Shown: positions 1 through 64,000 of the stretch, piece after piece | Position numbering within the stretch: position 1 is the stretch's first letter | Layout of the letters: each line of letters starts with the position of its first letter | From: Armatimonadota bacterium | Lineage (GTDB): Bacteria > Armatimonadota > Fimbriimonadia > Fimbriimonadales > Fimbriimonadaceae | DNA: 64,000 bases | Reading direction: 5' to 3' | NCBI GenBank assembly: GCA_018268315.1 | Contig: JAFDWU010000008.1 | Span: forward strand, 1 to 64,000 | Position numbers and translations under genes: made by a program | Notes under the pieces: model-generated | Databases searched by the model: none | The model's input: the letters and a program-made list of their open reading frames with translations, nothing else | What the model was told of the DNA's origin: nothing

Positions 1-516
1 CGCGGTGTTGTAGTTGGGACGGGCGGGCGGGAAGTAAGGAGTCCCTTGATAGCTCGGCGGCATGACCTCAATGTGAGCAGTGGGGGTCTTGGCTCCTTTT
101 TCCCAAGGAAGGGCAGGACCTGCGCTTGGACTTGGCGGATTGTAAGCGCCCCATCCTCGCTGGGCCGAAAACGGGAGGCCGGTAGAGGCAAATAGCATGT
201 TGCTCGCCTCCATCTGCGCCTTGTAGGCTCGCTGCAAGTTGTGCACGGTGGCAAGCTGCTCATCTGACCACAATCCCCGGCGCTCGGGTTCTCGACCGGG
301 ATGCTCGCCCAGATACGGTGTGACTTTCTTGAACTGTTGAGGGCGAGGGGGATGCGCCATCTGCCAGCCCTTACGCGCAAGCGCAGTAAGATTGTCAACT
401 CCGCTGTAAACGCCGGCAGGCGATGCCGACACCAGCATGGAGGCTGCAAGAACAAGGGAGGCTTTCCTGAACCACTTGCTCTTTTGAATCTGACGAGTAA
501 ATAACATCCCAATCAT
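1..516 (-). CDS. Exported protein of unknown function, 3' part cut by window edge
   Basis: This reading frame is open from an ATG at 516 to the left edge, giving 172 codons without a stop. The N-terminus has a basic stretch (RQIQKSKWFRKAS) followed by a hydrophobic segment ending in small residues (LVLAASMLVSASPAG), which looks like a Sec signal peptide of about 35 residues. The rest seen here is rich in Pro, Gly and Tyr. No catalytic motif is visible and I do not recognise the family. A second in-frame ATG at 507 is an alternative start. No clear Shine-Dalgarno sequence lies upstream. The C-terminus is outside the window, so the size and domains cannot be judged. Confidence 0.6.
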   Translation of the reverse strand, partial: MIGMLFTRQIQKSKWFRKASLVLAASMLVSASPAGVYSGVDNLTALARKGWQMAHPPRPQQFKKVTPYLGEHPGREPERRGLWSDEQLATVHNLQRAYKAQMEASNMLFASTGLPFSAQRGWGAYNPPSPSAGPALPWEKGAKTPTAHIEVMPPSYQGTPYFPPARPNYNTA

Positions 517-719
517 TAGTTGTAACCCCGAACACGTACCAGGCTTGTTCTCCTGGTTTACAAAAGCACTACGGGTTGAGATCTTTGTTTTGTTCCCACA
601 TTTGACAGATTTTTGAAATTTTTCTTGCCTTTTGAAATCTTGTGCGCGGGGGTCTTGGCAGAACAGGTTCACTTAGCCCCTCCAGATTCCCGCCAGAGCA
701 CCAATAACTGATATTGGCA

Positions 720-902
720 ATGAACGTTTCCGGAAGCCAGGCAGTGAATACGGCGCTGAACGCGGTCGAGAAGACCGACAACGCCCATGCCGCCTTGCAG
801 CTTCTCCTCCTTAAGAAAGCGCTGGAAATGCGCCAGGAAGAAGCCAGCCAAATTCAAAACTCCGCTACCGGAAAAGGCTCCGTCCTCGATATCCGAGTCT
901 GA
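720..902 (+). CDS. YjfB-like putative motility protein
   Basis: A 60-residue protein starting MNVSGSQAVN, with a central helix LQLLLLKKALEMRQEEASQI. The MxVSG start and the LLKKALEM core match the small YjfB family (putative motility proteins), which usually starts MDVSG; this favours ATG 720 over the in-frame TTG at 714. The family is found in flagellated bacteria but its molecular role is not established. It stands alone, 61 bp before the hydrolase gene. The flagellin gene at 17.7-19.2 kb shows that flagella are likely in this organism. No Shine-Dalgarno sequence is evident. Confidence 0.6.
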   Translation: MNVSGSQAVNTALNAVEKTDNAHAALQLLLLKKALEMRQEEASQIQNSATGKGSVLDIRV

Positions 903-963
903 CTTTCTGCCAAAATCCCCCTAGCGAACCGAACCTCAGGTTAGCCTCTGGTTCGTCTGCTTC

Positions 964-1908
964 ATGGAAATGTTTCTTCGACTGTCTGCAATGCTGCTGC
1001 TTGGCTATGCCACCGCGCCAAGGGCGATCCCCACTTGGGATGAATTGCAGTCGGCCTACGCCCCCATCGAAGCTCCTTTTGAAGTGCGCGAGCAAGCCGT
1101 CGAGATGGGCGAAAAGATGCTTCGCACCCGAATTTCTTTCCCCAGCCAGAGCGGCGACACCGTCACCGGCGTATTCGTGCGACCCCGGGCGGAGGGCGTC
1201 TACCCCGTCGTGCTGTTGCTGCACGGGCTGGGCGGCAATCGGGAGCAGGCCATCGGTAGCGCCGCGCGGCTTCTGATTCGGCAAGGCATTGCATGCCTTG
1301 CGCTGGATGCGCCCCATCACGGCGAACGCCGAACCAGCGCCGACCACTCGCTTTGGCTTCGCATGTACTCAGAGCTCGGCAGCGAAGAGCACGGCATCAA
1401 CGATCTTGCCGCCAAGGTCCTCCGTCAGGAGGACGACGGCGCGGTAGCCAAGCTGCTGCAGGACACGATTAAGACCGGCGTGATGGACTATCGCCGCGCG
1501 CTGGATTACCTTGGCACGCGCAAGGATGTCGATAAGAACCGCATCGGCCTGATGGGCTTCAGCATGGGCGCGATGATGGGCACTATTCTTGGCGCGGTGG
1601 ATTCTCGCGTGAAGGCGCTAAGCCTGTGTGTGGGCGGCGATCCATACACGCGCTTTATGCAAAGCCGGAGCCCGGAAGAGCAGATGACCCTGGCCTGCAT
1701 CTCGCCCAGCTTCTTCGCGCCGCACGTTGCGCCACGGCCGGTTTTAATGCTGAATGGCCGCAATGACGACACGATTCCACGCTCCGCGGCCGAAGTTTTA
1801 TACTATTCCGCGCGGGAACCAAAGCAAATTCGTTGGTATAATAGCGGACATCGATTACCGGATAAGGCTTTCGTAGAAGCTGCCGAGTGGTTGAAAAATA
1901 GATTGTAA
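964..1908 (+). CDS. Exported alpha/beta hydrolase (dienelactone hydrolase/acyl-peptidase-like)
   Basis: A 314-residue serine hydrolase of the alpha/beta fold. A hydrophobic N-terminus (LRLSAMLLLGYATAPRA) suggests export to the periplasm. The oxyanion-loop motif LLHGLGGNRE lies near residue 83. The nucleophile elbow GFSMGA near residue 198 supplies the catalytic Ser. The acid is probably the Asp in NGRNDDTIP near residue 262 and the His is in NSGHRLPDKA near residue 296. The complete triad argues for an active esterase or peptidase, but the substrate cannot be read from the sequence. It is a single-gene unit, followed after 150 bp by a strong terminator. An extended -10-like TGGTATAAT at 1834-1842 lies inside its 3' end. 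Confidence 0.85.
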   Translation: MEMFLRLSAMLLLGYATAPRAIPTWDELQSAYAPIEAPFEVREQAVEMGEKMLRTRISFPSQSGDTVTGVFVRPRAEGVYPVVLLLHGLGGNREQAIGSAARLLIRQGIACLALDAPHHGERRTSADHSLWLRMYSELGSEEHGINDLAAKVLRQEDDGAVAKLLQDTIKTGVMDYRRALDYLGTRKDVDKNRIGLMGFSMGAMMGTILGAVDSRVKALSLCVGGDPYTRFMQSRSPEEQMTLACISPSFFAPHVAPRPVLMLNGRNDDTIPRSAAEVLYYSAREPKQIRWYNSGHRLPDKAFVEAAEWLKNRL

Positions 1909-1949
1909 AACTGCTGGGAACAAAGATGAGCGGCGTTCTTCAAATGAAA

Positions 1950-2094
1950 TATGGGCGAAAGGAGTGCGGGTCTGTTGTCTCCCCTTGCCGTTCTCCGCGC
2001 CCATAAAAGACAATACCCCTAACCTCGTCCAACGAGACGAGGAGCCCTCATACCCCATCCCCCTCCACTACTACCGAGGGGGCTTTTTCTTTTT
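1950..2094 (+). ncRNA. Candidate structured RNA or structured 3' UTR ending in a terminator
   Basis: The gap between the hydrolase and lpxB genes is unusually structured. TATGGGCG (1950-1957) pairs perfectly with CGCCCATA (1998-2005), and inside it GGAG (1961-1964) pairs with CTCC (1993-1996). A second hairpin with CCTCGTC and GACGAGG arms follows around 2024-2042, then the terminator at 2059-2090. Both flanking genes end here, so this is not a leader of either. It could be a free small RNA or a stable 3' UTR of the hydrolase mRNA. It does not match a family I know (no SRP, tmRNA or RNase P signature). Confidence 0.3.
2059..2094 (+). terminator. Rho-independent terminator
   Basis: CCCCCTC (2059-2065) pairs with GAGGGGG (2076-2082) around a 10-nt loop, followed by CTTTTTCTTTTT. 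It ends plus-strand transcription from the hydrolase gene or from the RNA-like element. The T tract overlaps the TAA stop codon of the convergent lpxB gene. Confidence 0.85.
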
Positions 2095-3175
2095 AGCCTA
2101 GGGCGATTTCGGCAGCCCACTGGGCGGCGGCTTCAATGCCATTATCGGGTCCAAGGAGCTGGTCGAGCTCTTGAAAAGCTTCCAGTTGCTTCGTTCTTTC
2201 TGGCGTGTCTTCTAGCAGTTCGTAAAGCCTTGCTCGTATCTCTTGGGGATCGAGTTTGGCGTCCGCAAACTCGGGCACCACTGTGCGCTGAAGCAGGATG
2301 TTGGGCAAGCTGATCGACTTTCCTGCCAGCCCCATCAGGCGGCCCTGAAGCGCCTGCATCGGGCTCAGTTTGTAAATCACCACCATCGGCGTTCGGCAGA
2401 GCGCGGTTTCTAGGGTCACGGTTCCGCTGCATGCCAGCGCGGCTTTCGCGCGGCTGAGGACACCGTAAAGATCGCCCTGGGTGAACTCCGCCTTCGGGCC
2501 ATTTCCCCACAGCGCTTTCACTTGTTCCAAGTTGACAGATGGAGCGAGGCCAAATTCGATGCGGCCCTCATAGCCCGCCAAAACCTGGGCGATGAGAGGA
2601 AGATTAAGGCTGATCTCGTGCTCGCGGCTACCAGGCAACACCGCTACCCCTTCCCGCGCGCCGGACTGCGGCGCGGCGGCCTTGATCAGCTCTTTGATCG
2701 GATGCCCAAGCCATCGGGCATTCGCCCCTGCCTCATTCAATAGCTTTGCCGACCACTCGAAAGGGGTCGCGATGGCGTTGGTAACGGCGGGCAGGTCCGC
2801 GCCCTGTCGGTCTCGCCGCCAGCTTCCCGGCGGCACGAAATAGAACACCTTCCAGCCATGCTGCTTCGCGAATCGGGCCAGCCGCACGTTGATGTAGCCG
2901 AAGTCGATGGGCACAAACAGGCCCGGCTCCATCCCCGCCAGCGCGCGTTTAATCCGCTTTTCGGCCAGCATCACCGGCACCGCGACCATCAGCGCCTGCG
3001 CGATGCCGATCGCGCCCCAGCGCGACGATTCCTCCACCATCTGCGCGCCCCCGGCGCGCAGCAGCGGTCCGCCAACGGCATGAATTTTGAACTCGGCTAA
3101 GCCTTTAAGATGATGAGCGAACGCCGCGCCATAGCGGTCGCCGCTCGCCTCGCCGGCGCAGATGAAGACGTTCAC
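2093..3175 (-). CDS. lpxB: Lipid-A-disaccharide synthase
   Basis: LpxB condenses UDP-2,3-diacylglucosamine with lipid X to give the lipid A disaccharide on the inner membrane face. The 360-residue protein opens with the family signature CAGEASGDRYGA. It also carries VPPGSWRRDRQ, the WLGHP segment and VLPGSREHEI, and the C-terminal nucleotide-sugar site ACSGTVTLETAL. Its length is slightly below the usual 380 or so. Its ATG overlaps the lpxA stop in an ATGA, so the two are translationally coupled. It is the last gene of a fabZ-lpxA-lpxB unit. Confidence 0.95.
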   Translation of the reverse strand: MNVFICAGEASGDRYGAAFAHHLKGLAEFKIHAVGGPLLRAGGAQMVEESSRWGAIGIAQALMVAVPVMLAEKRIKRALAGMEPGLFVPIDFGYINVRLARFAKQHGWKVFYFVPPGSWRRDRQGADLPAVTNAIATPFEWSAKLLNEAGANARWLGHPIKELIKAAAPQSGAREGVAVLPGSREHEISLNLPLIAQVLAGYEGRIEFGLAPSVNLEQVKALWGNGPKAEFTQGDLYGVLSRAKAALACSGTVTLETALCRTPMVVIYKLSPMQALQGRLMGLAGKSISLPNILLQRTVVPEFADAKLDPQEIRARLYELLEDTPERTKQLEAFQELDQLLGPDNGIEAAAQWAAEIALG

Positions 3176-3969
3176 GGCTGATCGCCGCGGCCGTTCTTTC
3201 CTTGGAATCTGCGCTCTTCAAAGCGCAGCAGCATATCCACTTCGCGGGTGATCGGCACTTCACGGCGCACGGTCTCAAGGGCGTTGGTGAGGTTAAGGCG
3301 CGACTTGTAGATGATCTTCACCGCCTTATGCAGCGCAAGGCGCTCTTCCGCGTTGACCCCGAGGCGGCGCAGGCCAACCGCGTTGATGTCCTTGACCTCT
3401 TCCTCCATGCCGTCCACGATCACGAACGGCGGCACGTCCCGCGTGATCTTGGTAAAACCGCCGACCATGGCGGCAGTCCCGATTCTCGCGAACTGGTGAA
3501 TGCCAACCATCCCGCCGATGTTGGCGCGCTCCTCAATCGTCACGTGTCCCGCCACGCCGGTGCTGTTAGCCATGGTGACGAGGTCGTGCATCGTCACGTT
3601 GTGCCCCAGGTGGCAGTAAGCCATGATGTAGCAATCGTTGCCCACCACTGTTGATCGTCCCTCGCCGGTGGCGCGGTGGATGGTGACGTACTCGCGGAAG
3701 ACGTTGTTGTTGCCGATCTTCAGGAACGTCGGCTCGCCCTTGTACTTGCGGTCTTGCGGGTCGCCGCCGATGACTGAGCCTTGGCCAAACCAGTTGTGGC
3801 TGCCGATTACCGTTCGGTGCTTGATGGTGACGTGGCTATCAAGCGTGCAGTCGGGGCCAATCACCGCCCCAGCTTCCACATAGCAAAACGGCCCAATCTT
3901 TACGGTTGGGTCGACTTCCGCCCCTGGTTCGATGACGGAACTTGGATGGATTAATGGGAGAGCGCTTAC
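3172..3969 (-). CDS. lpxA: UDP-N-acetylglucosamine acyltransferase
   Basis: LpxA performs the first step of lipid A synthesis, moving a 3-hydroxyacyl group from ACP to UDP-GlcNAc. The left-handed beta-helix hexapeptide repeats are clear (SSVIEPGAEVDPTVKIGPFC, then VIGGDPQDRKY and HLGHNVTMHD), and the C-terminus is helical. The conserved N-terminus begins at SALPLIHPS. No ATG, GTG or TTG lies there. The best-placed codon is a GTA at 3969 that overlaps the fabZ TAA stop and sits 8 nt after AAGGAG. The nearest canonical start is a TTG at 4047, which would add 26 non-conserved residues inside fabZ. I give the GTA coordinate with that reservation. Confidence 0.88.
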   Translation of the reverse strand, partial: VSALPLIHPSSVIEPGAEVDPTVKIGPFCYVEAGAVIGPDCTLDSHVTIKHRTVIGSHNWFGQGSVIGGDPQDRKYKGEPTFLKIGNNNVFREYVTIHRATGEGRSTVVGNDCYIMAYCHLGHNVTMHDLVTMANSTGVAGHVTIEERANIGGMVGIHQFARIGTAAMVGGFTKITRDVPPFVIVDGMEEEVKDINAVGLRRLGVNAEERLALHKAVKIIYKSRLNLTNALETVRREVPITREVDMLLRFEERRFQGKNGRGDQP

Positions 3970-4406
3970 GGCCTTGGCTCCTTGGCTTTTAAGGTGAAAA
4001 TCATGTCCATCTGGGCAACCATCTTTCCTTCGACGGTTGCCTTGCAAACGAGTTTCCCAACGTCGCCGCGCATGCGGTCAAGTTCGACATGGGAGATGAG
4101 TTGATCACCGGGCACTACCATCTGCTTGAACTTAGCGTTGTCGATGGACCCGATGAGCGGAACCTTACCGAGGTGTTCTGGCGTTACCAAAAGCATGACC
4201 GCTCCTGCCTGTGCCATCGCTTCAAGCACGAGTACGCCGGGCATTACGGGTAGGCCCGGATAGTGGCCCACGAAAAATGCTTCGTTTATGGTGACGTTCT
4301 TAAGGCCAACCAACCGCTTTCCCGGCTCCAACTCCAGAATCCTGTCAACCAGGAGCATGGGGTACCGGTGGGGCAATGTATTGAGAATTTCTTCGATATT
4401 GATCAA
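3966..4406 (-). CDS. fabZ: 3-hydroxyacyl-ACP dehydratase
   Basis: A hotdog-fold dehydratase of type II fatty acid synthesis that also influences the hydroxyacyl-ACP pool for lipid A. NIEEILNTLPHRYPMLLVDR is the family N-terminus. The catalytic His is in VGHYPGLPVMPG and the acid is the Glu in VLVLEAMAQAG. With the TTG start at 4406 the product is 146 residues, the usual length. A longer in-frame extension to 4571 has no family similarity and would overlap the divergent rhomboid gene. It heads the fabZ-lpxA-lpxB unit, and the promoter should lie in the 60 bp before the rhomboid gene. Confidence 0.93.
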   Translation of the reverse strand: MINIEEILNTLPHRYPMLLVDRILELEPGKRLVGLKNVTINEAFFVGHYPGLPVMPGVLVLEAMAQAGAVMLLVTPEHLGKVPLIGSIDNAKFKQMVVPGDQLISHVELDRMRGDVGKLVCKATVEGKMVAQMDMIFTLKAKEPRP

Positions 4407-4466
4407 GCGCGCTTCATCCCTTTGCGAATGAAGGCAGGTATACCTCAGGTCCAACTTTAGCCCGTT

Positions 4467-5153
4467 ATGCTGCCCATCCGCGACAACCAAACAAAAGGCC
4501 AGGTGCCCATCGTTACCTGGACAATCATCGCCCTCAACGTGATGATTTACATCTGGGATCGGCGGCTTCATTTGTTCCTGCCGAACGGAATCCTGTTTGC
4601 GGATTTGGCGATGCGCCCGCGCGAAGTTGTAGCGGTTTTTCAGGGCCAGGGAGATCGCTTCGCGCTCGTGACGGTGCTGACCTCAATGTTCCTACACGGC
4701 AGCATCGCGCATATTTTGGGGAACATGCTGTTCCTTAGCGTGTTTGGCCCCGCCGTCGAAGAGGCGGTTGGCTCTGGCCGGTATTGCCTTTACTACCTCG
4801 TTTGGGGGCTTGCCGCCGCTTTCGCGCAGATTTTGATTGATCCAGGTTCCTTGGTGCCGACTTTGGGCGCTTCCGGGGCAATTGGGGGCGTGTTAGGCGC
4901 TTACTTCCTGCTGTTTCCAACGAATAAGGTGGAAGTGGTCTTGCCGGTGCTGGCGTTCCTTTCATTTGAAGTCGCGGCATGGGTGCTGCTAGGGGTTTGG
5001 TTCCTCTATCAGGTGTTTATTCCGCAGGAAGGTGTTGCAACTTGGGCGCACGTTGGCGGGTTCACGGCGGGCATGCTCACCGTCCTCTTCTTGGGGGGTC
5101 GGCAGCGCATTCTTAAGGGCCGAGACCCTGAACGCGATTTCGGCTATTTGTGA
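4467..5153 (+). CDS. Rhomboid-family intramembrane serine protease
   Basis: A 228-residue polytopic membrane protein with about six hydrophobic segments. The HGSIAHILGNMLFL segment and the GASGAIGG motif (catalytic Ser near residue 136) match rhomboids, and the catalytic His is in WAHVGGFTAG near residue 194. Rhomboids cut transmembrane segments of substrate proteins; this substrate is unknown. It is divergent from fabZ, and its stop region overlaps a possible GTG start of the following DUF5693 gene, implying one transcript with DUF5693 and csaB. Confidence 0.88.
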   Translation: MLPIRDNQTKGQVPIVTWTIIALNVMIYIWDRRLHLFLPNGILFADLAMRPREVVAVFQGQGDRFALVTVLTSMFLHGSIAHILGNMLFLSVFGPAVEEAVGSGRYCLYYLVWGLAAAFAQILIDPGSLVPTLGASGAIGGVLGAYFLLFPTNKVEVVLPVLAFLSFEVAAWVLLGVWFLYQVFIPQEGVATWAHVGGFTAGMLTVLFLGGRQRILKGRDPERDFGYL

Positions 5154-5182
5154 CATCCTTAGTGGATTACGGAAGATCACGG

Positions 5183-7024
5183 ATGAATCTGTCTCGCCTG
5201 CTCCTACCCTCGTGCGTCCTCGCCCTGGTCCTCTCAGCAGTTTCAATTACGTATCGGATCAAGGTTGAGAATCGCAATAAGGCGCTCACCCTCGCACTGG
5301 AAATTGAAAACTTGCGCGCGGATGCCGTAAGCGCGGGCGTCTCCCTTGACGAAGCCGCGAAGGAACTGAAGCACAAGGGGCTTGGCGGTGTTGTGCTGAC
5401 GGAAGAGACGGTGGCGGAAATCGCCAGCCGGGGCGAGATTATCCTAGAACCGGGCGCGCAAATCGCAGGCACAGACAACGCCTTGCGTCGAGTTTTCGCC
5501 GGGTTACAACGGCGCTTTGGCAAAGATGCGTTCCGCATGGCGAAGGAAGGCGAAGAAACCTTCATCGTCGCCAACGGCAAGACCAAGCCGAGCATGGAAG
5601 CGGTACGCGGAACCAGCGTTGGGTTGAACCCGAACGACTGCTTACTTGCGCGCGCGAACGGGCTACACATCATTGGCCGTCTTGCTAACCCTTACGGCGT
5701 GACCGACGGCTACGTGCGGGACACACTCGACGCCGCAATGAATGAGGGGATGACCTACTATCTGCCTCTTGGGGACCAGGTTCTTGGTCGGCGCGATGCG
5801 ATGGAGGCTTTGTACGAGACCTGCCGCACTAAGGGGCTGATTTACTGCTCGCCGGAGTTCGGAAAGCTGGGTGGCGACACCGAAACGATCATCGACATTC
5901 CAGACCATGTGGTGCGGCTGCATTCCGCGCAGGGCGCAGAGCTTGATAAGCTGCCGCGACCGGAAGTGGTCGACCGCTTTGTCCGCGCCGCACGAGAACG
6001 TGGGCAGCGGATCTTGCTTATCCGCCCCGTCAGCTATGCGGCTCCTTCGCCAATCGGGGAAATGGGCAAGCTGCTGGAGGACATCGCGAAGGAATGCGAG
6101 AAGCAGGGCTCGGTCCTGGGAGCGGCTCATCCCGCCACCGATTCTGAGGTTCCAAAGATTCTCTTCCCGCTCATCGGAATCGCGCTCGCGCCGGTGGTCG
6201 CGTGGGTTCTCACTGCCGCGTTTGGGGAGAGGCGTGCACTTGCATGCCTGCTGTTCACTCTTCTGGTTGGAGCGGGCTGCTACAACCCGCACGTCCGCCC
6301 GATTGCCGCCTTCCTGGCCGCCGCAACGTTTCCGGTAGCGGCGTTCATGTGGCTTCGCGACGGACCGCCTCGAAATTGGCTGGTTGGCTTTGCGGTAATC
6401 ACCGCTATCACCGCCGTGGGCGGGTTCTGCGTGGCGGGACTGCTTAATGGCATCGAGTACTTCGTTCAGGCCAAGCAGTTTGAGGGCGTTAAGCTTGCGG
6501 TGTTTGGACCGATTGTCGTCGTCGGCCTGATGTTCTTCAACTTCTATGTGGGTGGGAAGGAGTCTCTGAAGTCGCCGATAACCTGGATGCAGGCGGTTTT
6601 TGGCTTCGTCATCCTTGGCGCGCTCGGGCTTTTGATTGCTAGAACCGGCAACGACAATCCTGCGACCGTAAGCGGCACGGAACTAAAGGTGCGCGCGCTT
6701 CTAGATCAGTTCCTGATGGTTCGCCCGCGAACCAAGGAGTTCCTTGTCGGGCATCCGCTGCTCGTCATCGGACTCTGCCTCAAAGCGGAGCTAGACGCCA
6801 AACCGGGGCTGAAACCCAAGTTAGGTGGCTGGACCGCGCTTGCGCTCCTTGGCGGTGCGATCGGGCAGACGGGCATGCTCAACACGTTCTGCCACATTCA
6901 TTCACCGTTCGTACTTGGGATGATCCGCAATCTCATTGGGGTTGTTCTTGGCCCCATCATCGGCGTAGTGCTCTGGAATCTGTTAAAAGCGACCATACTT
7001 AAGAGGTTTCTCGTAGAGGCTTAA
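5183..7024 (+). CDS. DUF5693 membrane protein, CsaB partner
   Basis: About 613 residues. An N-terminal membrane anchor (LLLPSCVLALVLSAVSITYR) is followed by an extracytoplasmic half of about 300 residues that resembles a divergent polysaccharide-deacetylase-like barrel. A C-terminal half with eight or so hydrophobic segments follows (VAWVLTAAFGERRALACLLF onward). Proteins of this architecture (DUF5693) are found next to csaB in other bacteria, as here, so a role in export or assembly of the pyruvylated surface polymer is likely but unproven. ATG 5183 is preceded by GGAAG at a good distance. A GTG at 5150, overlapping the rhomboid stop, is the alternative. Confidence 0.75.
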   Translation: MNLSRLLLPSCVLALVLSAVSITYRIKVENRNKALTLALEIENLRADAVSAGVSLDEAAKELKHKGLGGVVLTEETVAEIASRGEIILEPGAQIAGTDNALRRVFAGLQRRFGKDAFRMAKEGEETFIVANGKTKPSMEAVRGTSVGLNPNDCLLARANGLHIIGRLANPYGVTDGYVRDTLDAAMNEGMTYYLPLGDQVLGRRDAMEALYETCRTKGLIYCSPEFGKLGGDTETIIDIPDHVVRLHSAQGAELDKLPRPEVVDRFVRAARERGQRILLIRPVSYAAPSPIGEMGKLLEDIAKECEKQGSVLGAAHPATDSEVPKILFPLIGIALAPVVAWVLTAAFGERRALACLLFTLLVGAGCYNPHVRPIAAFLAAATFPVAAFMWLRDGPPRNWLVGFAVITAITAVGGFCVAGLLNGIEYFVQAKQFEGVKLAVFGPIVVVGLMFFNFYVGGKESLKSPITWMQAVFGFVILGALGLLIARTGNDNPATVSGTELKVRALLDQFLMVRPRTKEFLVGHPLLVIGLCLKAELDAKPGLKPKLGGWTALALLGGAIGQTGMLNTFCHIHSPFVLGMIRNLIGVVLGPIIGVVLWNLLKATILKRFLVEA

Positions 7025-7030
7025 CGGAAT

Positions 7031-8104
7031 ATGGCGCAAATTCTTTTAGCCGGCTATTTTGGTGAAGGCAATCTCGGCGACGACGGAATGCTTGAAGCTA
7101 CCATCGATGAGCTTCGCAACCGCGGCCACGGCGTTCATGTTCTGACGGGAGCGCCAGAAGAAACCAGCCGACTCTACCATTGTCAAGGCTATCTTCGTAC
7201 GAACATGAAACTCGTTACGGAGACAATCGAGATGTGCGATATGCTCGCTTTCCCGGGCGGCTCGATCTTTCAAGATGTATCCAGCGTTCGAAGCGTTGCC
7301 TACTACATGGAACTGGTGCGCCGAGCTAAGAATGCAAAGAAGCCGGTCGCCCTGGTTGGCCAAGGTGTGGGCCCTCTCAATAACTTTATTGGCAAGCGGC
7401 TTGCCAAGAGCGCGTTCGAGATGGCGGACATCATCGCGGTCCGCGATCCGAAATCGGCCGATACCATCAAAGAGCTTGGCGTGACCAAGCGTGTTCACCT
7501 GACTGCCGATCCTGCCTTCATGCTTGTTCGTTATGCCGCAGCAATGGAAACCGAGGCGTTTGAGCTTGGCGATATGCGAACCGTCGGACTTGCCCCAAGA
7601 CCCTATGGCAAGAAGGGCGAAGTGGTCAACCTATTTGGAGACCTGGCAAAGCGCCTTTACGCGGCTCGCTTCGTTCCGACGTTGATCGAAATGGATCGAA
7701 GTGAAGACGCTCCTTTGATTGAAGCCATAAGCAAGGCCGCAGGAGGAAAGGTTCCTGATCTGAAGAGGCTTGGAACAGCGGCGCAAGTGCAAAAACGCTT
7801 TGCAAGAATGGAATCGGTCATTGCCATGCGCCTTCATGCAGGAATCTTCGCCAGCACCGTCAACGTGCCGCCCTTCCTCATCAGCTACGATCCTAAAGTT
7901 ACGGCGCTTGGCAAGCTGCTCGGGGTCGGCCATGCACTGTCGTTTGAGGGTCTGACCTCGGAAAACCTCTTCAACCAATTCATGGAGTGGCTTAAGGATC
8001 GGGAGAAGCACCGGATTGTCATGGCGAAGGAAGTAACCAAACTTGCCGAACTGGCCCGGCAAAACATCGACCTCATTGAACAAGCGGTACGTCCAAGAAA
8101 GTGA
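7031..8104 (+). CDS. csaB: Polysaccharide pyruvyl transferase
   Basis: CsaB adds a pyruvyl ketal to a cell-surface polysaccharide; in Bacillus and Thermus this makes the ligand for S-layer-homology domains. The 357-residue protein has the GT-B-like pyruvyl transferase signatures YFGEGNLGDDGML at the N-terminus, FPGGSIFQD and VGQGVGPL in the middle, and MRLHAGIFAS with the conserved His near residue 268. It begins 6 bp after DUF5693 and is probably cotranscribed with it. The presence of lipid A genes nearby shows this pathway works in a diderm cell here. Confidence 0.92.
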   Translation: MAQILLAGYFGEGNLGDDGMLEATIDELRNRGHGVHVLTGAPEETSRLYHCQGYLRTNMKLVTETIEMCDMLAFPGGSIFQDVSSVRSVAYYMELVRRAKNAKKPVALVGQGVGPLNNFIGKRLAKSAFEMADIIAVRDPKSADTIKELGVTKRVHLTADPAFMLVRYAAAMETEAFELGDMRTVGLAPRPYGKKGEVVNLFGDLAKRLYAARFVPTLIEMDRSEDAPLIEAISKAAGGKVPDLKRLGTAAQVQKRFARMESVIAMRLHAGIFASTVNVPPFLISYDPKVTALGKLLGVGHALSFEGLTSENLFNQFMEWLKDREKHRIVMAKEVTKLAELARQNIDLIEQAVRPRK

Positions 8105-8124
8105 ATCCGGCCTAATTCAGTTCC

Positions 8125-10620
8125 ATGATCCTTCTCTTGCTGGCTGCGCTCTCCTCGAGCGGCTCTCCGACTGTTGATTGGTTCCGCCAAAACATACTGT
8201 CGCGCGTGAAGGTATCCGGGCACCGCAACGTGACCTACCACAACCAGACCGTGGATGGAGACCGGTCGAGTTTCAACACCCTGAACTACTCCGGCCAAGG
8301 CGGCTCGGCCCTTACGTCAAATGGCGCGTTCACCGTACAGGGCTCGAAAGTCGCAAACCTGCTCGACTTTCGCTTTCAACTAGCGGACAACCGGTTTACG
8401 GATCCGCAGGACCAGAAGTTGACGCTGAACGTAAAGCGAGGACCGGTCGATTTCCAGGCAATCGACGTCGAAGCGAGGTTGCTCAATTCAAATCCCTTTG
8501 TGAGCTTCTCTCGCTCGATGCGCGGTCTAAGCCTAGGGTTCTCCAAAGGAGGATTCGACTTCCGTGGACTGCAGAGCCAAACCAAGAGCCTAGCTCGGAC
8601 AGTGACCATCCAGGGCCAGGGTTCGTCGGGCCCTTACTATCTGGAGACATCGCAGATTGTCCGCGGCTCGGAGCACGTTCAGATCGATGGGCAAACCCTT
8701 GAAATCGGAAAGGATTACGCCATCGACTACGAAGCAGGGACGATAACCTTTATTGGGCGTGTCGTTCCCCAAACGAGCACCATCGTTGTTACCTTTGAAG
8801 CGCTGCAGGCGCTCAACACAAGGGGAACGGTGCAAGGTGCGTCGGCAGGTTATCGGTTTGGAAAACTTGGGCGGCTTGGGTTTTCGGTTATCAGCGAAAA
8901 GAAGCAGGGCAGCGCAGCAAACGGAAGCCGTACCGAGCTATTTCAGGGTTTTGGCGCGCCAAGCACACCCTACACGCTCCAGTTCGTCCCGGACCTCAAC
9001 AAGCCTTTCGTACTGCGGGTTGATGGCCTCATCCAAACGCTTGGGGTGGACTTCGTATTCGATGCCAAGAACCCGGCTATCTTCTACATGCAGCGATATG
9101 TCCCCTCGACAAGTACGGTTTCGGTGACCTACTACCCGAAAGCGGTGGCTTCATCGGATGGAGATCGTCACGCGGTAGGCGTTGATTACTCCGCCGCCAT
9201 TTCCAAGACATCGCACATCCAGCTCTACGTTGCCGAAGGGAGGCTGACGAATACAGGTAGCCCGATCTCTGGATTTGCAAAAGGGGCATCGGCCGATACG
9301 GTTCTGGCGGGATGGACACTGCGTGGCGAGATTCGAAGCGTCCCCGATACCTTTGTAGCGCCAAATACCGTTGGTTTCAACCGCAACGACCAGTCATGGA
9401 GTTTCTCGGCCGCGCGAAAGCTGGCGCATGTCGATCTCGATTTCCGGACCTCGAACACCGCTAGTTCGTCCCTGACAAGCGAAGGATCATCTAGTGCGAC
9501 CAGTCGCGGCATCGACACCTCGCTAAACGTAGATTTTCATCCGCTGCGAGGCTCAAGCTGGATGTTCACGCAAAGGCGAACAACCTACACCGCCGTTGGC
9601 AGCGCGTCCCAGTTTGATACCAGCAACCTCAGCACGAGTCGTAAACTTGGCAAATTGAATTTGAGCGTAGGCATGGAACGCCTTGGGGGATACGCTCTCT
9701 CAACCGATACGCCTGGCCGAGTGAATGTCGAATCAGACTCCCTTAAGCTTAGCGGAGGCTACTCTGCCAGCAACGCATTCAGCTTAACGAGCGCTATTGG
9801 AATTAGTGCGAACAGAGCTGGCCAGGAGAAAGCGACGGGGGTGGATATCTCGGTCGGAACAAGTTACCGCCCAGTCGGCAGGCTCACCGCAGATGCCAAT
9901 TACACCTACTCGAAGTCTGGGCAACTGGCAACCCTAAACGGAATCATCAATGGCGCGGCCGGCGGCTACAGCGGGGGCGGCTTCTCTAACGGAACAAGCA
10001 TCGACAGTTCTGGAATTGCCACTAATGCTCGGCAGCTTTCGCTGCTAACAAACTACCGAATCAGCGATCGAGCGAGTTTCGATGCAAGATTCACTCAATA
10101 CTCGTCAACAGGTTCACTCTCCTCGAACGCGAGCAGCACCACCTATGGAGTTGGATTCCAGATGGAAGTAGCGCAACGAAGCGTGCTCTCAATTAACCTC
10201 GACCGCTCGACTACCTCGTTTTCAAGCGGGACCACTCCCACAACTTCAAGCAGCAATTTGAATTCGAGCCTAAGCGGTCAGCTTGCAAAGGGCTGGAATT
10301 ACCACACCGGCTACAGCCTCCTCCTTTCGGAAGGTGGCGATTTTGCTCAGAATTCAGGCAGCTTTGATGCTGGCCTTGCACGAATGTTAGCGTCGAATCA
10401 GCGGCTATCGCTGGAGACCCACTTTGGCCAAGTGCGAAAATATCTTCCGCAGGACGACTACGACGTTGGTCTCTTCTATTCTTACCAGCTCTTCAGAAGC
10501 ATGGCGCTGACGAGCAGCTATCGATGGCGTCGTTTATTGAACCGAGACGTGAACGAAGCCTCAGGATCGTATAGATCCCGAGGCTTCGATATCGAGCTAA
10601 CCTTTGACTTCGTGCCTTAG
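8125..10620 (+). CDS. Large exported, probably outer-membrane beta-barrel protein
   Basis: An 831-residue protein with a short signal peptide (ILLLLAALSSSGS). Residues around 168-230 contain a module, GPYYLETSQIVRGSEHVQID and on through DYAIDYEAGTITF, of the GPY/SxxVxxGSExVxxDG type seen in surface proteins. A second, weaker copy with the same plan lies near residues 275-340. The C-terminal 450 residues are Ser/Thr/Asn-rich with alternating hydrophobic residues, and the protein ends FDIELTFDFVP, as expected for a beta-barrel with a terminal aromatic. No enzymatic motif is seen. The gene follows csaB by 20 bp, so it may be a surface component of that pathway. The family is not known to me. Confidence 0.6.
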   Translation: MILLLLAALSSSGSPTVDWFRQNILSRVKVSGHRNVTYHNQTVDGDRSSFNTLNYSGQGGSALTSNGAFTVQGSKVANLLDFRFQLADNRFTDPQDQKLTLNVKRGPVDFQAIDVEARLLNSNPFVSFSRSMRGLSLGFSKGGFDFRGLQSQTKSLARTVTIQGQGSSGPYYLETSQIVRGSEHVQIDGQTLEIGKDYAIDYEAGTITFIGRVVPQTSTIVVTFEALQALNTRGTVQGASAGYRFGKLGRLGFSVISEKKQGSAANGSRTELFQGFGAPSTPYTLQFVPDLNKPFVLRVDGLIQTLGVDFVFDAKNPAIFYMQRYVPSTSTVSVTYYPKAVASSDGDRHAVGVDYSAAISKTSHIQLYVAEGRLTNTGSPISGFAKGASADTVLAGWTLRGEIRSVPDTFVAPNTVGFNRNDQSWSFSAARKLAHVDLDFRTSNTASSSLTSEGSSSATSRGIDTSLNVDFHPLRGSSWMFTQRRTTYTAVGSASQFDTSNLSTSRKLGKLNLSVGMERLGGYALSTDTPGRVNVESDSLKLSGGYSASNAFSLTSAIGISANRAGQEKATGVDISVGTSYRPVGRLTADANYTYSKSGQLATLNGIINGAAGGYSGGGFSNGTSIDSSGIATNARQLSLLTNYRISDRASFDARFTQYSSTGSLSSNASSTTYGVGFQMEVAQRSVLSINLDRSTTSFSSGTTPTTSSSNLNSSLSGQLAKGWNYHTGYSLLLSEGGDFAQNSGSFDAGLARMLASNQRLSLETHFGQVRKYLPQDDYDVGLFYSYQLFRSMALTSSYRWRRLLNRDVNEASGSYRSRGFDIELTFDFVP
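10555..10587. repeat. Near-perfect inverted repeat inside a coding 3' end
   Basis: GAAGCCTC (10555-10562) and GGATC (10564-10568) pair with GATCC (10574-10578) and GAGGCTTC (10580-10587), leaving one A/C mismatch and a 5-nt loop. It lies 33 bp before the stop of the barrel-like gene and has no T tract, so it is not a standard terminator. It may be a transcript-stabilising hairpin or a protein site. Confidence 0.5.
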
Positions 10621-10623
10621 CTC

Positions 10624-10809
10624 TTAGCTGGGCTGATTGCCGCCGTTCGGGCTGGCAGAGTGTGCACTCTTAGCTTCTGGCGAATCCTTCGAAATCGTTG
10701 CCGGCTGCGCTTCCTTCTCGGCGCCGCTGCAACCGATAACCGCGAACATGCTGAGGGCCATGAGAGCAAGGAGTCCCAGGCTGATGTACTTACTATTGAG
10801 CTTCTTCAT
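10624..10809 (-). CDS. Small lipoprotein
   Basis: A 61-residue protein with a lipoprotein signal peptide: MKKLNSKY, a hydrophobic stretch LGLLALMALSMF, and the lipobox VIGC with the lipidated Cys at position 27. The mature part is only about 35 residues, hydrophilic and rich in Ser, Ala, Pro and Glu. ATG 10809 is preceded by GAGGTG at about 9 nt; an upstream GTG within that Shine-Dalgarno is less likely. It is convergent with the barrel-like gene. A 15-bp palindrome sits immediately upstream. No function can be assigned. Confidence 0.65.
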   Translation of the reverse strand: MKKLNSKYISLGLLALMALSMFAVIGCSGAEKEAQPATISKDSPEAKSAHSASPNGGNQPS

Positions 10810-10823
10810 TTGTGTTTGCACCT

Positions 10824-10838
10824 CATCGAATTTCGATG
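10824..10838. promoter_or_regulatory. 15-bp palindrome upstream of the small lipoprotein gene
   Basis: CATCGAATTTCGATG is a perfect inverted repeat with 7-bp arms. It lies just upstream of the Shine-Dalgarno of the lipoprotein gene, in the 159-bp space between two divergent genes. The position suits an operator or an RNA hairpin; no regulator is identified. Confidence 0.3.
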
Positions 10839-10903
10839 ACTTGAATGAATAATCGGTTACATTTCAACATTCCTACACTGGGCAGCGGGTATTTGAATCC
10901 CTG

Positions 10904-10922
10904 CGAATTCTATTTGAATTCG
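10904..10922. promoter_or_regulatory. 19-bp inverted repeat upstream of an exported protein gene
   Basis: CGAATTC and GAATTCG arms flank TATTT, 47 bp before the ATG of the 889-residue exported protein. TATTTGAAT occurs twice here (near 10890 and 10911). This is an operator-like arrangement, with no known regulator. Confidence 0.28.
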
Positions 10923-10968
10923 AGACGTCTGAAAATGGTAGCCTGCCGAGGCTAAGAGATTTGATTCC

Positions 10969-13638
10969 ATGAGGCTGCTTTCCGCCATTTTCTTATTGCC
11001 GCTATTGGCATTCGGACAAGTTGCAAGAACCCCTGAAACGGTTCGTGCACAAGCCGTGCGCATGCATCGAAACGTGATGAGCCCGCTGATGGCTGCTGCC
11101 ATTAAGGCGCGAGTTAGAGCAGGTGTTATGAAGCCGGGTTTATCCTTCATTGCGCCGATCCGAATCGCCTCTCCCGAAGATGGCAAAATGGTCCGGCCCA
11201 ACGGCCCCCTCAGCCTTTCGTTTGATGCAAGCGGTCAACGCGCTTTCTCGCCGACCTATCAGGCGTTGCTGCAATCCGTTTTCGCCACCGCTCAGCCCAC
11301 GATGGATGCCGTTTTCGGCCCGCCGAGCGTAGGTGGAGTTATTCACGTGGCGAATTACGATGCCGACATCGGCGATCGGCAGGCAGTTACCGGCGGCTAT
11401 TTCGTTGTCAACAATGGCCTTGGCCAAATGGAGATTCGGCTTCCGGTTTACAACAGCCCTGAGGCCGCGGCGATCAACTTCCTGCACTGCCTGCTCCTTG
11501 CCTACTTGGGGCCAGATTTCTATTCGTTTGATGGGTTCCAGGAGGGTCTCGTTCGGGCAGCAACTTACCGAATAGCTTCCACGCCGGGAGCGATGCCCAA
11601 CACCCTTGATCCCGCAGCCATCGGCAACGTGCTGGATGCCAGCTACTCGGTTGACGGCTACTACGACTGGTACAACCAGGAGGCGCTTGCCGCGCCAACC
11701 TTCATTGCGCCCAATCTGCTCAACGTCGGCCTTCCCGCCGGAGGCAGTCCAGGCGGCCTTTACTTGCTTCGCTACCTGATGGCAGGCAGCGCTTGGCAGA
11801 AGGTTCTTGCCGAGTATCCAACCTTTATCGCAGGGATGAACCAAGCCCTGTACGCCAACCCCGCCATGGGCGCCGATGTTTCTCAGTTGGTGGCGGCGGG
11901 CCAAACGGTGATTGATTCTATCAAGGGCGGTGGCTCGACCATCGAGGGTCTTTCCTTTGCCGAATGGTGGAAGCGACAGCGCGTGCTGGACGTGAATTCC
12001 ACCTATGGGCTCAAGCTGCTGGTAGACCCGATCCCCATCATTAACGGGCTTAGCGGCGGAGACTTTGGCGTGTTCATCATCCAGGCAACCGCCTTCTTCA
12101 CCGGCCTTGATCAAAGCGAGACTTTGCTGAGCGGCACCTCCTATCCCATCTTCTGGGATCGAGACTTTCTGCGCGTTATTCCAAGCGCTCAGGATGAACT
12201 CATGGGGTTTGCAGGCGGCTATGCCTCGGTCGTTCCCAACTTCGCCGACTTCTACGGCGGTCAGCCGTATCGCTTGACTGCCGATGTGCCGTTTCAGGAC
12301 CACCTTGCGCGCGCCTACCTTCCTGCGGGCGGTGTGGTGGTGCCAAGCACCGGAGTCTTAAACGATCTCTTTGGCACGATCTCCGGCCATGAGCTCATCA
12401 CCGGCGAGGTGTTAAGCCTGCGAGTCACGATTAACGGAGGGACACCCTTCATCGTTCCGATTACCAACCTTGCGTTCGGCACGCTCATCGGCTCCGCGTC
12501 TTACGATGGCTGGGCCAGCGTGAAGCTCGATGTACTCAGCACCATCAACGGCAACACGACGCTGTTGCTATCCCGCGTGGTTGACAAAGGACCGGGAGCG
12601 CTTGGGGTTAACCTGAAAGTCAACGAGACCCAGACCGTCCCGCTGCAAGCAACAAAGGGTTTGAACCTGCTTGGCATGCCGATTCGCTCTTTCTTCTCAG
12701 ACTGGCCGACCGTACTGGGCCTCGCAAGCGATCAGATTCTGGCTGCGCGCTTCAATCAGTCCATCGCAGGCTACGATCTTTATCCGTCGCTTGAAGCGCC
12801 GACCGCCGGACACGGCTACTTCTTCCGCCTTCCGGCCAATAGCACGATCAATGTCACTGGATCGAGTGAAGGCAATACGCCAACGACGGTCGCCCTACGG
12901 CCGGGTTGGAATCTTGTTACGGTGCCAGGCACCGTGCCGGTGCCGCTAGCGCAGCTCCAGGTTATTCATGCCACCGACTTTCCTTCGACCTACGATAAAG
13001 CCGTAGGCACGACTCTGGGGACAGCAATCTATGCGCTAACCCTTGCCCCGCCCGACCCGGTCACGGGCGCATCGGAAACCGGCACCTTCAACCTCGCCAC
13101 CGATCCGCTTCAGCCAGGGCAGGGCTACTACGTTCAGGTTCTGAGTCCGGAAGGAGCTTCCCTCCTGTTTGTGCCAGGTGTATCCGCTTCTGTTGCCCAG
13201 GCGGCTAAATCCGCCCAAACGGCGCTCTCCAGCGCCGTCAAGTGGAAGATCGGGGTCTTGGTTCAAGGACCGGATGGCTCCAGCCGGGCCGAAATCGGCG
13301 CGTCTACCACCGCAACCGCCAAATTCGATCCTAAAGAGGATGCCGGTTTGCCTCCGGGAATCGGCGGCTTCCAGATCTACAGCCAGCCAGGCTTGTACCG
13401 AGACATGCGTTCATCAGCCCTCGCTTCCTCGCAATTCACGATACGGCTGAACGGTTTGCGGCCGGGGCGCGGCTATCTGCTTTCCATTCAATCGCTTATC
13501 GGCAATTTCAAGCGGTGCCGCCTAACCGACTCCGCCGCCGCCTATTCGGTGGACCTAAGCGATGGCAAGAACTATCAGTTCGTGGCACGGGACGGTTCAA
13601 GAGATATCACGCTCACCGTGTGGGGGAATCGAAATTGA
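10969..13638 (+). CDS. Large exported protein with repeated GWNL/GYY modules
   Basis: An 889-residue protein with a clear Sec signal (RLLSAIFLLPLLAFGQ). The N-terminal half, residues 60-470, has no motif I recognise; it is rich in aromatic and Gly residues and lacks HExxH or other catalytic signatures. From about residue 560 there are two copies of a module pairing GLNLLGMP or GWNLVTVP with AGHGYFFRLP or PGQGYYVQVL, a beta-rich module common in exported proteins of environmental bacteria. The last 130 residues look like another beta domain. Its TGA overlaps the TTG start of the following lipoprotein gene, so the two products are probably made together. Confidence 0.6.
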   Translation: MRLLSAIFLLPLLAFGQVARTPETVRAQAVRMHRNVMSPLMAAAIKARVRAGVMKPGLSFIAPIRIASPEDGKMVRPNGPLSLSFDASGQRAFSPTYQALLQSVFATAQPTMDAVFGPPSVGGVIHVANYDADIGDRQAVTGGYFVVNNGLGQMEIRLPVYNSPEAAAINFLHCLLLAYLGPDFYSFDGFQEGLVRAATYRIASTPGAMPNTLDPAAIGNVLDASYSVDGYYDWYNQEALAAPTFIAPNLLNVGLPAGGSPGGLYLLRYLMAGSAWQKVLAEYPTFIAGMNQALYANPAMGADVSQLVAAGQTVIDSIKGGGSTIEGLSFAEWWKRQRVLDVNSTYGLKLLVDPIPIINGLSGGDFGVFIIQATAFFTGLDQSETLLSGTSYPIFWDRDFLRVIPSAQDELMGFAGGYASVVPNFADFYGGQPYRLTADVPFQDHLARAYLPAGGVVVPSTGVLNDLFGTISGHELITGEVLSLRVTINGGTPFIVPITNLAFGTLIGSASYDGWASVKLDVLSTINGNTTLLLSRVVDKGPGALGVNLKVNETQTVPLQATKGLNLLGMPIRSFFSDWPTVLGLASDQILAARFNQSIAGYDLYPSLEAPTAGHGYFFRLPANSTINVTGSSEGNTPTTVALRPGWNLVTVPGTVPVPLAQLQVIHATDFPSTYDKAVGTTLGTAIYALTLAPPDPVTGASETGTFNLATDPLQPGQGYYVQVLSPEGASLLFVPGVSASVAQAAKSAQTALSSAVKWKIGVLVQGPDGSSRAEIGASTTATAKFDPKEDAGLPPGIGGFQIYSQPGLYRDMRSSALASSQFTIRLNGLRPGRGYLLSIQSLIGNFKRCRLTDSAAAYSVDLSDGKNYQFVARDGSRDITLTVWGNRN

Positions 13639-14507
13639 AACGCATTCTCCTCGTTTTGACCTTTGTATGCCTTCTGCTCGGCTGCGGCGGAGGAGGGGGC
13701 GGAGGCGGTTCCAATTCGATTAGCCTGACCGGGCGTGTGCTGGACGTCGAGAAGGGCGGGCCCTTCAATCCTGCAGCAAGCATCCAGGACAACCTGACGT
13801 CGGTCTCGGCCTCCGTCACCGATGGCTCTTTCGTTTTGCCAGCGGATTCCACCACCACCAGCGTGATTGTGGATTCAAAAGTCAGCGGCAACCCGGCATT
13901 CACTTTCACTTTTCCCGCTCATTCCACGACCGCCGACCTCGGCGATCTATGGGTGGGACCGCAGCAAGTCAGCATGACGGGCAAGATTGTGGATTCCAGC
14001 AGTGGGGCAGGAGTGGCGGGGGCAACGGTTTCCTTTGCCGGCCGATCTGCATTGACCGATTCAACGGGAACGTTTACCTTGCTCGGCGTCGCCTATCCAA
14101 CGTCTTCGCTGGCGTCCTTCTGGGGCATTAGCGGCAGCGTAAGCGCCACGAATTACTTCGCCACGACTTTTAGCGCCTCGCCAAACTCGGCAGTTGGCGG
14201 CGTGGTGAGCCTGCCCGATATCCCGATGACGCCAACATCGGACAGCAACCCGCCGAACACGCCTTACAATATCTGGGGGCGCATCTCGCCTTCCGGCGCC
14301 GCGCTTGGCACCGTCGTGACTTTGCTGGACAACACAAACACACCGGTGCGAGTCTATAACGTAAGTTCAACGGGAACCTATTATTTCTGGGTCACTCCCG
14401 GCGTCTATACAATTACGTTCGTGAACGGAGCCCTTACTTCTCCGAATCAGACGGTAACCTTGACAAAAGCTAACCAAGTTGTCGAAAAGGATGCCACGCT
14501 TCAATAA
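13635..14507 (+). CDS. Lipoprotein with carboxypeptidase-regulatory-like domains
   Basis: A 290-residue lipoprotein. The signal peptide KRILLVLTFVCLLLGC ends in a lipobox with Cys at position 17, followed by a run of eight glycines that looks like a tether. The rest holds two or three beta-sandwich modules of the carboxypeptidase regulatory-like/CnaB type, best seen in the SMTGKIVDSSSGAGVAGATV segment and its DSTGTFTL strand, and again in IWGRISPSGAALG near the C-terminus. The TTG start at 13635 overlaps the preceding stop (TTGA), and this is the only start that keeps a proper signal. It probably binds or scaffolds the preceding exported protein at the envelope. Function is otherwise unknown. 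Confidence 0.65.
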   Translation: MKRILLVLTFVCLLLGCGGGGGGGGSNSISLTGRVLDVEKGGPFNPAASIQDNLTSVSASVTDGSFVLPADSTTTSVIVDSKVSGNPAFTFTFPAHSTTADLGDLWVGPQQVSMTGKIVDSSSGAGVAGATVSFAGRSALTDSTGTFTLLGVAYPTSSLASFWGISGSVSATNYFATTFSASPNSAVGGVVSLPDIPMTPTSDSNPPNTPYNIWGRISPSGAALGTVVTLLDNTNTPVRVYNVSSTGTYYFWVTPGVYTITFVNGALTSPNQTVTLTKANQVVEKDATLQ

Positions 14508-15936
14508 CACCGTCCGCACACTGGGCCTTGCAATCTTGATCCCCGCTGGCCTTGTGGGGATGCTCGTATGGACGCGCACCCTGCTCTCCGTCGATCCGTT
14601 CCGGGACCTGAAACGGCAATCCCCGATTGGCGAAGACATCAGCGTTCAGCTTGATAACGTAGCCTTCAAGGAATACGCTGGCCCCAACTTGATCGCCAAG
14701 ATGGATGTTGGTCGCATGGAGGTCCGCAACGACCGGCAGATATTCAACTTTGAAAAGATAACCAACGGCGATTTCTCGGGCAAGAATCGCAAGCTGAAGT
14801 TTGACGGGCTTTTCGCCTTTTGGAACGACGTTACGCGCCAGCTAACCGCGCCCTCCGGCGGGCACATTTACGGCGACAAGGTGAACCTCAAGACGAGCTA
14901 TTTCACCATCGATCAGCCTAACGGCATCATGCAGGTCACCGGCAAGGTGCAGGGGCAGTTGGGAGATGGCGAGCTGATGGCAAGCGATCTCCGATACGAC
15001 ATCGGAAGCGGAGACTACGAAGCCCACGCCGTTGTTTGGACTGGCGAAATCACGAAAGAGCCTTTGCAGGATAGCGACCAGCCCAAGCGCTCAAAGTGGA
15101 CGGTGAAGACCCTCGACGAAAAGTCCGTGGTGCGCCACAAAGGGGATATGGACTACTGGCCGAACTGCGAAGCCACTGATGGCGAAGTCATCGTAAGGGC
15201 GAAAGCAGTGGAGCGCAACGCCAAGACAGACGTTTTGACCGCCATCGGTCAGGTCAGCTATTTCTCGCAGAAGACTAACATGACCTGCGAGAAGGCGGTC
15301 ATCTATCGCAAAGAGAAGCGCGCCGTGCTTTCTGGGCATGTGAACGTAGTTTTCAAAGCCGAGGATCAGCAAGAGCAACCTCTGGCAGTCGTGGAGATTC
15401 CGCCGTTCCGGCCACTCGTTCCCGACGACATCGCGGCTTCGCGGCCCGCCGCCCCTGCTGATACGAGCGTGAGCGATGAGCAAAAGAAGCTGGACGAAGA
15501 GGTTCAGAAGACGGAAAACCGCCGTAAATATCCCACGTTGGCGATGGCCGATCAGGTTGAGTATTGGTACGCAAAGGGTAGCCGACACGCCATCATCACT
15601 GGCTCGCCACAAGCTCGGCAGGAACTGCCGGGAGGACGGTGGCGGCACGTCTGGACCGATTCGGCAACCTACGATGGCGAGAAAGAATTGCTTCGCATGA
15701 AGAGCAGCGGGACCAAGCGAACGACGCGGATGAAGACCTCACTCGGAGACGACTTGCGCTCGGATTGGATTGAGCTGAGCACGAAGGACGAAGACGATTC
15801 ATGGTCATCTGGTCCGATGGAAGGCGATCTCTATACCGATGAGGACATTCCAAAAGAGAAGCCAAAGAAGGGCAAAGGTGGTGGCAAACAACCAGAAGCG
15901 CTTCCCGGCAAGGTGACCGGCGGAGGTGGGAGATGA
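14491..15936 (+). CDS. OstA/LptC-like envelope protein
   Basis: About 481 residues. A single N-terminal membrane anchor (TLGLAILIPAGLVGMLVW) precedes a long periplasmic region. It contains repeated LptC/OstA-type strands such as LTAPSGGHIYGDKV, MQVTGKVQGQ and MTCEKAVIYRKEKRAVLSGH. This is the beta-jellyroll that carries LPS across the periplasm in LptC/LptA/LptD. The C-terminus is a low-complexity Lys/Gly/Pro tail. LPS genes in the same window fit a transport role, but the protein is much longer than LptC (about 190 residues). ATG 14491 is used; an in-frame TTG at 14479 would overlap the previous gene by 29 bp. It overlaps gmk by 4 bp. Confidence 0.6.
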   Translation: MPRFNNTVRTLGLAILIPAGLVGMLVWTRTLLSVDPFRDLKRQSPIGEDISVQLDNVAFKEYAGPNLIAKMDVGRMEVRNDRQIFNFEKITNGDFSGKNRKLKFDGLFAFWNDVTRQLTAPSGGHIYGDKVNLKTSYFTIDQPNGIMQVTGKVQGQLGDGELMASDLRYDIGSGDYEAHAVVWTGEITKEPLQDSDQPKRSKWTVKTLDEKSVVRHKGDMDYWPNCEATDGEVIVRAKAVERNAKTDVLTAIGQVSYFSQKTNMTCEKAVIYRKEKRAVLSGHVNVVFKAEDQQEQPLAVVEIPPFRPLVPDDIAASRPAAPADTSVSDEQKKLDEEVQKTENRRKYPTLAMADQVEYWYAKGSRHAIITGSPQARQELPGGRWRHVWTDSATYDGEKELLRMKSSGTKRTTRMKTSLGDDLRSDWIELSTKDEDDSWSSGPMEGDLYTDEDIPKEKPKKGKGGGKQPEALPGKVTGGGGR

Positions 15937-16490
15937 TAGGAAGGCTTGTAATTCTAAGTGGGCCGAGCGGGGTTGGCAAAGACAGCGTTATTGACCAGTG
16001 GCGGGCCTGCAATCCTCTGGTTGAAAGAGTGGTTGCCTACACCACGCGCGCGCCGAGGGAAGGCGAAGTTGAAGGCGTGGATTACCACTTCGTGTCGCTG
16101 CCCCAGTTCATGAAGATTGCCGAAGATGGCGGCTTCCTAGAATTCAAACGCGTTCACGATAACCTCTACGGCACGCCTATCGCCGGCGTAGACGCTATCT
16201 TGGGGCGGGGCGGAATTGCGGTGCTGAAGATTGATGTGGAAGGGGCGATGGACGTGATGCACGCGCGACCCGACGCGGCGAGCGTTTTCATTCTTCCGCC
16301 GAGCATGGAGGAACTTGAAAGGCGAATACGAGGGCGTAATTCTGATACGGACACCGTTATTACGCAACGGCTTAAGAATGCCGAAAAGGAAATAGAAAAG
16401 GCCGAGTTCTACCAAAAGGTTTTGATCAACGACGATATTGATGAGGTTGTGGAGGCGCTGGAAGATTGGCTGATGCCCAGCCTGCCCTAA
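15933..16490 (+). CDS. gmk: Guanylate kinase
   Basis: Phosphorylates GMP to GDP with ATP. The P-loop ILSGPSGVGKDSV is at residues 7-19, followed by the GMP-binding TTRAPREGEVEGVDYHFV and the later IDVEGAMDVM. At 185 residues it is close to the usual 200. The ATG overlaps the preceding stop (ATGATAG) and follows a GGAGG Shine-Dalgarno, so it is coupled to the OstA/LptC-like gene. Its 3' end overlaps coaBC by 25 bp. A gmk-coaBC pairing is common in bacteria (often with rpoZ, which I do not see here). Confidence 0.95.
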   Translation: MIGRLVILSGPSGVGKDSVIDQWRACNPLVERVVAYTTRAPREGEVEGVDYHFVSLPQFMKIAEDGGFLEFKRVHDNLYGTPIAGVDAILGRGGIAVLKIDVEGAMDVMHARPDAASVFILPPSMEELERRIRGRNSDTDTVITQRLKNAEKEIEKAEFYQKVLINDDIDEVVEALEDWLMPSLP

Positions 16491-17659
16491 GAACCGCGGT
16501 ACTCGGCGTCACCGGCTCCATCGCCGCCTACCGGGCGGCGGATATCGCCCGCGAGCTCATGCGGCACGGATTCATCGTCCGCGTTTGCCTCACTGAGAGC
16601 GCAGAGAAGTTTGTTACCCGCTCTCTCTTCGAGGGGCTTACCGGCCAACCGTGCCTTCAAGACACCTTCGAGGAACCAACCGTTGGGCGCATGGCGCACA
16701 TCGATTGGGCACGTCAGGCCGATGTACTTATCGTTGCGCCTGCGTCCGCGAACACCTTAGCCAAGCTTGCCCAAGGAATCGCCGACGACATGCTGTCTAC
16801 TATCGCAACCGTGTTCACAGGTCCAGTGGTAATTGCGCCCGCGATGAACCCAGCGATGTACGCCTCGGATGGAGTGCGCGCCGCCATTAAGACGCTTGGC
16901 CCAAAAGCTCTCATCGTGGAGCCGGCGGAGGGCGACGTAGCCTGCGGCGAAAAGGGACAAGGCAAGCTGGCTTCCATCGAGCGAATTGTCGAAGCCGCCG
17001 TTGCAATGTCGAGGCGCTCCGAGATTCTGAAGGGCAAACGCATTCTCATCACAAGCGGGCCAACTCAAGAGCCGATCGACGACGTAAGATTCATCTCAAA
17101 CCGCTCCAGCGGGAAGATGGGCATGGCGCTCGCTCGCGCAGCTCTCTTGCTAGGAGCCGAAGTGACGCTGGTTACCGGCCCCACCGCGGAACATCCGCCC
17201 TATGGCGCGAAAGTTATCCACATACGAACGACGTCAGAACTGCACCATGTTTGCCTAAAGGAGGCTGGAGCGAACGAATGGGTGATCGGCGCCGCTGCCG
17301 TTGCGGACTACCGACCCAAGGACCCTGCGAAGGGCAAGATGCGAAGTGGCGACGAGGACGTAACCCTTAAGCTCACGCCAAACCCAGACGTCCTTGCGGA
17401 ACTTGCCACCAAGATTCCCCTTGCCATTGGCTTCGCCGCCGAGCCCGACTCCAGCCTCGATACAGCCAAAGAGAAGATCAAGAAGAAGGGACTCTTCGCA
17501 ATTGCCGCGAACGATGTCAGCAAGCCGGGAATTGGATTTGATGCCGACGATAACGACATCACGCTGGTATTCCAGGATGGTCACCAAGTGAAAAGCGGCA
17601 AGCAAAGCAAGTTTGCCTGCGCCATCTGGATGCTTGAGCAGATCGCTGCTCGCGCCTGA
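16466..17659 (+). CDS. coaBC: Bifunctional phosphopantothenoylcysteine decarboxylase/ligase
   Basis: CoaBC joins cysteine to 4'-phosphopantothenate and decarboxylates the product, two steps of coenzyme A synthesis. The flavoprotein (CoaC) half carries GVTGSIAAYRAADI, the APASANTLAKLA segment and PAMNPAMY. The ligase (CoaB) half starts near residue 190 with ILITSGPTQEPIDDVRFISN and NRSSGKMG and ends with IAANDVS. At 397 residues it is full length. No ATG is available; the TTG at 16466 lies inside gmk and follows GGAGG at about 10 nt. It is the last gene of the plus-strand block and ends 80 bp from the convergent flagellin gene. Confidence 0.95.
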   Translation: MADAQPALRTAVLGVTGSIAAYRAADIARELMRHGFIVRVCLTESAEKFVTRSLFEGLTGQPCLQDTFEEPTVGRMAHIDWARQADVLIVAPASANTLAKLAQGIADDMLSTIATVFTGPVVIAPAMNPAMYASDGVRAAIKTLGPKALIVEPAEGDVACGEKGQGKLASIERIVEAAVAMSRRSEILKGKRILITSGPTQEPIDDVRFISNRSSGKMGMALARAALLLGAEVTLVTGPTAEHPPYGAKVIHIRTTSELHHVCLKEAGANEWVIGAAAVADYRPKDPAKGKMRSGDEDVTLKLTPNPDVLAELATKIPLAIGFAAEPDSSLDTAKEKIKKKGLFAIAANDVSKPGIGFDADDNDITLVFQDGHQVKSGKQSKFACAIWMLEQIAARA

Positions 17660-17739
17660 CCTCAAGAAAAACGAGGTTAGGGAGGCCCCCTGCTACGCGC
17701 TCGGGAAGCCCCCTGGAGGAGACGAGCTAAGCTGTCTGT

Positions 17740-19173
17740 TTAACGAGGAAGAAGCGAGAGAACCTGCTGCGGGCCAGTGTTCGCCTGAGCCAGCACCGAG
17801 ATACCTGCCTGCAGAATGATCTGCTTCTTGGTCAGCTGCGTGGTTTCAGCAGCGACGTCGGTATCGCGGATGTCGGATTCAGTTGCCGAGAGGTTTTCGC
17901 TTGCTACACCGAGCGACCGAACGGTTGATTCGAGTACGTTGCGCTGGAAGTTACCAATCGAGCCTCGTGCAGTCGAAATCTGATCGATTGCCGAGTCAAT
18001 GATTTGGATAGCCTGCGAAGCGCCTGCGGAAGTCGTCAGGTCAATCGTCGTAAGATTTGCGCCTGCTGCCACACCGGTGCCCAAGTTAGATGCTGCGTAG
18101 TTGGACAAGGACAGATTAACCGTCTGGCCCGAGTTTGCTCCTACCTGGAACTGAGCGGAGCCAACCGTAACCTGACCCACCGTTGCGTTCGTTACCGTGG
18201 TAGCGTTGCCTGCACTGGTAAGGCGAAGCGTGTTGCCGTCAGAGTCGGTTAGAGTCAAACCGTCAGTACCGTTCTTGGAACCCGTGAAGGTAACCGAGGT
18301 AGCGCCGATGCCCACCGTGGCGACAGCGTCAACACCGGAAGCGGTGTAGAAGCCGGCTGCGCCCTTGAAAACTGCCGAGCTGTCAACCAAGTTGATGGTC
18401 TGCTTGGAGCCGTAGTTGTTGCTTGTAAGCTGGATTCGAGTGTTGGCGGAGTCGTAGAAAGCTCCAACGCCCGTCTGGCCCTGAACTGCGTTGATCGCGT
18501 TCACCAAAGTTGCAGCGGTATCCGCAGCGCCGGTCGTAATCGTAACGCCGTTGATGGTGATGCTGCCTGCGCCAACAAGGGTGCCGGAAGTTGCGAGTGC
18601 CTTGGAAACCAGCGTTGCCTGAGCGGCAGCGGTGGTGACCGTAAGGACTACGCTACCGTTAGCAGCAAGTGTCGTTCCATTGAAGGTGCCGCCGATGTTC
18701 AGCGATGCAACCTTGCTTAGGTCGGTTACCGTCGACTGGATTCCAGAGCTACCGTCAAGGAGCTTCTTGGTACCGAACTGAGTGTTCGTGGAAATTCGGT
18801 TGATGGACGAGATGATCGACTGGATCTGCAGCTGATTAGCCTGAAGCTGCGAGGACGAGATCGTACCGGTGTTAGCCGCCTGGACCGCAAGGTTTCGGGC
18901 GTCGTTCAACAGGTTGCTGACTTCGCTCAAAGCGCCTTCAGCCGTCTTGGCAAAGTTGATGCCGTCCTGAGAATTCTGGATGGCCTGGTTGAGACCGTTG
19001 ACCTGCGCGTCAAACTTTGCGGATGCGATGAGACCTGCGGGATCATCGGCGGCAGAGTTGATGCGGAAGCCGGTGGAAAGTCGAGTAATCGACTGGCTGA
19101 CGAGTTCCTGCGAATTGTTTACGTTACGAAGAGCGTTCAACGCCGTAACGTTTGTGTTAATCCTAAAAGACAT
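17740..19173 (-). CDS. Flagellin
   Basis: A 477-residue flagellin. The conserved N-terminal D0/D1 region (FRINTNVTALNALRNV, SITRLSTGFRINSAADDPAG) and the C-terminal D1/D0 region (ESDIRDTDVAAETTQLTKKQ, ending VLSLLPR) are intact. The central 250 residues are a Gly/Thr/Ala/Val-rich variable domain that should face the outside of the filament. A GGAGG Shine-Dalgarno lies 8 nt before the ATG. I found no convincing sigma-28 promoter upstream and no clean terminator downstream. No other filament or basal-body genes are in the window, apart from the YjfB-like gene at 0.7 kb. Confidence 0.95.
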   Translation of the reverse strand: MSFRINTNVTALNALRNVNNSQELVSQSITRLSTGFRINSAADDPAGLIASAKFDAQVNGLNQAIQNSQDGINFAKTAEGALSEVSNLLNDARNLAVQAANTGTISSSQLQANQLQIQSIISSINRISTNTQFGTKKLLDGSSGIQSTVTDLSKVASLNIGGTFNGTTLAANGSVVLTVTTAAAQATLVSKALATSGTLVGAGSITINGVTITTGAADTAATLVNAINAVQGQTGVGAFYDSANTRIQLTSNNYGSKQTINLVDSSAVFKGAAGFYTASGVDAVATVGIGATSVTFTGSKNGTDGLTLTDSDGNTLRLTSAGNATTVTNATVGQVTVGSAQFQVGANSGQTVNLSLSNYAASNLGTGVAAGANLTTIDLTTSAGASQAIQIIDSAIDQISTARGSIGNFQRNVLESTVRSLGVASENLSATESDIRDTDVAAETTQLTKKQIILQAGISVLAQANTGPQQVLSLLPR

Positions 19174-19352
19174 TTTTGTTTTCCTCCATGCGGATGTCGC
19201 TTGTTGCCATTCCCTTGGCAGCGCGTATTGGACACCCGTTACACTTAGAAAGAGTCGGATCGAAAACTGGTAATACTACAGGGGAAAAACAAGTATTTTT
19301 ACGTGGGGATTATAAAAAATCTCCTTTTTGTCCCTTCGTGTAAGCTAAATGC

Positions 19353-20918
19353 GTGCCTTTGATCGGACGCGTTGGCAGAAAGCGATTGCGCTCCCGATTG
19401 GCAATCGGCGTCCTTTACGGCTTGCTTTCTCTCGGCGCGCTGACCACCCTTTACCCCTTCTTGCTGATGGTCTCGATCGGTCTCAAGGGGCCAACCGATC
19501 AGAACGACCTCACCCTTGTGCCGCAATATCTTTCCGACCAAAGCGGCAAGAAGGAGGATGGGACGGCGCTACCCACCAGCCTGCTGGGCAAGTATCTGGC
19601 CGATAAATACGCAGGCAATGCAGACGAGATCTCCGCCACTCGACTTGGCGTTGCCGCGCCTTCGGACCAGGTGGAGCGCTACCAGAAATTCCTCCTGTCA
19701 TTGCCTGAGGATAGGTGGAGGGCGTGCTTCCGGGCGGCTGCGAACCAAGTTACTTCGCGCCTAAACGGGCGTTACCAAGATTGGCTGCGCGCACGGTTCG
19801 GAACGATTGAACGCCTAAACACGGCTTACACGGAGGAGAACACCGCGTTCGAAACCGTCGCGCCGCCGCTTGAATTCCCTGAGCGTAAAGACTGGAAGCC
19901 GACCCGCGATCGGAAGTATTTGGACTGGCTTGAGTTCAAAAGCAGTCTGCCCGCCGAATTTCGTGAACCAATAACCACCCAGCGACTCTTCCAGCTTTAT
20001 CTGCGGCAAAAGACCAAGAACCAGTTGGCGCAGGTACCCCCGGCAGTTGTCGGCGTGGCTAAGACTTTTGAGCAGATCACGGTGCCCGTAAGTGGGCCGG
20101 AGCTTGCGGAATTCAAGTCGAGCTTCTTGCCGCAGGCGTTTGAAACCAGCGCGGAAGACTTGTGGCATTCGGCGGGAGGCACGGGTGATCTCCCCATCCA
20201 ACCTTACGAGGAGCAGTATCTTGCCAGTCACGCCGCCGAGATCAAGCAAGAGTTCGCGACCCGCAACTACCGCTACGTGCTGAGCTACATCTTGCTCAAC
20301 GGCCGGGTGCTGTGGAACACGCTGCTTTTCGGTTTCCTCGCCATCCTCGCCCAGCTCACCATCAACCCAATTGCCGCCTATGCGCTCTCGCGCTATCCCA
20401 TCCGTGCAAGCGGGAAGATATTGATGTTCCTGCTCGCCACGATGGCGTTCCCTGCCGAGGTCTCCATGATCCCCTCCTTCCTGCTTCTCAAGCAGCTCGG
20501 CCTCCTCAACACCTTTGCGGCGTTGGTGCTGCCCGCGGCCGCTTCCGGCTACATGATCTTTCTACTGAAGGGCTTCTTCGATTCCCTGCCGCCGGAGCTA
20601 TACGAATCGGGGCAGATCGACGGGGCGCGCGAGCTGACGATGTTCCGGCGCATCGCCCTTCCCTTAAGCCGACCCGTGCTTGGCTATCTTTCCTTGCTTG
20701 CGTTCATGGGAGCGTACGGCTCGTTCCTCTTTGCCTTCCTGATCGCCCAGGATCGTAAGATTTGGACGCTCATGGTGTGGATCTATCAGCTACAGGGCCT
20801 TGCCCCGAAAGCGGTGATGATGGCCGCCCTCACGCTGGCGGCTGCGCCCACGCTCATGGTGTTCATGCTCTGTCAGCGCGTAATCATGAGAGGCATTATC
20901 TTGCCCGGCGAGAAGTGA
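19353..20918 (+). CDS. MalG-type sugar ABC permease with a large periplasmic insert
   Basis: A 521-residue carbohydrate ABC transporter permease; the family norm is about 280. The first membrane segment is VLYGLLSLGALTTLYPFLLM (residues 20-40). The remaining five begin near residue 320 (WNTLLFGFLAILAQLTINPI). The EAA loop that docks the ATPase is ESGQIDGARELTMFRRIALP. Between TM1 and TM2 lie about 270 extra residues, placed outside the membrane. Part of this insert, DWLRARFGTIERLNTAY and a following PPxEFP...DWLEF segment, resembles the helical stretch of GH42-type glycosidases. No cognate binding protein, partner permease or ATPase is nearby. The start is GTG. It overlaps the convergent deacetylase-like gene by 23 bp. 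Confidence 0.8.
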   Translation: MPLIGRVGRKRLRSRLAIGVLYGLLSLGALTTLYPFLLMVSIGLKGPTDQNDLTLVPQYLSDQSGKKEDGTALPTSLLGKYLADKYAGNADEISATRLGVAAPSDQVERYQKFLLSLPEDRWRACFRAAANQVTSRLNGRYQDWLRARFGTIERLNTAYTEENTAFETVAPPLEFPERKDWKPTRDRKYLDWLEFKSSLPAEFREPITTQRLFQLYLRQKTKNQLAQVPPAVVGVAKTFEQITVPVSGPELAEFKSSFLPQAFETSAEDLWHSAGGTGDLPIQPYEEQYLASHAAEIKQEFATRNYRYVLSYILLNGRVLWNTLLFGFLAILAQLTINPIAAYALSRYPIRASGKILMFLLATMAFPAEVSMIPSFLLLKQLGLLNTFAALVLPAAASGYMIFLLKGFFDSLPPELYESGQIDGARELTMFRRIALPLSRPVLGYLSLLAFMGAYGSFLFAFLIAQDRKIWTLMVWIYQLQGLAPKAVMMAALTLAAAPTLMVFMLCQRVIMRGIILPGEK

Positions 20919-21612
20919 GATCGCGCCAAGCGCGCTGATACTTCGTGTGGACGTAGCGCGGAATCTCGAAACTGTTTAAGGCTTGCTCTGCTGGCCGCAG
21001 TTCTTCCGTAAACGCTGCGGAATAGCCCGCCTGCTTGGCTAGTCGAGACACGCGGTGGTCAAAGCGGCCGTTTGGATACGCCAGGTATTTGATGCGATGG
21101 CCCAAGCCCTGCTCCAGCGCCTTCTTGGATTCGGTGAATTCGCGCAACATCTGTTCGTCGGTCATCTTTCGCAGATCTTCGGGATGGCTGACGGTCTGCG
21201 ACGCAATAACCACCAGCCCTTCCTTATCCAGTTCCCTCAACTGAGCCCAGGTCATCTTGGGTCGACCATGGGACGTGTCGCCTATGTAGCCGGTGTGGAC
21301 GAACATCACGCTTGGGATATGCCTGCGGCGCAGGATCGGCAGCGCGTAGGTGTAAAAGCCTTCGTAGTTGTCCGCAAACGTGATTAAGATTGACTTTGCG
21401 GGCAACGCCGTGTGACGCACGACATGAGCCGCCATCTGATCCACGGAAACGAAGTGAGCCCCACGCGCTGTCAGCCAGTCCAGTTGCTTTTCGAACTCTG
21501 CCGGGGTGCAGTCAAACCACAAAGACTTACTGTCGCGCACCGGGATGAAGTCGTGATAGGTCAGGATCGCGCTTTGGGACACCGCGCCAAGCAGGAGCGC
21601 AGCGAGGATCAT
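20896..21612 (-). CDS. NodB-family deacetylase paralogue, probably inactive
   Basis: A 238-residue exported protein (signal ILAALLLGAVSQSA) with the polysaccharide deacetylase fold, and a shorter paralogue of the gene just upstream. Family motif 1, normally TFDDG with the first Asp as catalytic base, reads TFADN here. Motif 2, normally SHxxxH with both His binding metal, reads SQTVSHP. The base is therefore lost and one metal ligand is replaced, while the fold-defining segments (SVMFVHTGYIGDTSHGRPKM, YLAYPNGRFD) are kept. It may bind glycan without cleaving it. The ATG overlaps the upstream TGA, so the two are coupled. Confidence 0.75.
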   Translation of the reverse strand: MILAALLLGAVSQSAILTYHDFIPVRDSKSLWFDCTPAEFEKQLDWLTARGAHFVSVDQMAAHVVRHTALPAKSILITFADNYEGFYTYALPILRRRHIPSVMFVHTGYIGDTSHGRPKMTWAQLRELDKEGLVVIASQTVSHPEDLRKMTDEQMLREFTESKKALEQGLGHRIKYLAYPNGRFDHRVSRLAKQAGYSAAFTEELRPAEQALNSFEIPRYVHTKYQRAWRDLTSRRAR

Positions 21613-23288
21613 GGCCTTCTTCGCCGACGCCGCCGCGGCGACGAGCTCCGGTCTGGCTGCGGAATCGTGATTGTGTTTGGATCCTGCGCCAACGTTCCCT
21701 TCAGAAGGATCACGTGCGGCACCGGCCGCGAGGGCGTGGTGGGAGTGCTGTGGCCGGAAGCGATTTGCTTATCGCCATACACCAGTGAGGTCGAAAATCC
21801 GGAATCCAGCATCACCGCCTCCTGCACTCCGTAAGCTTCCGCGCACTGCGCCAGCTTATCCGCCCCAACCGAGCCGAGCGACGCGCCCAGCACGATCCTG
21901 CCTTCCTTGTCCAGCCCCAAGAAAACCCTGCGGCGAGGGTCCATCATATCGCTCGCGCCGAAGATCAGCATATTGTCGTGCTCCAGCGCCTTCCCCTCAT
22001 GCACCAGCCAAGCGCCGGCCACGAACGCATCGGTGTAATCCGGCATCGCTTCTTTCAGCCGGTCCGGCTTATCGTGAGCCGCCCCCGCGAATGGGAAGAT
22101 CATGATTTCCTTATCGCTCCAAACCACCATCGGCCGCTGACGAATCTTCTCAACTCGGTCCGGGATTGGGTCCTCAACCCATGTTGCTTCCTTATGTACC
22201 TGCACGGGGCCCACCATCTCATTGCTAGTCCCCGCCACCGCTGCCATCGCGAAAAAGGTGCCGTTGATTCCCGCCACCGCGCCTTCCTCTTTGATGAAAT
22301 CGCTCACCTGCTCGCGAGTTGCCGAACGGCAAGAGATCGGCGTTCCGCCGATGATGAACGCCATATCGACGCCCTCCTCTTTCGTCAGTTCGTATTTGAT
22401 CGGATCCGCCTTAATCACCTTTCTTACAAAGCAGGCAGGCGCTTCAATCTCATCAGTCTGATCCTGCAGGGCGTCTTCAAGCTTTGTGCTGATGTAGCGC
22501 TTAACTGCATAGATGCTGGGCGAGGTTTCCGCAGTGCCGCGGTCGGTGGAGAATGCCATCTTGTACCCCGCCCGCTTGGCCAGGTCTTGAGTCACTGCGT
22601 CGTTCTTACCGTCGGGATAGGCCAGGTAATCGATGGTGATGCCTAGCTGCGACTCAAGCGTGCGCTTAGAATCCTCAAGTTCCGTCGTGACCTCCGAAGG
22701 CGTTAGCTTCGTGATGTCTTCCGGATGGGTGACGGTGTGGGAGCCGATAGTGACGATGCCCTCTTTTTGGAGCTGCTTCAAGGTCTCCCATGACATCTTC
22801 GGGCGCCCGTGGGCGGTGTCTCCCACGAAGGCCGTGTGAACAAACATCGCGACGGGGATCTTCCGCTCCTTCAGGAGCGGATAGGCGTTATCGAAGAAGC
22901 CCTGATAGTTATCGTCGAAGGTAATCACCACCGCCTTCGGTGGCACCGGCGCGCCGGTAGTGAGGTGCTTATAAAGCTGGTCGAGGCTGATGGGGACCAC
23001 TCCAGCGGTTTGGAGGTCATCCATCTGTTTCTCGAATTGCTTGGCGGTCACATCGAAGTACACAGAATCGCGCTCACGCTTTTCGATGACGTCGTGATAC
23101 ATCAGCACGACAACGCGAGCGTTTTGGGCTTCCAGCACGATCTCACCGGTGCGAACCGGTTCGGCGGGTTGAGAATTGGAAGTTTGAGCCCTTGAGGAGG
23201 GTGAGCCAGGGGCGTCGCCTTGGTCTCGCAGGTTCTTGCAACCGAATGCGGTCAGGAGCAGGAGCGCAAATAATATGGGACGTGGAAT
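21609..23288 (-). CDS. Lipoprotein fusion: NodB deacetylase plus phosphodiester glycosidase domain
   Basis: An envelope enzyme of about 559 residues with two domains. The first is a polysaccharide deacetylase with intact TFDDN and SHTVTHP motifs. The second, the C-terminal 250 residues, matches the NAGPA/DUF2233 phosphodiester glycosidase fold (AGINGTFFA, FLGLDKEGRIVLGASLGSVG, AVMLDSGFSTSLVY). The sequence PRPILFALLLLTAFGC is a clean lipoprotein signal. It has no ATG, GTG or TTG at its head: an ATT at 23288, 8 nt after AAGGGG, is the best-placed codon, while the only canonical upstream start is a TTG at 23408 giving 40 unnatural residues. The C-terminus is a run of seven Arg encoded where the downstream gene's start overlaps. 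Confidence 0.8.
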   Translation of the reverse strand: MPRPILFALLLLTAFGCKNLRDQGDAPGSPSSRAQTSNSQPAEPVRTGEIVLEAQNARVVVLMYHDVIEKRERDSVYFDVTAKQFEKQMDDLQTAGVVPISLDQLYKHLTTGAPVPPKAVVITFDDNYQGFFDNAYPLLKERKIPVAMFVHTAFVGDTAHGRPKMSWETLKQLQKEGIVTIGSHTVTHPEDITKLTPSEVTTELEDSKRTLESQLGITIDYLAYPDGKNDAVTQDLAKRAGYKMAFSTDRGTAETSPSIYAVKRYISTKLEDALQDQTDEIEAPACFVRKVIKADPIKYELTKEEGVDMAFIIGGTPISCRSATREQVSDFIKEEGAVAGINGTFFAMAAVAGTSNEMVGPVQVHKEATWVEDPIPDRVEKIRQRPMVVWSDKEIMIFPFAGAAHDKPDRLKEAMPDYTDAFVAGAWLVHEGKALEHDNMLIFGASDMMDPRRRVFLGLDKEGRIVLGASLGSVGADKLAQCAEAYGVQEAVMLDSGFSTSLVYGDKQIASGHSTPTTPSRPVPHVILLKGTLAQDPNTITIPQPDRSSSPRRRRRRRP

Positions 23289-23418
23289 ATCCCACGCCCC
23301 TTTGTCGAAAGACCTGTATTTTTTACAAGGCTTGGGGTTCGTTTCCCCCTGAGGGGTTGCGGACCTTGGCGATATTCTACACCGAAAAGTTAAGAGATCG
23401 ACTCGCAATTTAATCAGA

Positions 23419-24873
23419 TTAGCGACCCTGGAGGAAATTCATCAGGGGCGAATAAAAGATAGCGGCGCCGAACACGCCAACGGTGCAAAGCAAGCAGGTT
23501 GAGTTGAGTCCAAAAGTGGGTCGTCCACTCTTGCCCGGCCGCTTCTCTTCCGCCACCACGGTCGCGTGGGCGATGCCCACGTAGTAGTAAACCGAGATAA
23601 TCGAGTTGACGGCAAGCACCATCGCCAGCGGAGTGAGTCCCGCCTGAAGGGCGTCGCTGAAGATCAAGAACTTACCAACGAAGCCGCTGGTCGGGGGAAT
23701 GCCGACGAGCGAGGCCATGAACACAATCAGGCTTGCCGCCGCAAACGGCGCGCGCTTCCACATTCCGTTCAGGTCGGAAAGCATGGTGCCTTCCCTCCCG
23801 GAGTGCGCGGTAAGAGAGATCACCGCAAAGGAGCCCAGCGTCATCAGCGCGTAGCTAAGCAGGTAGTAGAAGACGGTATTGAAGCCCACCGCCTGCGGAT
23901 TCTTGTAGTGGGCCAGGATGGCCACGAGGATATAGCCGGCGTGGGCGATTGAGGAGTAGCCGAGGATTCGCTTGACGTCCTTCTGTAGCAGAGCGATCAG
24001 ATTGCCGACCGACATCGTGAGGATGGCGACCCAGCTCATGATCGGAATCCAGTAATCGCTCATGATCTGGAAGCCTTCGAACACTCGCCAGACCGCGGCG
24101 ATCGCGGCGACCTTCGAGCCAACCGCCATGAACGCGGTCACGTTCGTCGGTGCGCCTTGGTAAACGTCCGGTGTCCACTGGTGGAACGGCACAAAGCCGC
24201 TCTTAAAGGAAAGGCCCACCATGATGAGGCCGAAGCCAAACAGCAACAGCGCCTGCGAGCTTATTCCGCCGCTCGTCCATGCCTCGCTAATTGAAGCAAG
24301 CTGAAGAGTTCCGGTTGCGCCGTACACGAACGAGATGCCAAAAAGCAGGAACGCGCTTGCGAAAGCGCCGAGCAAGAAATACTTCATTGCTGACTCTTCC
24401 GAGCGCTCCTCGCTTCGGCTCATTCCCGCGAGGACGTACAGCGAAATCGACAGCACCTCGACGCCTAGGAACAGCATCAGCAGGTTGCGAGTCATGCACA
24501 TGATCATCGCGCCCATCGTTGACCAAAGCAGGAGCGGATAGAACTCGCCGAACGGGATGCGCTTCTCGCGCAGATACCCTTCGCTAAACAAGATACTAAG
24601 GCCGCATGTGACCACCAGCAGCAGTTGAAGCAAGGTGCCGAAATGATCCCTAAGCGCCATGCCGGAGAACGTTTCCGAGTTCGGCATGCTGAGGTTGTTG
24701 ATCAGCAATCCGCCCGCCACGGCAAGGCCAACTAGGCTCACGCCGATGATGCCGCCGTTTGTGCGCTTCGGCATCATGACTTCGACCATCAGCGCTATCA
24801 GACCCGTGAGCGCAACCGCGATCAGCGGCGCAATCGTCATCCAGTCGATTAGCGGAGGCGAGAAGTCAAACAT
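23419..24873 (-). CDS. nuoN: NADH-quinone oxidoreductase subunit N
   Basis: One of the three antiporter-like membrane subunits of complex I. The 484 residues form about 14 hydrophobic segments. Family signatures include FLGVEVLSISLYVLAGM, the KSGFVPFHQWTPDVYQGAPT segment with its buried Lys, and RILGYSSIAHAGYI. It is the last gene of the nuo cluster and overlaps the preceding unknown gene by 8 bp. The two deacetylase genes follow in the same direction, so read-through is possible. Confidence 0.96.
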   Translation of the reverse strand: MFDFSPPLIDWMTIAPLIAVALTGLIALMVEVMMPKRTNGGIIGVSLVGLAVAGGLLINNLSMPNSETFSGMALRDHFGTLLQLLLVVTCGLSILFSEGYLREKRIPFGEFYPLLLWSTMGAMIMCMTRNLLMLFLGVEVLSISLYVLAGMSRSEERSEESAMKYFLLGAFASAFLLFGISFVYGATGTLQLASISEAWTSGGISSQALLLFGFGLIMVGLSFKSGFVPFHQWTPDVYQGAPTNVTAFMAVGSKVAAIAAVWRVFEGFQIMSDYWIPIMSWVAILTMSVGNLIALLQKDVKRILGYSSIAHAGYILVAILAHYKNPQAVGFNTVFYYLLSYALMTLGSFAVISLTAHSGREGTMLSDLNGMWKRAPFAAASLIVFMASLVGIPPTSGFVGKFLIFSDALQAGLTPLAMVLAVNSIISVYYYVGIAHATVVAEEKRPGKSGRPTFGLNSTCLLCTVGVFGAAIFYSPLMNFLQGR

Positions 24874-25450
24874 TGGCGGTCTCCGTTAGGCTCATGTAGG
24901 CGTTGACTCCGCGCGGGGCGGATAGATTCCTTTGCTTCAGCACAACTCCCTTGCGCGTGGCCGCCACGGTCTCATCCGGCACGCCGGGCGAGGCGAAGAT
25001 CGTCGCGGGAAGATCGCTTAGGGCGTCGATGAACACTTCCTCGCCACCGACAGCCAGCAGCATCGAGAGCTTGCCTGGTTCGGCGGCGGTAAGCAGTTCG
25101 CGGTCTAGCTCAAGGTAGTAGCCGCCGTACTGCATCGGAGAGCAATACTCCGGCTCCGCGCCGATCAGCAGGTAGCAAAAGCCATCAAAGCCGTCTAGGC
25201 CGGCAATGTCTTTCCGCGTCTCGTCGGCCAGTTTGGCAAGCTCCTGGTGACCCTCTTCCGGGGCGCTCTTAAGCTTGGAATTCAGGTCCGATCCAGCGCG
25301 CAAGGAACGCGCGAACGGCGAAAGCACCGGCTTCAGAGTGTTCGGCTGAGGCTGGCTACCCACGGTGAGGTCGCCCTTCTCCGGCGCGAAGGCAACCGTG
25401 AAGTCGGCGGGAGGATTCCCGGAAAGCAGATCGGCTACTCGTGTGCTGAT
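24866..25450 (-). CDS. Unknown soluble protein encoded between nuoM and nuoN
   Basis: About 194 residues, soluble, with no signal peptide or membrane segment and no motif I recognise. Features are a KLADETRKDIAGLDGFDGFC region, PMQYGGYYLELDREL, and a C-terminus resembling a regulatory or binding fold (KLSMLLAVGGEEVFIDALSD). It overlaps nuoM by 16 bp and nuoN by 8 bp, so it is translated with complex I. No ATG/GTG/TTG lies at the junction: an ATC at 25450 is 7 nt after GGAGG and a GTA at 25438 overlaps the nuoM stop. An in-frame GTG near 25362 gives a shorter product. It may be an assembly factor or accessory subunit, but that is inference from position only. Confidence 0.6.
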   Translation of the reverse strand: MSTRVADLLSGNPPADFTVAFAPEKGDLTVGSQPQPNTLKPVLSPFARSLRAGSDLNSKLKSAPEEGHQELAKLADETRKDIAGLDGFDGFCYLLIGAEPEYCSPMQYGGYYLELDRELLTAAEPGKLSMLLAVGGEEVFIDALSDLPATIFASPGVPDETVAATRKGVVLKQRNLSAPRGVNAYMSLTETANV

Positions 25451-27150
25451 TGCGTTCCCTCCAAAGTCGAGATTGCGAGCGGGCGCTGCGGGTAGAAGTC
25501 GCCGGGCGTGACTTCCGTGTGCATTCGCCGCACCAGCGAGCCAGCGTGATCGCCCTCGCGCAGGTCGATTTCGGTATCCAAATCTGCCCAAACCGGACGC
25601 TTGCCCGGATCGCCGGTCGCCATAAGCCGAGCGGCCTCGATACTGGCTTCCATCGGTTTAAGGAATGTGTTTGGCTTAACGCCGCCCCAGAAAATGAAGA
25701 GAACGAGTGAAAGCGCCATCACGATTTCCCACGGCTTCAGATCCTTCAGCCGCAGGTTCGTGGGGTTCGTGTTCTTGCCGTAGAACACCTGCTGGAACAT
25801 GTAGAGAAGATAGGCAGCAGCCAGAATCACGCCTGCTCCGGCGACGATGGCAAACCCGAGGCTCAACCCTGCAACGCCCTCATAAGAGGATTGGAAGAAG
25901 CCGAGCAAAGCAAGGAACTCGCCGATGAAGCCGTTTGTTCCCGGCAAGCCAACCGAGGAGAGCATGACGATGAGGAACAGCCAAGAGAAGATCGGCATCT
26001 GGGATTTGATGCCGCCGTAATCCGAGAACTGACGGGTGTGGGTTCGCTCGTAAATCAGGCCGATGAGAAGGAACAACGCGCCGGTGCTGATGCCGTGGTT
26101 AAGCTGCTGCATCGCGCCGCCCATCATTCCCGAATGGTTCAGCGAGAAGATGCCGATTAGCACAAAGCCCATGTGCGCCACCGAGGAGTACGCAACCAGC
26201 TTCTTCCAATCCGGCTGCACTGCCGCTACCATCGCACCGTAGATGATTCCGATAACCGCCAATAGGCAGATGACTGGGACTTGGCTGCGAATGATGTCCG
26301 GGAACATCGGCAGGCAGAAGCGAAGGAAGCCGTACGTGCCCATCTTCAGCAAGACGCCCGCCAGGATGACGGAGCCCGCAGTGGGCGCCTCAACGTGCGC
26401 ATCCGGCAGCCACGTGTGGAACGGGAACGCCGGGCACTTCACCAGGAAAGCGATGGCAAAGGACCAGAAAATCCAGGGCTGAAGCTGCATCGCCCCGACC
26501 CACAGGCGGCCGTTCGCCACTTGCTGCTGGATATCGACGATGTAGAAGCTCGGGAACCCGGTGACGTTTCGGCAGAGCGTGAAGAGGGAGATCATGCCGA
26601 TGAGCATGAAGATCGAGCCCGCAAACGTGTAGATAAAGAACTTGATCGAAGCGTAGCCTCGGCGCGCGCCGCCCCAAATGCTGATCAGGAAGTACATCGG
26701 GATGAGGGAGGCCTCGAAGAACGTGTAGAACAGGATCATGTCCAGCGAGGTGAACACGCCAAGCATGGCGGTCTCCAGCAGGAGCACGAAGATCATGTAC
26801 GCCTTCTCGCGCTGGGCAATGTAGAAGCTAAACCAGATTGAGATGACACTGAGGAACGTGGTGAGCATCACCAGCCAAATCGAAATGCCATCAACGCCCA
26901 TGCGGTAGCTGATGCCAAGCGCGGGAATCCACGGCACGTACTCCGTCATCTGGAAGTGATAGGTGCTGGACGAGAAGCCCTGCAGAACCTGGAATGAGAC
27001 AGCTAGCGTGGCAATCGAAACTCCGAGCGCCAGATACTTGATGAACTTGCCGTACTCTTTCGGCACGAGCATCAGCAGCAACGCGCCTGCGGTTGGCAGG
27101 AACGTCAGCAGGGTGAGAAGGCCGAAGCCGGTTGGACTGCCGCCGTTCAT
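25435..27150 (-). CDS. nuoM: NADH-quinone oxidoreductase subunit M
   Basis: Antiporter-like proton-pumping subunit of complex I, 571 residues, about 14 membrane segments. Diagnostic stretches are FYTFFEASLIPMYFLISIWG with the conserved Glu, VKCPAFPFHTWLPDAHVEAPT, and KKLVAYSSVAHMGFVLIGIF. The C-terminus carries about 90 extra hydrophilic residues beyond the last membrane helix (from about residue 490), longer than in well-studied NuoM. The start overlaps the nuoL stop by 4 bp. Confidence 0.97.
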   Translation of the reverse strand: MNGGSPTGFGLLTLLTFLPTAGALLLMLVPKEYGKFIKYLALGVSIATLAVSFQVLQGFSSSTYHFQMTEYVPWIPALGISYRMGVDGISIWLVMLTTFLSVISIWFSFYIAQREKAYMIFVLLLETAMLGVFTSLDMILFYTFFEASLIPMYFLISIWGGARRGYASIKFFIYTFAGSIFMLIGMISLFTLCRNVTGFPSFYIVDIQQQVANGRLWVGAMQLQPWIFWSFAIAFLVKCPAFPFHTWLPDAHVEAPTAGSVILAGVLLKMGTYGFLRFCLPMFPDIIRSQVPVICLLAVIGIIYGAMVAAVQPDWKKLVAYSSVAHMGFVLIGIFSLNHSGMMGGAMQQLNHGISTGALFLLIGLIYERTHTRQFSDYGGIKSQMPIFSWLFLIVMLSSVGLPGTNGFIGEFLALLGFFQSSYEGVAGLSLGFAIVAGAGVILAAAYLLYMFQQVFYGKNTNPTNLRLKDLKPWEIVMALSLVLFIFWGGVKPNTFLKPMEASIEAARLMATGDPGKRPVWADLDTEIDLREGDHAGSLVRRMHTEVTPGDFYPQRPLAISTLEGTQSAHE

Positions 27151-29342
27151 CGCGAACCTCCCGGTAGGCCGTACATGTACAGCGTCAGCGTGCTCAGCAG
27201 CAGAATTCCGCCAATCAGCATCACCAGCGCATAACTGCGGATGAAGCCGGTTTGCAGCTTGCGAAGCAAGGCGCCAAGAGCGCCAGCCAGGTAGCCCGCG
27301 TCGTTCACCACGCCATCGATGCCGTGAACGTCAACCACTTGCCAGGCCGCGCGGGAAAGATCGCCGCCGCCATCCACCGCAATGGACATCGCGGCGTTGT
27401 CGAATCCAAACTGCTCTTTGGCGGCTCTGCGGAATGGGCTCCACTTCTTGAGGTCCCATCCTTCCTTATCCGGCAATCCCTTGTAGTAGAACGCGAGACC
27501 GAGCAGGATTCCAAGGCCACCGGCGATGAGCGAAATCATTGTGAGCGGCAGCGGCAGGTTATGCGGCTCGGTACTCAGCTCGCCAATAACCGGCAGCTTA
27601 TCGGGCTGCAGCCACAGCTTAAAGCGCTCGCCACTATCCAGATAGATGCCTCCACCAGCGGCAAGCATTGCCAAGACGGCAAGCGGAAGCCACATGCTGG
27701 GCGGAACCTCGTGTGGTACGTGCGAGCCATCCAGCGCGTGGTGATGCTCATGCGGCTTCTCGGCTTCGATCACCGCCATTTCTTCATCGGTATAGAAGAA
27801 ACCGTGAACATCCGTGCCGTGGTGGTGATCAGCATGGGCTTCGCCATGATGGCCGTGGTCCTCGTGATGCTCTTCGTGATGAGCAACCGGAATTTCCTTC
27901 CATCGCTCCTTATTGCCGAAGAAGGTTAGCCAGGTCATGCGGGTCATATAGAACGCGGTAAGGAACCCGCCAAAGAGTCCGGCGTAACCTGCGAACCGGC
28001 CGACGTTCACGTCGCCGATCATCGCGTGATTGTTAGCCAGCGCGCCGCCGAGGATGGCTTCCTTCGAGAATGCGCCCGACGAGATGAAGGTGAACGGAAT
28101 CGCGCAGATCGCAAACCAGCCGACCATCATCGTCACGCACGTAATTGGGATGTACTTGGCCAGCTTTCCGTAGTTGCGCATGTCCTGGTTGTGCGCCATC
28201 GCGTGGATGACGGCGCCGGAGCCAAGGAACAGCAGGGCCTTAAAGAAGGCGTGGGTGGTTACGTGGAACATGCCCGCCCAGTACACGCCCGCGCCGCAGC
28301 CGATGAACATGTAGCCAAGTTGAGAGACCGTCGAATAAGCGAGAACCTTCTTGATGTCGGTCTGACCGAACGCGATGAGCGCGGCGAAGAGCGCGGTGAA
28401 CGCGCCAATAGCGACCACGACCGCGCTCGCGACCGGCGAGAGCTCAAACAGGATGTGAAGGCGGTTCAGCAGCACCACGCCTGAGGTCACCATCGTGGCG
28501 GCGTGGATGAGGGCCGAAACCGGGGTGGGACCGGCCATCGCGTCCGGCAACCAGAGGTAAAGCGGGAACTGCGCGGATTTACCCATCGCGCCAACAAAGA
28601 ACAGAAGCGCGATCGCGGTTGCCACGGCTGGCTGGCCCTGGAGCAGGTTCACCGCGTGGGGAATGATATTGTCGTAGCTCAGGAAGCGGCCATCGGTAAT
28701 GCCCAGCTCCTTGGCGTGAGCGCCCAGTTCTGCCACCAGCAGGAACATGCCAAGCGAAAGGCCCCAGTCGCCAACGCGGTTTGTGATGAACGCCTTGTTC
28801 GCGGCCTTCGCGTTCGCCAAATCCTTGTACCAAAAGCCGATGAGCAGGTAGGAGCAGAGGCCCACGCCCTCCCAACCGATGAACAACAGCGCGAGGTTGC
28901 CGCCCAGCACCAGAATCAGCATGCAGGCGATAAACAGGTTCAGATAGGTGAAGAAGCGCGGGTAATCAGGCTCTTCGGCCATGTAGCCGGTGGCGTAAAG
29001 ATGGATGAGCGCGCCGACGCCGGTGATGACGAGCACCATCGTCATCGATAGCGGATCGACCACGACTTCGAACGGAATCTTGATGGATAGCAGGCTGATC
29101 CAGTCGGCGAATTGAATTTGAATGTGTCGCTGATCCGGCGGCAGAGCCGCGAGCGCCTGCGTAAGTTGAACGCCGATCAGGAAGGCAAGTGCAATCGGCA
29201 GCACCGCAAGCGTTCCGGAAACCCGGCGGCCAAGCTTTACGCCCAGCGCGTCGACGAGAGCCTTGCCGAATAATGCCTGAAAGATCGCTCCGAAGAGCGG
29301 CAGCAGCAGAACATATAGGATTTGGTTGTAGTTGGCTGCCAT
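27147..29342 (-). CDS. nuoL: NADH-quinone oxidoreductase subunit L
   Basis: The distal proton-pumping subunit of complex I with the long lateral helix, 731 residues (usual about 610-650). Signatures include FIGWEGVGLCSYLLIGFWY, KSAQFPLYLWLPDAMAGPTP, and KKVLAYSTVSQLGYMFIG. An unusual hydrophilic loop near residues 485-560 is very rich in His (HHEEHHEDHGHHGEAHADHH) and accounts for much of the extra length. It lies in the expected order between nuoK and nuoM and overlaps nuoM by 4 bp. Confidence 0.97.
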   Translation of the reverse strand: MAANYNQILYVLLLPLFGAIFQALFGKALVDALGVKLGRRVSGTLAVLPIALAFLIGVQLTQALAALPPDQRHIQIQFADWISLLSIKIPFEVVVDPLSMTMVLVITGVGALIHLYATGYMAEEPDYPRFFTYLNLFIACMLILVLGGNLALLFIGWEGVGLCSYLLIGFWYKDLANAKAANKAFITNRVGDWGLSLGMFLLVAELGAHAKELGITDGRFLSYDNIIPHAVNLLQGQPAVATAIALLFFVGAMGKSAQFPLYLWLPDAMAGPTPVSALIHAATMVTSGVVLLNRLHILFELSPVASAVVVAIGAFTALFAALIAFGQTDIKKVLAYSTVSQLGYMFIGCGAGVYWAGMFHVTTHAFFKALLFLGSGAVIHAMAHNQDMRNYGKLAKYIPITCVTMMVGWFAICAIPFTFISSGAFSKEAILGGALANNHAMIGDVNVGRFAGYAGLFGGFLTAFYMTRMTWLTFFGNKERWKEIPVAHHEEHHEDHGHHGEAHADHHHGTDVHGFFYTDEEMAVIEAEKPHEHHHALDGSHVPHEVPPSMWLPLAVLAMLAAGGGIYLDSGERFKLWLQPDKLPVIGELSTEPHNLPLPLTMISLIAGGLGILLGLAFYYKGLPDKEGWDLKKWSPFRRAAKEQFGFDNAAMSIAVDGGGDLSRAAWQVVDVHGIDGVVNDAGYLAGALGALLRKLQTGFIRSYALVMLIGGILLLSTLTLYMYGLPGGSR

Positions 29343-29693
29343 TTATCCTTTCAGTAAGTTCAATTCGTCAATGTCGATGTTCTCGCGCAGGCGGTAGATC
29401 GCCATGATGATGCCGAGGCCTACCGCGACTTCCGCGGCGGCGACCGCCATCACGAAAATCACCATCATCTGCCCCGCCATTTGGCTTTGCGCTCGCTGCG
29501 CGGCGTTATGCTGGAGCGCCATCGCGGGCATGTACCGGGCGAAGGCGAGGAAGGTGAGGTTCACCGCGTTCAGCATTAGCTCCACGCACATGAAGATCAC
29601 GATCGGGTTGCGGCGGATGATAACGCCCACCGTGCCCACCGTGAACATGAAGAGGGCAAGGGCAATGTAAGCGAAGAGAGGGACGCCTTGCAT
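29343..29693 (-). CDS. nuoK: NADH-quinone oxidoreductase subunit K
   Basis: A 116-residue three-helix membrane subunit of complex I; the norm is about 100. [18 protein letters not shown] carries the conserved buried Glu of helix 2 and [15 protein letters not shown] the one of helix 3. About 17 extra residues, Gln/Ala-rich ([13 protein letters not shown]), are inserted in the loop between helices 2 and 3. It abuts nuoJ with no gap. Confidence 0.96.
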
Positions 29694-30212
29694 TTATATC
29701 TTCCTCTTGGCTAGCAGGATTGAGCCAACGATGCCGACCACCAGCAGGATGCCGACGATTTCAAGCGGGAATGCGTAAAGCGTGAATAGAGTACGACCAA
29801 CCACCTCCGGCGTACCGAAATTGGCCTCGCTGCGCGGGCCGAAATCTTTGCCAATGGCGACCTGCAGCTGGGCAAGAATCAGCGCCAGCATTCCAAGTCC
29901 CATCACCACGCCAAGCGGTTTCTTGATGTCGCCCTTTTCGTTAAGCTGCTGAGGCGCGGCAAGGTTCAAAAGCATGATCACGAACAGGAACAGCACCATA
30001 ATCGCGCCGGTGTAAACCACGATCTGGGTGATGCCAAGCAGTTCTGCGCCGAGGGTGAAATAAAGCCCTGCAAGCACGAAGAAATTTAGAACAAGGCAGA
30101 GCGCGGAGCGAACTGCGTTCGGAAAGAGGATTACGCCAAGCGCCGCCAGCGCGGCGATCCCACCCATCGCGGCGAATACCAGAAGACCGGGCGTGATCTG
30201 CTCGGGCAGCAT
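29694..30212 (-). CDS. nuoJ: NADH-quinone oxidoreductase subunit J
   Basis: A 172-residue membrane subunit of complex I with five hydrophobic segments. The helix-3 signature ITQIVVYTGAIMVLFLFVIM, which contains the pi-bulge region involved in coupling, is intact. It shares one base with the nuoH stop and abuts nuoK. In most bacteria nuoI lies between nuoH and nuoJ; here it is absent. Confidence 0.96.
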   Translation of the reverse strand: MLPEQITPGLLVFAAMGGIAALAALGVILFPNAVRSALCLVLNFFVLAGLYFTLGAELLGITQIVVYTGAIMVLFLFVIMLLNLAAPQQLNEKGDIKKPLGVVMGLGMLALILAQLQVAIGKDFGPRSEANFGTPEVVGRTLFTLYAFPLEIVGILLVVGIVGSILLAKRKI

Positions 30213-31501
30213 TACTTGATCACCTCGATCGTGCGCCTTGCGCCGCCATCCGTCATCGTGATGCCTCTTTGCTCAAGCGTATCGCCCTTGGCCCTGCGCG
30301 AAGCGCTGGTTACGTTTGAGTAGCCAATTGCGAAGATGATCGCGCCAACGAAGTAGGAAATCCAACCGTTTGCGGGGCCGTAAACCCTGCTGACCACCAT
30401 CCAGAGGGCTACCAGCATGAAGTTCGTAACTGCGATTGGCAGCAGCGATCTCCAGCCAAGCGACATAAGCTGGTCGTAGCGAAGGCGAGGAAGGGTTGCG
30501 CGAATCCAGATGTAAACACAAATGCCAAATGCGCACTTGCCAAGGAACCAGAGCCATGAGAAGTTAACATTCATCCACTCCATAAAGCGGCAAAAGCCGG
30601 CAAGGGAGGGGGCGAGTTCGCTGAGCACTTCCCAGCGAATTGGCAGAAGGTTGTAACCGCCGAGGAAGATCGCGGCGAAGACGCCGGAGAAGACGAACAT
30701 CGCCGCATACTCGCCCATGAAGAACACCGCGAACTTCATTGAGCTGTATTCGGTGTGATATCCGGCGATGAGCTCGTTCTCAGCTTCGGGAAGATCGAAC
30801 GGCGCGCGATTCGTTTCCGCAACCATGCAGATGAGGAAGATAACCGCGCTAATGAAGCCGAACGGGGTGAAGATAAACCAGTTCTGGAGGATATTCACCG
30901 TATCCCACAGCGGCTGCTGCTGTAGGTACACGATGCTGGTCATCTTGAGCGAGCCGGTAGCCAAGACTATTGCCGCAAGCGACATCCCCATCGCAAGCTC
31001 GTAGCTGATGAGCTGAGCGGAAGCACGCAGGCCACCCATCAGCGAATATTTGTTGTCCGAGCCGTAACCGGCAAGCACGACTCCATACACGCCAAGCGAG
31101 GAAATCGCGAGCATATAGAGGATGCCGATGTTCACGTCGGCCACCGGCGTCAGCCAATAAAGCGGACCCCAAGGCAGGGTTCCGCCAATGGCAAAAGCAG
31201 GAAACAGCGCAATGGCGGGCGCGATGAAGTAGATAAAGCGGTCGATATGGGAAGGAGTGATGTCTTCTTTGAAGAAGAGCTTCACACCATCGGCAATTGG
31301 CTGTAGCAAGCCCTTCGGGCCAACGCGGTTCGGGCCGATGCGATCCTGCATCCAGCTGAGCAAGCGCCTTTCAAGCCAGATAAGCCCGGGAACCAGAATG
31401 AGCAGCGGGAGGACTAATAACAGAGCGCGAAGCAGAGCTTGTACCCATCCTGGCAAGCTTGTTGTCCACTCCTCCGTGAGAATCTGTAAGATCCCTCTCA
31501 T
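30212..31501 (-). CDS. nuoH: NADH-quinone oxidoreductase subunit H
   Basis: The quinone-site membrane subunit of complex I, 429 residues (commonly 330-430). Signatures are ERRLLSWMQDRIGPNRVGP, the KLFFKEDITPSHID segment, and the charged loop MVAETNRAPFDLPEAENELI with EYSSMKFAVFFMGEY. A C-terminal tail of about 35 polar residues (RRAKGDTLEQRG onward) follows the last helix. A gap of 93 bp with no recognisable element separates it from nuoG. Confidence 0.96.
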   Translation of the reverse strand: MRGILQILTEEWTTSLPGWVQALLRALLLVLPLLILVPGLIWLERRLLSWMQDRIGPNRVGPKGLLQPIADGVKLFFKEDITPSHIDRFIYFIAPAIALFPAFAIGGTLPWGPLYWLTPVADVNIGILYMLAISSLGVYGVVLAGYGSDNKYSLMGGLRASAQLISYELAMGMSLAAIVLATGSLKMTSIVYLQQQPLWDTVNILQNWFIFTPFGFISAVIFLICMVAETNRAPFDLPEAENELIAGYHTEYSSMKFAVFFMGEYAAMFVFSGVFAAIFLGGYNLLPIRWEVLSELAPSLAGFCRFMEWMNVNFSWLWFLGKCAFGICVYIWIRATLPRLRYDQLMSLGWRSLLPIAVTNFMLVALWMVVSRVYGPANGWISYFVGAIIFAIGYSNVTSASRRAKGDTLEQRGITMTDGGARRTIEVIK

Positions 31502-31594
31502 TCCCCGTTCCTAATCTACCTTCAACCTGCTCCTCTTCGCAGATAGCTTAGAGGTTCTGAGGACAGGACGAAGAGCATCGCGGCGTTGCCGCAC

Positions 31595-33589
31595 TTAGCG
31601 AGTAGCTCCCGCCAGTCTTTCGCGAATTTCCGCCGCGCTGAAGATGAGTTCTTTGGAGTTCATTCGGGACATCACGTCGCTGAACACGCGCCAGGCGGGC
31701 CTTGCCTCCTCCCTTGCCTTCAGTATTGGAGCGAAGTGCTGCGTGGTTCCATCCACGTTCACATAAGTCCCATCTTCCTCGGCGGGCGCCGTCATCGGAA
31801 CCACAACGCTTGCGTAAGCCGTGGTCTCGTTCTTCTCCCAGCCTTGGTAAACCAAGTACTCCACGCTTTCTAGAGCCTCGTTCACTAGCTTGCGGTCTGG
31901 GTACTCGTTCAGCAGATCGCTATTCAGTATCCAAAGCGCCTTGATCTCGCCTTTCTTGCAAGCCTTCAATATATCTCCGACCGACTTGCCACCCTTGCCA
32001 GGCACGATTCCTGCCTGGCGGGCGCCCTCTTCGTTCGCGCCAAGCGCGTAAAGGTTGAAGCGGCCGTTGATCGTGGCGGCCAGAGCCTGCAGCGATGCGC
32101 AGATTTCTTTGCCAGCCTTCAGGTTTTGCAGTCCGGCGCTGGAAATGATGGGCGCGCCGCTTCCCTTAAGCAGTTCCGCCGCCCGCAGATATTCGGAAGG
32201 CGCAACGCCGGTTTCGGCCTCGACTCCTGCCGATAGCGCGCCGTTCATCGCCTCAGAGAGCGCCTTTGCCACCGCTTCTTCCGTTCCCGGCTTGTAGCGC
32301 AGGCTGACGTCGGCAAAGCTCTCAACTTCATTCGCGCCGGAATAGGCGACGATAACCTTAGCGCCGTACTTAAACCACGCTTTGCGAACCCTCAGGAAGA
32401 TGATCGGGAGGTCATCGGCCAGTGAGTTACCGAAGACGAGAATCGTCTTCGCGCTTTCCAGGCTGCTGATGGAAGATTTCTCGGCGTTCGCAATTTCGTT
32501 TGAGACCGGATTGGAATAGAGCCGGTGGTCGATACTCGTTGAGCCAAAGCCCGCGAACATCTCTTTAAACAGAGTGTAGGATTCGCAGCTTGCAACCGGA
32601 CCGGCAATTCCCGCCGCCGCGTTCCCGGCTTCTGCGAAGTGCTTCAGGATTTCCGCATAGACGTCGGTCCAGTTGGCGGGGCCGATGCTGCCGCCCTGCC
32701 GCATCAGCGGCTGGGTCAGACGCTCATTACTGTTATAGAATTCGTGCCCAAACTTGCCCTTATCGCAAGTCCACTCTTCGTTGATCGCGTCGTTCGCGCG
32801 ACCGTTGATGCGGACCATCTGCTGGACGCGGTAATCGAACCAGATATTGCAGCCGTTCGAGCACACCGTGCAGATGCCCGGCTTCGTTTCAAGGTCCCAC
32901 GGCCTGGCTCTGAACCGATACTTGCTGTTGGTCAGCGCGCCAACTGGGCAGATCTCAATAACGTTGCCGCTGAACTTGGAGCCGAAGTCCCTCAGCTCAA
33001 AAGTAGACGGCTGCATGCTCGCGCCGCGGAAGCGGAACGCCAGTTCGGCATCACCGGAAATCTCCTCGGTAAACCGCACACAGCGTCCGCACTGGATGCA
33101 CCGCTCAAGGTCAAGCGTCACGTATTGGCTAAGCGGGAAGGCCTTCGCCGCGTGGCGCTTCAGTTCCGTGAAACGGCTGGTTGAAGGGCCGTAGAAAAGC
33201 GTATTGTTCTGAAGCGGGCACTCGCCGCCGCGATCGCAGATCGGGCAGTCCAGAGGGTGGTTCACAAGAAGGAACTCAAGAACGCCCTTGCGGTCTCGGT
33301 GCACCATCTCCGAATCGGTGTAGACCACCATGTTCGCATCGGCGGGAAGCGTACAGCCCGCTTGCGGCTTTGGCATTTTGCGAACGGTGCCGTCCGGCTG
33401 CTTGAAGCCAACTTCCACCAGGCACATGCGGCACATGCCGACCGGCTTCATGCGCGGGTGATAGCAAAAGATCGGAATTTCAAGGCCAAGACGCTTCACC
33501 GATTCAACGATCAGTTCCCCTTTGGGAACTTGGACAGGAATATCGTTGATCAGGATCTCGACGGTTTCCGGATTGCTCGCCACAGCCAT
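31595..33589 (-). CDS. nuoG: NADH-quinone oxidoreductase subunit G
   Basis: The iron-sulfur arm subunit of complex I, 664 residues. The N-terminal ferredoxin-like domain has CYHP and CRMCLVEVG for the 2Fe-2S cluster N1b. HPLDCPICDRGGECPLQ supplies the His-Cys3 cluster N5. CIQCGRCVRF with EICPVGALT makes N4. GICTVCSNGCNIW near residue 240 matches the extra cluster N7 site of the molybdopterin oxidoreductase fold. The C-terminal 400 residues have that fold without molybdenum. It begins the cluster and is divergent from the methyltransferase gene. nuoA-F and nuoI are not in the window. Confidence 0.96.
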   Translation of the reverse strand: MAVASNPETVEILINDIPVQVPKGELIVESVKRLGLEIPIFCYHPRMKPVGMCRMCLVEVGFKQPDGTVRKMPKPQAGCTLPADANMVVYTDSEMVHRDRKGVLEFLLVNHPLDCPICDRGGECPLQNNTLFYGPSTSRFTELKRHAAKAFPLSQYVTLDLERCIQCGRCVRFTEEISGDAELAFRFRGASMQPSTFELRDFGSKFSGNVIEICPVGALTNSKYRFRARPWDLETKPGICTVCSNGCNIWFDYRVQQMVRINGRANDAINEEWTCDKGKFGHEFYNSNERLTQPLMRQGGSIGPANWTDVYAEILKHFAEAGNAAAGIAGPVASCESYTLFKEMFAGFGSTSIDHRLYSNPVSNEIANAEKSSISSLESAKTILVFGNSLADDLPIIFLRVRKAWFKYGAKVIVAYSGANEVESFADVSLRYKPGTEEAVAKALSEAMNGALSAGVEAETGVAPSEYLRAAELLKGSGAPIISSAGLQNLKAGKEICASLQALAATINGRFNLYALGANEEGARQAGIVPGKGGKSVGDILKACKKGEIKALWILNSDLLNEYPDRKLVNEALESVEYLVYQGWEKNETTAYASVVVPMTAPAEEDGTYVNVDGTTQHFAPILKAREEARPAWRVFSDVMSRMNSKELIFSAAEIRERLAGATR

Positions 33590-33675
33590 GTTGTTCTGGT
33601 TGTACCTGACGGCTCTGCCTTCTGTTTGGAAGCTCCTAAGTTCGAACCCGGCGGGCTTTCAGGTAACTTCCAATC

Positions 33676-34407
33676 GTGACCAGCTTCGGTCCAGTTGCGC
33701 CCTATTACGACGAACTGATGGCCGCGGTGCCCTACCGCATGTGGGTCAGCTATTACCTGCTTTTGCTTTCAGCCCAAAACATCAAGCCTGTTGATATCCT
33801 CGACGTTGCCTGCGGCACCGGCACAATGGCGGAAATGCTGCAGGACGAAGGCTTTCATGTTGAAGGCGTCGACCTTTCACCCGGCATGATCGAGGTCGCC
33901 CGCAAGAAAGCGCTTCAGCAGGGACGAGATTTACGTTTCGAAGTCGGCGATGCCGCCACCTTCGACATGGGGCGTACCTACAACGCGGTCTATTCCTTCT
34001 TCGACAGCCTGAACAACATCATTGACGAGGATCACTTCCGCGCCGCGCTCATCAATATCGGGCGGCACGTGGAATCGGGTGGCTCGTTCATCTTCGACCT
34101 GAACACCTCCTACGCCTTCGAGGCGGAGATGTTCGATCAGGAAGACATGAAGAAGAAGACCGAGCTGAAGTACAAGTGGAAAGGCGAGTACGACCCCTAC
34201 ACCGCCATCATCACCGTCCACATGCGCTTCTGGAGGCACGGCAAAGAGTTCGAAGAAGTGCACCAGCAGCGGGCGTATGCGCACGAGGAAGTGCTCGAAT
34301 GGCTTCAGGAAGCAGGCTTCCACAAGATTCGGGCGTATCACAGCTACACGCTGAACCCGCCCCGCTATCGCAGCGATCGCATCCACTACACCGCCATCAA
34401 GCGGTAG
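33676..34407 (+). CDS. Class I SAM-dependent methyltransferase
   Basis: A 243-residue Rossmann-fold methyltransferase. Motif I is ILDVACGTGTMAEML near residue 36, the acidic ribose-binding residue is the Asp of VEGVDLSPGMIEVA, and the adenine-region segment FEVGDAATFDM follows. The C-terminal part (KWKGEYDPYTAIITVHMRFW) resembles the small-molecule methyltransferases of the YqeM/CypM type. The substrate is unknown. The start is GTG with no Shine-Dalgarno. The stop codon directly abuts that of the convergent argS gene. Confidence 0.85.
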   Translation: MTSFGPVAPYYDELMAAVPYRMWVSYYLLLLSAQNIKPVDILDVACGTGTMAEMLQDEGFHVEGVDLSPGMIEVARKKALQQGRDLRFEVGDAATFDMGRTYNAVYSFFDSLNNIIDEDHFRAALINIGRHVESGGSFIFDLNTSYAFEAEMFDQEDMKKKTELKYKWKGEYDPYTAIITVHMRFWRHGKEFEEVHQQRAYAHEEVLEWLQEAGFHKIRAYHSYTLNPPRYRSDRIHYTAIKR

Positions 34408-36177
34408 CTACATCGTTTCTGGCGCGGAGATTCCCAGAAGCGCAAGGCCGGCTTGCAAACCAATTTGCGCGCAGCGGCAGACCGCCAGCCTCGCCTTGGT
34501 AAGTTCAAGATTGTCTGGGTTTATCACCCGACACGAATCGTAAAACGTGTGATACAGGCGGGCAAGCTCGGTGCAGTAGGTGGCAATTCGATGCACGCCG
34601 TAATCCACCCGGCACCGCTTCGCCTCAAAGGGGAGGTCGCAAATCTTGCGTATGAGCGCGAGTTCCTTCGGATCGGTGATGAGAGCGGGATCAAAGCCTT
34701 CCAGCGAATACCCCTCGGCGGCGGCTTTACGCAGCACGCCGCTGATTCGCGCATGGGCGTATTGCACATAGAACAGCGGGTTATCGTCGCCATGCTTCGC
34801 GGCAAGGTCGATGTCGAAATCTAGGTGCGTCTCGTGGGAGCGCATCAGATAGAACCAGCGAGCGGCATCGCGACCGGCTACCGTTTGCTGCTCCAGCGTT
34901 CCCTCGGGCGTGAATTTCTGGCCAAGCTCGGTGATGAGATCGCGAAGCTCGTAGATGTTGCCGTCGCGCTTGCGCATGGGAGCGGATTCGCCGTCCTTCA
35001 CGAAGCGCACGATTTGGTAGATCACGATCTCGAATCGCTCTTCGGTAAATCCAAGCGCGGCGCGCACCGCGTTCATTCGCGCAACGTAGCCGTGATGATC
35101 GGGCCCGAGGATGATCATCGACTTATCGTATTTGCGCGTATGGAGCTTGTCGTACATGTACGCGACATCGGCGGCGATATAGGCGGGGCGGCCATCGGAG
35201 CGGGTGAGGACTCGGTCCTTGTCGTCTCCAAAACGGGTTGCCCTTAGCCAAAGCGGCCCCGGCTCCTCTTCCTTGCGAACGACCTTCGATTCCTTGCCCT
35301 CGCGGACGATCTCTTCGCTGTATGGCTCTTTATCCGCCGCGCCGTTCTTGATCAGGGTCTGTAAAGCGACTTCTACTTCGCCACTATCGTGCAGAGACTG
35401 CTCGGAGAACCAGGTCGTGTACTGAATTCCGAAAGCGGCAAGGTCGCCGCGCTGCCGCTCGATCATCAGTTCCTGCGAAACGTTCTGGAACCAGCCCACG
35501 TTTTCATCGGTCTTGCCGTCACCGTATAGCTCGCGCAATTTGGCGGCGACATCCTGCACATAATCGCCCTTGTATCCCTTTTCTGGGAACGCCGAGGGCT
35601 TGCCCAGGGAATTGAGGTAGTAGTGGCGCACGGATTCGGCGAACAGGCGCATCTGCTCTGAATTCACGCCATCGTTGATGTAGTACTCGCGATCAACATC
35701 GTCGCCGGCGGCTTCCAGCACGCGGCTAAGTGCATCGCCATAGGCCGCGTTGCGGCCGGAGCCCACCGTGATGGGGCCGTTGGGATTTACGCTAACGAAC
35801 TCGATATTCACGCGCCGCCCAGTCTTCGTTACTCCATTGCTGGCTAGCCGCTCGGGGCCGCATTCCAAGACTGCTTTAGCAAAGGACGCAACCGCGTTGG
35901 CGGCAACCCGGATATTCACAAAACCTGGACCGGCCAGTTCCGCGGTCAGTGACCTTTCATTGGAAAGCGCGGCCAGAAGCATCTCGCCGATTTCGCGCGG
36001 AGGCTTGCCAACCTGCTTGGAGGCGACGAGTGCGAAGTTGCACGCAAAGTCGCCATGCTCAGGATTCTTGGTGTCCTGAAGCTCCACCAAATCCAGCAGG
36101 GTGGCGGGCCAGCCGTGCTCGGCTATGAGGCTCTGGACCGCCTTGGAAACAATAGAATTAATGAAATCGCGCAGCAA
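34408..36177 (-). CDS. argS: Arginyl-tRNA synthetase
   Basis: Charges tRNA-Arg with arginine; class I synthetase, 589 residues. The N-terminal tRNA-binding domain contains NPEHGDFACNFAL. The catalytic domain has SVNPNGPITVGSGRNAAYGD where HVGHxR is usual, so neither His of the HIGH signature is present. The KMSK loop is degenerate (APMRKRDGN). YVQYAHARISG and the DALR anticodon domain at the C-terminus (LYHTFYDSCRVI) are typical. The start appears to be a TTG. As the only argS visible and otherwise complete, it is probably active. Confidence 0.93.
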   Translation of the reverse strand: MLRDFINSIVSKAVQSLIAEHGWPATLLDLVELQDTKNPEHGDFACNFALVASKQVGKPPREIGEMLLAALSNERSLTAELAGPGFVNIRVAANAVASFAKAVLECGPERLASNGVTKTGRRVNIEFVSVNPNGPITVGSGRNAAYGDALSRVLEAAGDDVDREYYINDGVNSEQMRLFAESVRHYYLNSLGKPSAFPEKGYKGDYVQDVAAKLRELYGDGKTDENVGWFQNVSQELMIERQRGDLAAFGIQYTTWFSEQSLHDSGEVEVALQTLIKNGAADKEPYSEEIVREGKESKVVRKEEEPGPLWLRATRFGDDKDRVLTRSDGRPAYIAADVAYMYDKLHTRKYDKSMIILGPDHHGYVARMNAVRAALGFTEERFEIVIYQIVRFVKDGESAPMRKRDGNIYELRDLITELGQKFTPEGTLEQQTVAGRDAARWFYLMRSHETHLDFDIDLAAKHGDDNPLFYVQYAHARISGVLRKAAAEGYSLEGFDPALITDPKELALIRKICDLPFEAKRCRVDYGVHRIATYCTELARLYHTFYDSCRVINPDNLELTKARLAVCRCAQIGLQAGLALLGISAPETM

Positions 36178-36217
36178 GGCTCCAAATGTACCCAGCGGGG
36201 TAACCTTTCGGCCCGTG

Positions 36218-36775
36218 ATGCGAGTCCTGATTGCTGACGACGACCCGATAATTCGCCTTGATCTTAAGGAAATGCTTGAGAATCTGGGCTACAACGTCGT
36301 TGCCGAGGCAGGCGATGGCCAGCAGGCTGTCGACCTTGCCCGCACCTCTGATCCCGATGTTTGCATTCTCGATGTGAAGATGCCCAACAAGGACGGCATC
36401 GAGGCAGTGAATGAGATCTATGGCGAAGCGATTGCCCCCTGCATTCTGCTGACCGCTTACTCTGATAAGGAGCTGATTGAGAGGGCAATGGAAGCAGGCG
36501 TCTTCGCCTATCTCGTGAAGCCTTTTAAGCCGAGCGACTTGCCTCCGGCAATCGAGGTTGCCCGCAGCCGATTCGATCATCACCAGCGGCTTGAGAAGGA
36601 AGTTACATCGCTGAACGACCGCATCGAGGCGCGCAAGATCATCGAGAAGGCGAAAGGCAAGCTGATCGAAGAGCAGCGGCTGAGCGAAATCGAGGCTTAT
36701 CGCCACATCCAAGTCGAGTCGATGAACCGGCGGATGACGATGAAGGAAATCGCCGAAGAGATTCTGAACGGCTAA
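36218..36775 (+). CDS. Response regulator with ANTAR RNA-binding domain
   Basis: A 185-residue AmiR/NasT-type regulator. The receiver domain (residues 1-120) has the acidic pocket ADDDP, phospho-acceptor Asp in CILDVKMPNKDG, and the Lys in LVKPF. The C-terminal ANTAR domain (IIEKAKGKLIEEQRLSEIEA to MKEIAEEIL) binds two-hexaloop RNA leaders and prevents termination. No cognate kinase lies next to it. Known targets include nitrogen-source transporters. The ATG at 36218 opens exactly at the receiver; a GTG one codon upstream is possible. It is divergent from argS and overlaps the convergent gene by 4 bp. Confidence 0.92.
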   Translation: MRVLIADDDPIIRLDLKEMLENLGYNVVAEAGDGQQAVDLARTSDPDVCILDVKMPNKDGIEAVNEIYGEAIAPCILLTAYSDKELIERAMEAGVFAYLVKPFKPSDLPPAIEVARSRFDHHQRLEKEVTSLNDRIEARKIIEKAKGKLIEEQRLSEIEAYRHIQVESMNRRMTMKEIAEEILNG

Positions 36776-37365
36776 GAAGCTTCTGCCTCGTACGCCTTCA
36801 GGTGGATATCCACATCCACCATCTTCCGCGACTTCGGATTCTTTACGCGGCACGCGCTGTCAAGCTGCACAACAACTCCGCGGGCATCCACGATGAACGT
36901 CCCCTTGCTTGTTGCGCCACCGGGGACAGTTACTTCGAATCCGAACTCCTGGTGCTTCGGCCGCGTTATTGGCAACGGCACGACCTTGATGCCCTCTCGA
37001 GACGTGCTTGGGAAATCCATTAAGCCGTTCAATGCCATCAGCATCGGATTCCTGAGGTACGTCCCGATCACAAAATGGTCTAGCGGGAGCGTAACCCGTC
37101 CACCCCCCGAAGCACTAATTGGCGCGGCAAAGAATTTGCCTTCGGTTTCGGTGCCCAGTAGATTCCTGCGCTGCACGACGGTGACCGCCTCCGGTGTTAC
37201 CTCGTGAACGGAGAGGGCCACCTGCTCGATGTAGGTAACCGGCTTGCCTTCACCGCGCACGGTGGTTTTCTGCATCACCACCCAGCGTTCGCCTTCGCGA
37301 AGATGGACGACTGATCGATCGTTGCCCTGCAAGGCAACGCTCAGCCAGACTGCCAAAGCAATCAT
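36772..37365 (-). CDS. Exported protein of unknown function
   Basis: A 197-residue protein with a short hydrophobic start (MIALAVWLSVALQ) that looks like a signal peptide. The remainder is beta-rich, with alternating Val/Thr strands (VTPEAVTVVQRRNLL, EFGFEVTVPGGATSKGTFIV), resembling periplasmic lipid- or lipoprotein-binding barrels in pattern only. I do not recognise the family. Its ATG overlaps the stop of the upstream small gene (ATGA), so it belongs to the pyk transcript. Confidence 0.55.
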   Translation of the reverse strand: MIALAVWLSVALQGNDRSVVHLREGERWVVMQKTTVRGEGKPVTYIEQVALSVHEVTPEAVTVVQRRNLLGTETEGKFFAAPISASGGGRVTLPLDHFVIGTYLRNPMLMALNGLMDFPSTSREGIKVVPLPITRPKHQEFGFEVTVPGGATSKGTFIVDARGVVVQLDSACRVKNPKSRKMVDVDIHLKAYEAEAS

Positions 37366-37616
37366 TTGATCGGCTTTTCTCCCTGGCCCTTCATGCCCAT
37401 CTCGCGAGCACGGCGCTCTTGCTCCATCGGCTCGGAAAGCGAAGCTTTGCGCCGAGTGAGATCGGCGGCTTCGTGCTCTTCGCGCTTCATCTTCGCCGTC
37501 ATCTCATCCGCGCGGCGCTGCTCCTCTCGCGCCTTCTGCCAAGGCTTGAGAGTGAGGCCAAAGCCCACCGCAATGGCGACGAGCACAAACAGCACGCTCC
37601 AAATTCCCTTCTTCAT
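37362..37616 (-). CDS. Small single-pass membrane protein with a coiled coil
   Basis: An 84-residue protein. A hydrophobic segment GIWSVLFVLVAIAVGFGLTL at residues 4-23 is followed by a highly charged helix (REEQRRADEMTAKMKREEHE) that should form a coiled coil. The layout is like FtsL/DivIC-type or membrane-anchor proteins, but nothing specific identifies it. ATG 37616 is used; an in-frame TTG at 37628 overlapping the pyk stop would add four residues. It lies between pyk and the exported protein gene. Confidence 0.5.
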   Translation of the reverse strand: MKKGIWSVLFVLVAIAVGFGLTLKPWQKAREEQRRADEMTAKMKREEHEAADLTRRKASLSEPMEQERRAREMGMKGQGEKPIK

Positions 37617-37620
37617 CTCT

Positions 37621-39030
37621 TTATTCAACAGTCTGAATCATGATTAGATTCGTATTTCCCGCCCTTCCGGCAGGGGCTCCGGCGGTGAAGATCACCGTAT
37701 CACCCACTTTAAGACGTTTCTTACGGCAAAACGCTTGAATGGCATCGTGCGCGCTCTGGTCCGTATCTTTCGGCAGACCCACGATTACCGACTCAACGCC
37801 CCAGACAAGGGCAAGCTGCGCTTGCGTTCTTGAGTTTAATGTGGCACACAAAATAGGCTGCTTGGGGCGGAATTTGCTCACCAGGCGCGGGGTTTGGCCG
37901 GAGGTCGAGGTGGTGAGGATCGCCGCAGGCTTTAGAATCTGGGAAAGCTCGTTCACTGCGTGGGCGATCGCCTCAGTGTGACCAGGAGGGCCGCCACCCT
38001 TATCGGTGAGGCGGGAGAGAATGCGCTGGCGGTCGTAAATCTGCTCCGCGCGCTCGGCAATGCCGGACATCGTTCTTACGCAAAGGACCGGGTAATCGCC
38101 GGAAGCGGTTTCGCCGCTCAGCATCACCGCATCGGTGCCGTCAAGGATTGCATTGGCGACATCGGTGGCTTCGGCCCGAGTTGGGCGTGGCGAGTGGCAC
38201 ATGCTTTCGAGCATTTGAGTGGCGGTGATAACCGGCTTGCCGAGGGTAGTGGCCCGCTCAATGATTCGCTTCTGGATGATGGGCACATCCTCGATGGAAA
38301 CCTGCAAGCCCATGTCGCCGCGGGCGACCATCACCGCATCCGAGACCTTGATGATCTCGGTGATGGAATCCACCGCCTCCTTGGTCTCGATTTTCGCCAC
38401 AAGATGGACGGTTGGATCGAGCCGACTCGTGATGCGGCGCAATTCCAGCATGTCGGAGGGGCCGCGGACGTAGCTGAGCGCAAAGAAATCAACCCCCGCT
38501 TTTACGCCCTCCTGAATATCTTCAAGGTCTTTCGGGGTGATGCATGGCGCGGGGAACGATTTTCCGACGAGAGTAATTCCCTGATGGCTCTTTACTTCGC
38601 CCGCGCTGGCGGCTTTGGCTTCAAAATTCTTGCCGACCGCTTTGGTAATACGCAGTTCGACGTTGCCATCGCCGAGCAATAGCCTTGACCCAGTCGTGAG
38701 GGCGGCAATGATTTCCGGTTGTTCAACCCGAATGTCGACGCTGGATTCTGGCCCCACCATCAGCGTTTGGTTCGTTTTGATTTGCAGGATGCCGCCCGAT
38801 ACCTCCCCGATGCGGAACTTGGGGCCTTGGAGGTCGGCGAGTATCCCGACCGGGCTGATATCGCTACTGAGCTCTCGTATCCAACTAACCCACTGACGCC
38901 GGGCTTCCCAGTCTCCGTGGCTGCAGTTGATCCTCGCCACATTCATGCCAGCTTCAATCAGCGCGCGAATAGCCTCCTTGGTGGCCGAGGCCGGACCAAG
39001 CGTGCAAACAATCTTCGTGCGCCGTTTCAT
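37621..39030 (-). CDS. pyk: Pyruvate kinase
   Basis: Final ATP-forming step of glycolysis. The 469 residues contain the N-terminal signature RRTKIVCTLGPAS, the ILADLQGPKFRIG segment, the metal/substrate region VHLVAKIETKEAV, and MVARGDMGLQVSIEDVPIIQK, followed by TQMLESM and TDAVMLSGETASGDYP. The C-terminal regulatory domain is complete. It is the first gene of a three-gene minus-strand unit with two small membrane or exported proteins. Confidence 0.96.
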   Translation of the reverse strand: MKRRTKIVCTLGPASATKEAIRALIEAGMNVARINCSHGDWEARRQWVSWIRELSSDISPVGILADLQGPKFRIGEVSGGILQIKTNQTLMVGPESSVDIRVEQPEIIAALTTGSRLLLGDGNVELRITKAVGKNFEAKAASAGEVKSHQGITLVGKSFPAPCITPKDLEDIQEGVKAGVDFFALSYVRGPSDMLELRRITSRLDPTVHLVAKIETKEAVDSITEIIKVSDAVMVARGDMGLQVSIEDVPIIQKRIIERATTLGKPVITATQMLESMCHSPRPTRAEATDVANAILDGTDAVMLSGETASGDYPVLCVRTMSGIAERAEQIYDRQRILSRLTDKGGGPPGHTEAIAHAVNELSQILKPAAILTTSTSGQTPRLVSKFRPKQPILCATLNSRTQAQLALVWGVESVIVGLPKDTDQSAHDAIQAFCRKKRLKVGDTVIFTAGAPAGRAGNTNLIMIQTVE

Positions 39031-39136
39031 CAGTCGAGGGATAAGACGGATCGTGCCAACCTGGCGAACCTAGAATAGAGCGCAGAGCGAACATCCGGCC
39101 GTTTATGAGGGGTCTAAGACACTAAGGAGCATGAAA

Positions 39137-39388
39137 ATGAAAAACAAAACTATCTCAACTTCTGCCCTTCTCGTCCTCGTGGCGAGCACGTCCATTGCAG
39201 CCCATTCAGGGTCCTGGTTCGCTCGTCCGACACCACCGTTCCAGATGAGACCGGTGTCGGCACCACCGCGGGCTAGCAACTACTCGGTTGGGATTCAGCC
39301 GCCACACATCGTTCGCGGCCCGATCCCATTTCCTGTCGCTCAAAGACAGGCGATCTGGCCAATGAGGAAGGCCGGACCTGGTCATTAG
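39137..39388 (+). CDS. Short exported Pro-rich protein, PHIVRGP type
   Basis: An 83-residue protein with a signal peptide (KNKTISTSALLVLVASTSIAA). The mature part is rich in Pro and contains FQMRPVSAPP and PPHIVRGPIPFP. The same two motifs occur in the next gene, so the two are paralogues. AAGGAG lies 7 nt before ATG 39137, which I prefer to the ATG at 39131 that nearly touches it. No function is known to me. Confidence 0.6.
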   Translation: MKNKTISTSALLVLVASTSIAAHSGSWFARPTPPFQMRPVSAPPRASNYSVGIQPPHIVRGPIPFPVAQRQAIWPMRKAGPGH

Positions 39389-39448
39389 AGCGTCCTTCGC
39401 GTAGATTAGGTGCGTCGGGCGTCTAACTAAATTAAAGGAGTAAATTCT

Positions 39449-39835
39449 TTGAATTACCGTATCCTCTCAAATTCAGTCCTTCTCGCTTTTGTAACAACTG
39501 CCGTCTATGCGGCGCCACAAAAGCCCGAACCACCGCGGCCAGAGCCGCCTCATCGGATGAGACCGGTACCTGCGCCGCCCAAGGAAGGAGAGAAGAAGCC
39601 GGTAGTACGCCCCCCGCACATTGTGCGCGGACCGGTTCCCGCACCGCCTCGCGAGCACAAGAAAGTTGTCCACAAAAAGGTGGTTCACAAGAAGCACTTC
39701 ACGGTTCCAGACAAGAACCGTCAGCGACATCTGGATGAACTTCGCGGAGTGGAGCGGGCCAAACAGCACCAGCGCGACATGCAACGCAAAGCTTGGCTGA
39801 GGAAGCATCCGAAAGCCAAGCATCACCGTCGCTAA
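39449..39835 (+). CDS. Short exported basic protein, PHIVRGP type
   Basis: A 128-residue protein with a signal peptide (ILSNSVLLAFVTTAVYA) and a mature part that is Pro- then Lys/His-rich. It shares HRMRPVPAPP and PPHIVRGPVPAPP with the gene upstream. The tail (VVHKKVVHKKHF, KHPKAKHHRR) is strongly basic and could bind an acidic polymer or nucleic acid. The start is TTG, 8 nt after AAGGAG. A hairpin follows the stop. Confidence 0.6.
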   Translation: MNYRILSNSVLLAFVTTAVYAAPQKPEPPRPEPPHRMRPVPAPPKEGEKKPVVRPPHIVRGPVPAPPREHKKVVHKKVVHKKHFTVPDKNRQRHLDELRGVERAKQHQRDMQRKAWLRKHPKAKHHRR

Positions 39836-39865
39836 TCCCCCTTAGCGAAAGGTGGATGAACCCTG

Positions 39866-39890
39866 GAATCCCAGCCATCGGCTGGGATTC
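39866..39890 (+). terminator. Hairpin after the basic exported protein gene
   Basis: GAATCCCAGCC (39866-39876) pairs with GGCTGGGATTC (39880-39890) around a 3-nt loop, an 11-bp perfect stem. The T tract is weak (TCAATTT), so termination may be partial. Confidence 0.6.
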
Positions 39891-39929
39891 TCAATTTGAG
39901 GTAGGTCCAATGGCAGCCTACTGAACCTA

Positions 39930-39959
39930 TTGACAGGGGGGACGTCGGGACGGTTGTAT
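39930..39959 (+). promoter_or_regulatory. Sigma-70-type promoter candidate
   Basis: TTGACA (39930-39935), an 18-bp spacer and TTGTAT (39954-39959) lie 31 bp before the ATG of the Asp/Arg/His-rich exported protein. The -35 is consensus, the -10 is weaker. Confidence 0.45.
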
Positions 39960-39990
39960 CCGAAAGGATTAACCCAAACAGGAACGTGTC

Positions 39991-40407
39991 ATGAAGAACC
40001 TAACCCTCATTCTCAAGTGCAGCCTGGCCACCTCTATGCTCGCCGTAGCCGCCCTCAGCTCGGCAGATACCTATGGCAAGGTTGTGTTCGACGGCGGTCG
40101 CCTAGTCGAACTCAAAGTCGATCTCAACGGTCACCGCTCAAGACACAATTACGAGCCCGCCTGGAAGATCCGCGAACGCGAGCGAATCCTTCGCGAAGAA
40201 GAACGTGAACGCAAGTGGCACGAGCATCATCGCCGCGACGAGGATCGCGACTGGCGAGACCATCGCCGAGATGACCGCTACGACGATTGGCGCGAAGACC
40301 ATCGCCGGGATCACGACCGCGGTGACGACTGGCGGGATGATCACCGCCATGACGATAGGCGCGATAACCGCCGAGATGACGACCGGCATGACGATCATCG
40401 CCGCTAA
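39991..40407 (+). CDS. Exported Asp/Arg/His low-complexity protein
   Basis: A 138-residue protein. A signal peptide (LILKCSLATSMLAVAALSSA) is followed by about 30 ordinary residues, then a helix of Arg/Glu (KIRERERILREEERERKWHE). The last 65 residues consist almost only of Asp, Arg, His and a few Trp (WRDHRRDDRYDDWREDHRRD). The repeats are imperfect and made of DDxxDDHR-like units. Such a region may bind metal ions or remain disordered. It is followed by a strong terminator. No known family is recognised. Confidence 0.6.
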   Translation: MKNLTLILKCSLATSMLAVAALSSADTYGKVVFDGGRLVELKVDLNGHRSRHNYEPAWKIRERERILREEERERKWHEHHRRDEDRDWRDHRRDDRYDDWREDHRRDHDRGDDWRDDHRHDDRRDNRRDDDRHDDHRR

Positions 40408-40427
40408 GTCTTCAACGACCTAGCCCT

Positions 40428-40461
40428 GAAGCCCCTCGGTTCGCACCCACCGAGGGGCTTC
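40428..40461. terminator. Bidirectional intrinsic terminator
   Basis: GAAGCCCCTCGG (40428-40439) pairs with CCGAGGGGCTTC (40450-40461). The tract TTCTATT follows on the plus strand. The hairpin sits between the convergent Asp/Arg/His-rich gene and the VOC gene and can serve both. Confidence 0.8.
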
Positions 40462-40466
40462 TTCTA

Positions 40467-40814
40467 TTAGCGCACGAATTGGACGACGCCGACTTGATTC
40501 CCATCCAGATCAGTGAACGTCGCGGAAAACCCGACAGTGGGAACCTCGCTCTTCTCACTCACTACCTTGCTGCCGGCTTTCTTCGCCTTCTCCAAAGTTG
40601 CGTCAATATCCTCGACGTCGAACCAGACTGATGGCGATTTGCCGGGTGAAACCTGGGCAACCTTCGTCAGGCCACCGATGTGGTTCTCGCCCGAGCCGAA
40701 GACCACCATGCCTTCCGTAAACGCCCGGAAAGTCCAATCGAAGATCGATTGGAAAAACCCCTGTGATCGCACCAAATCAGTGCATTCAAACTCAATATGG
40801 CAAATGTTGTGCAT
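40467..40814 (-). CDS. VOC-family (glyoxalase-like) protein
   Basis: A 115-residue single vicinal-oxygen-chelate domain. ICHIEFECTDLVRSQGFFQ is the first beta-alpha unit, VWFDVEDIDATLEKAKKAGS the second, and FTDLDGNQVGVVQF the closing strands. Small VOC proteins include glyoxalases and resistance proteins; the metal ligands are not all evident. It lies 25 bp downstream of an AraC-type regulator gene and is probably cotranscribed. ATG 40814 is used; a TTG two codons upstream is possible. Confidence 0.78.
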   Translation of the reverse strand: MHNICHIEFECTDLVRSQGFFQSIFDWTFRAFTEGMVVFGSGENHIGGLTKVAQVSPGKSPSVWFDVEDIDATLEKAKKAGSKVVSEKSEVPTVGFSATFTDLDGNQVGVVQFVR

Positions 40815-40838
40815 GGGCAAGATGTTAATCTTTCCCAG

Positions 40839-41273
40839 CTAAGAACCCGTTAGCCGTTTGTCGGAATTCGCGACAACGTACTGGCTCGGCGTCATGCCAA
40901 AGCGCCGCTTGAAGGCGCGGCAGAACGTTCCTGAATCGCTGTAGCCCGCCGCATCGGCAGCGTCAGAAATCGTTTGACCCGCAAGCAGGGCAGAAGCCAC
41001 CCGCTCAAACCGTGAGCGTGTAATGAATGAGCTTGGGGTCTCGTGAAAAGTCTCGGTGAAGAGCTTGATGAAATGAGTTCGAGAAACCCCAACAAACCGC
41101 GCCGCTTTCTGCACTGCGGCCGCCTCCGTCCCGTGCTTTGCGAAATACTCCCGAGCCTGGGCAAGACACACGTAAATGTCCACCCGAGTGGACCAACGCT
41201 TTGCGGGTACCTGCATTGCGCCAAGCGCATGCGGGCACGGTTCTGGTCTTTCCACGCCTAAAGGATACGACAA
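40839..41273 (-). CDS. AraC-family transcriptional regulator
   Basis: A 144-residue protein that is essentially the AraC DNA-binding domain alone. The first helix-turn-helix is QKAARFVGVSRTHFIKLFTE, the second is ISDAADAAGYSDSGTFCRAF, ending in the family signature FKRRFGMTPSQYV. The N-terminal 35 residues have no sensing domain, and the exact start (TTG 41273 or a later codon) is uncertain. It probably controls the VOC gene downstream and perhaps itself. Confidence 0.82.
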   Translation of the reverse strand: MSYPLGVERPEPCPHALGAMQVPAKRWSTRVDIYVCLAQAREYFAKHGTEAAAVQKAARFVGVSRTHFIKLFTETFHETPSSFITRSRFERVASALLAGQTISDAADAAGYSDSGTFCRAFKRRFGMTPSQYVVANSDKRLTGS

Positions 41274-41429
41274 GCAATAAAGGTGTCAATAGTTCTTGAT
41301 GACCGGGAACTCTTTGCGAAAGCCAGGGGTATAACCCTTTTGGCCGCGCAGGCCACGGAGGAACAGTAGATGGACAGTAGTCCAAGTCACAGTTGCTCAG
41401 ATAACAAGAACCAAGTAAACGAAGCAAAT

Positions 41430-41535
41430 TGGAAGGCCACTCAGAGGGCTCTCTGGGGCGTGGTTCCAGGCTAAACGCCGCTGCGATTAACGCAAAGCGG
41501 CCCTAGCTGGAAACGTCCCGCTAGGGCTTTTTGTT
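41430..41535 (+). promoter_or_regulatory. Structured leader of the ABC transporter operon
   Basis: The 294-bp gap before the permease gene holds a string of hairpins. GGAA...CCAC with GTGG...TTCC arms (about 41431-41466) encloses CAGAG/CTCTG. GCCGCT (41477-41482) with AGCGGC (41496-41501) encloses TGCG/CGCA. The second stem shares bases 41500-41501 with the terminator that follows. Further upstream, TGGCC/GGCCA and TGGAC/GTCCA hairpins are visible. The layout suits transcription attenuation. It matches no riboswitch class I know; an ANTAR target is possible because an ANTAR protein is encoded at 36.2 kb, but clear A/G-containing hexaloops are not seen. Confidence 0.4.
41500..41535 (+). terminator. 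Intrinsic terminator in front of the ABC transporter gene
   Basis: GCCCTAGC (41500-41507) pairs with GCTAGGGC (41520-41527) around a 12-nt loop, followed by TTTTTGTT. It lies 33 bp before the permease ATG, so the operon must be transcribed through it or start after it. Confidence 0.75.
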
Positions 41536-41567
41536 GGCTCTCCCCGACCACTTAAACGGAGGGCGCG

Positions 41568-43301
41568 ATGATCAGAATTCTAAGAATCGAAAGGCGCAAG
41601 CTGGTAAGGCAAAAGAGCCTACTGGCCGATATCGCGCTGCTCTTTATCGTGCTTGGCACCCTATATGCCATTGCGCGTGTTGGCGCGGGCATGATGGTTG
41701 CGTTCAACCCGCCGAACACGATGCCCGCCATCGATTTGAACCCGGCAAACCTCCCCTACTATGCCGCGCGCTCAACCCTGCGCATGTTCCTCGGTCTCGG
41801 CATTTCGCTCGCCTTCACGCTGTCCTACGGCTACATCGCGGCGAAGAACCACAAGCTTGAGCGGATCATGATTCCGCTGCTGGACATCCTGCAGTCGGTG
41901 CCGGTGTTCGGCTACCTGGCGGTCACGGTTACCGCGTTCATCGCACTGTTTCCGGGAAGCCTACTTGGCCTTGAATGCGCGGCGATCTTCGCGATCTTCA
42001 CCGGCCAGGCGTGGAACATGACCTTCGCGTTCTACCACTCGCTTATCACCTTGCCAAAGGAATTGGATGAAGCCACGCGGCTATTCAGGCTGAACAAGTT
42101 CCAGCGCTTTGCCAAGCTGGAAGTTCCCGCAGCGATGATCCCGCTGGTTTGGAACGCGATGATGAGCTTTGGCGGCGGCTGGTTCTTCGTATCCGCCTCC
42201 GAGGCGATTAGCGTGCTGAAGAAAGGCTACTCGCTTCCCGGCCTTGGCTCCTACGTCGCCAAGGCAGTGGATCAGAAGAATCTAATGGCGGTCGGCTATG
42301 CGGTTATCACCATCGTCCTCGTGATCGTCATCGTCGATCAGCTCTTCTGGCGACCTCTGGTCGCTTGGGCAGAAAAGTTTAAGCTGGAGAAGAGCGCTTC
42401 CGCCGTCGTGCCCAGCAGTTGGCTGTACGACATCCTGAAAAGCTCTAGCCTGCCGAAGATGGCCGCTCAATTGCTGGAACGCCAGGCTGCATGGCTGCGC
42501 CGAGTGCTGCCAAAGCCGCGCACTAATCGGCCGATTCAGTTCAAGAAACAGAGGCCCAATTGGGGCGATACCATTTACGGCCTCGTCATCGGCGTCGTGC
42601 TTTGCATCGCGGCCATTACGGGCTACCGGTTCATCACGTCTGAGGTCAGCCTTCGTGAGGTCCTCACATGCCTGGGACTTGGCGGACTGACGTTCCTCCG
42701 AGTGGTGCTGCTGGTCGCGCTTAGCACTCTCATCTGGACTCCCATCGGGGTCGCGATCGGCTTTCAGCCGAAGCTGGCCCGCTTCATGCAGCCGCTGGTG
42801 CTGCTGTTTGCGTCGTTCCCCGCGAACTTCCTGTTCCCGCTGGCGGCAATCCTATTCCTTCGCATCCACCTCACACTGAACATCGGCAGCATGTTCCTGA
42901 TGGCGTTGGGCACGCAGTGGTACATCTTGTTCAACGTGATTGCGGGGGCCATGCAGGTTCCCACCGACCTGCGCGAGATGGCGATCAACATGCGCCTTTC
43001 GCGGCAAATCATGTGGAAGCGGCTGATCATTCCCGCTATCTTCCCGGCCTGGGTCACCGGCGCGATCACCGCCTCCGGCGGCGCATGGAACGCAAGTGTG
43101 GTGAGCGAAGTTATTACTTGGGGCAACGACAAGCTAGAGGCGAATGGCCTTGGCAGCTACATCACGCGCGCAACCCAGAGCGAAGACTGGCCGCGAATCG
43201 TGCTTGGTGTTGCCATGATGTGCATTTTCGTAGTGACGGTGAACCGTCTCGTTTGGCGCAGGCTCTATACGGTAGCGGAGTCGCGTTACAAGCTGGCTTA
43301 A
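41568..43301 (+). CDS. Fused double permease of a NitT/TauT-type ABC transporter
   Basis: A 577-residue membrane protein with two BPD_transp_1 domains in one chain. The first EAA loop is ELDEATRLFRLNKFQRFAKLEVP near residue 165, the second DLREMAINMRLSRQIMWKRLIIP near residue 470. The helices resemble SsuC/NrtB permeases. The two halves are joined by a hydrophilic linker near residues 270-330. A GGAG Shine-Dalgarno lies 7 nt before the ATG. The ATPase gene follows by 15 bp, but no periplasmic binding protein is encoded. The substrate is unknown. Confidence 0.85.
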   Translation: MIRILRIERRKLVRQKSLLADIALLFIVLGTLYAIARVGAGMMVAFNPPNTMPAIDLNPANLPYYAARSTLRMFLGLGISLAFTLSYGYIAAKNHKLERIMIPLLDILQSVPVFGYLAVTVTAFIALFPGSLLGLECAAIFAIFTGQAWNMTFAFYHSLITLPKELDEATRLFRLNKFQRFAKLEVPAAMIPLVWNAMMSFGGGWFFVSASEAISVLKKGYSLPGLGSYVAKAVDQKNLMAVGYAVITIVLVIVIVDQLFWRPLVAWAEKFKLEKSASAVVPSSWLYDILKSSSLPKMAAQLLERQAAWLRRVLPKPRTNRPIQFKKQRPNWGDTIYGLVIGVVLCIAAITGYRFITSEVSLREVLTCLGLGGLTFLRVVLLVALSTLIWTPIGVAIGFQPKLARFMQPLVLLFASFPANFLFPLAAILFLRIHLTLNIGSMFLMALGTQWYILFNVIAGAMQVPTDLREMAINMRLSRQIMWKRLIIPAIFPAWVTGAITASGGAWNASVVSEVITWGNDKLEANGLGSYITRATQSEDWPRIVLGVAMMCIFVVTVNRLVWRRLYTVAESRYKLA

Positions 43302-43316
43302 GTTAGGAGAATTAAG

Positions 43317-44630
43317 ATGTCCAAGACCGCAACTCCATCCGAAGTAATCCTCGACCTCCAGAAGGTCTCTAAGAGCTTCCCACGCCCTGATTCGGGCGGC
43401 TCTTACAAGGTGCTGGAAGACCTCACGCTACAGATTCGGCGCGGCGAGTTCGTGGCGCTTCTAGGCAGAAGCGGCAGCGGCAAGAGCACTCTGCTCCGCA
43501 TTGCGGCTGGCTTGATTCAGCCCTCGGCGGGAATCGCGCAAAGCTCCGGACTCCCGGTGCGCGGCGCAAATCCGGACGTGGCGATGGTGTTCCAAAGCTT
43601 TGCGTTGCTGCCGTGGCTCACGGTGCAGGATAACGTAGAAATTGGCCTTGAAAACATGGACGTTTCCGACGAGGAGCGTGTAAAGCGGGCGCTTGATGCA
43701 ATCCGATTGGTGGGTTTGGACGGATTCGAGAAGGCGTATCCGAAGGAGCTTTCCGGCGGTATGCAGCAGCGAGTTGGCTTCGCCCGCGCATTCGTGATGC
43801 GCCCCCGCGTTCTGATGCTGGATGAGCCGTTCAGCGCGCTCGACGTTCTCACCGCTGAAAACCTGCGCGGTGAGATCAGCGATCTTTGGGAGAGCGACGA
43901 ATTCCCTGCCGACAGCGTGCTGATGGTTACTCACAACATTGAGGAAGCGGTGCTTCTTGCGGACAGGGTGGTGATCCTTGGCGCAAACCCTGGCCATGTG
44001 CGCGGCGAAATCAGGGTTCAGCTTGAGCGGCCCCGCGACCGAAAGGCCAAGCCATTCCGCGCGATGTGCGATCACATCTATACGCTGATGACCAACCCCG
44101 AAACGAAGGTCACCCAGTTCCGGGGCGAGGGCGCCCAACCGACCTACGAATTCGCGGCCTTGCCAGAAGCGCGCGCAGGCGCCATCAGCGGCTTCCTGGA
44201 GCTGGTGCAGGAATACGGCGGGCCGGAAGACGTCGCGGTTATCTCGCAGCAGCTTCGCTTGCACTCGGATGAACTACTCACAATTCTGGACGCCGCCGTG
44301 CTACTTGGCTTCGCCAACGTCTCGCAGGGCGATGTGACCGTCACCGAAATCGGCAGCAAGTTCGCGATGGGCGAAATCGAGGAGTCCAAGCAGATATTCC
44401 GCGATCAGGTTCTGAAATACGCACCCCTAGTGGCACTCATCCACCGAGAGCTGCAGGAAGCGAGGAACAACGAAATGAAATCGGACTACTTCCTCGAACT
44501 GCTTGATCAGTATCACAGTGAGGAAGAGGCCGAGAAGCAGTTCTACACTGCCGTGGATTGGGGGCGATACGCCGGCCTATTCGAGTACGAGGCCGATTCC
44601 AAGACATTGAATCTGTACGAGAATGACTGA
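43317..44630 (+). CDS. NitT/TauT-type ABC ATPase with AAA-associated C-terminal domain
   Basis: A 437-residue ATPase for the preceding permease. Walker A is LLGRSGSGKSTLL, the ABC signature KELSGGMQQRVGFARA, and Walker B VLMLDEPFSALD. Residues 270-437 form the extra domain found in some nitrate/sulfonate-type ATPases (AAA-associated C-terminal family), from GFLELVQEYGGPEDVA onward, which contains a winged-helix-like segment. This extra domain may sense the substrate. TAGGAG lies 7 nt upstream of the ATG. The LmbE-like gene overlaps its 3' end by 8 bp. Confidence 0.9.
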   Translation: MSKTATPSEVILDLQKVSKSFPRPDSGGSYKVLEDLTLQIRRGEFVALLGRSGSGKSTLLRIAAGLIQPSAGIAQSSGLPVRGANPDVAMVFQSFALLPWLTVQDNVEIGLENMDVSDEERVKRALDAIRLVGLDGFEKAYPKELSGGMQQRVGFARAFVMRPRVLMLDEPFSALDVLTAENLRGEISDLWESDEFPADSVLMVTHNIEEAVLLADRVVILGANPGHVRGEIRVQLERPRDRKAKPFRAMCDHIYTLMTNPETKVTQFRGEGAQPTYEFAALPEARAGAISGFLELVQEYGGPEDVAVISQQLRLHSDELLTILDAAVLLGFANVSQGDVTVTEIGSKFAMGEIEESKQIFRDQVLKYAPLVALIHRELQEARNNEMKSDYFLELLDQYHSEEEAEKQFYTAVDWGRYAGLFEYEADSKTLNLYEND

Positions 44631-45468
44631 CTCTAATCCGGATGTCGAGCTAGCCAAAGCAGCCAAGCGCAAGAAAGCGCTGAAACGCAGACTGTTCGTC
44701 TATTCCGCCATTCTTGGCCTGATCTACGGGGCATTCCTCTTTTTGCCCCAGCAGGTGGATTGGAATCAAAAGCCCATACCGAACCCGAATCCGAAGGTCG
44801 ATCCCGACTCACGTCACCTGTTCTCACCGGGCACACGGGTGTTGGTAGTCACGGCCCACCCTGACGATGCCGAGTTTTATCTTGGCGCTGGGCTCGTTGG
44901 TTTGCACGAAAAAGGCGCCGAGATAAGATTGGTGGTTTGCACAAACGGCGATAAGGGCTACTACACCCGCCTGTTTACCAATTCCGAAAGAAATGCAGAG
45001 GTTCGGCAAGACGAGCAGTTAAAGGCGAGCCTTCAGTACGGAGCGGATGTGGTCTTCCTGGGCCATCCAGATGGGCGCTTGCACAAAGACGAAGAGTTAG
45101 TAAAAGAGATCAAGGATCAGATTGCCCGCTGGCACGCGGAATACGTTTTTTGCTTCGATCCTGAGTATCCGCCGAAAGTCAGCCACCAAGACCATCGGCG
45201 CAGTGGTGAAGCGGCAACGGAGGCAGCGATGCAGTCGCCCACCGTCAAGTGGCTCCTGCAATTCTCCACAAGAGCGCCGAATTTCGGATTCGATGTCTCG
45301 AACTGGGATCTGGAGATCAAGATGCTGAGCTACCACGCAAGCCAGTTCCACGGTAAACGGCTGGAAATGATCTCGAACATGGTTTGGGAAAACGCCCAGC
45401 GAGATGGGGAGATACTCGGTTTGGGACTGGCGCAAGGGCTCAGGGCCAGCAGGTTGGACCACAGCTAG
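44623..45468 (+). CDS. Membrane-anchored LmbE/PIG-L deacetylase
   Basis: A 281-residue zinc-dependent N-acetylglucosaminyl deacetylase-like enzyme. An N-terminal membrane segment (RLFVYSAILGLIYGAFLFL) precedes the catalytic domain. VVTAHPDDAEFYLGAG supplies zinc-binding His and Asp, and HQDHRRSG the third ligand. The family removes acetyl groups from GlcNAc-containing small molecules or lipids. It overlaps the ABC ATPase gene by 8 bp, hinting that the transported compound and this enzyme belong together. Confidence 0.85.
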   Translation: MTDSNPDVELAKAAKRKKALKRRLFVYSAILGLIYGAFLFLPQQVDWNQKPIPNPNPKVDPDSRHLFSPGTRVLVVTAHPDDAEFYLGAGLVGLHEKGAEIRLVVCTNGDKGYYTRLFTNSERNAEVRQDEQLKASLQYGADVVFLGHPDGRLHKDEELVKEIKDQIARWHAEYVFCFDPEYPPKVSHQDHRRSGEAATEAAMQSPTVKWLLQFSTRAPNFGFDVSNWDLEIKMLSYHASQFHGKRLEMISNMVWENAQRDGEILGLGLAQGLRASRLDHS

Positions 45469-45609
45469 CCACCTTGGCAACTTGCCGATTATTCTGGTAA
45501 TTAGACTTCCTGTTCTTAACAATTACAGGAACTGCACCGACAATTCGACCAGATGGCGGGCGCTGGGCATCATTTACATCAACCTGAGTTTTCAGGGGCG
45601 CGCTGTCGT

Positions 45610-46176
45610 ATGCAGCGCTTGCGAGACTGCAAGCTTTCCGCGGGATGGACAATCTCGTGCAGCCCTGAGTCGATTGTCATTAGCGCCATTAGCAAACCAA
45701 GTATCGAGGTTGGCGACAAACTTTCGCTTGAAATCTACGGGGTCCAGAACAGCGCCTTCACGTATGTTGAAGCTCTCTCTGTCGCGGAGACTTCGTCAGG
45801 AGATTTCAACATCACCGTGCGTTGCGTCAGCGGTGTTAGGCTGACTCCCACCTTGGAGCCCGCCCGATGGAAGGTGCAAGGCACGAAGGCAATCTTATCC
45901 CTTGAGGCAGTCTCAAGCGAAGCGGCTGTCACCGACGTATCTGCCGGTGGTATTGGCTTGCTGACCCGAGAGCCCTTCGCCGTTGGCACAAAGCTCGACA
46001 TAGAGGTGATTACGGAAAGATCTTTCATGCTTTCCGGCACCGTAAGGCACTGCCGGCCCACCAACACTGAGAACACGTTCATCGTCGGCATGCAGGTGGA
46101 ACCCATTGGAAGGATCAGCATGGCCAGTTGGCGGCAAATGATCGACCCGCTAAAGAAAGCAAAACCAGCAGCCTAA
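45610..46176 (+). CDS. PilZ-domain protein
   Basis: A 188-residue protein. The C-terminal 90 residues match a PilZ domain, with TDVSAGGIGLLTREPF (the D/NxSxxG motif) and GTVRHCRPTNTENTFIVGMQV. The N-terminal RxxxR that normally completes the cyclic-di-GMP site is not evident; only one Arg is seen (EPARWK). The N-terminal half has no known motif and looks like a beta-rich YcgR-N-like domain. It lies 45 bp before the hybrid kinase gene and may share its transcript. ATG 45610 is chosen; the frame upstream has no family similarity. Confidence 0.72.
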   Translation: MQRLRDCKLSAGWTISCSPESIVISAISKPSIEVGDKLSLEIYGVQNSAFTYVEALSVAETSSGDFNITVRCVSGVRLTPTLEPARWKVQGTKAILSLEAVSSEAAVTDVSAGGIGLLTREPFAVGTKLDIEVITERSFMLSGTVRHCRPTNTENTFIVGMQVEPIGRISMASWRQMIDPLKKAKPAA

Positions 46177-46221
46177 GTACTGAGAAATGAAAGAAACTTG
46201 CCGAAGATGAGGAAGAAGGCG

Positions 46222-48873
46222 ATGGCACAAGTTCAAAAACCAAGGAGTTGGGATGATCAACTGTGGCTCACGAATAATGAGCTCTTTGATCAGTTGTTTG
46301 AGGATCTGAGCTACGCCAGGTTCAACGATCCCGAAGGCACTCTCAAGCGGGCACAAGATCTCGCTCAAATAGCCCAGCAGCACGATAACCGCCTAGCCTA
46401 CGCCGCCTTTTGCTACTTGGAAGCTGGATGCCAACGCGGCAATGGCAACCTGCGAGAGTCTTTCCGGCTTGCCACCGAAGCCTACGAATTACTGAAGGAG
46501 CTGAACGCTCCCATGCATACGGTGCGTTCGATGAACGCGCTCGCGCTCTGCTACAACGAATTAAACAATCCCAAGGTGGCCTTCGAGATTCTTTTTGAAG
46601 CACAGGGTATCGCCGAGCAAATCCCTTCGCCGAAGGAAATCGCCCTCTGCTGCATCAATCTCGGATTTATCTACTCGATGCAGGACCGAGATGAAGACGC
46701 CATCCTTAGCTACCAGCGCGCGCTGAAGGAAGAGCTTGACGCCCGTCAGCGATTCCTAGTTCTGAATAACCTTGCGGGCAGCCTAAACGAATTGCACCGC
46801 CCGATCGAGGCGCTGATTTATGTAGAGACCGGCTTGAGCGAAGCAAGCGAAGCTCAAGAGCCCTACCTTTACGCTCACTTCTGCACGAACAAGGCGATGG
46901 CGCTTGCCGAGTTGGGTCGGCTCGAAGAGGCTAATGAGTGGACCGACAAGTCCAAGGAACTGTTCAAGAAGACGGGCCATCCTGGCGCAGTAGCAGAACC
47001 GCATCTCGACCTCGCCAATGTATTCCTCTGCCAAGAGAAGTACGATATGGCCCTAGAACAGCTTAAAGAAGCTGAGAAGATAAGCCTATCGATTCCCGCG
47101 CGGCCGAACATCCAACGAATTAGCAAGATGAAATCCGAGGCGCTGGCCGCCCTTGGGTTATACGAAGAGGCCTACAACGCCCTAAAGATGCACCACGTGC
47201 TGAGCACCGAAGTGGCCAATGAAGAGTTGAGCCGAAGCGTACGAGCCGCGGAGCTGCTGCAGCAGGCATCCTATGCCAAGCGCGAAGCGGAACTGCTTCG
47301 CGAAGTGAATAAGGAACTGCTATCTGCCAAGGAATTAGCCGAAAGCGCGAACCGGTCCAAGTCTGAATTCCTCGCCAACATGAGCCACGAAATCCGAACG
47401 CCGATGAACGGCGTTATCGGTATGACCGCACTGCTGCTCGACACCCCGCTGGACGATCGCCAGCGCGAGTATGTGAGGACAATTCGAACCTCCGGCGACA
47501 GCCTGCTGACCATCATCAACGACATTCTCGACTTCTCCAAGATGGAGTCGGGCAAGATCACCGTTGAAGAGCACGATTTCAACCTGCGCGAGCTCGTTGA
47601 GGACGTCTGCGAACTGCTTAGCGCGCGTGCCTATGAGAAGGGCATTGAAATTAGCTGTCTGATCCCGAACGAGATCAATGGAACCTTCCACGGCGACTCC
47701 GACCGCATTCGTCAGGTTCTTGTGAACCTCGCCGGCAACGCGGTTAAGTTCACCGAAAAGGGTGAAGTTGCTATCCGTTGCAGCCTCAAGAAGACCGGGA
47801 AGCGGGCCGCCGATATTCTGATTGAGGTTCACGACACCGGCATCGGTATTCCCAAGGAAACGCAGGGCAAGATTTTCGAGAGCTTCACGCAGGCAGACGG
47901 CTCTACGCGCCGCAAGTTTGGCGGCACAGGCCTTGGTCTCACCATTTCCAAGCGTCTGGTGGAGCTGATGGGCGGACATATTGCCGTAGACAGCGCACCC
48001 GGCAAGGGCAGCACGTTCCGATTTTGCCTCCCGCTGCAGATTGTCGATGACAAGGGCCTGAAGCCGGTCCTCACCCAAAACCTGAGGGTTCTGGCGGTGG
48101 ACGATATCCAAACCAACCTCACCATCCTGCGCGAGCAGCTTGGAAGCTGGGGGTGCCAGGTGGTGGAAGCAGAGTCTGGAACTGATGCGATCAAGCACTT
48201 CAAAGAGAAGGGCCCGTTCGATCTCATCATCATGGACATGCAGATGCCGGATATGGATGGCATGGACACCATGCGCGCAATCCGCTCTACTTCTACGGGA
48301 AAGAAGACGCCTTCAATTCTACTGAGCTCGATGTATTTGCCAGACAACGCCGACACGAAATCGCTGTTCACGATGCGCATCAGCAAGCCAATTCGCCAAT
48401 CGTATCTCTATGATGCGATCATGCGAGTTGTCGGCACTCCGGACGAGGAAGCGAAGGACGTTCAGGTTTCAACCACCGAAAAGCCGCTTGACGGCCTTAA
48501 GATTTTGGTAGCCGAAGACAACCTTGTCAACCAGAAGGTCGCCCTTGGCCTGCTCAATCGCCTTGGTGCGAAGGCAGAGTTTGTTGCCAATGGCCAGGAT
48601 GCGGTTGCCGCCGTTCAGAAAGATGAATACGACCTTGTTCTGATGGACTGCCATATGCCGGAAATGGACGGCTATGAAGCCACGAAGGCCATCCGCGAAC
48701 TGGACTCTCCTGTTGCCAAGACCCGAATTATCGCCATGACGGCAAATGCAATGAAGGGCGATCGCGAATACTGTTTAGCTTGCGGAATGGATGACTATGT
48801 CGCCAAGCCAATCAACCCGCACGAGTTGGTAAACGCGATTCAACGTACACTTGCTACAGAAAAGGCGGCTTAA
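46222..48873 (+). CDS. TPR-containing cytoplasmic hybrid histidine kinase
   Basis: A kinase of about 883 residues without membrane segments. The first 370 residues are tetratricopeptide repeats ([37 protein letters not shown]). A coiled coil leads to the HisKA box [15 protein letters not shown] and the HATPase motifs ([27 protein letters not shown]). Two receiver domains follow. The first has [10 protein letters not shown], the second [10 protein letters not shown] and VAKPI. TPR input suggests sensing of a protein partner. GAAGG lies just before ATG 46222; TTG 46198 and ATG 46207 are alternatives. Confidence 0.9.
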
Positions 48874-48917
48874 AAGTCAACTTTCTTAGCACCGATGGCA
48901 GTCTAAGTTTATTAAGG

Positions 48918-49232
48918 ATGGGAACGCAGAAGGTATCGGTGCCCGGTTACAAGATCATTGAGTACGACCCGAAGAAGGGCTACCCCGGTGGTTGGAACCG
49001 CTTTTATCGATGCCCTATCTGCAACGACATGATTCCCGCCACGCCGCCAACAGCAATGGCTTGCGGCTGCGGCAACTTCATTGTAGAGGAAGTCAGCCTC
49101 GTGCGCGTTCGTAATGTGCCCCCGATTCTCTTGCGACGTACTTTTTGGGAAACGCTGAAGAGCTTTATCCCGAAACGCGACAAAGACGACGTAGACGACA
49201 AGAAGCCGAAGCCCAAAAGCGCGACAACCTAA
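48918..49232 (+). CDS. Small zinc-ribbon-like protein
   Basis: A 104-residue protein with two cysteine knuckles, RCPICNDM and ACGCGNF, about 22 residues apart, as in a zinc ribbon. The C-terminus is Lys/Asp-rich. I do not recognise a specific family. It follows the hybrid kinase gene by 44 bp in the same orientation. Confidence 0.55.
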   Translation: MGTQKVSVPGYKIIEYDPKKGYPGGWNRFYRCPICNDMIPATPPTAMACGCGNFIVEEVSLVRVRNVPPILLRRTFWETLKSFIPKRDKDDVDDKKPKPKSATT

Positions 49233-49283
49233 CAAGGGTTCCGTTAGTTGCGACGTCAACTAAATATTGTCGTAGTAACTGCT

Positions 49284-50198
49284 ATGAAGGGCAAGATTCT
49301 CGGCATTCACCACGTAACCGCCATCTGTGGCGATGCGCAGACGAACCTAGATTTCTACACACAGGTTTTGGGGTTGCGCCTTGTTAAGAAGACGGTGAAC
49401 TTCGACGACCCCACCGCCTACCACCTCTATTTCGGCGATACCGCCGGCACGCCGGGGACCCTGCTCACCTTCTTTCCTTATCCGGATGGCCGTAGCGCTC
49501 AACCGGGAATCGGCGGCGCCCTTGGCTTCGCTTTTGCGATTCCTGAGAGCGCAGCTGAGTATTGGAAGCAGCGCCTGACCCAGCACAATCTGCGTTTCGA
49601 GGAAAAAGGCGGCGAGATAGAATTCAAGGACCCCGATGGGATTCAGGTCCAGCTTGTACCCACCCGCTGGCAGCGCGGCGAAGCTTACGGCGATAGCACA
49701 GTGCCCACTGAATTCCAGATTAGAAGCATCCTGCGCGTCACCATTCCCGCCCGAGACGCCACCAAGACGGAAAACCTACTGTCCCAGCATTTCCAAGCCG
49801 TCAAGCAAGGCGAGGACTGGGTGATGGAGGATGGCTCCCGCATTCGTATTCATGCGGATGAGGCGATGCCCTTCGGCCATGGCGGGCACGGCTCGATTCA
49901 CCACATCGCTTTTCGAACACCGAACGATGCCGAGCAAGAGGCTTGGCTTGAGTTCCTGCAAACCAGCGGCTACAGAGTCAGCCCGGTAATGGATCGCAAC
50001 TACTTCCACTCCATCTATTTCCGCGAGCCGAACAACACGCTATTCGAGATCGCAACCGACGGCCCCGGCATGGCGATCGACGAAGACGCGGCGCATCTCG
50101 GCGAGGCGCTCCGGCTTCCCGCGCAATATGAATCGCATCGTGAGCTGATCGAGCGAAGCCTTCCCCCACTAAGGATAGGAGCCCCCGCTAAGCGATGA
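49284..50198 (+). CDS. Ring-cleaving dioxygenase (MhqE/MhqO-like)
   Basis: A two-module VOC extradiol dioxygenase of 304 residues. The metal triad is probably the first His of IHHVTAI near residue 7, a His in GSIHHIAFRTP near residue 209, and the Glu in NTLFEIATDGPG. The family opens catechol or hydroquinone rings and includes MhqE/MhqO of Bacillus. ATG 49284 is used since MKGKILGIHHVT is the family N-terminus; an upstream TTG at 49248 is possible. Its stop overlaps the following hydrolase by 4 bp, the same gene pairing as mhqE-mhqD. Confidence 0.88.
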   Translation: MKGKILGIHHVTAICGDAQTNLDFYTQVLGLRLVKKTVNFDDPTAYHLYFGDTAGTPGTLLTFFPYPDGRSAQPGIGGALGFAFAIPESAAEYWKQRLTQHNLRFEEKGGEIEFKDPDGIQVQLVPTRWQRGEAYGDSTVPTEFQIRSILRVTIPARDATKTENLLSQHFQAVKQGEDWVMEDGSRIRIHADEAMPFGHGGHGSIHHIAFRTPNDAEQEAWLEFLQTSGYRVSPVMDRNYFHSIYFREPNNTLFEIATDGPGMAIDEDAAHLGEALRLPAQYESHRELIERSLPPLRIGAPAKR

Positions 50199-50797
50199 GC
50201 GCGTACCACACGATCCACGTACCCGCCAAAGGCTCAAAGTACACGCTTGTTCTGTTTCATGGAACCGGAGGCGATGAAACCAGCCTGCTGGAAATCGGCA
50301 AGGCGGTCGCGCCGGAAGCTTCTTTGCTCGGAGTGAGAGGCAATTCAAACGAGGAAGGATCCAATCGCTACTTTCGCCGCTTTGAAGAAGGAGTCTTCGA
50401 TGAAGACGATCTACGCACTAAGGCAGCCGAGATATCCGATGCGCTAAAGGAATTGAGTGATGGGAATCCGCGAGTTGCGCTTGGGTTCAGCAATGGGGCG
50501 AACATCGCCACCGCGATCCTTTCTTTGCACCCCGAAGCTTTAAGCGGGGTTATCGCAATTCGTGGCCAGTCGCCGCTGAAGCATCCGCCAGAGACTCCTC
50601 TCGATGGCAAGGCTGTCCTGCTGCTGAACGGGGAGCGAGACCCCCTCGTTCCTTTGGAAGACGCAAGAAAGCTTGCCGAGAACTTGAGGCAGCGTGGCGC
50701 GGAAGTGCAGCACGAAATCGTGCCCGCCGGGCACCAACTCACGATGGCGGATATCACCGCGGCAGGCAATTGGTTGGCCGCCCATCAATGGGGCTAA
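50195..50797 (+). CDS. Alpha/beta hydrolase (phospholipase/carboxylesterase, MhqD-like)
   Basis: A 200-residue serine hydrolase. The oxyanion segment is LFHGTGGDETS, the nucleophile elbow GFSNGANIA, the acid in LNGERDPLVP and the His in PAGHQLTM. It overlaps the preceding ring-cleaving dioxygenase gene, which suggests that it hydrolyses the ring-opened product. It lacks a signal peptide and should be cytoplasmic. Confidence 0.88.
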   Translation: MSAYHTIHVPAKGSKYTLVLFHGTGGDETSLLEIGKAVAPEASLLGVRGNSNEEGSNRYFRRFEEGVFDEDDLRTKAAEISDALKELSDGNPRVALGFSNGANIATAILSLHPEALSGVIAIRGQSPLKHPPETPLDGKAVLLLNGERDPLVPLEDARKLAENLRQRGAEVQHEIVPAGHQLTMADITAAGNWLAAHQWG

Positions 50798-50875
50798 AGA
50801 AATCAGAACCGCATCCCGATATTCCTACTAGGACGCTTCAGCATCGGAAGCAAAACCTAAAGTGGATTATTAGAG

Positions 50876-51793
50876 ATGTCGGTTCAAAACATCGAGTGTC
50901 AAATCGCAAGCGCGCAAATCGGGCGCTATCTTAACGGCGACAATCTTTCGCCGGAAGCGCTGAAAGCGCTTGAAGGACACGTTGAAGAATGCGAGCAGTG
51001 CCAGGCCCGGTTAGCCGAGCGCAAGGCGGCTTTGCAGAACATGCTTAACGGCAAGAGTTCGCCCACCCCCGCCCCGACTCAGGCCGTTGTTGAAGTTACC
51101 GAGCGCACCCCCGCTTCTGCGGCAATCGCCGAAACGCTTAAAGAGATGTTGGCCACCCCCGCCCCCAACGCTCCCACCGCTGCGGCCGTAGCCAAGCCTC
51201 AGGGACCGTCGCTAACCAAACCCATGATTTATTCCAGCGCGCTTGCGGTGGTGCTCATTGCGATGAGCTTCGCATCCAAGTCGCTGAACGGCATGCTCGC
51301 CACTCGCGGCGATCAGCCGCTTGCCACACAGTCCGAAACGCCCCCGCCCTCGGACACCAAACCAATCTCGACAGCCGCCGCATCTGCGCCTCAGCCGAAC
51401 ACCTCCTCCGATTCGGCAACCCGTGAGCCCGTCCGCACCAGCACAACGCCGGTTCGGGCGAGCACACCGGCGGCAGCCGCGGCCGCTACTGTAGCTGTTA
51501 AGCAGGCCACCAAGACCCCCGCCCATCCCAAGCCTGCTCCGAAGAAACTCGCGCCGCTGCTTCCGGGAGCTAAGTCTCCTGCGCCTGAGGCGAAGCCGGA
51601 AGTTGGAACCGCTCTGCGAATCGCCACTGATCCGCTCACCCCGGCGCCGAAGCGCCATCGAGCCGCCAAGCACAAGGCCCGAGTTGCCAAGCGCTGGGCG
51701 CCCAAGCAAATTGTCAAGGCGAAGGGCCACAAGGTCGCCAAGTCTCACGATGTGATTCACGTATACGCCCCCGTAACCGGAGGCGGCAACTAA
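50876..51793 (+). CDS. Anti-sigma-factor-like zinc protein with membrane anchor
   Basis: A 305-residue protein. The N-terminal 60 residues carry a ZAS-type zinc finger (HVEECEQC, H-x3-C-x2-C, with an upstream Cys) as in anti-sigma factors. A membrane segment MIYSSALAVVLIAMSFA lies near residue 122. The outer part is long, Ala/Pro/Thr-rich, then Lys/His-rich (KRHRAAKHKARVAKRW). No ECF sigma gene lies in the window, so the partner is elsewhere or absent. The STN-domain gene follows by 10 bp. Confidence 0.7.
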   Translation: MSVQNIECQIASAQIGRYLNGDNLSPEALKALEGHVEECEQCQARLAERKAALQNMLNGKSSPTPAPTQAVVEVTERTPASAAIAETLKEMLATPAPNAPTAAAVAKPQGPSLTKPMIYSSALAVVLIAMSFASKSLNGMLATRGDQPLATQSETPPPSDTKPISTAAASAPQPNTSSDSATREPVRTSTTPVRASTPAAAAAATVAVKQATKTPAHPKPAPKKLAPLLPGAKSPAPEAKPEVGTALRIATDPLTPAPKRHRAAKHKARVAKRWAPKQIVKAKGHKVAKSHDVIHVYAPVTGGGN

Positions 51794-51803
51794 GGAACTG
51801 CCC

Positions 51804-52436
51804 ATGAAACGATTACTCTTCTTCAGTCTTCTTCTGACCTCCCCGTTCGCGATGAGCGACGACTCGCCGATTCCGACGGTGAAGCTCAGCGCCAAGGGAA
51901 CGGATGTTCGCGATGTTCTTTGCGATCTCTTCACCCAGGCAAAGAAGAGCTTCGTGCTCGATCCGGGCATCAAGTACAGCCTCTATCTGAATTTGGACTC
52001 GATCCCGTTCGATGAATCGTTGACGATCATCTGCAAGACGGCAAACCTCTCTTACGAGCAGCAGAACGGAGTCTATTTCGTGCGCCGCTCCGGCCCTGCC
52101 AAAACGCAGCCGATTACTGCTGCAGCCGCTCCGAAACCACTTGGCTTCTTGCCGGAAAGCTATTTCTTAAAGCGCGTGAGCTTGAATCTGACGAAGACCG
52201 CGCTGAGCGACATCATGACGGAGCTTAGCCACCAAACCGGCGCGCCGATCGAGATTGCCAAGGAAGTTCCCGCCTATCGGTTGGACGCGGTTCTTGGACC
52301 TCGCACGCTGCGCTCGGCTTTGCTTGGCTTGACGAACGCCGCTGGCCTCAAATTCAAGGCGACCAATAACCGAACGATTTTGATCTACAAGGAATCCGAT
52401 AGCGATCACGTCACCGTGGTCGACTCAAGCAAGTAA
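51804..52436 (+). CDS. Exported protein with two STN-like domains
   Basis: A 210-residue protein with a signal peptide (KRLLFFSLLLTSPFAMS). Two copies of a secretin/TonB N-terminal-like domain follow: VKLSAKGTDVRDVLCDLFTQ at about residue 27, and VSLNLTKTALSDIMTELSHQ at about residue 125, each ending in a short strand (GVYFVRRS, RTILIYKE). Such domains are found in secretins and TonB receptors, but no barrel is attached here. It lies 10 bp after the anti-sigma-like gene and ends at a terminator. Confidence 0.68.
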   Translation: MKRLLFFSLLLTSPFAMSDDSPIPTVKLSAKGTDVRDVLCDLFTQAKKSFVLDPGIKYSLYLNLDSIPFDESLTIICKTANLSYEQQNGVYFVRRSGPAKTQPITAAAAPKPLGFLPESYFLKRVSLNLTKTALSDIMTELSHQTGAPIEIAKEVPAYRLDAVLGPRTLRSALLGLTNAAGLKFKATNNRTILIYKESDSDHVTVVDSSK

Positions 52437-52451
52437 CCTCCTAGAAGTCTT

Positions 52452-52482
52452 CCCCGTAGCCGTCGGCTGCGGGGATTTTTTT
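52452..52482 (+). terminator. Rho-independent terminator
   Basis: CCCCGTAGCC (52452-52461) pairs with GGCTGCGGGG (52465-52474), including one T-G pair, then ATTTTTTT. It ends the anti-sigma/STN unit 16 bp after the stop. Confidence 0.9.
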
Positions 52483-52558
52483 GCTTTATAGGGCTGGCCA
52501 GGCACCGTAATTCGCCGGGTATGCCCAAATGACGGCGGCGTGTCAAAATAGAACTCCA

Positions 52559-53311
52559 ATGGCAGGCCATTCCAAATGGAAGAATATTCGCATCCGCAAG
52601 GGTAAGCAAGACGCTATCCGCGGAAAGCTCTTTACCAAGATCAGCCGTGAGATCATCATGGCCGCCAAGGCAGGCGGCGGCGATATCGATGGCAACCTGC
52701 GCCTGCGCGTAGCGGTTCAGAAGGCGCGAGACAACTCGATGCCGATGGACAACATCAAGCGCTCGATTCAGCGCGGCACCGGCGAAATCGAAGGCGCAAG
52801 CTACGAAGAGCTGACCTACGAAGGCTACGGCCCCGGCGGCGCCGCGGTCCTGATGGAGTGCTATACCGAGAACCGAAACCGTACGGTAAGCGATATCCGC
52901 CACGCCTTCTCCAAGTGCGATGGCAACCTCGCCGAAAACGGCTCTGTAAGCTGGCAATTCAAACGCCTTGGCCAAATCTACATTTCGCTTGAAGACAACC
53001 CCAGCGCGGATGAAGACAGCGTGACGATGGCCGCCCTTGAAGGCGGCGCGGAAGACATCCAGACCGACGAGGAAGGCGTCACCGTTTACACCGACGTAAC
53101 CGACCTTCACACCGCCAACGAGGCGCTGATGAACGCCGGTTTTAAAACGTCCGAAGTGAGCCTGACGTACATCGCCACGAACAAAGTCACGCCTCCCGAA
53201 GGGGACATTCCCAAGCTGTTGAAGCTGTTAGAAATGCTTGAAGACCTCGATGATGTGAACGAAACATACGTCAATGTGGACATCACCGATGATATGCTTC
53301 AAGAGGCTTGA
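52559..53311 (+). CDS. yebC: YebC/PmpR-family protein
   Basis: A 250-residue protein of the YebC family, described as DNA-binding regulators and as factors helping ribosomes past polyproline stalls. AGHSKWKNIRIRKGKQDA is the conserved start, followed by the acidic domain (YEGYGPGGAAVLMECYTENR) and the C-terminal ferredoxin-like part ending in EDLDDVNETYVNVDI. ATG 52559 gives the family N-terminus. The stop overlaps the TTG start of the rhomboid gene. Confidence 0.95.
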   Translation: MAGHSKWKNIRIRKGKQDAIRGKLFTKISREIIMAAKAGGGDIDGNLRLRVAVQKARDNSMPMDNIKRSIQRGTGEIEGASYEELTYEGYGPGGAAVLMECYTENRNRTVSDIRHAFSKCDGNLAENGSVSWQFKRLGQIYISLEDNPSADEDSVTMAALEGGAEDIQTDEEGVTVYTDVTDLHTANEALMNAGFKTSEVSLTYIATNKVTPPEGDIPKLLKLLEMLEDLDDVNETYVNVDITDDMLQEA

Positions 53312-54393
53312 AACATTCGCGTACGCCTTACCTGACGCTTGTTCTCATCGCCGCGAACCTGGCGGTTGCGGCGGCGGTCGTTGTTTCGCCTGAAATTGTT
53401 GATACCTTTGGGTTTCACGCCGCCCAGCCAACCATCCTGTCGGCGTTCAGTTCGCTGTTCGTACATCAGAATATCATCCACCTGCTTGGCAACCTTGTGT
53501 TCCTTGCGGCTGCAGGCGCCTCGGTGGAGATGGCGACCGGCTGGGTGCGGTTTGCGATTGTCTATTTCCTGAGCGGCCTTGCTGGAGTCTTGGCGCATCG
53601 CTACTTGGCGCCGGGGCTGAATACGCCGCTCGTCGGCGCAAGCGGATGCATCGCCGGTTGCATTGGCTACTACAGCGCGCGCTACTTTGGCATGAAGGTG
53701 CCGATTCTGCCCGGCAAGGGCGTTTCGGTAGCCGCCATCGCGTTTGTGTGGGTGGTGCTGCAGGTTCTTGGGGCGGCGATCCGGCTTGGCGGCGATAGTC
53801 AAGACGTCGGCTACTGGGCGCATCTGGGCGGCTTCGCATGCGGCCTTGTGCTGAGCGTGGTGTTCCGGGCGCCGGACCTGGGTCAGCGAGAGCTTGGGCA
53901 CCAAGTGCTGGACGCGATGAATGGTCGCGGCCCCGCGGCGCAGATTTACGTCGCCGAGGCGCATCTGAAACGCCACCCAGATGACCCCAAGGCTTTGCAG
54001 GAAATCGCCCGCGCCGCGAACCTGATGGAAGACCCCCAGAAGGAAACGAAGGCGCTACTGGAGCTCATAAAGATATCCAAGCTCGAAGATCGGCGGGAGC
54101 CGCTCATCCGCCTCGCGGAAATGCACGAGCTAAAGCTGATCTCGACCTTAGAAAGAACGCGCATGGCGGAGGCTTATAAGGAAAGCCAGCCCGACCTTTG
54201 CGAGATGCTGCTTGCCAGCATCATCGAGGGGCCGAAGGATGATGCGGAGCGGCCGGAGGCGATGTTCTCGCTTGCCAAGCTGAAGATGCCGAACGACCCG
54301 CAGACCGCGCAGGTGATATTGCGCGACTTGGAGAAGGATTACCCGCTGCATGGGACGCTGGAAAACGCCAGGATTCGGGGTTGGCTGAAGTAG
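53308..54393 (+). CDS. Rhomboid-type protein with TPR-like C-terminal domain
   Basis: A 361-residue protein. Residues 1-190 form a rhomboid membrane domain with HQNIIHLLGNLVFL, the catalytic Ser in GASGCIAGC and the His in WAHLGGFACG. The C-terminal 165 residues are soluble and made of helical repeats (AHLKRHPDDPKALQEIARAA) resembling TPR units. That tail may select substrates or partners. The TTG start overlaps the yebC stop (TTGA). It overlaps the next gene by 13 bp. Confidence 0.82.
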   Translation: MKHSRTPYLTLVLIAANLAVAAAVVVSPEIVDTFGFHAAQPTILSAFSSLFVHQNIIHLLGNLVFLAAAGASVEMATGWVRFAIVYFLSGLAGVLAHRYLAPGLNTPLVGASGCIAGCIGYYSARYFGMKVPILPGKGVSVAAIAFVWVVLQVLGAAIRLGGDSQDVGYWAHLGGFACGLVLSVVFRAPDLGQRELGHQVLDAMNGRGPAAQIYVAEAHLKRHPDDPKALQEIARAANLMEDPQKETKALLELIKISKLEDRREPLIRLAEMHELKLISTLERTRMAEAYKESQPDLCEMLLASIIEGPKDDAERPEAMFSLAKLKMPNDPQTAQVILRDLEKDYPLHGTLENARIRGWLK

Positions 54394-55046
54394 AAGATTT
54401 TGACCTGCGCGCCAGCATCCTCGGGTTCATTGCACGGGGGCTGGTAAGGCTGATCGGTTGCACGCTTCGCTACCAATTTGAGAACGAGGAGGTCGTGCTT
54501 GACAAGCCGCCTCACGGCCAGGTGATTTGCGGCTGGCATGGGCGCTCCTTCCCCTACGCCTACCGCTTTCGCGGCAAAGGCTACTGGGTCATCATCAGCC
54601 TTTCGCGCGATGGGCGGATTCAAAAGCGGGTGTTTGAAGGGCTTGGCTACCAAATTATTCGCGGCAGCACCGGGCGCGGCGGAGTGCGCGCGCTTGCCGA
54701 AGCGATTACCGCGCTGAAGAAGGGCGGAACGATGGCGCTAACACCCGACGGCCCGCGCGGGCCCAGCGGCGAGGTACAGCCAGGGGTGATGGTGATGGCG
54801 CAGAAAAGCGGGGCGACCCTAATCCCGGTCGGCATTAGCGCGCGGCCAAGGCGGCTGTTTCGCTCGTGGGATCGCTACCTGATTCCGATGCCGTTCGCGC
54901 GAGTCTTTATGAAGTTTGGGCAGCCACTGACGGTGCCGCCGAAGGCGACCGAGCAAGAAGTCGAGGCGCTGCGTTTACAGCTTCAGGTTGAAATGCTGCG
55001 CCTGGAAGCCGAAGCTGAAGCAGCGCTCGGCTTCAGCCCCAAATAA
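54381..55046 (+). CDS. DUF374 acyltransferase-like protein
   Basis: A 221-residue protein of the DUF374 group, related to lysophospholipid and lipid A acyltransferases. The family motif ICGWHGRSFPYAYRF carries the His of the active site. LTPDGPRGPSGEVQPGVMVM is a second signature, and LIPVGISARP follows. The natural substrate is not established; lipid A or a glycolipid would fit a cell with lpx genes. Its TTG start lies inside the rhomboid gene. It overlaps the convergent purA by 14 bp. Confidence 0.82.
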   Translation: MAEVEDFDLRASILGFIARGLVRLIGCTLRYQFENEEVVLDKPPHGQVICGWHGRSFPYAYRFRGKGYWVIISLSRDGRIQKRVFEGLGYQIIRGSTGRGGVRALAEAITALKKGGTMALTPDGPRGPSGEVQPGVMVMAQKSGATLIPVGISARPRRLFRSWDRYLIPMPFARVFMKFGQPLTVPPKATEQEVEALRLQLQVEMLRLEAEAEAALGFSPK

Positions 55047-56322
55047 GCTCTGGCCGGACCACGATGGTTTCTTTTCGATCGGGCCCGATGCTCACGATCG
55101 CCACCGGCGTTTCTGTGAATTCCTCGATGAACTTCAGATAAGCGCGGGCGCTTGCCGGAAGGTCTTCCATCTTGCGGCATCCTCGCAAATCGCCTTCCCA
55201 GCCTTCCATCGTTAGATAAGCAGGCTCCACGTGGGCGAATTCAACCAGATCGTTCGGCACGTGCTGAACCGGACCGCTTGGTGTCTTGTAACCAGTCGCC
55301 ACTTGCAGTTCGGGCAATCCGCTGAGGACGTCCAGCCGGGTGACCACCAACCCGCTAAGCGAATTCAGGCGGCAAGAGTGGCGAAGCAGGATAAGGTCCA
55401 GCCAGCCGCAGCGCCTTCCGCGCCCGGTGACGGTGCCGTACTCGCGGCCTTGCTCGCGGATCCACTCGCCGGTCTTGTCGTTGAGTTCGGTCGGGAACGG
55501 GCCGGAGCCGACGCGCGTGGTGTATGCCTTGCAGACTCCCAGCACGTTGTCGATCGCCCTCGGACCAACGCCGGTGCCGAGGCACGCGCCGGCGGCGATC
55601 GGATGGCTGGAGGTCACGTAGGGGTAGGTGCCGCAGTCGAGATCGAGGAAAGTTCCCTGCGCGCCTTCGAACAGCACGCGCTTGCCTTGCTTAACCGCTT
55701 CCTGGATCATCGGCTCGACGTCGACCACGAGCGGCCGCAACTGATCGGCGTAGCCGGTGTACTCCTTCAGCAGCGAATCGTATTCGATAGGTTCCTTGTT
55801 GAAAAGCTGAAGATATTTATTCTTGACATCTAGCACCTCTCGCAACCGTTGCGGGAAGCGGTTCGGGTCCACGAATTCGCTCATGCGGATGCCGAGGCGG
55901 GCGACCTTGTCCTCGTAGGCGGGGCCGATCCCGCGCGAGGTGGTGCCGATCTTGTTTTGGCCGCGCGCCTCTTCCTCCAGGCTGTCCAGCAGCCGATGGT
56001 AGGGGAAGACCACGTGGGCGGCGCTCGAAATGTAGAGCTTTCCAAGGTCGGCAGTTATCGCTTTCGTGCGCTTTAGCTCTTCCAGCAAGCCGGATGGGCA
56101 GATGACCATGCCTCCGCCGAGAATCGAGGCGACGTTCGGGTGCAGGATTCCCGCTGGGATGAGCTGGAACTTGTATTCTTTGCCTTCGGCGATGACGGTG
56201 TGTCCGGCGTTATTGCCGCCGCTGTAGCGAATGACCATATCGGCCTCGCTGCCCAGAACGTCGACGAGCTTGCCTTTGGCTTCGTCGCCCCACTGCGCCC
56301 CAACAATGACCAGGGTTGACAT
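55033..56322 (-). CDS. purA: Adenylosuccinate synthetase
   Basis: Converts IMP, aspartate and GTP to adenylosuccinate in AMP synthesis. The P-loop-like start STLVIVGAQWGDEAKGKLVD, the YSGGNNAGHT segment with the catalytic His, TTSRGIGPAYEDK, FEGAQGTFLDLDCGTYPYVT and TVTGRGRRCGWLDL are all present, and the length (429 residues) is normal. GGAGG lies 8 nt before ATG 56322. A promoter and a terminator-like hairpin lie in its short leader. Confidence 0.97.
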   Translation of the reverse strand: MSTLVIVGAQWGDEAKGKLVDVLGSEADMVIRYSGGNNAGHTVIAEGKEYKFQLIPAGILHPNVASILGGGMVICPSGLLEELKRTKAITADLGKLYISSAAHVVFPYHRLLDSLEEEARGQNKIGTTSRGIGPAYEDKVARLGIRMSEFVDPNRFPQRLREVLDVKNKYLQLFNKEPIEYDSLLKEYTGYADQLRPLVVDVEPMIQEAVKQGKRVLFEGAQGTFLDLDCGTYPYVTSSHPIAAGACLGTGVGPRAIDNVLGVCKAYTTRVGSGPFPTELNDKTGEWIREQGREYGTVTGRGRRCGWLDLILLRHSCRLNSLSGLVVTRLDVLSGLPELQVATGYKTPSGPVQHVPNDLVEFAHVEPAYLTMEGWEGDLRGCRKMEDLPASARAYLKFIEEFTETPVAIVSIGPDRKETIVVRPELIWG

Positions 56323-56346
56323 CGTTTGTTTCCTCCACGGAGGCAC

Positions 56347-56380
56347 AAAAAAGGCGGCCTCCTCACGTCGAGGATCCGCC
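56347..56380 (-). terminator. Terminator-like hairpin in the purA leader
   Basis: On the minus strand GGCGG-A-TCCTC pairs with GAGGA-GG-CCGCC (56353-56380) around GACGT, followed directly by TTTTTT (56347-56352). Only 24 bp separate it from the purA ATG, and a promoter lies upstream, so it is placed as an attenuator. It could also end transcription of the upstream membrane-protein gene. Confidence 0.7.
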
Positions 56381-56391
56381 GGCGGTAAGCC

Positions 56392-56443
56392 GTTGAGCCT
56401 TATCTCAACCCGGTTATTATAACACAGCCCGCCTCATGGGCAA
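56392..56443 (-). promoter_or_regulatory. purA promoter and 5' hairpin
   Basis: On the minus strand TTGCCC (56438-56443), a 16-bp spacer and a perfect TATAAT (56416-56421) form a sigma-70-type promoter. About 7 bp downstream, near the expected first transcribed base, GTTGAG pairs with CTCAAC around a hexaloop ATAAGG (56392-56409). The transcript would begin with this hairpin and then meet the terminator-like stem. Confidence 0.6.
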
Positions 56444-56451
56444 AGCGGTTT

Positions 56452-56934
56452 TTAGACTTCGCTTTCGGGCTCCTCAGCTAGTTTCCCGTGCTGACGAAAC
56501 TCTTCAAGGTCTTTCCAGAAGAACGAAAGCCTGCTGAGTGTGCACCGGACGATGATGAACTTAGACCTTCCCGTTATCTCCCACCGCTTGGTGGAGTCGC
56601 CCGCCATAAACGTCACTTGACTTACGCCCAAGATTTCTGAGCTTGTCAGCCGTGCATCCTCTCTGCCGTTGAAGTCAATGTGAATAAGGTAGGCGCCATC
56701 GAAAATGAGCCGCTCATTCTTCGGCCGCAACACATAGTCAACGTATATTTTTCGAGTCTGCAACAATGGCAGTAGGCCGATGAATAGAATGATGCCAACT
56801 GCTCCCAAGTCAAGGCCGGATCGACCCTGTAGGCAGATTCCGCCAATTCCGGCCGCCAACATGAAGGACGCGCCGAACATCGCCACCATGATTGGCCAGA
56901 AATTGTAGCGCTGCTGATAGTAGTAGGTTTTCAA
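56452..56934 (-). CDS. Two-helix membrane protein of unknown function
   Basis: A 160-residue protein with two hydrophobic segments (IMVAMFGASFMLAAGIGG, AVGIILFIGLLPLLQ) near the N-terminus. A cytoplasmic beta-rich domain follows, with the look of a PH-like fold (FDGAYLIHIDFNGREDA, STKRWEITGRSKFIIVR). I do not recognise the family. Its C-terminus, ESEV, is shared with the next gene upstream. Confidence 0.5.
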   Translation of the reverse strand: MKTYYYQQRYNFWPIMVAMFGASFMLAAGIGGICLQGRSGLDLGAVGIILFIGLLPLLQTRKIYVDYVLRPKNERLIFDGAYLIHIDFNGREDARLTSSEILGVSQVTFMAGDSTKRWEITGRSKFIIVRCTLSRLSFFWKDLEEFRQHGKLAEEPESEV

Positions 56935-56970
56935 GCCTCTCAGGCTAAATGATAACGCGAAACCAGGACT

Positions 56971-58137
56971 TTAGACTTCGCTTTCGCTCCGCTTAATCTC
57001 AATTCCCCGCTTCCGAATCTCGTCCAGCATCCGCGCGCCGGGTACCGCAAGTTCATACCGCAAGCAACCCGCCTCGCAGCGACCAGCGGCGATTTCGCCC
57101 GCATAGATCGCCATCGAAAAGCCGGTCATGCGCTCCATGCTAGTGAAGCCGGTGGCGGGGTCTTGGTGATCCAGAATATCAAGCTGGATTCGACGCCGCT
57201 TGCCGCCCTTGATGCCGACGCCAACCCCGCGCACAATGCAAAGATCGCGGTCCTTGATCTTTCCCAGCGAATCGCCAAACACCTTGCAGAAGAACTCGCG
57301 CGGGACGACCGCGCTTTCGCCCACCGTAACCGGTTCGGTCGACCAAAATCCGTAGTCGCGGAAGACCTGCATGATGGCGCAGTGGCCGGGGTAGCGCACG
57401 GTCTTGTATTCGTAATTCTTCACGCGGCCCTGCAATGAGAATGGCGCGGTGCTGACGCCACCGGAGGTCACAAACGCCTCCATTTGGCCGACGCCTTCAA
57501 CCTGGATTTCCTCTAACTCACCAAGAGTCTTCACGTAGTGAATCTTGCCGTCGCGCAGGATGATGCCGCTGAGGTCATATTCGCCAACTAGGCCATCCAC
57601 ATGGAAGGTCATCATGTAGTTCAACGGCGGAATCGGGTTCATCGGCAGCACGCCGCAGTACAGGTTCACCGATTCGGCTTCGTCGAACTCGTCGATCAGC
57701 GCCACACCGATGTTGTTCACCAGGCCGGGGGCGAGGCCGGTATCGGGGACGATGGTTACGCCTGCGGCTTTTGCCTGCTCGTGCAGGTCAAGGGTGGCCT
57801 GGGTCGTGTCGGTGTTGCCGCCAAGGTCCACCATGCTGGTCCCGGTCTCGATGGCGACCTTCGCGACCTCGGTGTACATCCACCAAGGCAGGCAGGCAAG
57901 CAAAACATCCACGCCCTGTAAGAAGGCGGCAAGGCTTGCGGGATTGAGGGCATCGACCTGGCAGCTTTCCAGGTTGCTGAAGCCGGTGAGTTCTCTCAGT
58001 CGCGCCTCGGCTTTTTGGGCTTGGGAGAGTTGGTAATCGCCGAGCTTTAGCCGGCCGGGGGAAGAGAATTTGATAACGTCATAGGCCGCCGCCGTCCCCT
58101 GCATCCCACTTCCCAACACCGCAAAACACTTCGCCAT
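56971..58137 (-). CDS. Saccharopine dehydrogenase-family oxidoreductase
   Basis: A 388-residue protein with the Rossmann motif VLGSGMQGTAAAYD at residues 7-20. The second domain carries VPDTGLAPGLVNNIG and SGGVSTAPFSLQG, as in saccharopine and lysine-6-dehydrogenase-type enzymes. These act on lysine or related amino acids with NAD(P). Members with this domain order include lysine 6-dehydrogenase, but the substrate is not certain. It lies 30 bp downstream of the metallophosphoesterase genes. Confidence 0.8.
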   Translation of the reverse strand: MAKCFAVLGSGMQGTAAAYDVIKFSSPGRLKLGDYQLSQAQKAEARLRELTGFSNLESCQVDALNPASLAAFLQGVDVLLACLPWWMYTEVAKVAIETGTSMVDLGGNTDTTQATLDLHEQAKAAGVTIVPDTGLAPGLVNNIGVALIDEFDEAESVNLYCGVLPMNPIPPLNYMMTFHVDGLVGEYDLSGIILRDGKIHYVKTLGELEEIQVEGVGQMEAFVTSGGVSTAPFSLQGRVKNYEYKTVRYPGHCAIMQVFRDYGFWSTEPVTVGESAVVPREFFCKVFGDSLGKIKDRDLCIVRGVGVGIKGGKRRRIQLDILDHQDPATGFTSMERMTGFSMAIYAGEIAAGRCEAGCLRYELAVPGARMLDEIRKRGIEIKRSESEV

Positions 58138-58167
58138 AAGCCGCTAGGGTACCAAGCTGGCGGGAGC

Positions 58168-58977
58168 CTACGCAGGATGTAGTTCCAGAATCGCGACTTC
58201 CGGCTTGCAGTTCAACCGACTCGGCGGCCCGGTTGTCCCCACGCCGCGGGTGACGAACAGCGGGGTCGAGGCGTCAGGATAGAAGCCGCGCGGAAAGCGC
58301 CGCCCGCCCTTGGTGTACATCGGCGTGAAGCCGCCAGGGAAGCGGAATTGCCCGCCGTGAGTGTGGCCGGAGATCATTAGCGCAGCGCCATCGGGCACTA
58401 GCTCCACCCAATCCGGCTCGTGCCACAGCACGATAGTGGGGTCGTGGCCCATCTGGTCGGCGTACGCGGCAACCGGGTCGGGGCGACCGGAAATGAAGCT
58501 GTCGATGCCCACCCACCGGATTCCCGCGTGAACCCACGCCTCATTCTCCAGATACTTGATGCTCAACTCCTCCAGCACCGGACGCAGGAACTCAGGCGAG
58601 CCCGCCCAATACTCGTGGTTGCCGGGGATCGCCACCACGTTCCCCTGCATCAGCAGCAGCGGCTCCAGCGCCTCGCCAAGCTCTTGGATAGAGGATTCCT
58701 TCCAGTAAGCGACGAAGTCGCCCGCCAGCACCACCATATCGGGCGAGGCGTCCAGCGCCATCATGATCGCGCGGTCCACCAGTTCGCGGCTGTACTTGTC
58801 GCGCAAGTGAAAGTCGGCGAGCACGGCAATTCGAAAGCCGTCCAATCGCTTCGGCCAGCGGGGCAGGCGCAGCTTGTAGTCCTCGCGCACTAACTGCTTG
58901 GAGCCGACCAGGCAGCCGTAAGTAAGCACGCCCGCGCCAACTACCGCTCCACCGGCCAGAAAAGGAAGCCAGCGCAC
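58168..58977 (-). CDS. Calcineurin-like metallophosphoesterase, membrane-anchored
   Basis: A 269-residue phosphoesterase. A hydrophobic N-terminus (LPFLAGGAVVGAGVLTYGC) anchors or exports it. The metal-binding motifs are in order: VLADFHLRD, LAGDFVAYW, IPGNHEYW, then VLWHEPDW and SGHTHGGQ. It resembles YkuE/YaeI-type enzymes thought to act on UDP-diacylglucosamine or other lipid pyrophosphates. The start is GTG 58977, 2 bp from the stop of its tandem paralogue, and the two share the same length. Confidence 0.88.
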   Translation of the reverse strand: MRWLPFLAGGAVVGAGVLTYGCLVGSKQLVREDYKLRLPRWPKRLDGFRIAVLADFHLRDKYSRELVDRAIMMALDASPDMVVLAGDFVAYWKESSIQELGEALEPLLLMQGNVVAIPGNHEYWAGSPEFLRPVLEELSIKYLENEAWVHAGIRWVGIDSFISGRPDPVAAYADQMGHDPTIVLWHEPDWVELVPDGAALMISGHTHGGQFRFPGGFTPMYTKGGRRFPRGFYPDASTPLFVTRGVGTTGPPSRLNCKPEVAILELHPA

Positions 58978-58979
58978 GG

Positions 58980-59789
58980 TTAGGCAGACCTCAGCGTGAG
59001 CTCGTTAATCTCAGGCGGGCAGAACAGCCGGATATCTGGACCAACCGTGCCGACGCCGTTCGAGACGAACAGCGGCGCGGGGGCATCGGGGTAGTAGCCA
59101 GAGTAATACGTGAGCGCGCCCAGGTGGGTGTAGAACGGCTTGCCGTTCGGCATGCAAATCTGGCCGCCGTGAGAGTGGCCAGCCAGCACGAGGCTGGAGT
59201 TGGTAGGAACCGTTGCCACGTAATCCGGCTCGTGGACCATCGAGATCATCGAGCGCGATACGTTAGTGAGGTCGATGAAGCGCGGGTCGGGGTTGCCAAA
59301 CAGCCCGTCGTCGTAGCCGGCGATGGTCACGCCGCGCACCTCGGCCTTCTTGTTGCAAAGAATCTTCACGTTAGAGCCCTTAATCACGCGATACAGCCGC
59401 CCGATGCCGCATTTGTAATCATGGTTGCCCAAGATGCCCAGAACGGGGCAGCGGGCCTCCTGGAGGGGTTCCAGGGCATGCACCAGAGACTTATCGGAAA
59501 GCGGATCGTGGTTGGAGAAGAAATCTCCGGTGATGAGCAGGGCGTCCGGCTTCAAAGAGACCGCCATCTCAAGCGCCTGCCGAGCGCGGGCGGCGGAGCG
59601 GGGTCGGTCGGCATGGAGGTCGCTGACCTGCACAATGCGAAAACCATCGGCATCCCACTTAGGAAGGCGCAGCTCGCGCCTATCCAGCTTCATCTGATAG
59701 GCGTAGTAATCGCCGACGGCGTAGGTGGCAGTGCAGGCAAGGAAGCTGCCGCCTGCCATTTTCAGGAATTTGCGACGGGTCACGCTCAA
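58980..59789 (-). CDS. Calcineurin-like metallophosphoesterase with Tat-type signal
   Basis: A 269-residue tandem paralogue of the gene downstream. The N-terminus SVTRRKFLKMAGGSFLACTA is a twin-arginine signal, so the folded enzyme should be sent to the periplasm. The motifs VSDLHAD, ITGDFFSN, LGNHDYK, VHEPDY and AGHSHGGQ are all intact. It overlaps the upstream methyltransferase fusion by 4 bp. Two different targeting signals on two enzymes of one family suggest different locations or substrates. Confidence 0.88.
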   Translation of the reverse strand: MSVTRRKFLKMAGGSFLACTATYAVGDYYAYQMKLDRRELRLPKWDADGFRIVQVSDLHADRPRSAARARQALEMAVSLKPDALLITGDFFSNHDPLSDKSLVHALEPLQEARCPVLGILGNHDYKCGIGRLYRVIKGSNVKILCNKKAEVRGVTIAGYDDGLFGNPDPRFIDLTNVSRSMISMVHEPDYVATVPTNSSLVLAGHSHGGQICMPNGKPFYTHLGALTYYSGYYPDAPAPLFVSNGVGTVGPDIRLFCPPEINELTLRSA

Positions 59790-61600
59790 GAGTTCGCGGC
59801 CTCCATCACGGCTTGCGCGATGGCAGCGCTCCCAAACGGGGGCATTAAGTAAATTCCTTCTCCGTGTCCGGCTCGGACCGCGCGGGCCAGCGATTGGGCT
59901 TCGGCGATACCGATCTTCAACGCCTCCTCATCGCTGGAGGCGTCCGCGATGGCTTTGCGGATTCGCTCGGGGATGGAAACACCGGGGACCTCGTTGTGCA
60001 TGAACTCGCAGTGGCGCTGGTTGCGCAACGGGAGGATGCCGACGAGGACGGGAATCTTCAGCTTTTTGCAAAGCTCGACCGCCTGTTCGGCGACGGGGAT
60101 ATCGAAAACGGGCTGCGTATAAACCAAGGTTGCTCCAGCATCCACCTTCCGCTTGAGCCTATCCAGTTCGGTTTCGGGGTCGACCGCCAGAGGGTTGTAG
60201 GCGCATGCGATGGTGAAGTTGCACTTCATTCCAACGCTATAGCCCGCCAAATCCATCCCGTCGTTGTATCGGGACAGGATTCTTACCAAGCCCACCGAAT
60301 CGACATCGAAGACGCTGGTGGCGCTTGGGTAATCGCCGATGATGGTCGGATCACCGGTCACGCATAGGATGTTGCGGATGCCAAGCGCATGCCAACCAAG
60401 AAGGTCGGCCTGGATGGCGAGGATGTTGCGGTCCCGGCAGGCGAAGTGCATGGTGACCTCGATGCCCACTCGGTTCTGAATCAGCGCAGAAACGGCGGCG
60501 GGGTTCATGCGAAGGCGCGCCCGCGCGCCATCGGAAATGTTGATGACGTCCGCGCCCGCGATCTTCACTTGCCGCACTGCGGCAAGGAACTTGTCGAGGT
60601 TGAGCCCACGCGGCACGTCCATTTCCACCGCGGTAACGAACTTGTGACCAAGCTTCTGCTTCAGCTCGCTCGGCTCAGTGACCGCCATAGGGGCGGCAGT
60701 TGAGGACTCTCGCTTGACGGAAATACGGGTCGCAGGCTTGGAGGGCCGCGATTTCAGTTCGCGGCTAAGCTTGGCAATGTGCTCCGGCTCGGTGCCGCAG
60801 CACCCGCCGAGAATCTGCGCGCCTTCGTCAGCAAGCCGCGCACATGCCTTGGCAAAGTAATCGGGAGCGGTGTCGTACACCACTTCGCCCTTCACGATCT
60901 GGGGAAGACCGGGGGCGGGCATCGCCATGATCGGGATGGTGGCGGATTCGCTCATTTCGCGAACGATGTCCAGCATGCGCTGGGGGCCCACGATGCAGTT
61001 CGCACCCATTGCGATCACGCCTAGCTCGCTTAACACGTCGGCGCAAAGCGCCGGGAAGCCGCTTGAAAGCATTTCGCCGTCTTCGATGAACGCCTTGCTG
61101 GCAATGATGGGCAGGTTAGAAACTGCCCTGACTGCCTTAACGGCGATCTTAAGCTCTTCAAGGTCCACGTAGGTCTCCAGCAGGAAGCCATCTACGCCAC
61201 CTTCTTCAAGCGCCTTGGCCTGCTCGCCGAGCGCTTCCATCAAGAGTTCTTCGGTGAGGTTGCTGATGGGCGCGAGAGCGCGTCCGCCGGGGCCCATTGC
61301 CCCGAGAACGAGGCGTTCCTTGCCCGCCGCTTTGCGCGCAATTTGCGCGCCTCGGATGTTCAATTCTTGAACGTCTACCGCCTGTCCGGCAAAGCGAAGG
61401 GAGTTGGCCCAGAACGTGTTTGTCTCGACAAAATCCGCGCCTGCCTCGAAATAGGCCTCATGGACGGATAGCACCAACTCTGGCGCAAGAATATTGGCGA
61501 GATCGTAAGGATGCTCGTGGAAGCCGCGGTGGCTTAGGCCGGTGCCATTAGCGCCGTCCCCTAGCAGTACGCCCGATTGCAGCGCTTGTACAAGCCTCAC
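59786..61600 (-). CDS. Homocysteine S-methyltransferase/methylenetetrahydrofolate reductase fusion
   Basis: A 604-residue bifunctional protein like YitJ. The N-terminal 290 residues are a homocysteine methyltransferase barrel (LLGDGANGTGLSHRG, GANCIVGPQRML, ILGGCCGTEPEHI with the zinc Cys pair). The C-terminal 280 residues are a MetF-type FAD barrel (FVTAVEMDVPRGLNLDKF, ILCVTGDPT, LVYTQPVFD). Together they serve methionine synthesis and one-carbon metabolism. It is the first gene of a unit with the two phosphoesterases. Confidence 0.92.
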   Translation of the reverse strand: MRLVQALQSGVLLGDGANGTGLSHRGFHEHPYDLANILAPELVLSVHEAYFEAGADFVETNTFWANSLRFAGQAVDVQELNIRGAQIARKAAGKERLVLGAMGPGGRALAPISNLTEELLMEALGEQAKALEEGGVDGFLLETYVDLEELKIAVKAVRAVSNLPIIASKAFIEDGEMLSSGFPALCADVLSELGVIAMGANCIVGPQRMLDIVREMSESATIPIMAMPAPGLPQIVKGEVVYDTAPDYFAKACARLADEGAQILGGCCGTEPEHIAKLSRELKSRPSKPATRISVKRESSTAAPMAVTEPSELKQKLGHKFVTAVEMDVPRGLNLDKFLAAVRQVKIAGADVINISDGARARLRMNPAAVSALIQNRVGIEVTMHFACRDRNILAIQADLLGWHALGIRNILCVTGDPTIIGDYPSATSVFDVDSVGLVRILSRYNDGMDLAGYSVGMKCNFTIACAYNPLAVDPETELDRLKRKVDAGATLVYTQPVFDIPVAEQAVELCKKLKIPVLVGILPLRNQRHCEFMHNEVPGVSIPERIRKAIADASSDEEALKIGIAEAQSLARAVRAGHGEGIYLMPPFGSAAIAQAVMEAANS

Positions 61601-61631
61601 TTGCTAAGTGTACCGGAGCAGGGGCTTGAAC

Positions 61632-62345
61632 CTATCGCCGAGGTGTGTTCACCATGGCAAGCGCGCGGCATTCCTGCGCGGCGCGGCGCAGCCTCACCAA
61701 GCCATCGATCGAGGGCAAAGCGATTGCCTCAAGCGGATGATTAAGATCAAGCGGACTCATGACCTGGCCGCTTGCCGGGCAATCCAGCAAGCCGAGGACG
61801 TGCCCGAGTTCATGGGCGACTTCGTGGGTCATCAGGTCCGCTGACATCGGCCCGCCGTCCGGGCGCTCGGTTCGCACGTCGATATTCGCCTTGGTGGCCG
61901 CGGTCCAGCTATTCTCGTCCACCTGGCGACGCCAGGTGACATAGCCGCCGGCCGGCGATCCGTGATCGAAGACCTCTTGCCGGAAGGTGATGATGACATC
62001 GGCCCGGTTGGGGCTATCGCAAACGTGGAACGGATGCTCATGAAGGGCTTGTTCCCACAGCTTTGCGCCCCGAGCAAGGGCTTCGTTGCTGCGCCACTTG
62101 GCATCGTCTGAGGCGCCATCGAACTGGACGTAAATCTCGATCTGCCGGGATGCGCCCGGGGTAATCATGTCCATCCGAGCCTGAGCGAGGTTGAAATTCC
62201 CCGCCGCTAAATCGTTCTTCGCCGCCTGCAGCTGCTGAACTAACTCTGGTTGAACACCGCTAAACTGCTCCTGACGGGCGCCGCTGCCCGATGCCACCAA
62301 AGTTCCCAGCGTAACGCAGACGACGGCCAGCCGCCGCCGAATCAT
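61632..62345 (-). CDS. Matrixin-like exported zinc metalloprotease
   Basis: A 237-residue exported protein (signal RRLAVVCVTLGTLVASGSG). The catalytic site HEVAHELGHVLGL near residue 187 is the HExxHxxGH zinc motif of metzincins, and VMSPL downstream provides the Met-turn. The N-terminal 60 residues after the signal look like a helical propeptide but lack an obvious cysteine switch. ATG 62345 is used; a GTG one codon before is possible. The target is unknown. Confidence 0.85.
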   Translation of the reverse strand: MIRRRLAVVCVTLGTLVASGSGARQEQFSGVQPELVQQLQAAKNDLAAGNFNLAQARMDMITPGASRQIEIYVQFDGASDDAKWRSNEALARGAKLWEQALHEHPFHVCDSPNRADVIITFRQEVFDHGSPAGGYVTWRRQVDENSWTAATKANIDVRTERPDGGPMSADLMTHEVAHELGHVLGLLDCPASGQVMSPLDLNHPLEAIALPSIDGLVRLRRAAQECRALAMVNTPRR

Positions 62346-62407
62346 CACGGGAATTAGGTTCCTTGTGCCGCGAATTCAAGGGCTAGTAGAGTTGCTAGTT
62401 TGTAGCG

Positions 62408-63400
62408 TTACTTGAGATCAAGGAGGGTCTCCGTCCGCGGGATTCGCTCCATCAACGCGGAGACTGCTTGGCGGGCGGGGATGCGCCCCCGCAGTACTCC
62501 TTCGATCGCTTCAAATACCGGCATCTGGATGCCGTGGCGTCTTGCCAAAATGAGGGCGCTTTCGCTGGTGGGCACGCCCTCGGCGATCTGCTCGACCCGT
62601 TCGATGGCGTCTTTCAGCGAATTGCCCTGGCCGATTGCAAACCCCACCCGGTAGTTGCGCGAAAGGTTGGAAGAGGCGGTTGCGAAAAGGTCACCGACTC
62701 CGGCAAGGCCGAGGAAGGTGTCGATCTTCGCCCCCATCGCAAGGCCAAGACGAGTCATCTCGTGCAGACCCCGTGCGAGCAGCGCGCCCTTGGTGTTGTC
62801 GCCATAGCCAAGCGCATCGGACATTCCCGCGCCGATTGCAAGCACGTTCTTCAGCGCTCCAGCGAGTTCCACGCCAACAACATCGGTGCTGACGTACACG
62901 CGGAAAGTTGCGCACATGAACGCGCGCTGCACAGTTTCGGCGTCGTCGATATCGGCGAACGCTGCGACTGCCGCGGTTGGAATGCCTTTGGCGATCTCCT
63001 TCGCAAGGTTTGGTCCGCTTAAGACGCCCACGCCCACTCCGGGGCGCAGCTCCGCGACGATGTCGGTCGGGATCTGATAACCGGCAGGCTCTAGCCCCTT
63101 CGCCGCCACCACGATGATGGGGGCTTGGGTTTTCAGCTCGGTCACTACCGACCGAACCGCCGCCGCAGGAACCGCGACCACGATCATGTCAGCCTGGCCT
63201 TCGAGGGTTCTCAGCAGCTCAAAACGGACAGAATCTGGAAAGGCGAAGCCGGGAAGGTATTTCAGGTTCTCGCGCAATGAGCGCATGGAGAGGATGTCTT
63301 CCTCATCCTTTCCGCCCAGGATGACCTCATGCCCGTTGCGGGCAAGCAGAACGGTGAGGGCCGAGCCCCAACTGCCACTGCCGACAACGGTGATGTCCAT
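62408..63400 (-). CDS. gpsA: NAD(P)-dependent glycerol-3-phosphate dehydrogenase
   Basis: Makes sn-glycerol 3-phosphate from dihydroxyacetone phosphate for phospholipid synthesis. Signatures are the Rossmann GSGSWGSALTVLL at residues 7-19, GVLSGPNLAKEIAKG, the catalytic Lys in VELAGALKNVLAIGAG, and SRNYRVGFAIGQG. At 330 residues it is the usual length. It lies 9 bp downstream of the peptidase gene in the same direction. Confidence 0.96.
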   Translation of the reverse strand: MDITVVGSGSWGSALTVLLARNGHEVILGGKDEEDILSMRSLRENLKYLPGFAFPDSVRFELLRTLEGQADMIVVAVPAAAVRSVVTELKTQAPIIVVAAKGLEPAGYQIPTDIVAELRPGVGVGVLSGPNLAKEIAKGIPTAAVAAFADIDDAETVQRAFMCATFRVYVSTDVVGVELAGALKNVLAIGAGMSDALGYGDNTKGALLARGLHEMTRLGLAMGAKIDTFLGLAGVGDLFATASSNLSRNYRVGFAIGQGNSLKDAIERVEQIAEGVPTSESALILARRHGIQMPVFEAIEGVLRGRIPARQAVSALMERIPRTETLLDLK

Positions 63401-63409
63401 AAGCCTGTC

Positions 63410-64000
63410 TTAAGCCTTCTTATATTCGCGCCAGAAGCCCTCGAACGAGTTGATGAGCTTCTCCAGTGCCTCGAAGCCGCCGAGCCAGAATTTCTCCGAC
63501 TTGAGATCAACGCCGACACTGTGCATCAACTCGGCCGGGCTCTGGGAGCCGCCAAGTCTAAGCAACTTCTCGTATCGACCTGCAAACGACGGACCTTCCT
63601 TCTTTGCCATTTCGTAGAGCGAAAGCACGAGCAGTTCGCCGAAGGAATAGGCGTAAACGTAGAACGGGCTAGCGATGAAGTGGCTTACGTAGCTCCACCA
63701 CAAGGAGTGCTCTTCGCCCAGCGTCAGGCTGTTGCCAAACATCTCCTGGATCTTTTCCTGCCAGATTTCGCCAACGCGCTCTGGGCTCAGTTCGCCTTCT
63801 TCGCGCCGAGCGCGGTGGCACGCCGATTCAAATTGGAACATCGCCGCCTGGCGGAAGATGGTTGCGAAGATGCCTTCGATCTTTTCACCGTACAGCGCCA
63901 ACTTGTCTTCGAGCTTGGCTTCCTTCACCAGGCTTTCGAACACGAGCATTTCACCGAAAGTCGAAGCGAGTTCGGCAAGCGGCAAAGTGCCAATGAAATT
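63410..64000 (-). CDS. M3-family oligoendopeptidase, 5' part cut by window edge
   Basis: The C-terminal 196 residues of an M3 peptidase (PepF/oligoendopeptidase F type). The frame runs off the right edge, starting NFIGTLPLAELASTFGEMLV, which normally follows the HExxH zinc site by a few residues. The YVSHFIASPFYVYAYSFGEL segment, typical of the family's substrate site, is present. The active-site His pair itself is outside the window. The family degrades short peptides in the cytoplasm. Confidence 0.88.
   Translation of the reverse strand, partial: NFIGTLPLAELASTFGEMLVFESLVKEAKLEDKLALYGEKIEGIFATIFRQAAMFQFESACHRARREEGELSPERVGEIWQEKIQEMFGNSLTLGEEHSLWWSYVSHFIASPFYVYAYSFGELLVLSLYEMAKKEGPSFAGRYEKLLRLGGSQSPAELMHSVGVDLKSEKFWLGGFEALEKLINSFEGFWREYKKA

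Follow-up and report, generated by a model that had tools for sequence, protein, structure and literature searches.

The permease gene and its MalG-type core

The window, by which is meant the whole 64,000-nucleotide stretch of Armatimonadota DNA analysed here, encodes on its forward strand a real and conserved permease of the MalG/CUT1 type. The gene and the features of its membrane core are as follows.

19353..20918, + strand: entire gene of the MalG-type permease with its enlarged P1 loop; GTG start, 521 aa (open reading frame, BPD_transp_1 match, conserved start, full-length orthologues)
19386..19484, + strand: TM1 helix, residues 12-44 (AlphaFold helix 12-44; hydropathy peak 12-30)
20232..20915, + strand: MalG-type transmembrane core, residues 294-521 (BPD_transp_1 at 347-515; MalG fold, Z ~20)
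20595..20627, + strand: EAA-type coupling motif ELYESGQIDGA, residues 415-425 (conserved columns in 76 homologues)

The GTG of 19353-20918 is preceded, at a distance of three codons, by an in-frame stop, the open frame being 524 codons long, and Met1 of nearly all of 76 homologues aligns with the first residue of the window permease; on these two grounds the start is considered to be correctly assigned. Full-length orthologues, 50-65% identical, are present in most genomes of the family. Residues 347-515 match the Pfam family BPD_transp_1 (E=8.6e-12; 45.6 bits against a cut-off of 26.4), the best profile matches are the UgpE/MalG models, and the best structure matches are MalG structures: in VIA, the predicted model superimposes on E. 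coli MalG (3puv_G) with Z 20.6 and rmsd 3.5 over 260 aligned residues. In the segment ELYESGQIDGA, which from knowledge of CUT1 permeases we take to be the EAA loop, E418, D423, G424 and A425 are invariant or nearly so among the 76 homologues. A preliminary description of this DNA had likewise recognised a MalG-type permease of 521 residues.

On the minus strand, 20896-23408 houses two adjacent genes whose products look by eye like polysaccharide deacetylases. The second product has an additional domain at its C-terminus, and the first gene has a convergent overlap of 23 bases with the 3' end of the permease gene. Elsewhere in the window, 41568-44630 encodes a protein of 577 residues that combines two permease domains in a single chain, and then an ABC ATPase that is extended at its C-terminus by a long segment.

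A helical repeat array in the P1 loop

Between TM1 and TM2 the permease carries a large periplasmic insert, whose parts were delineated as follows.

19485..20231, + strand: expanded periplasmic P1 loop, a helical repeat domain, residues 45-293 (pLDDT 87-98; AlphaFold helix boundaries)
19581..19724, + strand: repeat 1, sequence-diverged, residues 77-124 (AlphaFold H77-85, H90-95, H104-116, E122-124; aligned to repeat 1 of relatives)
19770..19961, + strand: repeat 2, containing the GH42-like motif of the preliminary description, residues 140-203 (repeat HMM 79.5 bits; Pfam GH42 positions 147-216; genome search E=6.4e-19)
19986..20135, + strand: repeat 3, residues 212-261 (repeat HMM 34.8 bits; genome search E=4.8e-9)
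20151..20231, + strand: terminal partial repeat or cap into TM2, residues 267-293 (AlphaFold H267-273, H282-292; position matches repeat 5 of the homologue L169)

In the AlphaFold model TM1 spans residues 12-44 and TM2 belongs to the helices that follow residue 294 or so, which leaves some 250 residues for P1. A hydropathy scan, which locates TM1 at 12-30 and TM2 at 313-331, leaves a gap of 282, and the roughly 270 residues originally estimated fall between the two values. The insert is predicted by AlphaFold to be ordered throughout (pLDDT 87-98), and a disordered insert was rejected for this reason. It is a tandem array of helical repeats of about 65 residues, each with the pattern helix-helix-helix-short strand, and not a single GH42-like segment. 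The window permease has two clear repeats, one diverged repeat that is not significant on its own by the repeat HMM, and a remnant. In deeper Armatimonadota relatives, L169, L168, L061 and L059 among them, the array comprises five such units in succession, each again some 65 residues long; in the AlphaFold model of the five-repeat homologue L169 these span 63-129, 140-211, 215-279 and 281-347, with the last one continuing into TM2, and units of matching pattern in the window permease span 77-124, 136-206 and 209-258, with the remnant at 267-292. Set against the five-unit array of the relatives, the same pattern ending in a remnant makes the window insert look like a shortened form of a longer array.

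The repeats were tested with a model built from the second repeat only of 67 shorter, window-like proteins, which avoids circularity. In 13 deeper relatives this model picks up the remaining repeat positions, for the most part with 8-25 bits, the best score over 260 shuffled sequences being 4.3 bits. The insert is less conserved than the core (mean major-residue fraction 0.48 vs 0.79). When both full models were compared by Foldseek and VIA, the top matches were permease cores alone, which was uninformative on the fold of the insert. No record in the plasmid collection covers the insert, the viral library gave nothing useful, and a search of the open-access literature yielded no paper on this permease-insert architecture, nor on a MalE-MalF fusion.

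The probable partner: a binding protein-MalF fusion at another locus

As the preliminary description had stated, there is no binding protein beside the window permease gene, nor is any MalF encoded near it. The same genome encodes at G000:C1:1004222-1006681 a protein of 820 aa that consists of an N-terminal SBP_bac_1 domain (111 bits), a linker transmembrane helix and a MalF domain matching BPD_transp_1 (an SBP-MalF fusion, or MalEF), and there is no MalG gene beside it. The two strongest SBP_bac_1 matches in the genome are fusions, the third being a free protein beside another permease pair.

The partnership between MalG and MalEF was concluded from synteny, co-occurrence and co-divergence. 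An orthologue of the fusion immediately precedes the insert-bearing MalG in 12 relatives (L059, L061, L062, L162, L164-L170 and L172), nine of which (L162, L164-L170 and L172) come from one scan; in the deeper relatives the two genes are mostly separated by 3-120 bp, or they overlap. In G001, a genome of the window's family, a diverged fusion/MalG pair adjoins a trehalase/MGH1-like hydrolase gene and a ROK kinase gene. Over 101 genomes, 58 contain both MalG and MalEF, four contain each one alone and 35 neither, with a Fisher p=3e-18 that overstates the co-occurrence because the genomes are related; G001 was scored present by hand in this count, on account of its adjacent, diverged pair. Six of the eight discordant genomes are under 90% complete, and G038 and G060, which are fairly complete, have an insert-bearing MalG but no MalEF match. 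In the 21 genomes that contain every part, the MalG core diverges in step with the MalF core of the fusion (partial matrix r 0.49, p=0.002), the corresponding value for the paralogous MalF core being 0.13 (p=0.17). On these comparisons of sequence and gene order, the window MalG and the 820-aa fusion very probably represent two halves of one importer.

This finding bears directly on the suggestion, made in the preliminary description, that the insert replaces a binding protein and is itself the importer's substrate receptor. Two features would fit such a role, namely the large, ordered periplasmic domain and the lack of any binding protein beside the gene, but a cognate SBP-MalF fusion exists, is syntenic in relatives and co-occurs with the permease; moreover, the insert has no SBP match in Pfam and consists of all-helical repeats and not of a two-lobed alpha/beta receptor. 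We now regard this suggestion as very improbable, and it was dropped when the fusion was found. Relatives with the same insert had also been expected to lack a linked binding protein, an expectation contradicted by the deeper relatives: because the fusion gene directly precedes MalG there, the insert-bearing family does have a linked binding domain. An ordinary linked binding protein is what the preliminary description had held to speak against its own proposal, and this is what was found, except that it is fused and not free.

An insert-bearing gene is also present in L094 (JADZEW010000016.1), a record titled Methanoregulaceae archaeon, where its coordinates are those of the gene in G010, a genome from the window's own family; the title is probably wrong. 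The record L162 (SYKE01000135.1), which likewise carries an insert-bearing gene, is titled Actinomycetota bacterium.

Resemblance of the repeats to GH42 glycosidases

The Pfam GH42 profile matches the window permease over positions 147-216 of 376, with E=2.6e-4 and 20.9 bits against a cut-off of 21. In deeper relatives the match is strong, with whole-protein E-values down to 4.7e-20, and some of the proteins contain it two or three times over. A profile of the repeat, compared with the PDB, finds GH42 beta-galactosidases at E ~1e-6. Beta-amylases, beta-agarases and a GH167 enzyme follow with weaker scores, and in each case it is a short stretch that matches; the alignment to 1kwg lies at 159-215. 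Judged by these profile scores, the likeness to GH42 is beyond chance, and to this extent the GH42-type segment proposed at the outset has stood up; it is as a single segment that it has not, the motif being repeated in tandem. There is no TIM barrel in the AlphaFold model of the insert, which shows all-helical repeats with 3-residue strands, and the GH42 catalytic glutamates, E141 and E312 in 1kwg, would lie outside the matched stretch. The insert as a GH42 enzyme was rejected, since the match takes in a short helical stretch only and there is no barrel.

Only two further proteins of the window's own genome match the repeat profile, one of them glycosidase-like, with GH42 and agarase-CBM matches, and the other without a Pfam family. 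The gene L177:2781-5816 (G000:C4) encodes 1011 residues with a GH42-like helical motif and with no Pfam match at E 0.01; its product has the look of a divergent glycosidase whose ends are charged and of low complexity.

The glycosidase resemblance raises the question of a glycan-binding module, in which the GH42-like repeats would hold an oligo- or polysaccharide and feed it to the tethered binding domain. Repeats would confer avidity, and some of the deeper operons adjoin glycosidase genes (GH106-like in L166; GH42M-containing in L167). Nevertheless, the matched stretch is short and helical and lacks the catalytic barrel, the strongly conserved residues of the insert are mostly of framework type (L, N, P, W, F and K) with no conserved binding cluster identified among them, and substrate specificity would already be provided by the fused SBP. 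We consider such a module rather unlikely. The insert itself may or may not bind sugar directly.

P1 size and receptor fusion

P1 was measured by hydropathy in Armatimonadota MalG proteins, from loci picked by their similarity to the MalG and MalEF proteins. In the 35 MalGs paired with an unfused MalF it is 31-129 residues long, with a median of about 41, in keeping with the preliminary description, in which the normal loop was said to be much shorter than that of the window permease. A P1 of more than 150 residues is found in 25 of the 39 MalGs with a fused MalF, versus none of the 35 with an unfused one, a correlation carried by few orthologous groups. In 13 MalGs paired with a fused MalF the loop is of normal size (39-49 residues), so that SBP fusion does not require a platform; a strict rule that fusion needs a large P1 was discarded for this reason.

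Large inserts are of at least three kinds, namely the window repeats, one of about 160 residues in the paralogue on C2, and one of about 330 residues at L251. The C2 protein (L044:6611-8407, in G000:C2) is a MalG of 599 aa with six predicted transmembrane segments before its P1 insert; it is conserved, next to an SBP-MalF fusion, in many relatives. The MalG at L251:7151-8653, whose insert has no repeat match, has an SBP-MalF fusion some 470 bp away on its own strand. It is tempting to suggest that the fused-MalF importers of Armatimonadota have repeatedly and independently built docking platforms in MalG P1, with these three types of insert as the outcome, one of which would have arisen by duplication of a helical unit that GH42 glycosidases also possess. 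This is put forward tentatively, as something that may well prove otherwise; if true, the platform would set the presentation or recycling of the tethered receptor.

Co-variation was also sought between the insert and the binding domain over 21 genomes. Divergence of the insert correlates with that of the cognate SBP with a partial r of 0.26 (p=0.014), and with that of the paralogous SBP with a partial r of 0.08 (p=0.31); the difference between the cognate and paralogous correlations, 0.156 with a jackknife SE of 0.214, is not significant. The value for the cognate SBP is higher, at 0.44, when the paralogue is not controlled for. This co-variation, weak as it is, together with the lack of any match in Pfam to a known peptidoglycan-binding domain, argues against an envelope spacer or anchor, an insert that would touch peptidoglycan or an outer-membrane protein and not the binding domain. 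The repeat architecture, the variable repeat number and the lower conservation of the insert relative to the core would suit a spacer of this kind, which on balance appears unlikely.

Proposed organisation of the importer

The reading that we favour, with some reserve, is that of a MalEF-MalG importer, with MalK supplied from elsewhere, in which P1 of MalG forms a helical repeat platform that docks the tethered binding domain. The window gene would provide the MalG subunit of a CUT1-type sugar importer and the 820-aa fusion its partner, the two being halves of a split MalEF-MalG operon that now lie at separate loci. Sugar would be captured by the SBP domain tethered to MalF, and MalG and MalF would together form the pore. 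P1 would have grown through tandem duplication of the ~65-residue helical unit resembling the helical stretch of GH42 and GH14, and the array would stand as a rigid platform in the periplasm where the translocation path opens, most likely serving to dock and orient the MalF-tethered binding domain. Docking is favoured by the restriction of large P1 loops to MalGs with a fused MalF and by the weak co-variation of the insert with its cognate SBP; the 13 fused pairs with a normal P1 and the lower conservation of the insert speak against it. In E. coli this task falls to P2 of MalF and the short P1 of MalG; the MalF of the 820-aa fusion has no loop of P2 size. Contact of E. coli MalE with MalF P2 and MalG P1 is attributed to Daus et al. 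2007, as cited in PMC3150292.

ATP would probably be hydrolysed by a MalK encoded elsewhere, perhaps the only MalK-type ATPase of the window's genome, which is linked to the paralogous C2 system. Given this single ATPase, and given that no MalK-type ATPase is found beside the window permease gene or in the deeper two-gene operons save for a weak match in L166, MalK is likely to be shared between importers.

Comparison with known systems

The importer would be an unusual elaboration of a known transporter, in which the added domain is ordered and conserved and would have the docking function proposed above. It enlarges one of the most thoroughly studied transporter families by a tandem-repeat architecture and offers a testable case of how an importer changes once its receptor is permanently tethered. 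It would also mean that two orphan genes at distant sites in the genome make up one importer, a pairing that annotation by gene neighbourhood would miss.

With GH42 beta-galactosidases (PF02449; 1kwg, 4uni and 6lvw) and GH14 beta-amylases, the insert shares a helical stretch of about 35-60 residues with the common pattern W-L-x-x-RYG-x-I-x-x-LN-x-A-W/Y ... P ... DW-x-x-F, but it lacks the TIM barrel, has up to five tandem copies of the stretch, and is sited within a permease loop. The E. coli MalFGK2-MalE system (CUT1; MalG 2r6g_G) has in common with the window system the core MalG fold (Z ~20), the coupling motif and the MalF/MalG pairing. It differs in that P1 is a short loop, against the 250-280 or so residues of repeats in the window permease, whose system also has its binding domain fused to MalF, a MalF without a P2-sized loop, and dispersed genes. 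The paralogous MalEF/MalG/MalK operon (G000:C2) resembles the window system in combining an SBP-MalF fusion with a MalG of enlarged P1 (~160 residues), but its insert is a different one without these repeats, its MalG has extra N-terminal transmembrane helices, and its MalK is linked. MalE-MalF fusion importers are known from Bdellovibrio, and in these, as in GlnPQ and OpuA, the binding domain is covalently tethered to a transmembrane subunit, as it is here. To our knowledge no such repeat platform exists in any of them, whereas in the importer proposed here it is the other permease subunit that bears one.
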